Source of the DNA: Rhyzopertha dominica
Taxonomy: Eukaryota > Arthropoda > Insecta > Coleoptera > Bostrichidae
Direction of reading: 5' to 3'
DNA: 64,000 nt
Assembly: GCA_025024175.1 (NCBI GenBank)
Contig: QCXZ01000064.1
Location: forward strand, 13,764,001-13,828,000
Of the stretch, positions 1-64,000 are shown one piece after another; position 1 is the stretch's first letter, and each line of letters opens with the position of its first letter. The translations under genes were made by a program, and so were the position numbers. A model generated the notes under the pieces. The model did not search any database. It was not told the DNA's origin and saw only the letters and a program-made list of their open reading frames with translations.

Positions 1-68
1 CGTTTTCTTTTAGAGAGAGAGGAACAGAGGTTATTGAAACTCGTACAACTGCTGTAACTAATAATACA

Positions 69-74
69 TTTATT
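69..74 (-). terminator. AATAAA polyadenylation signal of the LTR
   Basis: The complement of plus TTTATT reads AATAAA, about 350 bp downstream of the TATA box on the - strand. This is the expected spacing for the R-region end of an LTR. Confidence 0.45.
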
Positions 75-143
75 GTCTCATAAATATAACAACGTGTGTA
101 ATGTAATATATCAAATAGCGGTGTCTTGGGTCTCTGGTCTGGG

Positions 144-389
144 GCATCGATCTCCGGGAAGCTGAGGAGCTCGATGATGCGGACGGTCCTGGAAAGCCGA
201 GGGACCTGGGGACGGTTCTGAACCACGGAAAGCCGAGGGGTTCAGCGGAGGGACCACGGAAAGCCGAGTGGTCTTTGGCGGAGTAGAGTCCCGGAAAGCC
301 GAGGGACTCTGGAGGAGGACGAGGCCGCGGAAAGCCGAGCAGTCGGGGTAGGTACCTCTTGAATTGCTGTGGGGAAGCCGACACAGCAA
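144..389 (-). repeat. Array of seven hairpins with a constant 10-nt loop
   Basis: On the plus strand the loop GGAAAGCCGA (variants GGGAAGCCGA and GGGAAGCTGA) occurs seven times at 156, 191, 227, 258, 293, 329 and 372. Each copy is flanked by complementary arms whose sequence differs from hairpin to hairpin: CTCC/GGAG plus an outer GCATCGA/TCGATG pairing, GGTCC/GGACC, CTGAACC/GGTTCAG, GACCAC/GTGGTC, AGAGTCCC/GGGACTCT, a weaker imperfect stem at 323-344, and TTGCTGTG/CACAGCAA. On the transcribed strand the loop reads TCGGCTTTCC. Spacing between loops is 31-43 bp. Simple tandem duplication would have kept the stems alike. Confidence 0.85.
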
Positions 390-418
390 ACACTAGTTTC
401 TCTTCGGATGGGCTCTAG

Positions 419-426
419 CTTTTATA
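419..426 (-). promoter_or_regulatory. TATA box of the LTR promoter
   Basis: The - strand reads TATAAAAG, preceded by a GC-rich stretch. A transcript starting about 25-30 bp downstream would begin just before the hairpin array, placing all seven hairpins in its 5' leader or R region. Confidence 0.5.
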
Positions 427-543
427 CGGTGCAGGACGGCCAAAGTTCAGAGCGCCTCTCGCCTTCTCAAGCAATGCGAGTGGTGGAACCCTCGCGCATT
501 CGGACGGAGCCGGTCAGCTTCGTTACAATATGGCGGCGTGACA

Positions 544-1020
544 GTTGCAAATTAAAACTACAGGTCATATTTTGTCACTTTGACAATTCTTCTAGTACAC
601 TTTTAATATATACTACAACAGTATTGTGTGTGCAAAAGTTTTTCTCACAATACTGGACCTTAAAAGTAATTTGGCACCCTGAAGGAGAATGAGTCCTATA
701 TGATATTAATAATAAATGCTATTATATGTTTAACTTTTGTGTTACAACAAAAGATTAAAATTTGATTCAAGTTATAGAAAAATTGCAAGACTTTAGTAAT
801 GCGTTACGTCTCTAACTCACCAGGCTGTTTTTGCCGATGCTATGCACTGCACTGCACTGATGATCAGTTAGAAGATCTTGCAGGTCAACCATGAACCTCT
901 GTGCTAGCGGCTTGAAACAAGTACATGATTCAATGACTGTATGCGAACTAATGTTATCTTTTTCCTCTTGGAAAAGCCAATGTGGCACATCATCTGTGCA
1001 TTGTACAGGATAATCTAGTT
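544..1020. other. Unannotated AT-rich DNA
   Basis: No coding frame with recognisable similarity, no repeat with a partner elsewhere in the window, and no convincing regulatory site were seen. Confidence 0.5.
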
Positions 1021-1443
1021 ATCGTGCTCACCCAATTGACGGCTTTATTTGTGATCTTAGAGAAAAATGCTTCAAATAAAAGTTGTAGTACCCAAGGAGT
1101 ACTCGATAACGCAATATAACACATTTATGCAGCGTTGCCAGATTTCGAGTACCGAAACAAACTTGCATTTTTTTTAAATAGAACCACCTACTTTTTATGC
1201 CTGATATGGAGTATATATCAAAATTTGAGAAAAAAATTATTAAGATACATGTGCTCTAAAATTAACGGTTTCGGAGATACGCATGGGTTGGCCCAGTTAT
1301 CGTGCTCACCCAATTGACGGTTTTATTTGTGACCTTAGAGAAAAATGTTTCAAATACAAGTTGTAGCAGCCAAGGAGTACTCTATAACGCAATATAGGAA
1401 ATTTACACAGGGTTGCCAGATTTCGAGTACTGAACCAAACTAA
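1021..1443 (+). repeat. Two tandem copies of a ~145-bp repeat, period ~278 bp
   Basis: 1021-1165 and 1299-1443 align closely, both starting ATCGTGCTCACCCAATTGAC and ending in TTGCCAGATTTCGAGTAC. The 130-bp spacer ends GGTTTCGGAGATACGCATGG. Similar words (a gag/gatac word followed by a short AT run and CACCC or ACACCC) occur at the ends of the foldback repeat at 40088-41180, so the two may belong to one family. Confidence 0.65.
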
Positions 1444-3066
1444 AACGAATAATTTGTTTAATATTCAGTGATAAATTTGGTGACAATGCAGCTGCGCAAC
1501 CTGCACGCATGACTTTAAAGAATAGATAGCTGTTTTCATATTCTGATTTCTTACCAAATTAATTACTGTTGTTTCCCCACAGTTTGTATTTTTCTTATCA
1601 TTTGTATTAGGCACTGGCGATGGCCATTTAAGACCGAAAGATAACAGATTTACTAATATAAGTACCTAAAACAGCTTTGGTTTATTGGTTATATTTTCTA
1701 ATAGTACTAAGGTGTTATTGATGTAAACTGTTGAAAATGTTTTTCTGCATCCTTTATTTCTAGAATTGTTGCAGCTGCGTATTTGGCTTATGTGGCCTAA
1801 AAAGTACTAAACTAAACTAAATGATTTTTCCAACATTCTCTATATCGTTCATTTCGTCTTATACTGTCTCCTACTATTGATCATCTCAAAGCTTTTATAC
1901 CATACATACTGGGCAATTAGATGCTTGTTGACAGTACTTGTTTTGTTTTTACTTCTAAACAGTGCTTAATTCTTAAATACAAGCATTATATGAAGATGTT
2001 ACAGGGCATACGCAGTATACAGCTATATATCCCTCGTGACTTCTACCCATGGCTCTCTTGCAGCTAAGTTTAAAGGCGACTGAATAATACAAATTCAAAA
2101 ATACAATAATATATTCATTTGCTCGCAGTTTAGCCACCAGTCGGAAAACACGAGCGCACGCAAAAGATCGAATGAGTGTCACGGAACACTGTGGTTAGGC
2201 ATTTTATTACACAGTCTCACAACCAGCTACTGGCGAAAAACTGTTTATTAAACGTGTATAACATCGCCACGTCAACTTTATGGCGTACAGTATACTTCAT
2301 ACAACGGTCACGATTTCGTTTTACGGACGAGCAATATCCAAGCTCTGTGTTGCACACACATAAATGCTTTCCCAGTTGCCCATGCGACTGAATAGATGAG
2401 GCATAATGCCTAGTTAAATATTGAAGGTACCGAGCAGTGCTTTCTTCGTACTGCCTAGATCTGACTGTTCAGGAAAACAGAAGATTGCTTATTTCATTTG
2501 AAGAGGGCCGTCCTACAACAATCTCATTTTGATGAAATATGTAGAGTTGGTATTGAGTGCTACTGTGCTCTATATGCATTGTTGCAACTGATCACTTTTC
2601 GACATTTTCACATTTTAATCTCCCTAATCTGAATTTTGCGTCTCACTATGTACGGTATAGTTGCTTTAAGTATTTTATTGATTAAGATTTTGTTTACGAT
2701 TTACCCAATTTAGACTGGGAACATATTTATACTTAATGACAAAGCCCAGTTTGTATGGTTCACGGACAATTCAAAAATTGTCGATGAAAGACCGACAAAA
2801 TATTTTCGTTAAATTTAAAAGAAACAAGTGTTCGGAAAGTGTTATGTTTGTTTAAAATTTATTGATGGAAACGGTTGTGTGCGGATGTGCGAAATCACAT
2901 TTGGTCCCTTTAAAATGATGACATAAAACAAGGTTCAGAACGATGATTTAAGTCAGCTTTATTGCAACAATGTGCTTGGCCAGGTACTAAACGCTTGGCA
3001 TTTAAAATTATTTACTGTAAATGCCTGAAATGCAAATGCATTTTTTTACATCAGGTGTATTTTCTG
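1444..3066. other. Unannotated AT-rich DNA
   Basis: Only short random open frames were seen. Nothing was recognised on either strand. Confidence 0.5.
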
Positions 3067-3068
3067 AG

Positions 3069-3088
3069 ATATATATATATATATATAT
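3069..3088. repeat. (AT)n microsatellite
   Basis: About ten AT dinucleotides directly before the GGCATCC motif array. The equivalent tract in copy B starts right after the gap. Confidence 0.9.
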
Positions 3089-3094
3089 TTCGCG

Positions 3095-3180
3095 CACAAG
3101 TTGGCATCCTCCCATGTTAAAATCGCGGTAAAGTTGGCGTCCGTGGTAAGGTGGCATCCGATATACGGATGCCAACTTGA
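3095..3180. repeat. TTGGCATCC motif array next to the (AT)n tract
   Basis: The word TTGGCATCC or a close variant occurs three times at about 25-30-bp spacing (AGTTGGCATCC, AGTTGGCGTCC, GGTGGCATCC), followed by its inverse GGATGCCAACTT. The same arrangement appears in opposite orientation at 11985-12255, also next to an (AT)n tract. Confidence 0.6.
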
Positions 3181-4849
3181 CTCACATGAAATATTTTAAG
3201 GGCGGCTACTATGGGATGTTCTCCATCCAATGAAGCGAAATTTAGCCGGACGTTATTTTGCACCAACGCCGACTCTTTGTATATTGCCTAGTTCAGCGCA
3301 GTCTTCTGTAGTTGGCGCGACCATCGCATTTGGTATATACATGAGCGGTCGAGGTTGCACTCATAATGGCATCCAGGAAAACTGGCAATTATGCGTACTT
3401 GCTGGGTACGTTGTATTTTGGAACGTTAGCGAGATTTGTGCTCTTTTATGGGCCGCGTTAAGCATTTTTGAATAAATATGAATTGAAAATGTCTAAGAAG
3501 TACTAAAAAGAATAAGCAGGCCTTTGTCGTACCACACGTTTATAGTGTTTTCGGTGCTATGTCTTTTTTATGATGCAATTTTCAAAATGCCTTTTACTAC
3601 AGTTTATTTTAAAAATAGGCACTTAATTTATCACGAAACGAGGCTGAAACAGTAATGCATAAAGGTATCTGCCTAAAATAGGATAGGAGTTCATAAAAAA
3701 GCGCAAAGCATACGCGGCTAGGTAGAACAACTGCATAAGCGTGTTTAAAACAAAAGCTGCCAAAAACAAAGATATTCATATTATCAGTAGATGTTTTGAG
3801 AGGGCATATGAATTCTCTTGCACCTTTCATTTTCCACAGCGAAATTATTCAGTAAATACATTATTATATAGAAGAAAGCTTAAAAAATTATGAAATGATT
3901 TAGACAAGATCTCAGTATTTTAAGCATTTCCAGAAAAGGCAATCATATCGAATACACTTATTCATCTCGCGTAATAATTTTATTTTTATAATTAAAGTAT
4001 CGAAACATTCACTTAAATTCCATACATTTTTTAATATAAAATTATTTAAAATAAAACGAAAAAATTGCTATTTAAGGACAATTAAAGCGAATTGAACGCC
4101 ATTTTTACATTACATCATACTCACGTATTACATTAAAATACTTGTTAGTTTGATACTGTAGTATAGTAGTACTGAAATGAGAAAACTGTGCATTCGAATT
4201 ATTTGTTGGTAAACAGCGTAACTACAGTACATAAATCATTATTGTGAAATTACTACTGTATGTAATAATAAATAGCCGACCAACAATAACTTAGTAAAAT
4301 GATTATAATCAGAGCTTCTGTGGGCTTAATAGGTATTCGCTAAGTCATCGTTAGTCAGTAATCGGATATTTCCAAGTAGTTAAACTGAAAGCAAACTACA
4401 TGTAAAACCTTCAGCTTGTTTCTAATCTAAGTAGTTCTAATGTCTTAACGAGTGCACCGTCTAAAGCTTTTCGTTTAGCGCAAAATTAAACGCGGTCAGT
4501 GCTTACAGTAATTTCCTAATGATTCTGTTCTGCATACAGTGAGTATTTCATAACGCTGGTTTAGAAGTTATTTTTCAGTTTTATGCAACAAAAGCACGTA
4601 AAAATAGTTCTTTGGCGTCTGTGTTGGAAACGCAAAGAGAGCAATTTCACGTTTGTCCAAATACAAGTGCTAGTAATGAATGAGGTACTGGCGATTGTAG
4701 GAACATTTAAATTTTAGGGCAAATTTCTTCCGACGTTAGGACGGAAAGTATTACAGGGGGTTGTAGTGCAGGTATCTCGAGATTAATTAGGTAGCTTGAA
4801 AACTGATTGAAGCCGATTGAATGTATGTGCTTTGCCTCATTTTATTTAT

Positions 4850-5115
4850 CAGATAACTGTGACGATCGCTTCGACCTCAAACGATCATTATCAAAAAGAT
4901 AACAACATTATACAAAACTGAAATGTGCAGAATTTTGTTTACGTCCCCTATTTTAACAGGGGTTGTAAAGTAGCGTTGTAAAATTCTCTGGCCTGCATTT
5001 TGAGGGCCGACTTCCTAGTTTCGGCAAGATCAAAGGTGTGGTGGACGTGGGAATTTTTATTTCCTTATTTGCCAAATGTTTTTTCTGATGCTGACTGCTG
5101 TTGTGACCTGTTGTG
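4850..5115 (-). pseudogene. Penelope-like element tail remnant (copy A)
   Basis: The - strand contains degenerate frames such as NSHVHHTFDLAETRKSAL. Related sequence occurs at 8125-8380 (the duplicate), inverted at 9900-10165, and beside a recognisable GIY-YIG C-terminus at 42830-43075 (NSHIQYGFD). The assignment to the 3' part of a Penelope-like element rests on that last copy. Stops and frameshifts are frequent, so it is dead. Confidence 0.4.
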
Positions 5116-6239
5116 CTTTTATTTTAATAGCTCAACTTGAATTGTCCTATGTATACAATATCGCATTGCATGCATTTTAGTTGGACGCAAACACTAACAC
5201 CTTTAAATAAATTTGCTGCGGCGAAAATATGTTATTTATCATTTATATTAGCATTGTACGGCATTCTTTGTAATCTAACCGCTAGTGGGGTAAATTGGTA
5301 TCTCTCTTCAAAGAGACTTTACTTAAACTAAATGTTATCTAATCCTTTGGGTTTAATAAGCAGTGTAAGTTTCCATTGGTTTTTTCAGGCAGGCTATATG
5401 CATATTACAGTGGTAAACAATAACTTGTGATAAGCAAAAATGGACCATACAGCGAGCAACAAACATTTGAATCGATTTGGAAATCAGAAAAGTGGAAACA
5501 CACGTCAGCCAAACCCGGGTGAAATTAAATTAATCGACACATAAATTACATAAAAACTGCTTAACATATTTTTTATGAGATAACTAAACGACATCTACAA
5601 CGATTGTTTAAAATTGGTTTAAATGGTGTTTGGTCATCAAATACAAAATAGAATTAAATCAACTCAGTTGAATCCCAGTGCGAATTTAAATTCAATAAAT
5701 CGGTTAAGTCTATCTTACGAATTGCACATTTACACAGGCAAAACAAAAATAATTAAATAAAGGTCTAAAATGTAACTCAACTTTACCAGTGTCTAAAAAA
5801 GAATTTGACATTTAGGTATAGAATACAGAATTAGCGTTAGGCCAGCGTCAATTGAAGATATGAAAGACGAAAAGTACGCGGATGCAGATACGATATCAAA
5901 TGAATACAAAGTTGCTTTTCATATAAAGGATCAAATGTAGAAATCGAAAAAAAGCATAAAACAAATATGTACAGATATTCACTAACTATTTATTAAAAAC
6001 AGATTAATACGAACTAAACTAAATGATTTATTGAATACCAAAAAGATTTCTAAGTTTGATTCAGATCTTACAGGCTAGATCCAAAAAATGTTACTTAGCA
6101 TTTTAAAATCTTTGAAATTTGATATTTAACGAAGAAAAGTACAAATTAAGAATAATAACCGTGTGTTAGAATTCTATATGGTCTCCCAAAGACTCAACTC
6201 CCTTAGACCGCGTCTGTCTTTTTTACATTAATGATCCAT

Positions 6240-6339
6240 NNNNNNNNNNNNNNNNNNNNNNNNNNNNNNNNNNNNNNNNNNNNNNNNNNNNNNNNNNNNN
6301 NNNNNNNNNNNNNNNNNNNNNNNNNNNNNNNNNNNNNNN
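6240..6339. other. Assembly gap of exactly 100 N
   Basis: One hundred consecutive N, the conventional size for a scaffold gap of unknown length. It separates the two copies of the 3.17-kb repeat. Confidence 0.98.
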
Positions 6340-9300
6340 ATAATATATATATATATATATATATATATCGCGCACAAGTTGGCATCCTCCCATGTTAAAA
6401 TCGCGGTAAAGTTGGCGTCCCGTGGTAAGGTGGCATCCGATATACGGATGCCAACTTGACTCACATGAAATATTTTAAGGGCGGCTACTATGGGATGTTC
6501 TCCATCCAATGAAGCGAAATTTAGCCGGACGTTATTTTGCAGCCAACGCCGACTCTTTGTATATTGCCTAGTTCAGCGCAGTCTTCTGTAGTTGGCGCGA
6601 CCATCGCATTTGGTATATACATGAGCGGTCGAGGTTGCACTCATAATGGCATCCAGGAAAACTGGCAATTATGCGTACTTGCTGGGTACGTTGTATTTTG
6701 GAACGTTAGCGAGATTTGTGCTCTTTTATGGCCGCGTTAAAGCATTTTTGAATAAATATGAATTGAAAATGTCTAAGAAGTACTAAAAAGAATAAGCAGG
6801 CCTTTGTCGTACCACACGTTTATAGTGTTTTTCGGTGCTATGTCTTTTTATGATGCAATTTTCAAAATGCCTTTTACTACAGTTTATTTTAAAAATAGGC
6901 ACTTAATTTATCACGAAACGAGGCTGAAACAGTAATGCATAAAGGTATCTGCCTAAAATAGGATAGGATTCATAAAAAAAGCGCAAAGCATACGCGCTAG
7001 GTAGAACAACTGCATAAGCGTGTTTAAAAAACAAAAGCTGCCAAAAACAAAGATATTCATATTATCAGTAGATGTTTTGAGAGGGCATATGAATTCTCTT
7101 GCACCTTTCATTTTCCACAGCGAAATTATTCAGTAAATACATTATTATATAGAAGAAAGCTTAAAAATTATGAAATGATTTAGACAAGATCTCAGTATTT
7201 TAAGCATTTCCCAGAAAAGGCAATCATATCGAATACACTTATTCATCTCGCGTAATAATTTTATTTTTATAATTAAAGTATCGAAACATTCACTTAAATT
7301 CCATACATTTTTTAATATAAAATTATTTAAAATAAAACGAAAAAAATTGCTATTTAAGGACAATTAAAGCGAATTGAACGCCATTTTTACATTACATCAT
7401 ACTCACGTATTACATTAAAATACTTGTTAGTTTGATACTGTAGTATAGTAGTACTGAAATGAGAAAACTGTGCATTCGAATTATTTGTTGGTAAACAGCG
7501 TAACTACAGTACATAAATCATTATTGTGAAATTACTACTGTATGTAATAATAAATAGCCGACCAACAATAACTTAGTAAAATGATTATAATCAGAGCTTC
7601 TGTGGGCTTAATAGGTATTCGCTAAGTCATCGTTAGTCAGTAATCGGATATTTCCAAGTAGTTAAACTGAAAGCAAACTACATGTAAAACCTTCAGCTTG
7701 TTTCTAATCTAAGTAGTTCTAATGTCTTAACGAGTGCACCGTCTAAAGCTTTTCGTTTAGCGCAAAATTAAACGCGGTCAGTGCTTACAGTAATTTCCTA
7801 ATGATTCTGTTCTGCATACAGTGAGTATTTCATAACGCTGGTTTAGAAGTTATTTTTCAGTTTTATGCAACAAAAGCACGTAAAAATAGTTCTTTGGCGT
7901 CTGTGTTGGAACGCAAAGAGAGCAATTTCACGTTTGTCCAAATACAAGTGCTAGTAATGAATGAGGTACTGGCGATTGTAGGAACATTTAAATTTTAGGG
8001 CAAATTTCTTCCGACGTTAGGACGGAAAGTATTACAGGGGGTTGTAGTGCAGGTATCTCGAGATTAATTAGGTAGCTTGAAAACTGATTGAAGCCGATTG
8101 AATGTATGTGCTTTGCCTCATTTTATTTATCAGATAACTGTGACGATCGCTTCGACCTCAAACGATCATTATCAAAAAGATAACAACATTATACAAAACT
8201 GAAATGTGCAGAATTTTGTTTACGTCCCCTATTTTACAGGGGTTGTAAAGTAGCGTTGTAAAATTCTCTGGCCTGCATTTTGAGGGCCGACTTCCTAGTT
8301 TCGGCAAGATCAAAGGTGTGGTGGACGTGGGAATTTTTATTTCCTTATTTGCCAAATGTTTTTTCTGATGCTGACTGCTGTTGTGACCTGTTGTGCTTTT
8401 ATTTTAATAGCTCAACTTGATTGTCCTATGTATACAATATCGCATTGCATGCATTTTAGTTGACGCAAACACTAACACCTTTAAAATAATTTGCTGCGGC
8501 GAAAATATGTTATTTATCATTTATATTAGCATTGTACGGCATTCTTTGTAATCTAACCGCTAGTGGGGTAAATTGGTATCTCTCTTCAAAGAGACTTTAC
8601 TTAAACTAAATGTTATCTAATCCTATTGGGTTTAATAAGCAGTGTAAGTTCCATGGTTTTTCAGCAGGCTATATGCATATTAAGTGTAACAATAACTTGT
8701 GATAAGCAAAAATGGACCATACAGCGAGCAACAACCATTTGAATCGATTTGGAAATCAGAAAGTGGAACACACGTCAGCAAAACCCGGGTGAAAATTTAA
8801 AATTAATTGACACATAATTACATAAAAACTGCTTAACATATTTTTTATGAGATAACTAACGACATCTACAACGATGTTTAAATGGTTTAAATGGTAGTTT
8901 GGTCATCAAATACAAAATAGAATTAAAATCAACTCAGTTAATCCCCAGTGCGAATTTAAATTCAATAATCGTTAAGTCTATCTTACGAATGCACATTTTA
9001 CACAGGCAAAACAAAAATAATTAAATAAAGGTCTAAAATGTAACTCAACTTTACCAGTGTCTAAAAAAGAATTTGACATTTAGGTATAGAATACAGAATT
9101 AGCGTTAGGCCAGCGTCAATTGAAGATATGAAAGACGAAAAGTACGCGGATGCAGATACGATATCAAATGAATACAAAGTTGCTTTTCATATAAAGGATC
9201 AAATGTAGAAATCGAAAAAAGCATAAAACAAATATGTACAGATAATTCACTAACTATTTATTAAAAACAGATTAATACCGAACTAAACTAAATGATTTAT

Positions 9301-9504
9301 TGAATACAAAAAGATTTTCTAAGTTTGATTCAGATCTTACAGGCTAGATCCAAAAAAATGTTACTAGCATTTTAAAATCTTTGAAATTTGATATTTAACG
9401 AAGAAAAGTACAAATTAAGAATAATGAACCGGTGTGTTAGAATTCTATATGGTCTCCCAAAGACTCAACTCTTAGACCGGTCGTTTTTTACATTAATGAT
9501 CCAT
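6340..9504. repeat. 3.17-kb direct repeat, copy B (right of assembly gap)
   Basis: Begins in the (AT)n tract immediately after the gap and follows copy A to AATGATCCAT, then continues into unique DNA. It carries the same motif array (6370-6460) and the same Penelope-like tail remnant (8125-8380, - strand). Indels relative to copy A become denser toward the end (8600-9500), as expected for a low-coverage contig end or a second haplotype. Confidence 0.9.
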
Positions 9505-9552
9505 TACGCAAATTTACCAACAACGTTTTAACAGGTTTAATCTAAATTCAGC

Positions 9553-10165
9553 TTGAAGAATTCCATAATAGGTTTCGCGAAAAAGGTAAAAGAATTATCA
9601 GTACCAAATAATGCTATTCTTCTGTCCTCTAATGTGCCTAATATTTTCACTTCTATACCTCTGTGTACTATCAAAAATTTAATGGAAAACTGTCACCTAT
9701 CAAACACAGAAAACATAACTATTGGATATTGTGGAAATTTGCATATATCAAAGTTACTTTACGTTGAATGGGTTCGCCATTGTCTATAATCTTGGTCGAA
9801 ATATTCAAATAAAAGCAAAACAAGTTTTGCTGAAAACTACATCAAAACCTTACGTTGCGAAAGGAAAAGTAAAAAACAAAACCTTTTAGAAATAGAAAAG
9901 GTCAGCGTCAAAAAACACAATTCTCAAATACGTAAATAGAAATTCCCACGTCCAGTACGCCTTTGACCTTGCCGAAACTAGGAAGTCGGCCCTCAAAATC
10001 CAGGGCAGAGGATTTTACAATGCTACTTTACAACCCCTGTAAAATATGCAACATAAGCAAAATTTTGCACATCTGAGTTTAGTATAACGCTGTTATCTCT
10101 TTAATAATGATCAGTTTGAGGTCGAAACGATCTTTAGAATTATCTGATAAATCGAGCGAGACATC
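9553..10165 (+). pseudogene. Penelope-like element remnant: reverse transcriptase motif A plus tail
   Basis: The frame 9553-9789 contains SVPNNAILLSSNVPNIFTSIPL, which matches the palm region of Penelope-like reverse transcriptases, where the family has an aspartate-containing F-D-V-x-x-L-F-T-x-V-P-L motif. Here the catalytic aspartate position reads Asn (SSNVPNIFTSIPL), so the domain is inactive. About 110 bp downstream, 9900-10165 carries the element tail (NSHVQYAFDLAETRKSAL), which is the inverted partner of 8125-8380. The distance is far too short for an intact RT, so the middle is deleted. RT identity is fairly secure; exact limits are not. Confidence 0.6.
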
Positions 10166-11984
10166 TTCTTTCCGAGCTACCTAATTGATTGACCATTTGC
10201 CAACATGAGTACTGTATGAGCTTATACGTTCATTGCGGTCCCTGTCATAAACTGGTTGATAGTCCGAATTTAAATATCTGTTACGGCAAACGGCAGGCAA
10301 GTCGGCAAAACAGACCCACAATTCTATTATAACTGCTTCATTGCATTGTTATAAATTAGGGCTGATGTTATTATTTCGCTATTTATAGGTGCATTTACGT
10401 TTTACTTACAATGACTTGAGGTACAAGTTATATATGATACCCTAGAAATAATAAAATTCGTGATTGGCGTCTAATATATATATTTATTTCTTAATTGCTT
10501 AGTTATTTTTAAAGCAATTTTGCTGCTGTTGGAAGAAAAATTGTATACGTTCTGCTTAACAAACTGTTTCGGCACTCTGCACATAAATCAGCGTCAACGT
10601 TACCTTTTATATTTATATTATATTTATATGCGCCTAAAACATATATGAATTTGAGCTGTTGCTGCTTGTTTAATATTTAATAACTTGGAAGTGGTTTGAG
10701 AAAACAGAACAAATCCAACTATTGTGATGTAGAGAATAAGGATGATGTTTTTCAATTTCTGTTTTGTAATTAATAAGCATCGCTTTCATTCCAATAACCT
10801 AAATGTAATATAATTTTAAGTAATGTGCAATCGAATCACATTTTTATCTTTTATTTTTACGGAAAGATGGCGTGAAAGAACAGGTGATTTAATATAAACC
10901 AACAAAATCAAGAATTTTCAGTTCCAATAGATATGATTTATCTTAAGGTATAGAGAACCAAAAAGTGTAGCTGACTTCTTTAGCGACAAAGAAAGTAGGA
11001 ATTTTATCTATATTGAAACTGAAAAGCAGTAATTAATTAAAAAAAATAGTGCATCTACTACTTGTAAGGAAACTTTATCAGAGCACATTAAAAACTTATA
11101 TTAAATGCTTCTATATCTCGTCTTTCTATGTCATGATCAGTATACATGTTTTAATGTGATAAGGTTCCAAAAAAAAGATGCACACAGGCACTAGTATTTA
11201 TATTTTTATCTGTAGATAGCATGTTGTTTTTTGATACAAGAATAGCATATAAGTCGTTTTATGTACAAAAAAATAAAATGTAATGCAAAAATAATAATTC
11301 TCATATAAGCTATTAGCACCTACCCATCAGATTTGGAACCTCTGTCTTAAGAGTATCAATTTCGTAATATGAAAGTTGCCAAGAACCATTATCCCAGGGT
11401 TTTTTCTGTATAATATTGTTTTAGATAGAAAATGACGATATTCATCCAATCAGTGTACAATTTATTCCTTTTTACATATCCTGCTATTTGATTTTTTTGC
11501 AAATGAAATGATAACGAAATAAATTGTTGAGTAATATTCTGTTTTAGACATAATGAGTTGGTAAACCTAGTTTCAATAGTTTAAAATATATTTTGAGCTT
11601 TATCTTAGTAGATAAAATCTTTCAGACAAAATTTGGGTTAAATAATGCATACATTTTAGCCGGTGGGTTTTTAACCCATCTTAATATTTTAACTTTTAAT
11701 TAAATTGCATTCTTTTTAATTTACTTCAGCGATTGCGTCCCTTTGCGATAGACAAGGCAAATCTAAACTATTTTTATCGAATATCCGTTGGTCATTTCCC
11801 TTCCAGGTGTTTTTAGGATACGCCGTCTTTAAAATGACACTGTCCACGTTTAAACTTAGGCAACAGGTCTCAAAAATTAATACAATATTTGTGTGCAATA
11901 AATAAGCTTCCAAATTAAAATAATTATATGCCACGACTAATGCGAAACTCTAAACTGCTTGGAATATGGTTAGTGCGGGTTTTG
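10166..11984. other. Unannotated AT-rich DNA
   Basis: No recognisable coding frame. Short frames such as 11934-11716 (- strand) show no family signature. Confidence 0.5.
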
Positions 11985-12218
11985 CGCATTACGAAAGTTA
12001 TCCGGCAACATCGCGAAGGATGCCAATTTGTAATATACGGCTGCCAACCTAACCTTTTTTTGTATAATATGTATAGAAGGATGCAACCTTATGCGCTAAC
12101 TGTACCGGACGTCAACAGGACCGTAGTCAGTACAACAAAATACATCGGATATACGGCGTGTATATCAGTGGATGCCAAAGTGCCGGGCGGTAGGGCGGAT
12201 GCCATTTGGTACGCTAAC

Positions 12219-12255
<37 letters not shown>
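11985..12255. repeat. GGATGCC motif array ending in an (AT)n microsatellite
   Basis: The words GGATGCCAA, GGCTGCCAA, GGATGCAACC, GACGTCAAC, GGATGCCAAAG and GGATGCCATTTGG recur at about 25-35-bp spacing from 12015 to 12210, followed by an (AT)n tract at 12222-12255. This mirrors the array at 3095-3180. The frame 11928-12287 is produced by the repeat and is not a convincing gene. Confidence 0.6.
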
Positions 12256-12257
<2 letters not shown>

Positions 12258-15200
12258 AGAATTTCGATCTCGAAACCACTTCAATGAATCACAAAATATA
12301 CATTTTGATTATTACTGATATTCTTTTAAAAATATGTACGTAAAAAGAGGTTATGGTACAGTAATAATAAGCTACACTCTTTATATAGTGTTATAAAGGA
12401 TATGATTAACCAGTATGGGAGTCAAGCAATAGTTAGCAAGCAGCTAACTACGGTTACGAGGAATTGTGCAGCTAAAATGTACGCAAATCTTTATTTTTGT
12501 TGGTCTATTAATGAATAAAAAAAGCAAATTTCAGAGGTACATATTTCAATTCCAAAATAATTCAGTCAAAGCAATTTGTAGCATTACACCGTACAAGCAA
12601 AGTGTGAAGAGGGTGATCTGGTGTATTATTTTGCAAACACGCATTTGCTTGAAAATCTGTTGTTAATTTTGTGAAAGCTTATAAATAAATAAATGAAAAC
12701 TTGGATGTTCATCAACTAAATAACTGGATGCAACCGATACAGATATTGTACCACTTTTTGTGTTAACCTCATAGCTATTAATTTGATAGTGTGCAGTGCA
12801 GAGTTTGCCTCCCTCCTTAGGTACTTTTTCTTTGCTGTTCTCAATTGATTTTTACCATTAATAAGTTAGGTATTTAAAAAACACAACCACCTATATGTAT
12901 TATTAGTTTTCCGATATAGTCATTATTAAATACTTACTTTTTTCATTTGTTGTGGTTTTATTAATATTTGTAATGCAATTATCCATATATGTGATAAAAT
13001 TTAACAATTTGTTATAAGAACCTGTAAATATTACCTCGTATCTAATGGTTTAATACTAATAGTCGTGAAAATACTTACAACCTTACATCCTAGCACCTCC
13101 AGTAAAGTCAAATATGGCGGATGAGTAAGCTATGATAGTCTGAGAACCGTAAGGCTGTAAGCTTATACATATAATTGTGCAGTGGAGAAATATTTTTTTC
13201 CGGGGTAGACCGTTCCATTTGTTTCTGTGTTCCATAAACAAATTGGTTTCGGTGAAGATTACTGTTTTTAGTGAGATGTACAAAAAAAGGATCGATTCAT
13301 AACCACCGATATTTTAATGAATCATTTGCATTATGTTTATATTGAACATTCGCAATACGCACATCTAATTCGCGATTCTCTATTCGAGATCAATGCAGCA
13401 TCGAGATCGAGATCGCCAATTGATTTTTACGTTCTTTCGAAATCGAGAATGAAAAAAATCTTGGCAACAATAAGTACCTTGCCACAGATTATGGTCCAAC
13501 CAGAGAACACAATCGGTGGATTCCCTAATTTCGCTTTAGAACCGTAGTACTTATCGACTGCAGTAAAGGATTTGATACTATGCGTTATAATTTACTCTTT
13601 TGTAAGGTTAACTGGGTATTTTATTAAATTATTATTAAAGTTGATTGCTCCGAATAGCATGGTTTACTAACTAAACTAAACAAATTAATTTCGTTCGATA
13701 TGATGGTTACTAAAAACTGCTGCAAATTAAAAGCAAAAATAAAAATTGTTGACTCATGTCAATCGTTCATTTAGCAGTAAGTTTATTGTGTACTTCAGTA
13801 CCATATACTCAAAGAAATTTCAACGTTTCAGGTGTTATCATTAGCTATAATTTTTTTCTTTCATTATACAATTGCTGTGACTTAGTTTATTTGGCTTGTT
13901 TGAATGTGATAACTGGAAAACATATTTAACTGATCAAGGTTCATTTCTGGACCGAAAAGAAGGGATCATGTTTTCGCAAAAATTAAATAACTAATAATGG
14001 TTATGGATGAATCGGGGAACTATTCTACAACACGCATGTTTTGTTGATTTCGTAACACGCACGCAAATAACTGTATGACTTATTAATGTCAAATAGTAGA
14101 GTTCATAATAGAGACACAAATTACAACTTAAGACCGCATGTGCCACCCCATCGAACGGCTATATTTCAGAGATAAATTTAAGCACTTACCACTTCCGATT
14201 TTTGAATGACAGGTGGACGTTCAGTAGCACTAGAATGTATTATATACTGACCTTCCTTTTGTTTTTTTTAAGTAAATGCCATTTATTATTACTATTTACA
14301 CATTGCTTTGGAAGTTAGTTTGCAAGTGTGCGTTATTTTGTCTCGATTATTTTGATATTCTGTTCTGCAATTAAATACTGATCAATCTACCTGCACGTTC
14401 AGATGCCAACAACACAATTTTTTCAGCGCATAGATGCAAAGACTCAGAATTTGATTTTAGTTTTTTGGAAACAAAACTCATTCAGTCATTTGGTTTACCC
14501 TTATGACTCAGCTACTTTCGAATTTAGCTATCCGGGTAGGCTATAAACACTCACAGCCAAATATCTTTAAATACAACTATAGTGTGAGGCTTACACCTTC
14601 CCGCATTAAACTTTTTTATTTGCACAAGTTTAAAAATCAGTATACGTTTGTTTTAGGACAGTACCTACATTCTACATAATTTAATATTCCAAAATGTTAC
14701 ACGATTATAGCAGATCTGTTGTTTCTATAAATCTACTATTGCCTTTGTTCATTTCTTTTTCAAAGTCCCAATATTCCAACGGAAGATATGAATGACAAAA
14801 CACCTTACCAGTGCGATAAAATTCGCTTTAGGTGGCAACATAATATTACTCGCAAATCTCGTATAAATCCTCGATTTCTGCAACGCAAATGCGCCGCTCT
14901 AACGTTTACCTATGTATCTATCCACAATCCAGAGCACTACTATGCCTTTACAGGAAGTAGAAGGATGATAAACTGTCAAGGTGATGCGATCTTGCGCTGC
15001 TCGTAAGCAAGGTGTACAATCAAACTTCAATAACCATTTATAAAGTGACGTGTAGAATGGGAAGTTTCCGTAGGTATTCAATTATGGCATAATGTAGACG
15101 GCAGCACTGATCAAGAGCAAACCACTTGACGTGTTTCCTTTGTATCCCTGGATATGTGGTATTTGGGCTTTAAGCGGAAGCTGTTGAAACTTGTTAATTA

Positions 15201-18119
15201 ATCCAAGTTTGACAGTATTAGAATTAATTAAAGGGAATTGTCATCGAGTACTAAGAGAAGGGATACCAAGTAGAAGGCTAACGGCAAAATTTATTGAGAG
15301 TAAATAGCTGTTAGTTAACATAATCTTGCTATAGTTACAGGTTCTGCCTCCCAGTTTGATTATTAGAAATTTTAATAAGTTTGTTTAATGAACCACAATG
15401 ACAGGCAAGAGGTATTCATAGAAACATGAAAACTATGAATTCCAAGCGGTGTGGTCTTTATTCTTATAAATGTCACACTTCGTTCAGAATTTACACCTTA
15501 CATGCAACCATTGATATAAATTTTGTTTCTATTTGTCTTGTTGTTCTTACATTACATTTTTTCAATAATTAAACAATATTTGCAATAATTAAATAATTCA
15601 ACAGAAAGCTACAATCCAATTAGCATAGTCGGTCTTGAAGTTGCTAGATATCTCAACAAACAAATAGTAATGGAATTACCTGCAAAATTATTGTCCGTGT
15701 GGTTTTCGTACATTAAGATCCAGGGTGAGTGCAATTGCCTCGCTTATTATTCGTTACTCGTTGGACAGTAGTATGCTATTTTGACGGGTTCTTTGATCTA
15801 TAGAAATCATTTGACTTCAACAATTACTGTCTGGAGACAAAATACGCATAAACATAAGTGGCATTATTCGCCTTTTAACGAAAGCGACATAATAGAGAAA
15901 AATTACGTTTTTTTTAAAAAAAAGCTTTGTACCTATAGTATAACTAACTTAAGTCATTGTTTATTGAAATTAAGCTGTCACTATTAAACACTAAAAAATT
16001 TAGCATCTAATTTATTACAATGGATACGGGAACGAACAATTGTAACATACATAAGCTCAAAAAAGCAATCTATCTCATTTAGTACTGTGACAAATAAAGT
16101 ATAATAAATGTTATTATATAACAATAAGTAACTACACAGGTATTAGGTAAGCGAATTCCATTAATTTTTGAATTTACAAATTACAGTAATAAATAAATTG
16201 CTATCAAACAAAATAGTGTGATTACAATTAAACTAATAGCTTACCTCCACCATGTACAGATATTAAAAAAGTTTGCCGAGCTCATGCATTCATTTGCGCT
16301 TCCAAACCATAATTTTTGTAGCATACTCCTATTTAATGTGTGCACTCGATTTAATATAGATAGATAGCAATTATCAGAATGCAGATATACAGAATACTTA
16401 AAAGTATTCAGTGTGTATCGATATTTTGATATCTTCATCTGTATTTGCTTGATGTATATATGTCGTGGAGGTCGGTGAAGAGAAGCGCTGAATGTACTTA
16501 CACACAGAATTTTCCGTCGGCAAACATTTGTTAACTTAGACGGCGCGTTTCTACAATATAATGCGGCAAAGTGCACGGATTGCTCTTTGCGCTGCGCTGC
16601 TTATTACTATGATACCTTATCTTATTTGTAACTGCACCAGCAGCGCAATAGGCGTTTTCCCGTCCTATCTTCTGATATTGAGTGGCCACAAATAAGTGAT
16701 AAAAAATTAATGATCCTCTTTTCCAAACCAATGAATGAATCTAAGCGAATGATTTACTGCTAAGTTGGGTGAGGTAGTAAATCATTTCGATAGTACTATC
16801 ACTAGTCGCCACGATAATTTTTATTTTAAAGGTCGAAAGTACTTAGATTTGTTGCTAAAATCATCATTGTAGAGTAACTATGTTTTCAAATTAAAATATA
16901 ACCACTTACTATGAGGTTGTCGATGTGTTAGTATAGGTTTTAAGAACAACCCTAAAACATAGCAGATGCAAGCGAAATGCTTTTATCCCACTACACACTA
17001 AATAAAAAAGTATTAGCTGGCAACTCCAGATAATTCAATTTCTTCGGTACCGGCACAAGACTCGTAGGTACTCAAAGGCACAATGTTCTCTATAAATCCT
17101 CGATAAATGGCAAGTTAACTTGCTTGGCTTAAGCTTCTTAACTTCACTTGCGCAGCATGAGACAGTCGCAACGAATCTCGAACTATCCAGCGACAAAAAT
17201 TCCGCTCATTTAAGCGAATTACGAAATACCCCACAGCGACCGGGAAAGCAAGGCGCAGAGGAAAGAAGCAGCTTCCCTAGCATGTTTAGCTCGTCGACGT
17301 CGAGAGCTTTGTATTGGGTTACACATTGAATTGAAAACAAAGGCGGAAACTCCCTTGAACGCTCCATCCGGAAAGAGAAAGCTTGCATGCCGAGAAATAC
17401 TTGTGAATGTTTGAACCTACTTTCGGTTTCTTTCCATTGATCCCGGTAGGATACTTCCTTTCAAGAACGCCAGTTGGTAAGCACAGCGGATGAGATTACT
17501 TTAATTTAAGATCGTCGCAACTTCTTCGTAGCAAGTTTGCAATGCAATAAAAGGAGTGTTGCGAACTAAAAAAAAATCTTTAATTTATTGGAAAATACTG
17601 GTTCAGGCTAAACACCTCTACTTCTTCACATCATCCGTATTATTATACCCCTGCAAACATATTTTCTTTATATGCTAATTTTGTACACTTGGCTACGTAT
17701 GTGAACATCACGCAGTTGTATTACCTGTATATATAAAAAAAAAGAAACAGTAATTTTTTTAAAATTTTATAGTAGGTGATTAAGTACCAGAACATAACTG
17801 ACCCTGGTATAAGATCACCGTACACCATGACCTGACACCCCTCAAATTCGTGTTATTCTGGTATTATGGTAATAAAAAACTTATGCTGTATAGCCAGGAA
17901 AATATCTTTGATATTTTTTACATTAAAGCGGTATCTGATACAGGCTCTTAAATGTTGCATTATTAGAAGATTTCAAGGTATTTTACTTTCCAGTTTGATA
18001 TTATTTAATGATTTTGGCTTAAGTTTATTTTACGCCTTTGACAGTTTCAAGGGATTAAATCCTAGTGCCCTAATGTAAGAAGTCACTATGTGACCTGAGG
18101 CTAACAGAATTTTTAAAGA
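12256..18119. other. Long stretch without recognisable genes
   Basis: Short frames on both strands show no family signature and no paired splice sites that I trust. The part 17040-17520 is less AT-rich than its surroundings and could be an exon or regulatory element, but no conserved protein is visible there. Confidence 0.45.
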
Positions 18120-18710
18120 GGAAGGCCTAGTATAACCATACTTATATGTATAATATGGATAATTTTCTTGCACTGGTGGCAGTCCCGAACAAATGCTAAT
18201 ATCTTTACTCTTTAACAGTCCCAATAAATAATGAATTTTATCTGCATCCGATAATACAGTGTTATCATGTATCAGTCTTTTAAATATTGCGTAAAAACTA
18301 GGCCACTTCCAAAATTCACCCGTAAACTGTGAAATTTCAATTCTGGGTAACATAGGTGTTTTCCACTCTGCGAGGCTCACACTCCAATTTGAAGGTTCTT
18401 TTTTAACCGTAGTGTTTAATTTCGACGCTGCCTCGTGAATATGACAACAAATATCCTTAATTGTCGGTATTATTGCAAAATTTGGTTCATAGTTTGCGTC
18501 CTCTTCCAACTTTTCTACTTCGATTTCTTCTGCAATACGTAGCAGTTCTTTTCTTGTTATATCGATAGACTGATAAAGCGTTTTAAATTGCCGCGCAACA
18601 GATGGATGATTTAATGTTTTTGTAAAATCTAACGTTTTCTCCAATATACTGTAGTGTGAGTCTCGCTTCGCCACAAGCATTTTTACTTTGTGATCTGCAA
18701 CCGTTGCCAT
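18120..18710 (-). pseudogene. BEL/Pao gag, truncated (DUF1759-type domain)
   Basis: Starting at ATG 18710, the - strand frame encodes an N-terminal helical region of about 110 residues. The DUF1759-type gag core typical of BEL/Pao elements follows, with the markers LPRIEISQFTGEFWKWPSFY (about residues 120-139) and HDNTVLSDADKIHYL (about residues 147-161). Similarity continues through SICSGLPPVQENY and then stops. The frame ends in unrelated sequence near 18030 and no zinc knuckles, protease or RT follow, so the element is truncated. The LTR and primer-binding site lie directly upstream (18864-19070), giving the expected LTR-PBS-gag order. It is independent of the BEL element at 61455. Confidence 0.8.
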
Positions 18711-18863
18711 TTTTAATTTTGAATATTAATATACTATGCCGTTTTTAAATATTTACACCAACCTCCGAAAGCTGACCTCTAGAACGTCCAGAACGATAGT
18801 CTATCCGAAAAACCGTCAAAAAAACTGACCGATAAGCACGTACCTTTCCGAGGCACGCTTGAA

Positions 18864-18882
18864 ATCCGGTTCGAAGGACCAA
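18864..18882 (-). other. Primer-binding site of the BEL/Pao element
   Basis: The - strand reads TGGTCCTTCGAACCGGAT just inside the LTR end. The BEL element at 61455 has the related TGGTCC...CGAACCGGAT in the same place. Assigning a specific tRNA primer is not possible from the sequence alone. Confidence 0.6.
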
Positions 18883-18884
18883 AA

Positions 18885-19070
18885 TGTTATGAAAAACCTT
18901 TAAATTACAAATTTGGTGTCTCCGGCTATCGTCGAATGCCCGCACGAGAATTAAGGAGGGCTGGTAAGGAATGATGGGGAATTATAATTCCCTATCATCC
19001 CTTATTATAGGCATGAAACTCGTAAACACCGCACTTTACCGCGAGCACACCGCCGACCGTGCTTCTAACA
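18885..19070 (-). mobile_element. 186-bp 5' LTR of the BEL/Pao element
   Basis: The boundaries are inferred from the primer-binding site and from matching ends: TGTTAGAAG at 19070 and CATAACA at 18885, giving TGTTA...TAACA terminal inverted repeats. It contains a perfect 16-bp palindrome GGGAATTATAATTCCC at 18979-18994. A second LTR was not found. Confidence 0.6.
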
Positions 19071-20556
19071 TGCATGTCTGATTTTATCTCTTTTTTTAAC
19101 CTGAATTATCCGAATGGCGCAGAATTTAAATTTTTCATCAACAACAATCTTGCACTACCCTTAATGAAGTTCATACGAACTATATTTTTTCTTCTTTTTC
19201 TTCTAGTGGTGCTGTTTTAAAAGAATTGCTGTTTATAACCAACTACAACAAGATTGTATAAATTAGCATCAATGATGATACCGCGATATTCTTGCGATAC
19301 AGCGCGTATCTAAAATTCCCTCTCGTGTTCACTTTCTAAAGCGTAACATTAGTTCGGAAAAAATGCGGGCAATAATCAAACGATTTTATTCAAATAAATG
19401 CTTTTTTCAACTTGCCTATATAGTACCTTTAGTAAACTGAAACACATTCAAAAGTGGTTAATTAGAGAGTATCAATCTGAAGATAGTTCCATGCCATGTT
19501 TGGAACTCTCACAATTTTAAGATGAAGATGAATCGTCCAGTTTCAGCGCAATGAAATAGATAATAAAAGTAGCCTTGAACTAAGTATAAACATGTCCAAA
19601 TCTTCGATCTGGTTGTGGCTGTGGTCGCATCTTGATGTTTTAGGGGAGCACATCACCTCTAAAAACACATTACTCTAGGGCATTTGTCGGCTGTCTTTCC
19701 AGGACTTCATATGAATATTTTAACTTAACACATTGAAAGGTCAATTTAGGGAGAGGACTTTAGATGCGCACTGTATCAAGTTTTCTAGAACGAAACCTTC
19801 GTAGCTAGGGTTTTCATAAGCACGATTTCGTTAGTTTGACAAATTCGCAGTATTTGAAGTGTTAGGCCTAACAAACTCGGACAAAACAAATGTTTTATTG
19901 TGTATCAGAACTTGAATCCTCGATTTGAACCTAATAGTAATATTAGGATGAGTTTTAAATACCATTTTGGGCATAACATTTTGATGTTACAACAAGTTAC
20001 TTTCGAAGCAAATATTTTATTTATCATGATTTCAATTACCCGTGATAAAACATTTGTACAGCACGCTTTTAATGATTTGTAATTGAACACGTGGTGTAAG
20101 CACAAAACGCTTGTGAATTTACTCTATTGTCACTATAAACGTGGGGATTGAAATTGGTCATGTACATCGTCAATTTAATACCAATCCATGATTTGTAAAC
20201 AATACTGAACTGTAAAATAGCTCTATTACCTTAATTACACCCCTTTCACCACAGCGCAATCAAATCGGAACGTGGGAGTAAATAATTAATGGATTTATAC
20301 ACAAAGTGTGGTCGGTGTAACGATTTCATACAGCCCACGCAGTTTACGGAATCCAAATAAGAGAAAATCGTTTAATTAAAAGTCACTTCAGGAAACGCCA
20401 CACCTGCTATCCGATAAGAAAACTGCTGTGTAAAGAGCTGCTTAAACCATCCCTACCCACTACAACATCCGTATCGAATTCCTTTCCGAAGTTCATCACA
20501 AGACCTTTTTTAAAAAATGTCTCCACGTTACGTAATTTATTTCTTTTCCTTTGCAG
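19071..20556. other. Presumed intron of the KH-domain gene
   Basis: No recognisable coding or repeat content. The only clear landmark is the pyrimidine-rich acceptor TTTCTTTTCCTTTGCAG ending at 20556. Confidence 0.45.
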
Positions 20557-20673
20557 TTCAATTTCGTCGGGAAGCTCTTGGGTCCAAAGGGAAATTCCCT
20601 TAAACGTCTACAAGAAGACACAATGTGCAAAATGGCCGTGCTCGGGAGGGGATCCATGAAGGACAGGCACAAG
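20557..20673 (+). CDS. KHDRBS/Sam68-like (qkr58E-like) RNA-binding protein, KH-domain exon 1 of 2 seen
   Basis: An internal, phase-0 exon of 117 bp (39 codons) bounded by a polypyrimidine tract plus CAG acceptor and an AAG/GTAAGG donor. It encodes [20 protein letters not shown] followed by a segment ending [10 protein letters not shown]. This is the first half of the STAR-type KH domain, with the GxxG-type loop as GPKG, which contacts single-stranded RNA. STAR proteins of the Sam68/quaking-related group bind UA-rich RNA and regulate splicing, usually as dimers in the nucleus. The reading frame continues directly into the exon at 38567. Upstream exons (Qua1 dimerisation region and KH start) and the C-terminal region were not found here. 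The family call is strong; which paralogue it is cannot be decided. Confidence 0.93.
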
Positions 20674-21145
20674 GTAAGGGCGAATAATAGAAACTGTGAA
20701 ACCGTATTTGCTTTACAAATAGTTATAAGTAACATGTAACTAGGGTGCGGAACGTGAAACTTAGTTCTAGGGACGTGGAAGCCGAAGTTGCGGTGTTTGT
20801 GAGGCATAAACTTAATTTATACGTTTAATGGAGCTGCATAGCTGCGCCGTATAGCAATGCAGGTATTCGCGTTATGTATCATATCATTTATGACGTATGC
20901 AATAAATAATATAATTTATTTTCAGCGTCATTANACANAAGTTATNTATCTAACATAAAATATGCTTATTACCACCTCACACATACACGGCCTGCTAAAC
21001 TTAGTTTAAAAGGTTTGTGGAGAGACGTTATAGCTAAATATTTTCTTGATAGTGTCAACAATTCGCAAGAAGGTAAGCTTTCGTGGAATGAACTAGATTG
21101 AAATTTTAGTCTTTTTGGGTTCAACCGCATCTGCTTTTGGAAAAG

Positions 21146-21188
21146 GTTAAAATTTCGCCCGGACTTGTATGGGGCATCACCAGGACAG
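21146..21188 (-). ncRNA. Hammerhead-ribozyme-like motif at the 3' end of the Penelope-like element
   Basis: On the - strand: CTGTC, CTGGTGA, a GCCC/GGGC stem, then GAAA. The ACGTC that follows GAAA in the other copies is lost. Confidence 0.35.
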
Positions 21189-22137
21189 CAATAAATAGAA
21201 CAAAAACGATAGAGCAATGGTGCACCTGGCATTACGAAGAGCGTGAAGATGCTTGAGCGGCAAAAAGAGGAGATTGTGAAAGTGGGGATAGCCGTTGTGT
21301 GATAAGGTATCAAATAGTGGAGATGTGGCTTCCCTGAACTTTTGGGTTGTGAAAACATTGTCAAAAAAGTATCGTGACCGATTTCATGCTAATTTGTGGG
21401 TAAAGAAACCTGATTCTATGCACCGTTTGTGTTCATTAAGCCTCGCTTTAATGGATCTGCCTGTTTCGTCGATATATACGACACCGCACGAGCAAGGGAT
21501 GTTGTAAATAGAAGATAGAGGATTTATTTTGTCCTTCGGAGATGGAAGAACCTGTGACGTTTGTGAAGGGGGACTGGAAGATAATACGGACGAGTTCTTT
21601 CTTAAGAATTATACCAGTGCTGCCTGTGACACCTTCAACATAGGAAAGTATGCAGCCAATCTACAATTTGGAGGTTTGAAAGTTAGTTTGGATTTGGGGT
21701 AGTTAGTTATTATATCCGCTGCTGTCGAGACTGAGCGCAAGTGTTGCAATTTACTTTGAAGTGATATAGCACGGTTAGCAAGAGAATTTAGGACATAACG
21801 TTTTTCTGATGTATGATGATGAGAAGACTCATGTAAGTACCGATCTGTGTGGGTGGCTTTGCGATAGACAGGGTTGGGAATTAAGGTCATCTAAGAATGT
21901 TGTTAAGGAGTCAGAACCATTAGGCCATATAACGAAAGTGTCGTCGACATAACGAAGCCAGATTATAGGTTTCAGGTTTGATGACTGATAACTTGTTGAA
22001 ATGCTTCCATGAATATGTTTGCCACTACCGGTGATAAAGGGGAATCCGTAGGTGTACCAGAAAATTGTCGGTAGAGTTGACCATAAAATGTGAAATACGT
22101 TGAGGTGAGATACTTTTCTACCAAGTCGGCGAATATA

Positions 22138-22479
22138 TCAGGCTGATTCTCCTGGGATAATAATTAACGATTTACTGTCACGTATTACGCAAATTTTGTA
22201 AACAACTACGTTATATAGAAACTGATCAGAATGTCTCCTGGGTCGAGAATGACTTCCGACCTTCAATAGAATATTTACGAAGTGTTTGGAATTGAGAACA
22301 TGTGAAGATGTTTTACCCGTGTAGCCCTTCAGAAGATTCGCTAAGAACTTGGCGATGTTATAAGTGGGTGAGTCGATAGTGCTAACAATGGGCCTGAGTG
22401 GAGTTTCTTTTTTATAAGTTTTTGGAATTAGGCGTATAGCCGAGGGGGCTTGTTCGGATATGTCGAGGTACTGCTGCAT
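22138..22479 (-). pseudogene. Penelope-like reverse transcriptase fragment
   Basis: This - strand frame holds AIRLIPKTYKKETPLRPIVS followed by SPTYNIAKFLANLLKGYTGK and SSHVLNSKHFV. It corresponds to the fingers/palm block of Penelope-like RT (family pattern: P-K-x-H-K, then L-R-P-I-V-S, then P-T-Y-x-L-A-K). It falls out of frame where the catalytic motif A would begin. Confidence 0.8.
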
Positions 22480-23071
22480 TCTGAAGCATCGGATTAAGTT
22501 CTTTGTCGATTTTTTGGAGTCAAATCATAAGAAACCCATCTTACAAAAGACTGCTGTTGGATTGATCCAGAGGATGGTTATCTCTGAATTGAACTTGAGA
22601 CTTTTGAAAGCAATTTCCTCCGCTTTGGAAAGATTCAGTGGGGGAAGTTTCGGTTTTTGTAGGACCTTGGTTCTTCGCAGCCTTGGGTTCTGATTGAATT
22701 CATGATTCTACAGAAATGTTTATTGGCTCCAAAGGAATTTTGCTGGGAGAAATAGCAAACTACCCTTTGGTCAGCAAGGTGTTTTCTGAGTGAGAGAGGG
22801 GACACGATGACAAATTAACCGCGGTTTTTGGGTTGGTATTACGGAAATGCATTTTAGGTGGAACTAGAGAGTGGAATGTGTTTATGTGCCTCTGATTACA
22901 CATTTCAAGGGTCCTTTGGGCTTGTAGGAAAGTAATTTGGTAAAAAAAATGAGCAGTCAGTTTGAGTGAAGGTATCGGATAACTCAAGATTAAGTTTTGA
23001 AGACATTGGGAGCTACAAAGTCGAGTTTTCGTCGGGTGTTTGTTAGATGACCATGTGTTCCGGTCCTTGAT

Positions 23072-23961
23072 CAGTGATGGGCGTTTACGCGTAAATTATA
23101 ATTTTCTATTACACGCGTAGAAAATGTAGATAAAGCATTTTGGCGAAGATTTTGAGTAGAAAATTTAAGTAGGTACGCGATAAGCCTGAATGGAAACCAT
23201 TTTGTTTCTAATTTCTCTGTCTTGCTAGCTTCTTCATGTGTCGATTTCCTTTTTATAATAGTTTTCTTTGGAACATAAAAGACAAAGCATTGTTTTCCTT
23301 CAACGACTATATTAAGTACATTCTTAAGTAGCCTATTTTCACATGATATCAAATAAGAACAGCATATTTCATATACAAGTTGATTTTTCTCCAGAAAAAG
23401 GTATCTACTGTAATCAACTATAACCTGTTACTTGCTTCTTTAGATCAATGTGCCTAGTTCAGTATACATATATAGGACAATCAAACTGACCTGCAATTAA
23501 AAACGTTTGGTGAAAGAACAAGGGTGGCATATAAAACTGGCCATTTATTTCAGTTTATAGAGAATAAAGATAATAAAATTCAAAGTGCGTCAAAGTGCTT
23601 TTGGACAGCACTCTTAGCCTGCTGCTCAGGTCTTCTGGCTTTAGTTGACGTATACCCAAACAAGTTATTGTTATTTAAACATTTATCTAGTCAAATTTAA
23701 TTACAACAAAGTAGTATTTTGTTTAATTAAGAATAAATATTATAAAATAATTATAAAATACAAAATAATATTGGCATTTGAGGCGTTTTGAGTAGTACTG
23801 ATGATGAACACCAGAACACCACTAAAAAACTATATATTTCTAGAATTCTGTCTGTCTACACAATGCTGTTTTCTACAGTAGACTTTTAAGGTAGAATATT
23901 ACATAGTTTACGCGTAGATAATAGCGTAATTTACATGGCGTATTCTACGCGCCTATCACTG
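23072..23961. mobile_element. 890-bp non-autonomous hAT element
   Basis: Terminal inverted repeats CAGTGATGGGCG (left) and CAGTGATAGGCG (right, read inward) are flanked by a perfect 8-bp target duplication TCCTTGAT (23064-23071 and 23962-23969). Subterminal ACGCGTA words recur on both sides (TTTACGCGTAAAT, ACACGCGTAGAAAA, TTTACGCGTAGATAA). No transposase is recognisable; a 93-residue frame at 23352-23071 (- strand) has no known signature. It sits inside the Penelope-like element, whose sequence resumes on the far side, so it is the younger insertion. Confidence 0.9.
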
Positions 23962-24106
23962 TCCTTGATTCTTAGAAACTTAGGAATGGCTTTATTGTCA
24001 CGGCAACGGATAAGGAAAATGAAGGTTCAAATCAGTTGAAAATGTTTGTGGCGGAGTTTATAGAATTGTGAGGTTTCGAAAGTGATATCCTCCTCATGGA
24101 GAATAG

Positions 24107-24151
24107 GGTCGACGTTTTGCGCGCTTTTCTATGGGGCGTCATCAGGACAGG
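24107..24151 (-). ncRNA. Hammerhead-ribozyme-like motif at the 5' end of the Penelope-like element
   Basis: On the - strand: GTC, exact CTGATGA box (24145-24139), a short decayed stem, AAAACGTCGAC. The second box (normally GAAA) has drifted to AAAA, so the motif is a relic. Confidence 0.4.
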
Positions 24152-24727
24152 AATAAGGATTTTGGAATTTAGAACAAACCTATCTGGAGAAGCACGTCCG
24201 AGCCGAACCAAATCCCAAGGGGAAACAGAGTTAAACCCTGTATAAAAATGTACCTACATCCTACATGCATGCTCACATAAATATCTTTGTATTTTTTATT
24301 AATTATTATACGATATTATTAAAGAAATAAAAGAAAAACAGAGAGAGAAGTCTTTTTGGTGTACCATTTGCCGAACGTGAACAAATTGCATAAAACGCTG
24401 TGTTTGCAGGATTAATGGAGTGATATACTTTTGAGGATGGGTGCACAATAAACTAAAGCTTCGTGGTTGTTGGTTTTTTATATTACTAAATTCTGTATAC
24501 CTAATGCTTTACTCTTATTTACGTTAAAATTCTTGCTTGTAATAAATTACAATCAAGCTGCAAAACGCGTTATGAGGAGTTATTTATTATTTATAATCAA
24601 GCCGGATGGCTTAATGGGTAGGCAGTTTAGTTGTAAAAGATCAAACCAGACCTAAAAATTACAAATAGTAGCTGCATAACGAAATGTGTTTCCCAATGTA
24701 GATGAGTAAAAAAAATTCTCACTAATA

Positions 24728-24782
24728 GGACTGAAACCTGTATCTCCCAGCTTGTAAGAAAACTTCTTATCCACTGCGCCAT
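24728..24782 (-). repeat. tRNA-derived (SINE-like) fragment with pol III boxes
   Basis: On the - strand an A-box-like TGGCGCAGTGGATAAG (24781-24766) is followed after about 28 bp by a B-box-like GGTTTCAGTCC (24738-24728). The arms do not fold into a complete tRNA cloverleaf, so a SINE head or tRNA pseudogene is more likely than a functional tRNA. Confidence 0.5.
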
Positions 24783-24809
24783 CAGTGCTGCATTTTCAAA
24801 ACCAGGCAA

Positions 24810-27800
24810 TTAAGTAAACGCTTGTTAAAAAAAGAAGTTTTTTGCGAATATTTTAAAACTTATTTTGCGATGTCCTTAAAAGAGGAGTATAGTTTGAAAG
24901 CAAAAAACAGCACCATCTGAATGAAAAAGTATCTCAATGAGTATTGCAAACTGGAGGTTGATAACTATCACTGCCTTAAAAAAGTATAAAAGAACACTAT
25001 CGAGCGTACAAAACCTTGGACAGCTTGTATGCTGCATATAACAAATTTTAACGTAAACCTCTACCCACACGTCAAGGTAGTTTGAAACTACAAACGCCAA
25101 ACTAAATCGTATGTAAATTGAGATTAATCGTCAAGTCTGCTCATTAAATGGACAAACCAGCAAAGCTGCTGCCCTGGCTTATCAATGCGGCAAGCACACT
25201 ATTACACGTGACAAAATTCCTGCTAAATGGAAGCGAGCGTCACCTAGTGCACGTAGTCGTGGACAGGCAACAAGTTATAGTAATTACAGCCTTAGTGCCC
25301 CAGTGTTGCCATACATAAGCAATATATTATGTCTTTTGACTCGCTTTTTGTTCAAGGAATAAAATAACTTTGGATATCTCTGTTGCAGCACGCGATATGA
25401 AAACAGTAAACAATCATTCTAATATTTGTGCCTACTTTTATTTGACTGCTCCTGGTCATCATGGAAGTCAGAAGAGGAACTGTGGAAGCTTGTGAAAAAT
25501 AGTGGTATTTATTACCGATAGCCCCAAATATCTGTATAAAAAACACGTTTTTAGATATTTAGATTTAGATATTTTTTTTTATTATCCTGATTTTTTCTGT
25601 ATAAGTATTAATGAAACTGCGTATATTAAGCCCTAGAAAATGCATTTTTGTTAATAAAAATATCTTTAATATTTATTCCCTTTATTTGTGAACATGATGA
25701 ATACAGTGTGAGTGGTTAGGAATACAAGCATCTATAAACATTACTTAAGTTTAATAATCTGTTGATATCGTTTCTAAGCCGATCATACAAGTTCACAATG
25801 TCGAATGAGTCGTCTGATTTTATTAGTGTTTGTTCTTCCATAGTTATATTGCATGAATGGTAAACGCCTTCATCACAAGAATATTTGAGAAATAATATTA
25901 TACGATGGGGTTGTAGATAATATTTTTTATTGGAGAATATGAATCTGCATAAAAAATAATAGAGCCGTGATTTTTCATTTTTTTCCAATTTGCTTAGATA
26001 AACGTCAAAAAAATGCTAAAGTTTAAATATTAGAACGTGTGGCGAAGGCTGACCCTGCCGCTTGTGATTGGCAGCAGCTGTGTTGTTACCAGCGCATAAC
26101 AATTGTCAGCGTTCCAGAGTTGCCTATGCAAACTTCACATGTCCTGCGTGTTTATCGCTGTCAACTGTCAAAGAAAAGCATCATAACCTTTTAGCAACCC
26201 TCCTGTGTATTTTTGCTTTTTTTATCAATTATCATTATGTCCACGATTATATCGTTGAAAACGCGGACGAAATGGCTGCTGAAAGGGAATGCTTTGTACC
26301 AGCATGCGCAAATACTAAAATATAAATATTAACCTCTTCGTAAAACCAAAACAAACGCAAATGTAAACAAACAGATGTCTCTTCTATAAGCCGAACGCGA
26401 AATGCTATCCCACAACACCCCCCACTCCAGCCGGATCAAGTGACGTTGCTAGCAATAACTGAATTTAGCGGAAAACCTTAGAGGGTGAAAATAAGCCACT
26501 ATAACATTAGAAATATTTTTTGTTGCTAGTATCTCACTTCCTTGGGTCTAGGAAAACCTACAAATGTGTTGCAATACCGATTTATGATCGAGGGCTACAA
26601 CCCCATTGTCCCACAAATCTGCACGGTATATGCATTTGGTATTTCATGTAAGTATTTTATGTACTGCTGGTGTCCTAGTCGGTGATCCAGAATTTCCTGA
26701 ACGAGGTATCCTATGACAGTTTAACTCGAGCAGAACGTACGTATTTAATTAACAAAATTTACGTCTACAGCAAGCGTTTTTTTGGAATTCAATGACCTTC
26801 ACTACATTTTGCAAAATTTCAGAAATGTAATATAGTGAAAGCTTGCCTTGATCGCAACTTCCTGTATAGAAATTTATTTTGTCTAATTACAAACATCCTC
26901 ATGTATAAGGTCAATAAAGCAAATATGAAGAAGGTAATAGTCAAAATAGAGTACATTGAAATAATCATCAGCTTTAAGCTCCCGAAACAAGTTTATCCAA
27001 AATTGTACATCCGCTCTTGCAGATTCCCAAAAACATCTTCGTCTCAATAAGCGCCTATGCCTGTTTCCACATTTCCACACCATGCGGATCGAGCCCACTT
27101 AACGCCAAAGGAATGGTATTTTGGTTTGCGGTAAACCCTTGCTGAAGACAACCTCTCCCTGTAATAACGACAGCATCTCTCTCGCACATTTGTAACCCTT
27201 TCTCTGCAAAGTTCTTTTAAATGATCGATGGCTTATGTGAATATTGTGTCGTAGGAAAAGAAATGATAATATTTCTTTCCAGGAAAGATCGAGTTTAAAC
27301 TATTGCTCTGCAGAATGATTAATTTCCACATTTTTACTTATTTGGTAGGTAAGTCCGACATCTACAGCAATAATAGTGACATCTACTTGGGCTAGCAATA
27401 TCTACATTTAAAAATATAAAAAATGCACAGCAGATGATAAGCGTAATGGGCTATATTAGTTTGGAAACTTCAAAATTTAACCTTAGGAGTTGAATATGCA
27501 ACTTTTAAAATTGAAATTTTAAGTTTTAATGTTGAAATTTCAACTTTTTATAAATTCTTGTTTTGTTCTCCGGCGTCGTCGTGGTTTACTCTACGCTAAG
27601 CATGCAAAAAAATACTCCTGCATTAAAGTTCATTTGGTACAACGTTTTACAAGTGGCATTTTAAAATTTAATCTGCAATATAGCTTGCATGTGCTATCAT
27701 ATTCTATCAAATGGCTCTGGCAACATCGACGCTGCCCTACTCCGACTTCGGCTTCTGAATTGGCAGTTCGTATTTGTCCCAATTGAATTAAATGATCCCC

Positions 27801-27838
27801 ATTTGCATAGTTACAAAGCTGTTGTTTCTCGATATTAC
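24810..27838. other. Intronic DNA without recognisable genes
   Basis: Nothing firm. The frame 26068-26325 ends with MAAERECFVPACANTKI, which slightly resembles the start of a THAP zinc finger, but it stops at once. Confidence 0.4.
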
Positions 27839-27978
27839 NGCTGAGTTCCCGCCTTGGCGAACGTTTCCCTTGCCGAGAAGCCGTCGGGACGTCAAATCGA
27901 AGTGGACGTAATCCCGCGGGGCTTGTTCAATATAGTTATCGAACAGAAAATGTGTATCGCAGGCTTTGGAATCAATGC
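27839..27978 (-). CDS. Candidate internal exon of an unidentified gene on the opposite strand
   Basis: The - strand reads an acceptor CATTTGTTTCAG, then 140 bp of open, less AT-rich sequence, then a donor GTAATA. The frame gives GIDSKACDTHFLFDNYIEQA and then PRDYVHFDLTSRRLLGKGNV, ending QGGNS. Amino-acid composition is protein-like, with many charged and aromatic residues, unlike the random frames around it. An ambiguous base (N) occupies the last exon position. I do not recognise the family. It could be an exon of a gene nested in the KH-gene intron, an exon captured by a transposon, or chance. Confidence 0.4.
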
Positions 27979-28399
27979 CTGAAACAAATGAGCGGTTAGG
28001 CGTAAGCAACTAAATGGATTATTTGCTGTCTTTTAGTGACCTATTGTGACAAACAGACAAGACAACAAACTAAGCGAGAATTAGAGTGTGAATAACGCCA
28101 TGTTATCTAGTGGCAATATGGTATTATCCACTCGTCTCTATGGAGAACTAATCTGATACGCGCCGTGTTGTCTGCACTGGGACTATAGCTGTGTCGAGAA
28201 GGCTTTATAATCCGAAACAGCTGTCCACAGACTGTTTTGACGCAGGCGACATGGCATATACGTAATTTTGTTATTAAGAAAAACTAAGTTCGTGCTTAAA
28301 GACTTGAAGTATATAAATTTCATTGCCGCAAAAATAAATGTGCTAATCGTAATTTAAATAATTTAGGAAAGGATAATATATCTAAATATTCTCACCAGT
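27979..28399. other. Intronic DNA without recognisable features
   Basis: No repeat partner or coding signature was seen. Confidence 0.4.
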
Positions 28400-29800
28400 A
28401 GTGGCAAAGATATTCAAACTAGCCTCTGAACAAATAACTATATCTTCAAACCTGAATCCTAACATCTGGCTTCGTTATTTCGACAACACTTGCATTATAT
28501 TTATGTGGCCTCACGGCTTCACCGAAATAAACTTAGAACATCTTAAGTCCCAACAATCTGATATAAAATTAACGATAGAAATCGAAAACAGTAATTATCT
28601 CCTCTTTCTTGATAACCTTGTCACCCGTTTACTGGATGGTCATTTGGGCCACCCTGTATATCGCGAAGCCACCCACACAGATCGGTACTTGCTTGCGTCT
28701 TCTGATCATTATACGTCACAAATGTCCTGAATTCTCTTGTTAACCGTGCAGAATCAACCAATTTCTGAAGCAGGCAAACTTCGAAGTGAATTGCAACACT
28801 TACGCATCAGCCTGGCCGACAATGGGTGTAATAAGCGTGAAATACAATCTGCAATAAATCGCTATATTTACCTCAAATCCAAACTAACTTGTGAATCCCC
28901 AAATTATAGATCCATTGCATTACTCCCTAATGTTGAAGGTGACACAGACAGAATCGGCAAATTTCGTAAGAAACAAACTGTCTATTCTTCACTCTTAATT
29001 TCGTGGTGCTTAAACGTCGCGGGTTGGTTGCCCTAGCTGCCCGTCTCACGCTTTTCCGGTCATGTACCGCGCATTTTTGTCGAAATCGCACAAAAAGAAA
29101 CACATTCATTCATCGACTTGTGTGTGCCCCGACCGAAGCCTCCAATGCCTCCAGGTGACCGTCGCATCCATAAACCAGGTAGGTGGAAAGTGAGGGCAAC
29201 TTTCGATTTTTCGAATCATTTGTCCAATTTCATATTTCGTATAATTCAAACACAAACAATCCGTAATCTTTTAGCCCCCTTCGAAAATGTCACAGATTCT
29301 TGCATCTCCGAAGGACAAAATAAATCTTTTATTTTCTAGATGTATTTACAGCATTCCTTGTTCGTGCGTTGCCCTATATATAGTCGAAACTCTCCTCCAT
29401 TAAAACCAGGCTTAATGAACTCAAGCGCTGCATAAAATCAGGTTTCTTTGCCCACTCAGTAGTAGCCGAACATCAGCATGAAACCGGTCACAATATTTTG
29501 TTTGACAATATGTCAGTTCCCCTTTTACAAAACCGAAAATCCAAAAAAGCAATAGAAGTTTTCATCCAAATAATCTGAACTGCGATGATTCCGAGATTCC
29601 CATCAAACAACGGCTATCCCCACTTTCATAATCTCCATCCCCTCCGTCCAAGCATCTCCACTCTCTCGTAACAACAGGTACAACGTTACTCTATTGCTTT
29701 CGTTCGGCTTGGACGTGTTTCTCGCATTAGGTTTGTACCATATTCCGTATTCCTGTCCTGGTGATGTCCCTTGCAAGAGTAGGCGAAACGTCGACCGTAT
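28400..29800 (+). pseudogene. Penelope-like element, degenerate, + strand
   Basis: In order: an RT palm block with WLRYFDNTCIIFMWPHG (28465-28515), where the family has Y-V/I-D-D and this copy has Y-F-D-N; the thumb block PVYREATHTDRYLLASSDHY (28645-28710); the linker helix LRSELQHLRISLADNG (28775-28822); and GIY-YIG remnants around 29340-29480 (CSCALPYIVE, then LNELKRCIKSGFFAHS across frameshifts). It ends at a hammerhead-like segment (29752-29796). About 190 bp near 28985-29190 do not match the family and look like a small insertion. Numerous frameshifts make it non-functional. Confidence 0.8.
29752..29796 (+). ncRNA. Hammerhead-ribozyme-like motif at the Penelope-like terminus
   Basis: GTC at 29755, a CTGGTGA box (29758-29764; hammerhead consensus CTGATGA), a stem-loop, then GCGAAACGTCGACC (29783-29796). 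GTC and the downstream GAC can form stem I, and AC-GT a minimal stem III. One core base differs from the active consensus. Hammerhead motifs at Penelope-like termini are known. Confidence 0.4.
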
Positions 29801-30204
29801 TCCAGAAACAGACGCGGTCTGACACAAATAGACTAAAATTTCTATATAAATCTGGCAGCAAAAGCTTACGTTCTTGATAGAAACTGTTTGCCATATATAA
29901 AAATTACGTAAATTAAAAAAATGGTCGTTAGAAATTTAAATAAGACACGGATACGGAATAACTGTAACAGAACATTTTGGCATGACTAACAATTTTTTTA
30001 AAACAGTTGCCATGGTTTCCGTGGTACGTTATCAATCCAGATTTAGCTGATTTTAGCATGAAATTGGTGCACGTTTGGAGAAAACTGCTTATAAACAGCT
30101 GTTTCGCTACAATATAAAATCTACACCTTTCTATTTGAGAGTAAATGTAATGGCCGCCCTGCAAAAAATTAACAAATTAAAGGCCCTCGTCGGTTGGAAT
30201 TGCT

Positions 30205-31370
30205 TCCTAAGGTTTCGCTAGCAACAGTGGCAAACTTCTTCAGAGGTCCTTCCATCTCTGGTGCTGGATGTAGACTAACGAGTTACTTTTGCGTCTGCTG
30301 TTATGGAGCACCTAATATAAATATCATTTTCTCCTGTCATCCGTGAAACATTCATGTGGGAAATTTGGGTAGATATCGTATTTTTATTCGACTGACGAGT
30401 TCTCCTGCGCAAGTTGTATTTATACNGGTAGGTCGAGGCGNGGCTTGTTCCGCCNGGGTTGACGTCGGGATGTCGATCGGCATAGCTAGGGCGTTCGTGA
30501 TAATCGGGTTCCAGATCCGGTTGAGCCTGAGGGTCTCCTCTTTTCTATTGAAATTATCAGGATGTTTGTGGATCTCGATTATTTCCCTGGTCAGTCTGCT
30601 GTGATAGCCGTTGACTAATGCTAGCAACCTACAGTTCTCTAAGTGTATCCTGTGGTCGCCGTTGCTCAATGCGTGCTTGGCTACGGCAGACTTCTCAGTT
30701 CGTCCTAACCGGCAATATGCTTTATGTCCCTTGAGTCTCGTTCCCATTGATCTCTTGGTAGTTCCAATATAGACCTTGCCGCAAGAACACGGTACGCGGT
30801 AGACTCCTGCTGCTGAAAGTGTGTCCCTCTTGTCCTTCGCTGATCTGATGATTTGCTTGATCTTCTTCGTAAGTCTGAAGATTGTTCTGATGTCGTGCCT
30901 CCTCAGACATCTGTTAATCTTGTCTGTGACTCTAGCAACACACGGAAGATAATCTTGAGAGGTGGTAGGTTGTTGTTCGATTTCCCTTGATGATATCTGG
31001 ACCATTGACTTTTCGATCTCCCTCTTGCTGTAGCCATTTGCCTCGAATGCAGTTCTCAGGTGTTCAAGTTCCTCTTGTAGGTTCTTCGGTTCGCAAGTCC
31101 TTCGAGCTCGTTCTGTCAGGGTTCTGATGACTCCATACTTCTGACTCAGATGATGGTTGGACAAAGCGTTCAGGTATCTGTCCGTATGTGTTGGTTTCCT
31201 GTACACTGTTTGACCCAGTTTGTTTCCACGCTTCCTTACTAGTACAACCAAGAAAGCCAGTTGTTGGTAAACTGGTTGCTAGGATGCTGGCTATTGAGGC
31301 GCTGAAGAAAGTCATTGGATTGCCCAAGATCCACAAAGATATGCAAAAGTACATGGTGTTCCATTTATAA
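30205..31370 (-). mobile_element. Penelope-like element, 3' part with GIY-YIG endonuclease, - strand
   Basis: Contains the best-preserved Penelope-like frame of the window (31251-30352). RT similarity can be followed upstream to about 31285 (QQLAFLVVLVRKRGNK), where a stop and frame change end it, so the 5' part is missing. The 3' end near 30205-30250 carries a CTGAAGA...GAAAC motif like the terminal motifs of the other copies. Confidence 0.85.
30352..31251 (-). pseudogene. Penelope-like RT C-terminus plus GIY-YIG endonuclease, 5'-truncated
   Basis: A 299-residue open frame. Residues 1-60 hold the end of the RT palm/thumb (QTVYRKPTHTDRYLNALSNH). Residues about 60-150 form the charged linker (LQEELEHLRTAFEANGYSKR). 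The GIY-YIG nuclease follows from about residue 148: GVYRVPCSCGKVYIGTTKRS, then the MGTRLKGHK helix with the conserved Arg, then AVAKHALSNGDHRI with the metal-site/His region. The usual catalytic elements look present. In intact elements this nuclease nicks target DNA for target-primed reverse transcription. Three ambiguous bases (30426, 30441, 30455) fall in the C-terminal part. Without the RT catalytic core the copy cannot be autonomous. Confidence 0.88.
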
Positions 31371-31826
31371 TAAGGACGTTATCGGCTACTTCTAGTATAA
31401 CCGAAAGCTGTATTTTAGAATACTTTGTTTCAAACGGCACTGTCTGTTTTTTTACATTTCCTGATACTTTTAACTGCAGAATATTCCTTTTTATTTAAAA
31501 GCGTACTTAATGATTTTTAGAGGTAAGTTATTTCGTTGGAGGTGTTCTCGGCTGTGGTCCCTGGAATCATTTTAATTTCCGGGTTAAAATCTCATGTTGG
31601 ACGCAGCCTTTTCTTTAACTGTTACAATATTCCATTCTTTATTTTGCTTATCCTGTACGTTCAATCGTCAGCCCTATTGGGTTTCGAATCTACAACGTGG
31701 ACAAGTTCTAATAAATGGCTTACTACCATATTATGTAATTTCTGACAACTAATTTCTTTAAGTGGGTATTTGATTTCATTATTGAATGAATATAATTCCC
31801 GAAGTCAATCTAAAATTAATTTGTGT
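31371..31826. other. Intronic DNA without recognisable features
   Basis: Nothing was seen beyond short random frames. Confidence 0.4.
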
Positions 31827-32144
31827 ACCGGGTGATCTAAATTAAGTGCGCACCATTGCTAACTTTTTTATTATCATAGATACAAAGTCGGTTAAATTGG
31901 CAAAGTAATAGTACTTTTTCTACTGATTAAGATGGTCGAAGTAGAAAAATGATTGAACATAGCATTTCCGAGAAAATAAAAGAAATGTCTTTTATTTTCT
32001 CGGAAATGCTATGTTCAATTGTTTTTCTGCTTCCACCATCTTAATCAGTAGAAAAAGCACTATTACTTTGCCAATTTAACCGACTTTGTATCTATGATAA
32101 TAAAAAAGTTAGCAATGGTGCGCACTTAATTTAGAACACCCGGT
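31827..32144. mobile_element. 318-bp palindromic foldback MITE
   Basis: Two arms of about 157 bp are almost perfect inverse copies, with only about six differences, joined by a 4-nt loop (AATG near 31986). The ends read ACCGGGTG...CACCCGGT, and the arms contain AAATTAAGTGCGCACCATTG. A clean target duplication is not visible. It has no coding capacity. Transcription would give a long double-stranded hairpin. Confidence 0.9.
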
Positions 32145-32978
32145 CTACGTCGACGGCGAAACACCGAAAAACCTCTAGTTTGAGGAGCTATGCCATGAAT
32201 TTTTAATCGAGATTGATATCAGTAAGCACCTAAGCCGACAAATAATAATAGCGCCCACACATCACCTGAGGCCTGAGGCGGCTTCTCAAGTATTTCATTC
32301 AACACCCCTGCATAAGTGGGGACGCCGTTTGCAATTATCTCCCGGAACAGGCATTCGCTTGGGAATATGTGTTGATGCGTCGCTTAGGAGACGTGGTCGA
32401 ACGAGAGCCTAAGGGGGCGATATAACTTTTTGTATTTTCTTATTCTGGCTCGGAATTGCTCGCGCTTTTATTAAGCCTATTGTGGCATAAAATGGGCATT
32501 AATGTCGGGCGTTATTTTTATTCCTTCTTTTGTTGGCTTGTATTGCGACACGCGGAATTGAATACCCATAAAGTAAAGACATTTGCTGCAAACATTGTTT
32601 ACGAAATAAAAGCGACATGGCAAGTTTGAGGCCGATCTGGGGCTTCAATCTCTATATATAACGTGCATTCATGTAATCTGTCTTTAAGTTTTTTTATACA
32701 AAACTGTTCGATTCAATACAATGCACTTGCTTAGGCAAACATTTGTAGCTTAATTTGCAGTGACAGTCATCCTGATGGATGAGTTATGTATAAACTACCT
32801 TACTGCTTGCTCCTCGAATCAATATGGAAGTAACTCAATTATAGATGAAACGAGAAATGAGTAATGTGGTAATAGTAATGATACAGGGTTCTAGGGTGTA
32901 TAAATGTCAAAAAAACATACTGTTATGATGTACGATTGAGATAAAATAAAGCATAAAATACAAAATAGGGATTATTCG
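32145..32978. other. Intronic DNA without recognisable features
   Basis: No coding frame and no repeat partner elsewhere in the window. Confidence 0.4.
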
Positions 32979-33052
32979 GAAAAAAATACTAAAACAGGTA
33001 ACTTAAGATTTAATAGAAGCTTTATTTTGAGACGATTGAAACAGGATAGTCT
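32979..33052 (+). repeat. Left arm of a ~75-bp inverted repeat pair (partner 37521-37594)
   Basis: Shares a long block with the reverse complement of 37521-37594: seven A, a CTAAAACA word, GTAACTTAA, and GCTTTATTTTGAGACGATT. The pair encloses 4.6 kb including a hAT insertion, so it could be the terminal inverted repeats of one large element, or two opposed copies of a small repeat. Confidence 0.75.
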
Positions 33053-33059
33053 GTTCCCA

Positions 33060-33500
33060 GCCAACACAGTTATATATAGTTTATGTAACTATTACATAAC
33101 ACCACTTACATAAACCATGTTTAATATGTAACATGTATGCTACATGTGGAGCACATGTACTGAAAAACACCGGATCAAACTTGTGTCACCTGGAATATCT
33201 ATGCTTCATAAATAAGCTACATAGCAGCCACGTAATTTTTATATGTTGTAGCCATGTAGCTGCTCTGTTTATGTTACAGATGTGATATATTTTATATCAT
33301 TAAAACGTAATGTCACTACGTTTGAAAATATCGGCTCAAATAGGTGTGATCTGTAATATATCTGTTACATAAAAAAACTACAAAGCAGACATGTACCTTT
33401 TATATGTTGTAGAGTGCATAGTTTCATTTACTTTATGTGATTTATATGCACTACAGATGTGTTCTACATGCATCTTATTGATAACGTTCGGATGTTCCCT
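33060..33500. repeat. Degenerate tandem TATGTAAC/TACATA-rich repeats
   Basis: Words such as TTATGTAAC, TACATAAA, ACATGTA and TATATGTTGTAG recur in both orientations. A similar cluster lies at 36410-36560 near the right arm, consistent with subterminal repeats of a DNA transposon. Confidence 0.5.
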
Positions 33501-34330
33501 AAATGAAAAAGTCCTTTCACTGATACAAAATTTATTCGAGATTATTACATATTAAAAAATATATCTTTAGAAATGTCCTTGCCCCTTTCCTTACCCTCCG
33601 ATAGGCAATCTCTAAAAAACACAAGACCATAAGTTCAACAGATGTACAACACAGCAGCAATTCAGGAGAATATGCATAATCTCTTATGGGCATGTGGGAT
33701 ATCTACACAAAAGTAACCTTCCATAATTTTTTTCTTCCGCGACACACGTCTGACGAAAACATCTTTGAAAGGTATTGTTTTAAATTGCAACAACAGTATT
33801 AAAAAGTTCCTTTTCTTATTTGCAACTTCGGAAGCTAATGTTTTGAAAAAGATATATCATAAAACAAAATGCAGGGTAATTTTTTTATGTCCTTAAGGAC
33901 ACTGTAACACCCTACAGTCTGTGCAAGTAAAAAGAAATAACAATCAGCATACAATGATTATGTTTGTGTAAAATTGTATTAAAGAAATATAAAACCACTC
34001 ACTTTTTTCGTTTTAATCTTGATCCATTAAGACATAACCATTCTGATATTAGTTGTTCGCAATCGAGAATCTTTAGATCTTTGCCTTAAAATTGTTAGTT
34101 ATTTTTAATTTTTAATTAGTATAAAAATCTTACCTTTTAAGGCTCTCGCGTAAACGCTTATTTCTATGCCCTACGCAGGAACAAACATTTGTACAAGGGT
34201 TAGACACAATAGCTTTAAAACATCTACAGACGAAGCCTCTGACATTTTTGTCAACTATTTGTGACAGATATTGTTTCTAGAAACATTTTAGCCATCATAG
34301 TCATACATATAAGATTTTGGTCACTATAAT

Positions 34331-35547
34331 CAGTGGCGGCTCGTTCGGGTCGGCAGGGTCGGCACTGCCGACCCAGAATTTTGATCGAAGAAATTATTTT
34401 TTTTCGTATTTTTATGTATATTTTGTTTTATTATGTTCAGATATCTTGATACAGTTGGAGCGTATTTTTTTACATTACCATCAAATTGATAATTAGCCAA
34501 AATCACATTTTTACGGGTTATCCCGAAAAATTTACGCTACTCGGCAACCGTGACTGGGCCATGTATGTGTTTGTCATCCAAGCCCGTGATCCAAGCGCTG
34601 GGTCGGCAGACCGCATCGTATAAGGAAGCAATAGCATCGTTTTCCTATGAGCTGAACAAAGACGCAACCCGGCGCATATTGAATCCTGAAGCGAAAATCG
34701 AGACTGCAATGCCTGGGGCCGGCAGACAGCATAAAACGGTAAAACGGACTTCATCATTTATTTCAATTATTTCAAGTTTTTTTTTTAATCAACCAATTAT
34801 AGTTCTATTTTCTACTGAGTATTACAAATTATCTGATTGACACCCTTTAAATGCTTACAGTTTTTTTATAATCATAATTTAATTTTACGTATATATGTTT
34901 TTATTGAAGTTAATAATGGAGGCCCGGCATTCATAATCGTCGGATTCCGAAAATTAATTTTGACATGTACATTGAACAACAATTATATATATAGTTCAAT
35001 ACTGAAATCACGAAAAACTACCCGAATGTTCTACGAAATTTTTCATTTTCCCAAGATTATTGTAAGAGCTATCCTCTTAAATAAACAATTTTAAGCAGAT
35101 ACCTTCAAACATTTAACAGAATTAATTAAATACATGTTATAAATTTAGTCAATCTGAAATCATTGAAGAATTTCTCATAAAAAGAAAATAACAAAATAAG
35201 TAAGCGCCAATACCCATAAAATCGCTTAATGCTGTCTGCCGGACTTCCGAATACATCTTCGGATTGAGCTCGACATATATCGACTTCTCGTCTCCGATGC
35301 AGTACAGGTGCACGCTTAACGTTGAAATTATGTAGCTAGTTGCCAGATTAGGCTATTTGTTTCCAAATGAACTATCTTTTTAACTTGCGGCGATATGAAA
35401 ATTTACAGAAGTAGCAAGTAATAAACAACAACAACTACGAGTATATACAAAATTATTTACTAATTTGTAAATAAATAATATTGACTAACTAGAGTGGACC
35501 AAAGTTTTTACTGCCGACCTAATAGAATTTGTCACCAGCCGCCACTG
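34331..35547. mobile_element. 1217-bp non-autonomous hAT element
   Basis: Left end CAGTGGCGGCTCGTTCGG and right end (inward) CAGTGGCGGCTGG are inverted repeats flanked by a perfect 8-bp duplication ACTATAAT (34323-34330 and 35548-35555). The left end adds a GGGTCGGCA...TGCCGACCC palindrome, and a matching CTGCCGACC lies near the right end. A short, relatively GC-rich internal block (34540-34740) has no transposase signature. It is inserted within the larger inverted-repeat structure 32979-37594. Confidence 0.9.
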
Positions 35548-36409
35548 ACTATAATATAGCAATGTTTACATACAACACGTAAGGTACATGAATGGTATAT
35601 GCAACGTAACCGCTATAATACTATTATAATGTAACAAATACATCACACACAAGGTACACGTAGGGCACATACACTATTAGATGTCGGCTCACATATACAC
35701 TCTTACTTAGCGGTTACAGAAATACTGAAATCTTCTTTCTCCACATTTTTGTATGATCCGAATTAGTATTGATGCAGCTCNTTTACCTTATTGTAAAACA
35801 TTTGAAGGAGAAGTTAAGCTCTCAATGGTCGAATATTACTTTTTTTAAATCGTATAGTTATCTCACTGCCACCATTAGAGTAATCCAATACATTCGGAAT
35901 AGAAGAAACTGTACCCGAAAAGAGCCCAAAATAAAAATTAGTTATCAAAATGGGAAAAATATTCGTCACACTTTTTAGATTTGACGGATGAATTTATTAT
36001 AAAATTCATCGATACTTTGTTAATTCAAAGGCTTGTGCGGTTTGTATCTAAAATAGACTTGTAGATTACACTCGTATGGCACCACGTGGTAGAGTACTCT
36101 AGACTGCTAATTTTCATACCTAAAATCATACATCTATTTCTTTTTTCTTCTTTGTGCTTCTTTGTGCTTACAGTACATGTATCCAAAGTTTCTGCAACTG
36201 ATAGGTTTTATTCTAATACAAACTAATACATAGAAGTAATTTCAGCTCTAACCGCATTTATTTTATCATCATTACTACTTTGTGACCATTTTCTCATTTA
36301 GTTTTTGTTACCCGATACCTATATGTTCTTTATTATCTCCGTTTTCTTTTTTACCTTTACGATATACAGACACGACCTGTGTGCAATACAGAAATTGCTC
36401 AGGCAAATA

Positions 36410-36560
36410 GTTTATTATAAACGTGTAGGACTTATGTAGCATTTATGTAACATCATATATCCTAGACATAACAAAGTAAACATATACGTTACATACTTTT
36501 TAAAGCAAATATCTGGTACAAAAACTGTTATGTAGCTTTTGTAACACTGCTGTTCCTTGA
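36410..36560. repeat. TATGTAAC-rich cluster, partner of 33060-33500
   Basis: Recurring TTATGTAGC, TTATGTAAC, TACGTTACATAC and TGTAACAC words, as in the left cluster. Confidence 0.4.
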
Positions 36561-37520
36561 TATTTATGTATCATCATCATGAGACACATTCTTTTTAATA
36601 GAACCATACGCATTTTTTGTGTCATTCAAATGCTTATTGTATAAGTATATCATACACTATGTCATTTGAAGTAAAAAACAATCAAAATGATTATTTAACA
36701 CGTGCTTAAAAGGAAGTTAAAAAAAATACATAAGTGGGCAAGCAAATGTTCAAAGTATGTCAATTTGCAATTTGACGCACCTAATCGAACCTGCCGCTAG
36801 CTGCTGGTACACCATATTCCTTCCGACTGCAGTAAGCACTTCTTGAACATCTTGAATAGGAAGGCAGTTCCGGGAATAAAGAACGTGAACTAGTAGCAAT
36901 AGAAAAAAGGTATCATCTGCAGATTTCGGTGAAAATGAAAGAATTCTCAATCTATAGATGCTGGAATCTACTACAGATGATAACTTTTTTTTGTTTATTA
37001 TATATTTTTTAAATTGTTAGTGTTCAACAATTGCTTAGTGTAGTATGAAGTAATGCTAAAGTTTGCAAAGATATGACATTAACAGTGACAAGTCTCATAA
37101 TAAATATTTACAATGACAATTTGCAAAAAAATTTAAATCTGTAATCTGCATGTTAAAATGGTACGTCTAACGGGGACTAAAGCAATCCAAATTGTAATGA
37201 TAGTAAAGTTATGACATTAGACTCCGGAAGTTTATCAATTGTTTAACTTGGAACATGGGTAGTGCGAAAGATATGTCAAAATGTGGTCATCCCATTTGAA
37301 CATTTGAGTGGGCAAAGTGGTTTTTTGAAAATTCTAATCCTTGCTATTCATTAAATGTTGAGACCAAAGTCACCTGACGTATTTTGCTTTATCTGTGAAC
37401 TACATTTTAGGCACATATTGAATAACCATTTTTGTAATTGTGCCCAGTTTGATTATTTTTTTGGGTTAAGGGACCTAATGATTGAATTCCTAAAATGCAC
37501 ATGGTTATAGTAAAAAAAGA

Positions 37521-37594
37521 AATACTGTTCTGTTTTAATCGTCTCAAAATAAAGCTATTTTAAATGTTAAGTTACTTGTTTTAGCATTTTTTTC
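37521..37594 (-). repeat. Right arm of the ~75-bp inverted repeat pair
   Basis: Reverse complement of 32979-33052 with scattered substitutions. The outer flanks do not match, so the repeat ends here. Confidence 0.75.
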
Positions 37595-38566
37595 TTGCAG
37601 TGCGCAAAATAATGGCAGCAGTGCACTTTATGAATTTCTTAATATGCATAATATGTATAAATAATCAGACGCAGCAATTTTATATTAAGCGTTACTAATA
37701 TAAATTAAATAATTATAAGTCGTAGTTTTGTAGTGGTCGTAGCCGTAATTATATGTTTTATGATGGTTTGTGGGTCCAACGGCAATTTTTTTATGCAAAA
37801 GAATATTTTGAAATAAATAACAAAGGTGTGTGCTATGTTGTCTACATCAGGATAATTCGAGGACAGCTCTTTCTGAAATATTAGATCTCTTCAGCTGGGC
37901 TCTCACTGAAACTCGAATTTAGACTTAAGTAGTAGCAGGTTTGCGGGTGTCTACAATTAAATCGGCATACTTTTAGAAGATTGTTGAAAAATATATTACT
38001 GCTCGTATTTATGTTCTGTAATAAACATTTGTTATTGTAGTCACTGCTGGCATGTATGAAAGTATCAGACCAAATACAAAATCAAACATTCTTAATATTT
38101 TAGCCATTGTATGAAAATCCATAAAGCTTACCAAAAAATGACTACTCAAGACATATAAGTGACTCTTTTGGTTCCTATTAACATACATATGAGAAAGTGC
38201 TGTATCTAGGAAACAAACGAATTTATTAAAATGTTTACTTGCATTATTATATTCTTAAAGGTAATGTACCTATTTATACTTTTTTTACATTTTTCACAAC
38301 AACAAATATATTTAAGAGCCAATTTTTCATGAAAGGGAGTGTTGATCAATAACTTCGAAACGAAATGTCCCAAAGAACATGTATATTATCAATAAATTCT
38401 TATTAAAAAACTACTTTAAAAGGTTTCCATTATTTTGTCTATATCTCTTATTGACATATCATACAAAAACATTAGAATTCTGAACATCCTATACAGCCGT
38501 CTGCAGAAATAGAAGTAGTTACTGCACCTTTCAAGTTAATTGCCAATGAATTTAATTTCTTTGCAG
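37595..38566. other. Intronic DNA without recognisable features
   Basis: Nothing was seen except the splice acceptor at its right end. Confidence 0.45.
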
Positions 38567-38713
38567 GAGGAAGAACTCAGAGCAAGTGGAGATCCAAAGT
38601 TCCAACATCTAAGCGAAGAACTTCACGTTGAAATAAGTGCTTTTGCAACACCAGCTGAAGCTCATGCGCGAATCGCATACGCCCTGGCTGAAGTAAGAAG
38701 ATTTCTAGTTCCG
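38567..38713 (+). CDS. KHDRBS/Sam68-like (qkr58E-like) RNA-binding protein, KH-domain exon 2 of 2 seen
   Basis: An internal, phase-0 exon of 147 bp (49 codons) with acceptor TTTCTTTGCAG and donor CCG/GTAAGT. It starts EEELRASGDPKFQHLSEELH and ends EVRRFLVP. This is the second half of the extended KH domain: the variable-loop region (EEELR.SGDPK), the strand HVEISAFA, and the helix ending A.EVRRFLVP that leads into the Qua2-like segment. Joined in frame to the exon at 20557 it gives an uninterrupted KH domain with no stops or missing core residues, so the gene looks functional. The next exon, which should begin with an acidic Qua2-like segment, was not identified before 64000. Confidence 0.93.
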
Positions 38714-40087
38714 GTAAGTCAGAAAAACTTCAGTTGAATTAATTTTGCCTGTATTTCACGAACCTTTTGTAACTAATACAAACAATTTCCTTCCGTTTGA
38801 GATTCGCCTGTTAAACTGCATTCGAAGCTCCTACCTATGCAAATATTTGTACAGTGCGGATCCAACCGTATATACTTAACAATAAGGGATTATGAATACC
38901 TTCCAAAATAGTGCCCAAAATCACGTATTAGGGATTTGCATCCACTTTAAATAATCTGATTGTTTAAGACCGTTAATGCGTAGAAACCGTCGGTGTTGTG
39001 AAACATTATTTTATTTAATCTCTTAAAATCTTGTTCTAGACGTATTTGAGGTTTCAAGATAAATTTTGTTTGTTTATTGACAGCTTGGGATAATTTTTAC
39101 AAAACTCGATGTTTTAATAACATGTCGCTCACGTCTGCGATCCCTCTAGATGTATTAGCATTTTCGCTTTGGTTGCTTCTGATTTTAATATATTTTAGAA
39201 GTTCTAATTTTGCACCCATTTCGTTTCCATAGCAAACCTGGGCGGGTGTAAGTGATTACTCACTTCATTAAAGTATCGCCTTTCAGGAGGTCTTTTGACG
39301 CCACGTTTCCACTTAACGATTTTTAGAGGAAATTGCCGTAAAAGCGATGAATTACGTACAGCTTTTACCTGTCGGCGTTTTACACTAGCTACTATCAAGA
39401 CATTCACTTGCTACAAAGATAAGGATGTCCAGCTTAGATAGGATAATATTCTGAGTTTAGCAAAAGCGTGTATTAACTAGCTAATTCATTTAATGACGAA
39501 AATATTCAGTTACACACTTTAGAATCTGCCAGCAAAAATAGCTAACAAGTTTCTATAGACGTAAATTTCAAAATTTCCTACATTACAGGTATTAGGTATA
39601 ACAGCTATTCACTGACGCATTCTCGTAATATCCGGCCGAACGGGATTAATGAAATTCGAGAAAACGGATCTCCTTGACTTTATACACGGCTGGCTTTAAG
39701 GGGTTTTAAACCTTGCCATTAATTATTACACCCATCAACGTGAATCTGCGTAGATATAATCCTTACTAAATTTATCGGGTTCTGTTAACAGCTCTGCTTT
39801 ACAATTTCGGAGCGTAACACGCTACGAAAGACGTATTATTACATTATCAACGCCATTACAAGCCTGGATTTTGAGCTAAAGGTAGAAATTAAGTATCAAT
39901 TCTTATAATTAGATCATTAGTACACCATGATAATTTACCTAAAGATGTAAATTATCCTATTGTTCACAAGATTTATTTTTATTAGCAATTCATGCATTTA
40001 GAATATTATTTTCTTTCACATAAGTATATAGGTGCATGCCGACATATTTGGTTAGACGTAAAAACTCCAAGATTTTTCCAAAACAGT
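38714..40087. other. Presumed intron downstream of the KH exon
   Basis: Starts with the GTAAGT donor. The next KHDRBS exon was looked for and not found, and no repeats were recognised. Confidence 0.45.
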
Positions 40088-41180
40088 GCAGGGTGTACCA
40101 CTTTCGTTATACCTAATTGTAATGTATCTCAGTAACTACTAAATATTAATGCTGGAGGTTTGGCTTTACTGCCTTACTTTTTTGTTGTAACTTAACCTGT
40201 ACCGTAGCCATTCTTATATTGTCTTTTGTTTTAAAGCTATAGCTAACTTTTAAATAATGCAACATTTCCCCAGTTCTCAATATCTCGCTTGAGTATGTAG
40301 ATACAAAATAACTGTGAAGACATTTATACACATATTTTTATTTTAAATCCATTGGCGTACTTAGATTATTTTTAGGGAGTCACAGTTTTGAGATATAACA
40401 CAGACTTGCATTTTTGAATTGAAACCATAGTTGGTTGTGTTATGGTTGAAAAGACCTATTTGTATGATTAATAAAGTATATACATTGTTAGGTTTATTTT
40501 TACTAATTTTGGTAATATTATTTTTTTTAATTTAATCAGATTTTATGTTTGCATCTAGGAGACTATGGGTAAGAAAACACAATATAATTTGCATTGTTAA
40601 ATAGAAATTTTATTCCGTTAAAAAGAACATGCGCCTATTTGGATACATAAACCCCTAGAGGCACTCATGCAGTTCTTTTATCAGTAATCTAGGGTGCCAT
40701 GTAACCAATGAAAATCATTATTTATTTTAAAATAAGTACCTGGCTTAGCGTCACATTATTTACACCCATTTTGACGAAGAACCTAAAATCCCATTAAATT
40801 ATTACATAACATTGGAATAATACCAAAATTAGTTAAAATAAAACTAACAACGTATACATTTTCTTAATAAGAAAAATAGGTTTTTTCAACCATAGCAAAG
40901 ACAACTATGGTTTTCATTTAAATAAATGGAGACTCTTGTTATATCTCAAAAATGTGACTGCCTAAAAAATCTATCAGAAATGTCTTCACGGCTTTTTGCA
41001 TCTACATACCCAAGCAAAATATTAAGAACTGAATTATTAAATTTTTCAAAAATGACTGTAGCTTTAAAACAAAAGACTACAAAAATTGCAATGGTACATT
41101 TCAACTCACAACAAAAAAGTAAGACAGTAATGTCGAAGCCAATTTGCAGATTTCGAGACACCCCATAATTACTATGAAAG
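40088..41180. repeat. Foldback repeat with ~350-bp arms
   Basis: The left arm (about 40088-40470, - orientation) and right arm (about 40875-41180, + orientation) share a run of blocks in the same order. These include CAACCATA...CAACTATGGTTT, TTATATCTCAAAA.TGTGACT, ATGTCTTCAC, CATCTACATAC.CAAGC, AGCTTTAAAACAAAAGAC and CAACAAAAAAGTAAG. The arms have diverged, so it is older than the MITE at 31827. Frames on both arms (61-85 residues) contain no known domain. Confidence 0.7.
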
Positions 41181-42829
41181 TATATCATTAGCACAAATGC
41201 CACGCTTATGTCCAGGTAAATTTATTTAAAATAAAATGGGCCTGTTTTTATTTTGCGTCAGATGTATTTATGTTGTAGAAAACCTACTGGAGCAAACGAA
41301 ACAGAAAAATTTGAAATAGATTTTAAATTATTGTATAATAAATTTAATTTAAATTCAAGGGATGTCGTACTTAAGTAATCATTTTATTTGTAAGACATTA
41401 ACCCACGCAACAGTTGTTTTCAAGCTTAATAAATGAAACGGCAAGGGTCAGTTCATCCGATTACGTTGAAAATTGCAAGTTCTATACTTCTACCGCTCTG
41501 GTTTTCTACGTCAAGCTCTAGCGTATCAGATATTCGTTTTCTAGACTTTCTCTTTGGAAAGAGCTTTGTACTGGATTTATTTAAATGCTACTGAAAATTT
41601 TGAGGTTTTGTGTGCAGCGATGGGTATGCAGGTATATTTTCTACCGTAATTAGCTGAACAGCCCTATTGTAGTCATTTGCCATCATTATTTAAATTATTA
41701 GCAATATGTTTTTAATATCAAATCTTATTTAAATTTTGGCTCTTCTTATAACAATGCCTACGTAATAGAAGTATTTTCAAAACACAATATTTTAATGGCC
41801 ATTTGTTTATGATAATGAGACAGAAAGCATCGAAGGGTCCGACTAAATGTAAATTTCTGGTTCTGTGTACGCTATTGGTCAACTGTATGCGAAGGTTGAA
41901 TAAATGGTGTGTGTCATGCCCACCAGACCAGACGACCAGAGATTTGGAAATAGTGTCATACCCTCATATCCATATTTTTTATGCTTTATTTAATGGAAAT
42001 GGAAAACAAATGCACTCTAGAAAACATATTTGTTACTGTCGATGATAGAAATAACTTCTGATACTTAATTTGTGCTATTTATTGTATTTTACACGCTGCG
42101 TGTACCATTGGCAGTTGACATGCTTAACTATTTATGCGCGACTTTTCAAGCTGCTCATCATCCGTCCTTTGGCGGAACATTGTCACCCTCCTGCTGCCAT
42201 CTCTCGGTTTGGGCGTAAGTAGCGGGATGCGCGAGCGTTTCATGAGTCAAATAAAGCAACCAACTGTTATATACCAATTAAAATTTCTATATATGACCAT
42301 GCAAATTGTTGAACACAGACGGGAAATAATTTATATGATGCACAAGCAAAGATATAAATGCAGTTAAAAATACTGATGGTGTAGCGTATAAATGAAAGTA
42401 GGTACATTCAAACTTTTTTGGTTATACTTAGATAATGTAGCAAACATCATAACATTGTAACAAATCATCCGTTGTAAAAATTCTAAACTTGAAGGCATAT
42501 TACGCGTGCATAAAATAGTTTGCTATATACCTATATGGAAACACGTGTATTCAGTTTCTTCTAAACCCTCTCACCTAACATACAGAAATATTACAACACA
42601 CATCATATCTGACGACCTATTTCTTAACTATAGAGTAACATTAATTTATAAAAAATTACTGAATAAGTTCAATGGTTTCAAAGGTGCACTCATTGTGAAA
42701 CGTTCTGAATAGTTATAACTGTCATAATCAGAGAGCATCAAAAGTATATTTAGCTCTAATGTGCAGAAATTTATGCACATCCCTTATTTTAACAGCTAAA
42801 ATAAATTTAATAAAAAATCTATGACCTGC
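41181..42829. other. Unannotated AT-rich DNA
   Basis: Short frames only; no recognisable family. Confidence 0.45.
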
Positions 42830-43075
42830 GTTTAAAGGTCAATTTTACAATTTGGGTAATATCAAAGCCGTATTGAATGTGGGAATTTTTTGTCTATTTG
42901 TCTAATATTTTTTTCTGATGTGCTTTTTTATTTTCCAAATACCCCAAAAGGTTTCATTTTCAACCTTTTCTTTTGCTATGTAAGACGTTGATGTTGTTTT
43001 GATCTAAGCAATGATTATTTTTGATGCAATGCTCAACGAAACCTGTGGTGCCTTTATTTGAGTTTTTCTTTCAAA
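42830..43075 (-). pseudogene. Penelope-like GIY-YIG C-terminal remnant, - strand
   Basis: The - strand reads FVEHCIKNNHCLDQNNINVL, then HSKRKG and, across stops, LLGYLENKKAHQ and NSHIQYGFD. The EH...NH.....N..VLH pattern is the end of the GIY-YIG module and the following helix of Penelope-like elements. This copy links the otherwise anonymous repeats at 4850-5115, 8125-8380 and 9900-10165 to that class. Confidence 0.6.
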
Positions 43076-45590
43076 GAATTTTTAATCCTAGATAAAGAAC
43101 TCGCTACAAACAAGCAACAACAAACAAAACAACCTCATTGTGTCACAAACCAATGAATTAAGTAAGAGTTAGTATAATATTACTATAAATCAGTATCGTT
43201 TGCTAAGGGAACCACTAAAACCATGTTGTATAAGTATCAGTTTGCAATAATTGTCTTACTCTTAATAAACAATTAGTTACTAAGTTAAAAAAGCAATAAG
43301 TTGTACTTCACTCCCACAGCTCGTGCAAAGTGCTTGACTTAATAAATGAAAGTTTCATTTGCTAACTTACCCCTTATAATTAGTAATTGAAATAGGCTAA
43401 TGCTTTCCATGCTACACCATACCAATTCTATTATGCACTACTGTCCACTGCTACAAATGTCCAAAGAAGCTGTGTGCCAAAAAGTAAATAAAAAGCAGTC
43501 AAAATCAACAATCCCAACGTATAGCTGAACGAAAGAGCAACAAGGACACAACTAAAGGTCTTCATTTGTTTAAATAACTGTCATATATAGTTACTTTAAC
43601 AAATGGTGTACATATATAAAAAAAGTCAGCTGACTAATCAAGACGGAATTGTTCGTTAACAGAAAGAAATTTTTCAGGTGATGTTTTTCCTGTGCTTCGG
43701 TAAAGCATCATGTAAACTACTGTGCCCCAATTTGCCTAATTTTGTTAAGTAGATCCTCGCATAAGTAGGTCAGATATTGAAAAAAGCAATTTTCACAACC
43801 AGAGGGTCCATTTTCCTATTTCACCTGCGTTGTCACGCAAGATCACCTCTCAAGATTTCCGTTCAGCTCCGTCAATTTTTTATTTGCAAACAGTGGACAT
43901 TTCATAATTTACGGTTGCTCTCATATTAATAAGCTGGAAAGTATCCAAACCAGACGTCTTGACACAAAGAACAGGGAAATTTCCCTCATTCCCAACGGCG
44001 CTGGCCTTTTTGTTCTAAAACTGTATGCAGTTAGCCGAACTAGTTCGCATTTCGACGTCGTCGGTCCTTATTTAATTTAAAACTCCGTCGATGAATTTCT
44101 TTGTGCAGTCGGCATCAATACGCAGATCAATACGGAAAGTTGAATGTAATTTAAGTTGGTGCTGCAGCGCGAATTTTGTAACCCAGATACAACGATAAAT
44201 TGTTAAAAGCCAAGTAGGTAATGAGGTAATACGGCGCAAACCGCGCTTCGCTAGTTTGATTCAACTCATAATGAAATTGCAACTTACGAGCTGAATGTAG
44301 CCTGTAGTGTGCACTTACTTTAAGCCTGTTAGATTGCTTGTGCGAATTAGGGAGGTACTTTCCAACCCAAAGTGCTCTCCCTCTTAAGCTGACTTGTAAT
44401 TCTGGTGCAAACTGAAATACATCTATAGAGATTTTTTCTAAAACCGTTCAACTGTCTACTTTTATATATTTAGAAGCCAATGTTGAATGAGCTTGAAATG
44501 AAAAAAAAAACAATGTAATTGCAGTTAACGCATTTATTCGCCGCTCTTAATAATTTTCCTCACAATTGCTCAAATATCAATAAATCCAATCAGTAATTAT
44601 TTTGCAACCGATAAACTTAGGTCATTCTGGATCGAAAAGTTCTTTCAAAACTGTTGCATCCAATAAACTACATTCCTAAAAGAAAAGCAAAATAGCCTGT
44701 GCAAGCTCATTTTGCTCTTATATCGTTTAACAAATGTCATTCTAGGTACTGCTGTGTTAGTACTTCGTCAGGTACGTAATTTGCAATTTTTATTTAAATG
44801 TTAGTGACTACATTTTCAAAATAAAAATACACTAACATTTTGTTCGTGTACGGTTTCTGGTGTGGTAGTGCACGTGCAGCAGTACTACGAACATCAGCCA
44901 AGGTTTTCTAACCGCAGAGTATCAGAAAATCTGGTCGTGTGCGCAATATGAGTAGTGAAAGAGCGCCTCATCGACGTATTGAGCATTTAGAGAACCATGA
45001 ATGGTAAAGCGCAGACTTTACCAACATACGGAAATTTTCTGTTTGTCTTAAAACTACGTAAATAACTGTATTGAGAACTGTTCGTAACGTTGGTTTATTT
45101 CCGTTCCGCATTCAACATATCCAGTTTTCGCATGCGCAAGATTGCGTAACTGTGAATGGAAAAAAATATGATTTGCTGTATCCAACACGAAATTTTATTT
45201 ACTCACGAAGCATGTTTCAACAGCGATATAATTATAAATAAACAGAATTCACACCGATAGTCTCCCATACAAGAAAATACTCATGCGACCAAAGAAAGAA
45301 ATTTCCAATTGTATCGGGGTACTGTACACTCTTATGAGATACCCGCAAACTCGTTTGCTGCAACCAACAATACACAAAATAGTATATACGCCACGTTCAT
45401 AGATGGCGCTATGTGCGCTGCTAACGAAACACGGCTAATGCGCACACGTGGGTTTAAGTTTAAACTTCTGTGGTTTGAATTTCAGAATTTTGGATTGTTA
45501 TTGTGGTTTGGCTAACTGCGGTGGCCAGGTTCTGACGATCAGCAGCTAATTACAACCCAAATGTAGTATATATTATAATCAAAGATAATT
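43076..45590. other. Unannotated AT-rich DNA
   Basis: No coding or repeat signature was recognised. Confidence 0.45.
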
Positions 45591-45738
45591 ATTGCCTGAA
45601 TGCATTTTAAATGAAAATAAGACATACTTATTGGGATAGCAGGCCGATATATGTTAGGGCAATACTTTTTCTTAAGGTATATTGGCCTGTTATCACAATA
45701 AGTATCTCTTATGTTCATCTAAAATTCATTTGAGCAAT
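45591..45738. repeat. 148-bp imperfect hairpin (pre-miRNA-like or small MITE)
   Basis: A left arm 45591-45651 and right arm 45678-45738, both 61 nt, pair without any indel at about 51 of 61 positions. They are separated by a loop of about 26 nt. Core words are ATACTTATTG.GATA.CAGGCC on both arms. No flanking target duplication is evident. Confidence 0.8.
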
Positions 45739-48700
45739 AAGTATTATTTATACTATGATGAGCTGCCTTTACAACATAAAGTTTGTAATAACTTCCGTAC
45801 AGTGATCCCAAAGATATAACGTAAGTTATGGCACAGGCAAACATTGGTGTATCAACTTTATTTACTAAATATGTGTATAAACGACCTGCTGAGCAATTCT
45901 TAAGAAGTACAGTAACCTGTAAGGCCGATTAGAGATACAAGTTTTCTCGACAATAACATGTCGGTGAAGAAGTAAGAAAATATAACGCCCCCACAAAAGG
46001 TCGCGTGGTATGCCTTAATAACGAAGTATTATAACGACTCACAATACCATATACCTTAGGTCTGAAAGTACACCATTGCTTAAATTTGAGTAAACGCATC
46101 CAAACCGTAGTTGATGAAGGACATCCTACAGAGTTGTGCGAGAATTAGTGTACGTCATCTTTTTTCTATAACTCGCATCTATTTCACCCGAATTGGTTAA
46201 GCAAATACATTTGAAGCCCTTACAGACACCTTAAAACAAAGCTCTAACGCTTGCAAATATTTTGCTTTGGCACACTTCAAGGGTAACCTTACATCAGTTT
46301 TGTATAGTTATTGAAACGTATAACCGCGTTTGCTACTGAGTGCAAAAACGTAGGACAGCTCTTCGTAGGCAGCTCGGGTCGTGGGTTAAGCGTTGGAGCG
46401 CCTGGGCGCCACGCAGTTTATTAAAGAGACTAAACGACTAACTGAGAAGTCGAATTTTGAAATAAATCAATTTGGGGCAGTAATAACGAATAATTATTTA
46501 ACAAAATCAGGTTTGTCTATAGTGACAAATTTTGACAACTTATAGGTGAAAGATAAATTGGGGCCCTGCAGTAGTACTACCACGTTTACAAGTATTACTA
46601 TTTGTCAGTAAAGGAAGTCTACACACTTTCAATTTTGACTTAAATTTGAATTAGATGAATTGAAAATCTGGCCTTGTCTTAGGCAATCCTTGATGGTCGG
46701 GTAATGCAGCCACTAGCAGTGTACGTGCTTCTTTCCGATTCGACACCTTTGTCGTCTATGGGCCCTTTGCGGAAGGTAGGGTTTCCTACTCGAACTATGA
46801 TTCTAATAATGTTTCATGGGTCTTTACTTGTCTCAGGGGTTAGGTAGCGGTACAATACACAAAGTAGTAAGACACGGAAGTAGAACCGGGCTAGAAAGAA
46901 TCCTTTGTTAGAGGGTTTTGTTATTGATAAATAGTAAATTTATAATTTTCCGGGCCGCCGGAATTTCTTTCTATTTATTTTTGTTATTGGTTCATAAGTT
47001 TTTTTTTAACTTTTTCTCAGTTTGACAACTGTCAGGCAATGTGATTGCTATAATCTTAGATTTTGATAAGCCAAAGCTACCTGATTGCTACAACCGACAG
47101 TAGCAAATGAGAGTCGTTGTTCATTTTGTGGATACTGAAATGCTCCTACGGACTAAGCGTAACAAGACATTTTCTTATTTTACCAATCCTGGAATCTATT
47201 GTCTTGATGCAAGAGACGATGTGTAAAGTGCTCTCCAACAAAGCGACGGATGCAGCCCAATAACGTTGGACAGTAAATTCTACTGAAGAGCGCTTTGTTG
47301 CGGTCAGCTCGAGCACTGAACGTTCTAAAGACATAATTACGTCGCAAAGTACACTGCAGTTCTATCCCAGAAACCTGAAAGTTGTGGACCACAAGGAAAG
47401 TTAAGGAGACATAGCGTTCAACCACACATGGTCTATACTGCATGTAACAAGGAATACTGCTTAGTATTAAAGTAACAACAAATTATGGGTCTTCGGAGAG
47501 ATCTGCGAACAGAAACGAAAGTAGCGGCCAACGGAACTTTCTGGAAGAACGTGTCATTTTATTTTATTTTATGGTATGGTCATAGACGGATACACTCTGC
47601 CCGCTTAAGATATAGGTTTAAATTAAAAATATAAGCCCTTAGCTGTGTAGATAACGAATACCATACTTCTAAGAAAAACAATTAAACTTTACTTCGCCGT
47701 CGGTGTTTACATTGGAGTTATAACTCTCAAGTAAAATAAACATAACGATTTACCCAAGCTTCATTAGGCGTTAAGAAATTCCATTCAGAGTTTATTAACT
47801 TGCTGGTAAACATTTAATTGCGGAGTTTTTGTATACCTTTGTGAAATTTGGGTGGAAGCTGTTATAAAAACATATTCATGGAACTGGTAATATATTATTT
47901 CAGGCATTGCCACGTTGTGATTTAATCAGTTATTTTTTAGTTACAAATGTAATCTCTGATATTCGAATTTGGTGCAAATCGTTGTTTATCAAAAGCGCAA
48001 ATTGTATGACAATCAAAGAACGTATCACAAGAGCAGCAGTTACAAAAGATTTTAGCAATTGGGTTTGTCTACAAAATTGCGTATAAATAGTATCGACACG
48101 TTTTCGTGACCCTGCATCCTTTTTTACTGTAAAATTTAATCGTAGATGGAGAACCAAGGAGCAAGTCTGCTTTATACGGACGTGTTTTCCTTTTCCCGGT
48201 GCATCCCCAAGGAATAAAGGCTATTGCCGACTAAATTAGGCTCGGAACGCACACAAGCTGCCGATCAATTGTTCAAGAACGGACGAGCAAGACAGAGCGA
48301 TACAGATGGCTTACTGCCAATTTCACTTAAGGCGCTTACAGTCTTTTTGCTATAATCTCTATAAATGCAGTGAGCTTCGAGCTTCCGATGTGTTACCAGG
48401 ATAAAACGCTTAACCTCGTAGATAAATAGAGTGTAATTTCAATTGCTCCAAAATAGAGTTGACGGTTAGTCATAGTTAACTGATTGCCTTCTTAAACGTT
48501 TGAACCTTGAATATATTCCTAAACAGAACTGTAAATTAATAGTACTTTTCGTGATCTTATAAAACTTACTGTTTGTAATAGGTATCTTTTAAATAATACA
48601 TATACGAAAATGAAATGAATGACGGCATTGCTATGATTTCAGTAACTGTATTTAAAAAAAAACAGATGAGTGCTAGTTTTTAAATTATGTCTCTAGTTGC

Positions 48701-49658
48701 CCTTAACATGTAAGAGTCATTTGGTTACCTTATGAACTATACTCAATTTATCACAGTGTAACAGCAGTTCTTCAGCTTGTTGCTTAATTACATTTATATT
48801 ATTGATAACAAAACTATTATCTATAGAATCGTTTCCTAACAATTTTATCAGATGGAAGCATCGGAAAAGACACAAATTTTTCTGGATTCAACGTAAAATT
48901 TCTTGAAAAGAAAGGGTATCCGTGCTGACTCCTAATTGTTTCCAAAGTCCCATGTTTCCAGGATTAGAGGCCCCATATAACTGTCAATAACAAAGACTAC
49001 TTGTGTAGTTTGATGTGCTGCTATTAATTTTTCCCGTTTTTTTTTTATCGAAACCAACAACTTATGATAGACGCATTTTGTCGAAGGGCAACAGGCATAT
49101 CTTTTGCAGGGGTTTCATTGATTTAGCTTCGTATTTTAAGACAAATAGAATGTCCTTTAATAACTCTTCAGTTAAAAACCCTTATAGTTTAATAATAAGA
49201 CCAGGTAAGGGATAATAGATCAGAAGGTTCACTGCATCATTTCACCCTTCTACTTCTGTAAACTGTAAACGTGGATTTAATTTATGCAGGTGTAAAAAAA
49301 TTTCAATAAATTATGAACTTTCATACTTTTCAGTTGTTCCCTACCTTTAGATCGCTCTATTTTCTTCATGAACATCTTAAAATGTTTCTAGAAAGCCCCT
49401 ATTTCCCCTAAAATTTGGAATTTTACTATTTGTTGTATCTGGAATAGTAAGTAATAGTGTAATTATGGTAATTATGAAGTTTACCTATAATTAAAATCTT
49501 TTGAAAGCTGATATCTGCTGGTGGTTTTCTACATGCCACAGATGTAGAAATTGCAATTGGTTTCATGTCTCTTAAGTAATCATTTTTAGATTAATGCTCC
49601 GAACATACACTGGCTGGAACAAGTTATTGTACGATACTCACGTTATAATCAACACAAT
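45739..49658. other. Unannotated AT-rich DNA
   Basis: Frames near 47146-47443 (- strand) are bounded by plausible splice signals but show no conserved sequence. Nothing else was recognised. Confidence 0.4.
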
Positions 49659-49662
49659 TGTT

Positions 49663-51440
49663 TGTAACATTCATATTTTGTCAGTCGCTCACGCCTGGCG
49701 CATAGGCTTCTCGTTGTACACAGTGAACCTGAAACCATTACATCGGTACTGCAGACACTTCCGTCGTTAAGCCTAACGCTTGCGCGTAGATTCTGAGCGA
49801 GTCACTTGACAGCAGGAAGAATTTCCTCTTTCCTATTAGTATTTTGACCTGTTGCTAATTGAATGTGAGAACGTGGTATTGTCGATTTTTGGGAAGATTT
49901 TTCTAAGTAAATAGACCATCGATTGGTTACCATAGTGGGATCCGCTTGGAAAATCTTCAATTAGACTGGTGGATGTTAGTTGGGCTTTTGGAATTGGCTG
50001 AATGGTTGATTTTGCATTATTGAACATCCACACGTGACCATTTTGGGATTTTGGGTTATCGACAAGATTTGCCACGAATATTTCTGCAATCAGAGCCGCA
50101 CACCAACTATAGTGAGTAAAATACTAATTAATCGAACGAGTATTAATACCCTCTTTAATATTTTAGGGCTCTTTGATTTTCTTTCCTTTTCGGTTCTCAT
50201 CTTATCTTATCGTATACTTATCGATATTGCTATCGCTTCGTCTTCGTTCGTGTGATTGACATCTGGGCCTTATTCCTGTCTGGATAGCTTTTGAAGATTG
50301 GAGAAGTTGAGAATCGTAGAGTTGGGACTGATCACTTGGGATTGGATTTGGGAATTTGCGCTGCCATCCTTCCGGTTAGGAAGATTCAACCCTAGTAGCT
50401 GGCGACCCTTGGTGTGGAGGACCGTACATGTGGGACCCCAACCAGCAGGAGAGCGCAGATAAGCTTAAATTTTAAGTAGGAGGTCGTTGACCCTTAAGTC
50501 GGAGCGCAGAATCCGCGGTGTAGATTCCATTTCGGTAGTGATTGCTTGAACCGTTGTAAACATTGAGGTTATTTAGCTGTCCGTCAACGGAAAACTTGTT
50601 GTATGAGCCTTCCGCTCTTGTAATTGTTTTGAATAACTGGTATGAGCCCTCAGCTCTTGTAATTGTTTTGAATAACTTGTATGAGCCGTCAGCTCTTGTA
50701 TTTGTTTGTTTAACTTGTGCGAGCCTTCAGCTCATATATACATCGCCGTAGGAGCCTTCAGCTAGTGAATTTTGAGTATATAGCTTGTCCCAGCACCCTT
50801 CTTTCACAATCGAACCTTCAGTTCGATTCCATTTATTATTTTAAATTATCTGTAACGCCACAGGGCTATTGCTTGCGGGTATCACCGATATTGTCGATCG
50901 TTTGTGACGATTTTTCGTTCGTCGTTCGGTTTTTGTTGCGTCACTCGTTAATGCGAAGCGCTGGCCAGTGCGGAAATTAACAGGGGCGATTCACAGATTT
51001 TCTAGTTATTTACTGGTACTCGGTGACCGGGCACATAGTTGTGGTGCTCATTGGGAAGGGTTAATTTTGATTGTTAAGTGTCATTTTGGTTATATGTTCG
51101 AAATTCTCTCATATTAGTCGTTTAAGTTCGATCATTCTTAAGTAACTAATTGAAGTTCAAACTTTATTCTTTCATTATCATTACTTGTACCTCTCATAGT
51201 TTTCGTTAATTAAACTACGCTTCTACCCGAGCTTTGGTGTTTGATTTCCATCGTAGCTTTTCAAAATTTTCGTCTGAGTAGTCCGCTGTGGAATTGTAAA
51301 ATTTTGTGGCGCCTATAGTTATAGTTAAAAATATTGGAACCCCCCTACTCTCCGACTGCAGCGGCGGGACGCGGACTACATTGGAACATCTGGGTTGACA
51401 CCATAGGTGTAACATCGTTTGGTAGAAAAACGGCGTCGCA
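49663..51440 (+). repeat. 5' LTR (1778 bp)
   Basis: TG...CA ends. It contains the GAGC-loop-GCTC hairpin repeats at 50605-50828. At 1.8 kb it is unusually long for such a short element. Confidence 0.95.
50605..50828 (+). repeat. Hairpin repeats with constant 5-nt loop in the 5' LTR
   Basis: The loops CTTCC, CCTCA, CGTCA, CTTCA (50725), CTTCA (50756) and CTTCA (50816) are each flanked by complementary arms. The first four use GAGC/GCTC, the fifth a weakened AGC/GCT, and the last AATCGAAC/GTTCGATT, a perfect 8-bp stem of different sequence. The first three lie in a ~38-bp tandem repeat (TATGAGCC...TAATTGTTTTGAATAACT). The 3' LTR has the same array at +4220. Confidence 0.8.
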
Positions 51441-51443
51441 AAT

Positions 51444-51465
51444 TGGCGCCCTAACGTGTGGGGCC
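51444..51465 (+). other. Primer-binding site, tRNA-Lys-like with two extra bases
   Basis: Three bases after the LTR, TGGCGCCC-T-AACGTG-T-GGGGC matches the complement of the tRNA-Lys 3' end (family form TGGCGCCCAACGTGGGGC) except for one inserted T at each of two places. Confidence 0.7.
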
Positions 51466-51689
51466 TTGTTTTCATATTTTCGTGATCGCTATTGTCTATT
51501 TTTTTTCTCTCTTCTCCAAGCTTTCAATTGACATTTTTCTTTGCTATATGCTATTTTTTTTGGAATTGCTTTGTTAACATATTGCTTATAGGTCACGTTG
51601 TTCTATTATTGCCTTGAATTTTTTTTATTGACTTTGAAATTGTTTGGTCTTGCACTTTTAGATATTTTTGATTTGCCTTGTCATTCATT

Positions 51690-52133
51690 ATGGAGTGTAA
51701 GATTGTCCCTGAATATTTGCGTAAGGAGGAATTGCAGTATGAACTTCTTTATCGTGGTGCTGACCCTACTGATATGACTGTACAGGGCATGCGTGGTTGT
51801 TTGCGTTCCTTGTTAAGGATGGAGAACATAGATAGATCTTCCATTACTTATCCCCCTTATACTTTTAATTTGCAAACTGAGGTTGAGGGTGTGCAGAGTT
51901 GTTGTGTGCCTGTTGAGGAAGAAATAAGAAACTTTTCTGGTAATAAGACTGATAGTGGTTACAAACGGTTGAGTGCTCGAATAGCCCATCTTTTAGGTCG
52001 AGTTAATAGATTCCCTGTAAAAAATGCCACTGCAGAAGTATTAAAAGCTCGAAGTCAATGGTTAGCAAAAATTACGTCCTTGATGGATTCTTTAGAGCGT
52101 TCAACTCGTTTGAAGAATGAACCCTCGGACTAG
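51690..52133 (+). CDS. Short gag-like ORF of the non-autonomous LTR element
   Basis: A 147-residue ORF from ATG 51690; the four upstream in-frame codons lack ATG. It starts MECKIVPEYLRKEELQYELL and continues with DMTVQGMRGCLRSLLRMEN. This resembles the N-terminal helical, SAP-like segment at the start of gag in many insect LTR elements (E-L-x-Y-E-L ... M-R-x-x-L-R-x-L-L). The rest is predicted helical and charged (SARIAHLLGRVNRF, WLAKITSLMDSLERS). No capsid major homology region, zinc knuckle or protease is present and the frame closes normally, so it is a genuine short product or a terminal deletion fixed in the family. The gag link is by pattern only. Confidence 0.65.
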   Translation: MECKIVPEYLRKEELQYELLYRGADPTDMTVQGMRGCLRSLLRMENIDRSSITYPPYTFNLQTEVEGVQSCCVPVEEEIRNFSGNKTDSGYKRLSARIAHLLGRVNRFPVKNATAEVLKARSQWLAKITSLMDSLERSTRLKNEPSD

Positions 52134-52608
52134 TTCACATCTCGGTTCTGATTTTGCCCTCCTTTACGTATTATTGATTTTATCTTGTCTGTTGTATTGT
52201 CGCAAAAGTGTGCACTATTGGTGACTTGAAGGATTGCGAGCCGTTCCTCTTGGTTACTGTAGGGAAATTGTTGTGATTGCTTGTCGCTGTATGGGTGTGG
52301 TCATTTTTTTTTGAGTTGTTGAACTTACACATTTGTGGATTTGATGGTCACAACCCTATTGGTTGCCCTTGCCTAGTTGGATTGTTGATTTGGTTGATTG
52401 ATGGCTTGGACATTGTCGCCTTTGGCGGATTTACTACAGCGAAATTTGTTGGTGTTTTCCCTGCGTGTGGATGAGGAGAAAAAGCTCGTATTTCTGATTC
52501 GGTTGTTTCCTTTAATATTTGCATATGTACTTCGTATATTTTTTTTGGGGGGGAGCGTTAGTTGTATATTGGAAGCGCGCTACCGCTCGTGGCGTTGGTA
52601 GGGGCCAC
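52134..52608. other. Non-coding internal region of the LTR element
   Basis: T/G-rich sequence with no conserved retroelement domain in any frame. Confidence 0.6.
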
Positions 52609-52757
52609 GGCTCTCGCTTACCACCTCGGCGAGACCTAGTGTGTTGGCTCTCGCTTACCACCTCGGCGAGACCTAGTGTATTGGCTCTCGCTTACCACCT
52701 TGGCGAGACCTAGAATGTTGGCTCTTGCACATAACTTCGGCGAGACCTTCGTTTATT
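52609..52757 (+). repeat. 37-bp tandem repeat, four copies, each able to form a hairpin
   Basis: Copies start at 52609, 52646, 52683 and 52720. Each holds TCTCGC...GCGAGA around an 11-nt loop (TTACCACCTCG). In the fourth copy TCTTGC still pairs with GCGAGA through a G-T wobble. A decayed fifth copy follows. Confidence 0.88.
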
Positions 52758-53868
52758 GGATCTTGAATACCACCTTTTGTGACTGTTTGTGTGTTTGCAC
52801 TCGGTATAACGTCGATATTGTACTCTAGACTTATAATCTTGCCTAGATAGCTTTGACTTGTTGAGTAATTCTTGTTGCTTGGCGTGGTTATTCGCTAGTA
52901 GTTTCTTCGCTGTTTTTGTGGGTGGCAATGATTGATGGTTATTGTAGTACCTTCGCATTTGCGGACTTTCCTGCCCTCACATTTATAATATTCTGGCTTA
53001 TTGATCTGATTTGTTGCTTGAATATCGTCGCTTGATGCGGAATTGTGACAGTGAGATTACTGCGGTGAATTCCCCGTAATATTGTAGAATTGCCTTGGAC
53101 GTCTACCGTTGTGTTTCGTTTGTATGAATGGTTGGGTAGCCTGTCGGAGTAGGTGAAAGCACTCCGAACAGGGATCTTGTATGTCACTAGTCTTTCATTC
53201 TTTCCTTCTTCTTTTTCTTTTCTCATTCTGATTTTTCCAACTTTCCTTTTTCATTTCGTCTACTCTTCTTACCGGAAACTCGGATCCTATTGATTTTTGT
53301 TTTTTTTTTGAGGATCGAGAGGGTTTGGGAGTGGCTTCGGGTTTCGGCAGCGGTTTGTAACGGGCGCGTTCAGGAGGATGGGCCGTGGGGGAAGATGGTA
53401 GCTCGACTGGCGGCATCCCCTCGGGGGTGTCGTCCTATCAGTTCGGCTGGGTCAGCTCTCTTCCTTGCGGTCTGTCTCAGCCCTGCTCGCGTTGCTGCCG
53501 AAACTGATTAGCCACTGTGCGCCTTCTCGAGGCTCCCTCGTCATTTTTTGTTTGGGTCCGTGTTTCTGCTGGTCTTTTGGAGGGGGGGTTTCTGTCGTTG
53601 GGTGGGATTGGGTTTTCGTGGGTTTTTCGTTTGGAGGGGTCGTAACCCTCTGGGGTTGGCAGCCCCTGGCCATGTGCCAAAATTTTAAATTTTGAATCTT
53701 TTTTCTCTTCGGAATCGCCTTCCTTTCCAACCTTGTTGTTTATTGGAAATTGCTCATGTTGAAATGTTGGTTGGCAAGTTTTTATCTTGGAATTGTTGAC
53801 ATTAATGGGGTTTTGATAGCTCGTAAGCTTACTCGCTCGGTAAATTTGAGGAAATTTACCTCTTTCTA
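52758..53868. other. Non-coding internal region of the LTR element
   Basis: Frames of up to 137 residues occur on both strands but lack any retroelement motif. Low-complexity G/T-rich tracts at 53570-53660 explain the open frames. Confidence 0.55.
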
Positions 53869-53882
53869 GGTGAAGGGGGGAT
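53869..53882 (+). other. Polypurine tract
   Basis: GGTGAAGGGGGGAT directly before the 3' LTR, in the position used for plus-strand priming. Confidence 0.75.
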
Positions 53883-55660
53883 TGTAACATTCATATTTTG
53901 TCAGTCGCTCACGCCTGGCGCATAGGCTTCTCGTTGTACACAGTGAACCTGAAACCATTACATCGGTACTGCAGACACTTCCGTCGTTAAGCCTAACGCT
54001 TGCGCGTAGATTCTGAGCGAGTCACTTGACAGCAGGAAGAATTTCCTCTTTCCTATTAGTATTTTGACCTGTTGCTAATTGAATGTGAGAACGTGGTATT
54101 GTCGATTTTTGGGAAGATTTTTCTAAGTAAATAGACCATCGATTGGTTACCATAGTGGGATCCGCTTGGAAAATCTTCAATTAGACTGGTGGATGTTAGT
54201 TGGGCTTTTGGAATTGGCTGAATGGTTGATTTTGCATTATTGAACATCCACACGTGACCATTTTGGGATTTTGGGTTATCGACAAGATTTGCCACGAATA
54301 TTTCTGCAATCAGAGCCGCACACCAACTATAGTGAGTAAAATACTAATTAATCGAACGAGTATTAATACCCTCTTTAATATTTTAGGGCTCTTTGATTTT
54401 CTTTCCTTTTCGGTTCTCATCTTATCTTATCGTATACTTATCGATATTGCTATCGCTTCGTCTTCGTTCGTGTGATTGACATCTGGGCCTTATTCCTGTC
54501 TGGATAGCTTTTGAAGATTGGAGAAGTTGAGAATCGTAGAGTTGGGACTGATCACTTGGGATTGGATTTGGGAATTTGCGCTGCCATCCTTCCGGTTAGG
54601 AAGATTCAACCCTAGTAGCTGGCGACCCTTGGTGTGGAGGACCGTACATGTGGGACCCCAACCAGCAGGAGAGCGCAGATAAGCTTAAATTTTAAGTAGG
54701 AGGTCGTTGACCCTTAAGTCGGAGCGCAGAATCCGCGGTGTAGATTCCATTTCGGTAGTGATTGCTTGAACCGTTGTAAACATTGAGGTTATTTAGCTGT
54801 CCGTCAACGGAAAACTTGTTGTATGAGCCTTCCGCTCTTGTAATTGTTTTGAATAACTGGTATGAGCCCTCAGCTCTTGTAATTGTTTTGAATAACTTGT
54901 ATGAGCCGTCAGCTCTTGTATTTGTTTGTTTAACTTGTGCGAGCCTTCAGCTCATATATACATCGCCGTAGGAGCCTTCAGCTAGTGAATTTTGAGTATA
55001 TAGCTTGTCCCAGCACCCTTCTTTCACAATCGAACCTTCAGTTCGATTCCATTTATTATTTTAAATTATCTGTAACGCCACAGGGCTATTGCTTGCGGGT
55101 ATCACCGATATTGTCGATCGTTTGTGACGATTTTTCGTTCGTCGTTCGGTTTTTGTTGCGTCACTCGTTAATGCGAAGCGCTGGCCAGTGCGGAAATTAA
55201 CAGGGGCGATTCACAGATTTTCTAGTTATTTACTGGTACTCGGTGACCGGGCACATAGTTGTGGTGCTCATTGGGAAGGGTTAATTTTGATTGTTAAGTG
55301 TCATTTTGGTTATATGTTCGAAATTCTCTCATATTAGTCGTTTAAGTTCGATCATTCTTAAGTAACTAATTGAAGTTCAAACTTTATTCTTTCATTATCA
55401 TTACTTGTACCTCTCATAGTTTTCGTTAATTAAACTACGCTTCTACCCGAGCTTTGGTGTTTGATTTCCATCGTAGCTTTTCAAAATTTTCGTCTGAGTA
55501 GTCCGCTGTGGAATTGTAAAATTTTGTGGCGCCTATAGTTATAGTTAAAAATATTGGAACCCCCCTACTCTCCGACTGCAGCGGCGGGACGCGGACTACA
55601 TTGGAACATCTGGGTTGACACCATAGGTGTAACATCGTTTGGTAGAAAAACGGCGTCGCA
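53883..55660 (+). repeat. 3' LTR (1778 bp)
   Basis: Same length as the 5' LTR, and every landmark (hairpins, open frames) is offset by exactly 4220 bp. It is followed by the TGTT target duplication. Confidence 0.95.
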
Positions 55661-55664
55661 TGTT

Positions 55665-56149
55665 ATAACCTTTTATCATTTTTAATATTGGCTGCATCAT
55701 GGGGCTTGCAATTGTTTAGCCAAATTCGGCGCAAATGTATAATTCGAAACAGCCTAGTTAGGCATAAACTTAGGCGTACTTATGGATTAATTTAATATTG
55801 TGAGAATAGAAAACAGGCATAGGCAAAACAGGCACAGAAGCACAGTACTCGCAGGCTTGCCTACGCTGTGACGTCACCGTGGCGAATAGCAATGCGCCTA
55901 GCCTAACCCACAGAAATTCGGCAATATGTAGGTCGTACACGTTAAAATGTCCTGGATCAAAACAAACCGAGNTGCCATAATGTGCGCAACGGAGCTCAGT
56001 ATTGGGTGCAATTTTCTAGTTTTAAAAGAATATTTAGAAGTGTTACTGTGTACGGTTGAGTAGCTTACACTCCTTCGCTTTACTTAACAATTATTATCAA
56101 CCGACATTACATTTAGTTACCATGTATTGTTAAAAACCTTAACCTACAG
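55665..56149. other. Unannotated AT-rich DNA
   Basis: No recognisable feature; one ambiguous base at 55972. Confidence 0.45.
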
Positions 56150-56900
56150 TGCTTGTGTAGAACATTACAATTTACATGTTTTACCAGAAAATGGTACCGT
56201 GCTGGGTCCCTGGATGGTCTCGTTATAATGAAAGGAAAGCTTAATACGCATGAAGCACTTATTTTAGATTGTTTTTCAACAATAGATTGCAACTATATAT
56301 AAATTCGATTTGTAATACTTAATTACTTACTTAATAATACGAGGGCATGGAAAACACTCAAGCATACACCCTAACACTTCAAAATATTGTTTTAAACTAT
56401 AATTTTTCTTTGAACCTTATTGAGTGTTGTATGTTTGAGTTTTTTAACATTTCTTCGTATTAATCAGTAAGTATTAAAACCCAAAATTACTTTTAAAAAT
56501 GCATGTCTATGCTGTGCTGTCTACACCTCAACTAACTGCAGATAGTACTATTTCGCTGTCATTACAGCTCATCAGTGCAGTTTAGGTCTAGTGTAGACAA
56601 CAGGGCATACTTTTGCTTGTAATCTATTGTTGAGAAACAACCTAACAGAATTGCTGTAAAGATTACAAGTTCTTCTCCCTCTTTTTCTCTGATTATAACG
56701 AGAACGTCTAGGGACCTAACACATTACCATTTTGTGTTACAGCTCTACATGCATAGGTACTTGGTGTATATTTATGTTAAGCTTTTCAACAATACATTGT
56801 AACTAAATATAATTTCGGTTTGCAATACTTGCTAAGTAAAGCAAAAGAGTGTAAACTACTCCAAGATTTACAGTAACACTTTAAAATATTTTTTTAGAAC
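56150..56900. repeat. Cluster of nested direct and inverted repeats
   Basis: 56150-56300 is inverted at about 56615-56770 (shared GGTCCCT, TCTCGTTATAAT and a CAACAATAGATT-type word). 56327-56375 pairs with about 56425-56475 as a hairpin (ACTTAATAATACGA / TTCGTATTAATCAGTAAG). 56505-56540 pairs with 56580-56615 through GTCTACAC/GTGTAGAC. 56270-56400 also recurs directly at 56786-56900. This suggests two or three insertions of a foldback family. Confidence 0.6.
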
Positions 56901-57908
56901 TAAAAATTTCACCAAATACTGAACGCCCTTACACAAGTTATGACAACTTGGTTTGTTTTGATCCAGGATCTTGACGTACCGCAGCAAAATGTCCGGTATC
57001 TATCTCACACTAATATATCATATTATACCGAAAACAAGGCTACCGAAGTTTTTTTCTCAATTTTTTCAAAAGCGGATTTAATAAGTCAACTTATATTCAG
57101 TGACAACACTTGGTTGTGTACCTTGCGTTCGCGACAGTTCAACCCCTAGAAAGGAACAATATTGAATTATGTTTTATGAGAACTGTAATTAAATGGATTT
57201 TATTTCATAAACATTAAAATATCTTTACAAGAAGCATTCATTTTTTCAATTTCCTGCAATACACTTTGCCAAAAAGCTAAAATATAATATGAGCATTGCG
57301 TCTTAATAAAGCATAGATGAAAATTTTAGGTCTGCAACAAAAATATGATTTTAACTACAGCTAAATCACACATACTACTATGTGAGCTGCAAGCCGTTCT
57401 ACTGCGCTTCATCATCCAGCCAGGCTAGTGCCAGAATGAAATGCAAAATTGGTAACTATTTAATTACTGAACTGCATCAGCGGTAGGTGCATGCAAAATT
57501 CGTTAAAACAGACATTTATAACCCCGTTCAGTTCAGTATATTGGTTCAGAGCATTCGGTTTTTTCTGGTTTTATTCCATCATTAGGCGCTAGCGTTTTAT
57601 TATCGAGCATCACGTATCGACTCGTTAAACGTAATGTACGCTGGGAATGCATTTTTGTAAAGCATGCAGCATGTTCGGCGGGGATTGCACTCCCACCGTG
57701 TTAGCGGATGCTTTTAGCGTGATTGCTTCCAAACCACTGACACTATTTAGTTTACCAGTATTTTCTGATATCTGAAATGCCGCCAAACTTTTTTCTGAGT
57801 ATATCGCCTATATTGCCGTTATATTGACAGGAACCAAAAAGTAATATATATGTTGATGATAATTTCTGCCAATGCTCCAGATTTATACTAACTTACCTAC
57901 ATAAATAT
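56901..57908. other. Unannotated AT-rich DNA
   Basis: No recognisable feature. Confidence 0.45.
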
Positions 57909-58640
57909 TTGAATAAAACGATCCGTTTCTCTGCCCCACAAAGACGTGAGCACTTGCAAAGTCATCTTATCGACTTTGATGGAGGGCGATTGGTAGGCTT
58001 GCAAGATATTAACTTATCCTTTACAGATATTACTGTTAGAACGAACAGTAGTCTAAATTACTGTATTGGGTTGCTGTCAGGAAGGTTGAAAACAAAGAGC
58101 AAGAGATACAGGACATCGCGTCTTTGAAGTACCACAGAAATCAAGATCGTAGTTGCAGATTTTGGTTCTACGGGACTGTATCACTCCAAAGAAGATCAAT
58201 GGTTTACGGAAAATGCAAGGCCTAACTAGTGTGCTGATCGTCTGAACTCTTTATTGAACATCGGAGTGGCATAGAGAACGAAGACAGTTGAGCCAGGAAT
58301 TGCATATTATTGCCCTTATCGTCGAATCTAAATTCTATTTGGGTACTCATGTTGGTCAAACAAGAAAGTGCCGGAAGTGCTGTATCCATGAAGTACTGAA
58401 ACAATACGTTTTGCCCTACCTCAGTGCCCCCTACAATACACTTTTCAACGAGACCAAGCAACGGCAACATGTAATAAGTTTGGAATATATTGAGCAATAC
58501 CACCTCAATTCTTGCACGCCCATTGGAGCGCCGAGCCTTCAGCTGTCGAATATGTCAGGAACATTAGGTGTAAAATATTGCAGAATTTACTCAATTATCC
58601 ACAGACAATACTATTTAAAGATTAAAGTGAGTTCATAAAG
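57909..58640 (+). pseudogene. Tc1/mariner-type transposase, degenerate
   Basis: The N-terminal HTH region is visible at 57945-58125: HLIDFDGGRLVGLQDINLSF followed by TDITVRTNSS. It matches the family start H-L-T-D-F-x-x-G-R-I-x-G-L ... S-x-x-x-I-A-x-R-T. After a frameshift and stops, the C-terminal catalytic part appears at 58390-58570: EVLKQYVLPYLSAPYNTLFN, then QRQHVISLEYIEQYH, then GAPSLQLSNMSGTLG. These align with the second catalytic aspartate block (D-N-A-R-P-H) and with the S-P-D-L-S-P-I-E-H-V-W-D-x-L-G block. The catalytic aspartates are replaced, so the copy is dead. Terminal inverted repeats could not be identified. Confidence 0.72.
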
Positions 58641-59329
58641 AAATCGATCATCTGATTGCGTCAACGATTAGACGTTTTAATAAGTAATAGATGGAGGCTC
58701 CGCCTTATTATTTTTTTCTGTTATGTTGTTTAGTGGTTTACTTATTATATCCCAATAAACAATATCTTGAAATTTTAGTCTTTCAATCTAACTCTGGCCG
58801 CGAAAGTTTACTTTCTTACAAACAATAGTTTATTCAAGTAAGGCAATTATTACTAAACCCTAAATAATATCCAGCTTACATATTTATCTTAATTCATCAA
58901 GTATGCATACTTTAGTATGTTTTAACTAAAATAATATTAGTAGTAATGAACGGTTGTTTGACTACTATATACTAATATAGTAAAAAAAAAGAACGTAATA
59001 TTATATATTGTTTCTGTAATATAACCCAGTATAACATAGGGTTTTCAAGGTAAATAAATCATATTTTCACTGGACGGTGATCGATCTCCACAGACTTGAC
59101 GGGCACGGAAACAAAATTCTAGCAGCCAAGTCAGTTATTTGGAATAGGTAAAAATGCCAATAGCTTGATCGATGGCTAAATAACTGAAACAAAAAAAAAG
59201 ATGCGTCATATATACTCCAATATACAGCGTATAACAGGCATCGACACAATTAAATAATAATATGAGAGATGGGTGTGGTTTGATTTTAATTAAACTATAC
59301 TTGAGAAACTCTTAATGTAATAAGTCTAA
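58641..59329. other. Unannotated AT-rich DNA
   Basis: No recognisable feature. Confidence 0.45.
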
Positions 59330-59740
59330 ATACGCATTTCCGAGGCTAAGCTGTCATCTTCAGTAAAATGAATGGAATGTCGACTTATTTAAATTTTACG
59401 CTTGATTAAATCTCTTATCTGACTATAATTCAAACAATGCGAATCTCGGAATGGGGCCCAAGTCTGAATTCACTTAAGCGTCTTCATTTTTTTGAACCAA
59501 AATGCTTCCAAGCGCTTTGAGCTCCGCTTTATTCGAAACTGGTTTTACCATAGTTTTAGGTTTTTAGAAGTTATGGGCTAAGTTCTGCCTTTAATATGTT
59601 GGGCGACATCTGATTCATCAATCTCCCAAAATCTGAAATGGGCTATATGCTGTTTGTATCTAACTCCTATAGTATGCCTGGTCTGCCGAATGTATCCGAG
59701 ATTACAGCTACCACATTGGGTTTTAAAAATGCCTGTTTTT
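59330..59740 (-). pseudogene. GIY-YIG endonuclease remnant of a Penelope-like element, - strand
   Basis: The - strand from about 59735 reads GIFKTQCGSCNLGYIRQTRH and continues IGVRYKQHIAHF..., then DVAQHIKGRT. This follows the family pattern G-I-Y-x-I-x-C-x-x-C-x-x-x-Y-I-G-Q-T-x-R-x-x-x-x-R-Y-x-E-H. The YIG glycine reads Arg here. Beyond a stop, degenerate C-terminal sequence continues, ending in a CTGAAGATGAC...GGAAAT segment (59366-59337) that resembles the hammerhead-type terminal motif. It belongs to a different lineage from the elements at 20969-31370. No RT was recognised upstream, although 60267-60061 could be decayed N-terminal sequence. Confidence 0.65.
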
Positions 59741-61454
59741 ATTTTCAGCTACATCAGTTAAGCAATTGAAAAACTATTTATTAATAGGCACTTCTAAAAT
59801 AAATAATATAGACGTGTTTGAAGGAACACGGAATGTATTTAAAATCGTTTCGACACAAAATGCATTTCCTTATGTGAGTTCATACAGAAGAACCCCCGAA
59901 AGAATCAAACCCAAACTAAAGTCTTAGATGATATAACTAAACTTGGTATACTGTGTAAAATTTAAGAGATTGTTTAGAAAGCCGATAATAAAATACCTGG
60001 TTGTCTAGATCCCTTATATCTAAAGAAGCGGATCAATTTTCAATACCAATTGTTGATAAATTAGCTGTAAAATTGGAAAATCAAGCTGTTTTTTACAGTA
60101 TTGGAATTAAAAGAGGCGTTAGCCATGTAGGAACCCTTAGATAGCAATGGTGTAAAATTGGCATTATTTGTTACACAATTTGGAAAGTTTTCTTTTAAGA
60201 AATTTCTGCTTGGTTTAAATGAATTTCTGATGTTTTTCAGTGATAAACGAAAACATATTCGGAGCATTTAAAATCGGTACTTATTTTGACAGCGTTGGGA
60301 TTGCATGTAGTGATATGATTACAGGATCGCGGCAGAATTCATAAAGAGGTAATATTGACTCTGCATAAGTAAAATATAGAGGTCAGATTTTTTCTGTAGA
60401 TGGTATACGAACTAAACATCAATATATTCAAGCCGTTCAGAAAAACAAAAAAAGAATTGTTACTTGGTATGCTTTATTATCTAGCGAAAAAAATTATGGA
60501 ATTTTTCTAATTTATTGCGCCCATTCGTAATTTAGTAAAAAAAACATGTGATTTGGTAATTGACCTTGGATCACTGGAAAATACATCCTTAAAATTCGTC
60601 ACCGCTTAACCTATAACCCTGAATAACATAATAAATGTCATTGCTAAAGTTTCTAATTTAGTTACAGCAATACGACAGGTTACCGCGCTCTTGGATAAAT
60701 GATGACAAATATGTGACATCTGCCTTCGATCGGCTCACTTGCTCACAACTCGCCATTTTTTCTAACTTATCAGGCATCAATACCGACTGTATGAATAACT
60801 AACACAGGCAGTTTTAAGTCTAGTGCGCGCCTCACTTTACAGTGCTCCCGTTGTATAGCATCACTACTGATCTTTTCCTTAATAAATAATCATATTTATA
60901 AGGAATTGCTAGATACGTAGTGTTTTATTATTTTTAATTAAACATAACAAACAGATATTTTCTGTTTTGAAATTTCTAACCCTTTTCTATGTCTCTTCGA
61001 TGTCAATAAAACAAATCAAGTATCGGAAGCATTAAGCGAGTTTCAAATTCCAAACTGAAATTAAGAAATGAGTTTTTGGACCTTCTGGTGCCTGTTCTGT
61101 AAGCTTAGCTGTGCTTTTTTGAAAGTAAAGCCAAATTCATCCCTTATATAAAAATGTGCCCACATTTTAACCTAATTGTTGTATTTAACACCAAGGCTAG
61201 CAGTAAATTGTATACTGTAACTCCAGAGATATACAGTACATTTGGTTTGACTCTCCGTTCACAAAATCTCATAAACGAATGCATGTGGCACATTTATAAC
61301 GCCTCTGTGACGTCTTGCGCCATTATTCTGTCAGAAATTGTAGAACATCCCGCCTGTTTTATTAGCCATTGCGAAAGGCACAAACGAGAAAATAAAGGAT
61401 AAAAGTAAACAGACTGTCAGCTTATATCAAGTATAAATTGCGTAATACGGCGGG
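59741..61454. other. Unannotated AT-rich DNA
   Basis: No clear feature. A short frame (60267-60061, - strand) may be decayed Penelope-like sequence. Confidence 0.4.
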
Positions 61455-61720
61455 TGTTGAGTTCAAAATGTTTATGTTTATTTCTGTTACCGTGCGATAG
61501 CGCTGTGTGTGATCGTGAACTTTCGTGCAACCTAACCTAGCCTGCAGCGGGGGGAATGAGATGGACGCAAGCGACAAGTCCAAGCGCACGCAGTTTCTCG
61601 TCTCTCCACGTAACATAAAATTTCACGTTGTAAACGTCTCGGCCATCAATTATACAGTCCACATCCAATAAACCAATAAACAATATTGGTTGCATATCAT
61701 TTCGAAAACCCGAAGCAACA
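61455..61720 (+). mobile_element. 5' LTR of a BEL/Pao element (266 bp)
   Basis: The ends TGTTGAGTTC and GAAGCAACA give TGTTG...CAACA terminal inverted repeats, the same end type as the BEL LTR at 18885-19070. The right boundary is fixed by the primer-binding site at 61727. It contains two AATAAA signals (61667-61672, 61675-61680). The 3' LTR would lie beyond the window, so the left boundary is inferred. Confidence 0.65.
61667..61680 (+). terminator. Tandem AATAAA polyadenylation signals in the BEL LTR
   Basis: Two AATAAA words 8 bp apart, about 40 bp before the LTR end. Confidence 0.5.
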
Positions 61721-61726
61721 TAAAGT

Positions 61727-61746
61727 TGGTCCAAAACGAACCGGAT
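61727..61746 (+). other. Primer-binding site of the BEL/Pao element
   Basis: TGGTCC-AAAA-CGAACCGGAT lies 6 bp after the LTR. The other BEL copy has TGGTCC-TT-CGAACCGGAT in the same position. Confidence 0.55.
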
Positions 61747-62015
61747 TGGCAGCAACACGGCAGATATCGTCAGCTGCAAGTCCACGTGCAGTGAAGTGAA
61801 ATCGGAAAAACACACAACACAAAATCATCACGAAACCACGAAGCATCCACGACGAAACTCCTCGGTGAGTCCTTTCCAATTTCATTTTTCCCGATTAACA
61901 AGCACGTCTCGATCTCGTAAGTTTTCATTGTTCATAAATTATTTCGCGCGTATCGTAATCGCGAGAAGGAGCTTTGTTGACTTAACGCGTAAACGTAAAA
62001 TCACATTCATATGTC

Positions 62016-64000
62016 ATGGAACAAACAGATCACGACGAAATCAAAAAACTAAAATTTGATCGAGGCATAATAAAAGCAAAATTAACTAGACTCGAAACAT
62101 TTCTAAACATAATCGAAAATCGAGAAAAAATTGAGCAAATAAGAACTCGTTTGGAAGCAATTGAACAAGAATTCAAAAATTTTGATATTATACAGACCCG
62201 TCTGGAATACCTTGATGAGAGCGAAGTGGTTGAAAGGGATTCATTAGAAAACAAATTTTACGAAGTTATCGCGGAAGCAAAAAGATGCGTTCAAGTATCA
62301 GAAGCCAAACTTGGCAGCACAGCGCTCACAGCAACACCGACAACATCGAACGTTCAAACGGTTCCAGTAACGGAAAACAAATTCACGAAATTACCCGATA
62401 TCGAACTACCAAACTTTCACGGTACGTATGAAACATGGATGAGTTTTTTTGACATTTTTAAATCGGTTGTTCACGAACGCACGGATCTTTCCGACATCCA
62501 AAAATTTCTATATTTAAAAGCGTGTTGTAAAGACGATGCTTTACGATTGATAGATTCGATAAAAGTTACGTCCGAAAATTACACAACGGCAGTAGAACTG
62601 TTACGAGAACGTTTTGAGAATAAACGAGCGATTATTAATCACCACGTCAACGGTTTGTTATTCAAGTTACCAGATGTTTCTAAAGAATCGCCGGGTTCTT
62701 TGCGAAAATTGGTAGATACAGTAAACCAGCATGTAAAATCGTTAGCAAAGCTAGAGTTACCCACAGATCATTGGGATGCTTTACTAATTCCTTTAATAGT
62801 TAAAAAACTCGATTTATTTACCCGTCGTGAGTGGGAAAGTAAGCAAACGAGCAACGATCTCCCGAAATTATCGCAATTAATGGAATTTCTAACCAAAAAA
62901 TGTGTCACGTTAGAAGTTTTGTTCTCGGAAATAAACGTGAAGTCGCACTCTAGTAATGTAAAAGGACATAACGTGTCAAATAAGCAGTTTAGTAGCAAAA
63001 TTTCGACGGTTAAATCATTGCAGCAATCATATGCCTTAACGAATATATATATTTGTCCAACCTGTCAGGGAAAACACTTTATTTATCAATGTCCCGAATT
63101 TGAAAAACGATCACTAGACGAAAAATACAAGGAAGTGCGTAGACTTAAGTTATGTAGCAATTGTTTGCGCTCCGGACATGGCGTACAAGTATGCAAATCG
63201 CGGCATTGTAACAAATGTAACTTAAAACATAACACGCTGTTACATGAAGACAAAAATCGGTCAACTGATCAGAGCATAAACAGCGCAAATAACTCTGCAT
63301 CAACTTCCGAATCTTCAACAGATATCGCTACACATTCGACAAATTTTCATCTTTTAAATACAAAAATTCACGAATCAGAACAAATCACATTGTCACACGC
63401 CAGTATCCAGCTAAATCAAGTTTTGTTGTCAACAGCCACGATTTTAATCAAAGATCGTGGAGGAAGATATCACGAATGCACTGCTTTATTAGACGGTGGA
63501 AGTCAATCTAATTTGATTTCAAAAAGGTTATGCCAAAAACTCGACTTAGACCTAGAAGATTTCTTGTTACCGTTAGCAGGAATAAACAAAAACGTAACAC
63601 ACATAACAAACAAAGTTTCAGTAACAATAAAATCTCGTTGTACACCATATCAGGTTCAATTATCGTGTTTAGTATTACAGGTCATAACAGAGAACTTACC
63701 TCTCATAGGTTTTGACAAAAAATGCCTGCAATATCCCACAGATATCCCATTAGCTGATGACAGTTTTAATGAACCCAAGTCTATCGACATACTATTAGGT
63801 GCTGAAATATTCTATGATCTTTTAGAAGGCGAAAAAATCATTTTAGGAAAAAATAACCCTACTCTACACAAAACAAAACTCGGATGGATATTTACAGGAG
63901 TTATTAAACTTCACGGTAATTCGCGACACTCTAAAACAGTATGCAACTTAACGACAAAAATTAGCCACGAATCGTTAAATCAAACTATGCAGCGCTTTTG
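62016..64000 (+). CDS. BEL/Pao gag-pol polyprotein, 5' part (continues beyond window)
   Basis: One uninterrupted frame of at least 661 codons from ATG 62016 to the window end. This ATG was chosen because it is the first in frame; another at 62011 is out of frame. Residues 1-100 are a charged coiled-coil-like region. The DUF1759 gag core starts at about residue 125 (KLPDIELPNFHGTYETWMSF). Zinc knuckles follow at about 347-359 (CPTCQGKHFIYQC, C-x2-C-x3-H-x4-C) and 380-394 (CSNCLRSGHGVQVC), plus a Cys/His-rich CNKCNLKH. An aspartic protease has its catalytic Asp at about residue 493 (LLDGGSQSNLIS, where the second glycine position is often Ser in relatives). TKLGWIFTG, which precedes the RT in BEL elements, lies near the end. 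Gag packages RNA and the protease processes the polyprotein. With no stop or frameshift this copy may be intact. Confidence 0.93.
   Translation, partial: MEQTDHDEIKKLKFDRGIIKAKLTRLETFLNIIENREKIEQIRTRLEAIEQEFKNFDIIQTRLEYLDESEVVERDSLENKFYEVIAEAKRCVQVSEAKLGSTALTATPTTSNVQTVPVTENKFTKLPDIELPNFHGTYETWMSFFDIFKSVVHERTDLSDIQKFLYLKACCKDDALRLIDSIKVTSENYTTAVELLRERFENKRAIINHHVNGLLFKLPDVSKESPGSLRKLVDTVNQHVKSLAKLELPTDHWDALLIPLIVKKLDLFTRREWESKQTSNDLPKLSQLMEFLTKKCVTLEVLFSEINVKSHSSNVKGHNVSNKQFSSKISTVKSLQQSYALTNIYICPTCQGKHFIYQCPEFEKRSLDEKYKEVRRLKLCSNCLRSGHGVQVCKSRHCNKCNLKHNTLLHEDKNRSTDQSINSANNSASTSESSTDIATHSTNFHLLNTKIHESEQITLSHASIQLNQVLLSTATILIKDRGGRYHECTALLDGGSQSNLISKRLCQKLDLDLEDFLLPLAGINKNVTHITNKVSVTIKSRCTPYQVQLSCLVLQVITENLPLIGFDKKCLQYPTDIPLADDSFNEPKSIDILLGAEIFYDLLEGEKIILGKNNPTLHKTKLGWIFTGVIKLHGNSRHSKTVCNLTTKISHESLNQTMQRF

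Follow-up and report, generated by a model that had tools for sequence, protein, structure and literature searches.

The window, a 64,000-nucleotide stretch of the Rhyzopertha dominica genome, opens inside an LTR that lies on the minus strand and carries a row of seven hairpins. The features of this LTR are as follows.

1..527, minus strand: first 527 bases of a solo LTR, delimited by whole-genome copies and by the ends TGTAACGA...CTGTTACA
528..531, no strand: target-site duplicate ATAT; the same 4 bp recur past the opposite LTR end
420..426, minus strand: TATA box TATAAAA
364..389, minus strand: hairpin A, stem TTGCTGTG/CACAGCAA, loop TCGGCTTCCC
323..344, minus strand: hairpin B, stem GACTGC/GCGGCC, decayed here; GGCTGC/GCGGCC in most other copies
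285..310, minus strand: hairpin C, stem AGAGTCCC/GGGACTCT
252..273, minus strand: hairpin D, stem GACCAC/GTGGTC
218..245, minus strand: hairpin E, stem CTGAACCCC/GTGGTTCAG, one mismatch in the window copy
185..206, minus strand: hairpin F, stem GGTCCC/AGGACC, loop-closing pair C-A in the window copy
144..180, minus strand: hairpin G, core stem TCGAGCTCC/GGAGATCGA at 147-174, loop TCAGCTTCCC
69..74, minus strand: AATAAA poly(A) signal

The window copy is 717 bp long in total (TGTAAC...GTTACA), the remaining 190 bp preceding the window start. The hairpin array (144-389, minus strand) lies between the TATA box and the AATAAA, and its first stem starts approximately 30 nt 3' of the TATA box. Given the positions of these two minus-strand motifs, the array would be placed in R of the RNA leader of the LTR. 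An LTR with an array between TATA box and poly(A) signal was what the first-pass annotation had described, and the genome copies, LTR ends, and motif positions bore this out. Several other features were observed in the window. Direct repeats, mostly 95-100% identical and spaced by approximately 3.28 kb, occupied positions 3069-4719 and 6347-8000 (bases 1-8000 scanned). A DUF1759 match at 18030-18725 (minus strand) is presumably of the Pao/BEL gag type, and an open reading frame at 30352-31278 (minus strand), whose relatives carry RVT_1 and partly GIY-YIG, is one that we take to be Penelope-like. For an open reading frame of the window outside the LTR, the best named relative came from Henosepilachna (75% identity).

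The seven loops start at plus-strand positions 156, 191, 227, 258, 293, 329, and 372. Five of them are exactly GGAAAGCCGA, those at 372 and 156 reading GGGAAGCCGA and GGGAAGCTGA, respectively; the sense (minus-strand) loop is accordingly UCGGCUUUCC or a close variant, seven times within 144-389. Stem scores, out of a maximum of 8, were 6, 4, 6, 6, 8, 2, and 8 from loop 156 to loop 372. The stem at loop 329 is partly decayed in the window copy, with one mismatch and one wobble, and the hairpins at 191 and 227 have a mismatch at or adjoining the loop in the sense RNA. The 6-nt arms are 37-41% identical among the seven hairpins. When each left arm was scored against each right arm over all 5040 pairings, the own-partner sum was 40, a value that no other pairing reached (mean 13.4). 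In the least decayed copy of the family (L046), the own-partner score was 47, again the single best of 5040 permutations. These results upheld the earlier description of seven near-invariant loops, each on a different complementary stem. Plain tandem duplication was rejected as an explanation, as the loops of L046 are 94% identical to one another and its arms 33-37%. Chance was rejected as well, with random flanks of the same composition reaching a maximum of 19 in 2 million draws against the observed 40.

Control sequences yielded far lower values. The loop 10-mer occurred 28 times in viral contigs, on stems scoring 0-2, and 163 loops in 31 further stretches with three clustered loops, taken from bacterial, archaeal, and viral records (28 from a genome contig scan and three viral), scored 0-4, with at most four distinct left arms per stretch. 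Scanning the window for clustered same-loop hairpins (loops of 7-14 nt) gave no other cluster of three or more; the few same-loop hairpin pairs lay mostly within AT repeats. A known RNA family was rejected, since an Rfam search of the window returned no match above the gathering score. The first-pass annotation had named shuffled sequences folding as well as the array as evidence against its claim. The MFE of the whole 252 nt was indeed near that of shuffles, and not clearly better, on the sense strand (z -1.38, 21/200 shuffles as good) and on the other strand (z -1.13, 27/200). MFE across a GC-rich 252-mer is a weak test, and because whole-region folding only mildly beats shuffles, we do not build the case on stability.

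One copy of the LTR (L053) is followed, approximately 8 nt past the LTR end, by the primer-binding site tggcgcccgagcagggac (tggcgcccg type), which we take to resemble a tRNA-Lys site. Behind it lies a pol remnant (L105) with RT_RNaseH_2, RT_RNaseH, Integrase_H2C2, rve, and SH3_Tf2-1 above their cut-offs, together with a weak, sub-threshold RVT_1; the remnant lacks gag and most of RT. By this RT-RNaseH-integrase domain order, the focal element is a Ty3/Gypsy LTR retrotransposon.

Whole-genome search of the 479-Mb assembly gave 50 matches, corresponding to approximately 20 LTR copies and fragments, and a search with the opposite LTR end gave 26 matches, most of them at loci already located and a few of them additional weak fragments. 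Five copies have 4-bp target duplicates directly at both LTR ends (ATAT, CCGT, TTAG, GAGT, and GTTT), and because the duplicates adjoin both ends, these five, including the window copy, are solo LTRs. The 76 loop-pair matches found genome-wide all fall inside copies of the focal LTR family, and a reversed-pattern control gave 0; spread of the focal loop array outside the LTR family was therefore rejected. L049 and L050 look like one duplicated segment, with near-identical arrays and flanks. Two LTR copies (L055/L073 and L063) are broken at nearly the same spot near the TATA box and presumed transcription start, and the halves of each overlap by 10-15 bp. L106 sits upstream of an LTR that is 70% identical.

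Hairpins number 2 to 10 per copy and 6-10 in the better-preserved copies. Among 30 loci, eight were dropped as second halves of the same copies, and one of the remaining 22 (L073) had no scored hairpin, so that 147 hairpins were scored over 21 copies; this count leaves out L108-L119, which are weak or decayed matches with hairpin-like loops in 6 of 12. Seven stem types, A-G, were distinguished among the hairpins, and their order is fixed. Copies such as L047, L051, L053, L054, and L058 have a duplication of all or part of the C-D-E block, according to a scan with looser limits that admits a few spurious units, the per-copy hairpin numbers coming from a stricter scan. Both arms were of the same type in 132 of the 147 hairpins. 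Two of the 15 mismatched hairpins were ambiguous, and in the other 13 the joint lay at the loop. Both unit duplication and joints within the loop alter the number of hairpins, and mispaired chimeric hairpins remain in several copies. Because the joints of the 13 mixed-type hairpins lie at the loop, units seem to be gained and lost by recombination through this constant sequence. At loop position 8, types A, C, E, and G often have C and types B, D, and F almost always T, as if the ancestral unit had been a hairpin pair; relatives of the element, described below, likewise alternate two stem types.

Comparison of copies within the family produced no compensatory change. In the 132 same-type hairpins, 853 of 937 paired cells were unchanged, 83 were changed on one side, one was changed on both sides without pairing, and none was compensated. 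Uncompensated stem changes in other LTR copies, which the first-pass annotation had offered as grounds for abandoning its claim, are thus present. Neither these one-sided changes nor the MFE result is fatal in our view, since decayed solo LTRs account for many of the copies and, as noted, MFE tests the claim only weakly. The within-family pattern fits decay and neither proves nor disproves past selection.

We then compared hairpins within one molecule. In the seven hairpins of L046, all nine pair columns change on both sides; covariation was 0.884, against 0.288 in shuffles (0/500 reaching 0.884) and at most 0.196 in slid controls. To extend the comparison beyond the focal family, we searched with the pol fragment; among the 100 of 4431 candidates that were scored, at least 15 besides the fragment itself were relatives with amino-acid identities of 54-60%. 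The LTR-bearing stretch was examined in five of these, L132 (with L133) first and then L134-L137, and all five contained arrays, of 6, 4, 8, 8, and 3 hairpins. Because L137 matches L132 at approximately 88% identity along most of the matched length, we count four families beyond the focal one. Their near-constant loops within the array are AGGUCGCUUUCC, AGGUCGUUUUUCC, UAGGUUUUGUA, and UAGUUUUUGUA, one per family, and their outer stems vary between hairpins yet mostly pair. In one relative, two LTR stretches (1461 nt) are 99.8% identical and the pol frame is open over 1121 codons; an array is therefore present in a young element. An inner TGGCGCCCGAG motif that is primer-binding-site-like also occurs in the LTRs of four relatives (L132:2913, L134:2447, and, in oriented coordinates, L135 approximately 2617 and L136 approximately 2591), approximately 200 nt after an AATAAA.

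RNAalifold returned one hairpin for each of two sets of relatives. For L132/L137/L134 (13 hairpins), it had 20 pairs, seven of them compensated; 93.7% of cells paired, slid controls reaching 58.3% at most, and covariation was 0.370 against 0.250 shuffled and at most 0.125 slid. For L135/L136 (16 hairpins), it had 22 pairs, ten of them compensated, with 88.8% of cells paired against at most 45.6% slid, and covariation was 0.388 against 0.237 shuffled and at most 0.139 slid. Three of five measures beat shuffles in these sets and two did not: pairs changed on both sides were as numerous in 136/500 (L132/L137/L134) and 190/500 (L135/L136) shuffles, and pair types in 499/500 and 247/500. The rows in all these tests are related by duplication, and the counts are not independent events. 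Arm-swap tests were weaker in the relatives because their arrays contain repeated stem types; the permutations as good as the true pairing were 12/5040 (L135), 16/40320 (L136), 4/120 (L132), 8/24 (L134), and 4/6 (L137). The proposal that compensatory change argues for selection of the folded form is accordingly favored by the hairpins of one molecule and, on three of the five measures, by the relatives, and finds no counterpart among copies within the family. We regard the array as a probable selected RNA structure in the LTR leader, and the structure itself is well supported.

The relatives also carried information on the strand and on splicing. On the sense strand, G-U cells outnumbered A-C cells 44:7 (L132/L137/L134) and 86:8 (L135/L136), where composition predicts approximately 2:1 and 3:1, although these cells are not independent; two and five pair columns, respectively, were G-U in at least half of the rows, and none was A-C. 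The L046 set had no strand bias (G-U 1, A-C 2). Because of the G-U excess in the relative sets, the sense RNA is favored as the selected molecule. It is highly improbable, in our estimation, that the array has no RNA function and consists of DNA-level sites or of inverted repeats made in a tandem array by a mutational process such as template switching. Such a process would suit the shifts in copy number by unit duplication and in-loop recombination and the unremarkable whole-region MFE, but it does not easily account for a core that is near-invariant on unlike stems across several families, for base-pair covariation, or for the sense-strand G-U excess in the relatives.

One perfect 9/9 donor sequence (CAG/GTGAGT), expected approximately once per 65 kb at equal base use, lies 77-103 nt 5' of the array in all five relatives. 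In the four relatives with the LTR start covered (all except L137), the array starts 273-332 nt into the LTR, behind this predicted donor. No 9/9 donor was present on the plus strand of the window, and four scanned copies of the focal LTR had no donor-like site of 8/9 or better, so that the splice argument rests on the relatives. In L133 (1462-1535), a T-rich tract of approximately 70 nt lies between the LTR end and the primer site and is followed by GAGCAG/GG; at a guess, this could be a splice acceptor.

The row of hairpins points to a docking site, present in several copies, on the RNA of the element itself, in which the stems would merely present the loop and several copies would give avidity. 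We put at nearly an even chance that the array is a multivalent cis-acting signal of the unspliced genomic RNA, with a packaging signal bound by Gag as the likeliest kind. The element's own Gag, with a zinc-knuckle nucleocapsid, would be the most likely reader of the loop, as families that share one host have different cores and a CX2CX4HX4C knuckle is encoded by the relatives (found in 8 of 14 gag/pol pieces). Against this reading, the knuckles are similar across families whose array cores differ. The array would likely select unspliced genomic RNA for packaging, because splicing at the donor would strip it from the mRNA in the relatives.

The same donor bears on a nuclear export or retention element (CTE- or RRE-like), through which intron-containing genomic RNA would leave the nucleus via a host export adaptor or an element protein. 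The array stands just 3' of a perfect donor sequence in 5/5 related LTRs, and repeated display of one core suits cooperative binding, but cores that differ strongly between families of one host disfavor a single host adaptor, and the focal LTR lacks a donor; we consider this reading unlikely. Still less probable is control of translation or stability, exerted by a host RNA-binding protein or by the cap-proximal structure itself. The closeness of the focal first stem to the TATA box, and hence to the cap, would agree with it, whereas a plain roadblock needs no invariant loop, and the arrays of four relatives begin deep in the LTR behind the splice donor. Two features, the multi-copy layout, which alphavirus signals share, and the place behind the donor, lead us to prefer packaging to export or translation. 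Genome dimerisation through loop-loop contact, one of the roles suggested by the first-pass annotation, has in our view scarcely any probability. Several exposed loops close to the 5' end would be suited to it, but the focal loop contains no 4- or 6-mer complementary to itself, and window positions 31-400 on the sense strand lack any 6-9 nt complement to it; dimerisation was rejected on these grounds. One 8-nt loop complement was found in the pieces of four relatives.

Returning to packaging, the array can be compared with known signals. In the dispersed packaging hairpins of HBV, several stem-loops offer one loop motif to the capsid protein, as they would here, but those signals are scattered along the genome, whereas ours form a single LTR array. 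STNV and enteroviruses likewise have dispersed hairpin packaging signals. Retroviral psi lies after the major splice donor and is associated with a zinc-knuckle Gag and a tRNA-type primer site. The array resembles psi in following a predicted donor sequence in the relatives, in the zinc-knuckle Gag, and in the tRNA-type primer site; it differs in that psi has few, unlike hairpins against 3-10 with one loop here, and in that the focal LTR has no donor. The MS2-type coat-protein operator, single in MS2, combines a bulge, a short helix, and a tetraloop on a tolerant stem. The sense local fold of three of the seven hairpins (2-nt bulge, GG/CC, 4-nt loop) is similar, a likeness of form alone. Alphavirus genomic RNA is selected for packaging by a signal in nsP1 (PMC8233893). 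This signal belongs to another replicon and a coding region and has GGG in place of the 10-nt loop, and its function was tested, whereas that of the array is inferred. The trait of multi-hairpin packaging signals, namely several hairpins with a common loop motif and tolerant stems, is present in the array.

Among insect elements, Woot and the Osvaldo/Ulysses group are Gypsy-class Ty3/Gypsy elements with long LTRs, features in which the focal element may resemble them. A hairpin array is not described for them in the portions consulted of PMC3601003, PMC12992720, and PMC2397513. We found no description of constant-loop hairpin arrays in LTRs in the open-access literature. Several hairpins sharing one loop are already known from RNA viruses, and their LTR array form is apparently undescribed.

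A more detailed model is possible, though doubtful: splice-gated multivalent packaging in an insect Ty3/Gypsy lineage. Identical loops on freely varying stems would lie behind a donor, so that only unspliced genomic RNA displays the array; a family-specific core would be read by the element's own Gag, and the array would grow and shrink through loop recombination. To our knowledge, the means by which an animal LTR retrotransposon selects its own RNA for packaging has been established in few cases. With hairpins repeated in a single RNA, the array constitutes a built-in covariation experiment, and the loop-plus-variable-stem descriptor could be applied to other insect LTRs in a search for similar elements. 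Self-recognition can be tested directly here, since one host contains families with different cores.
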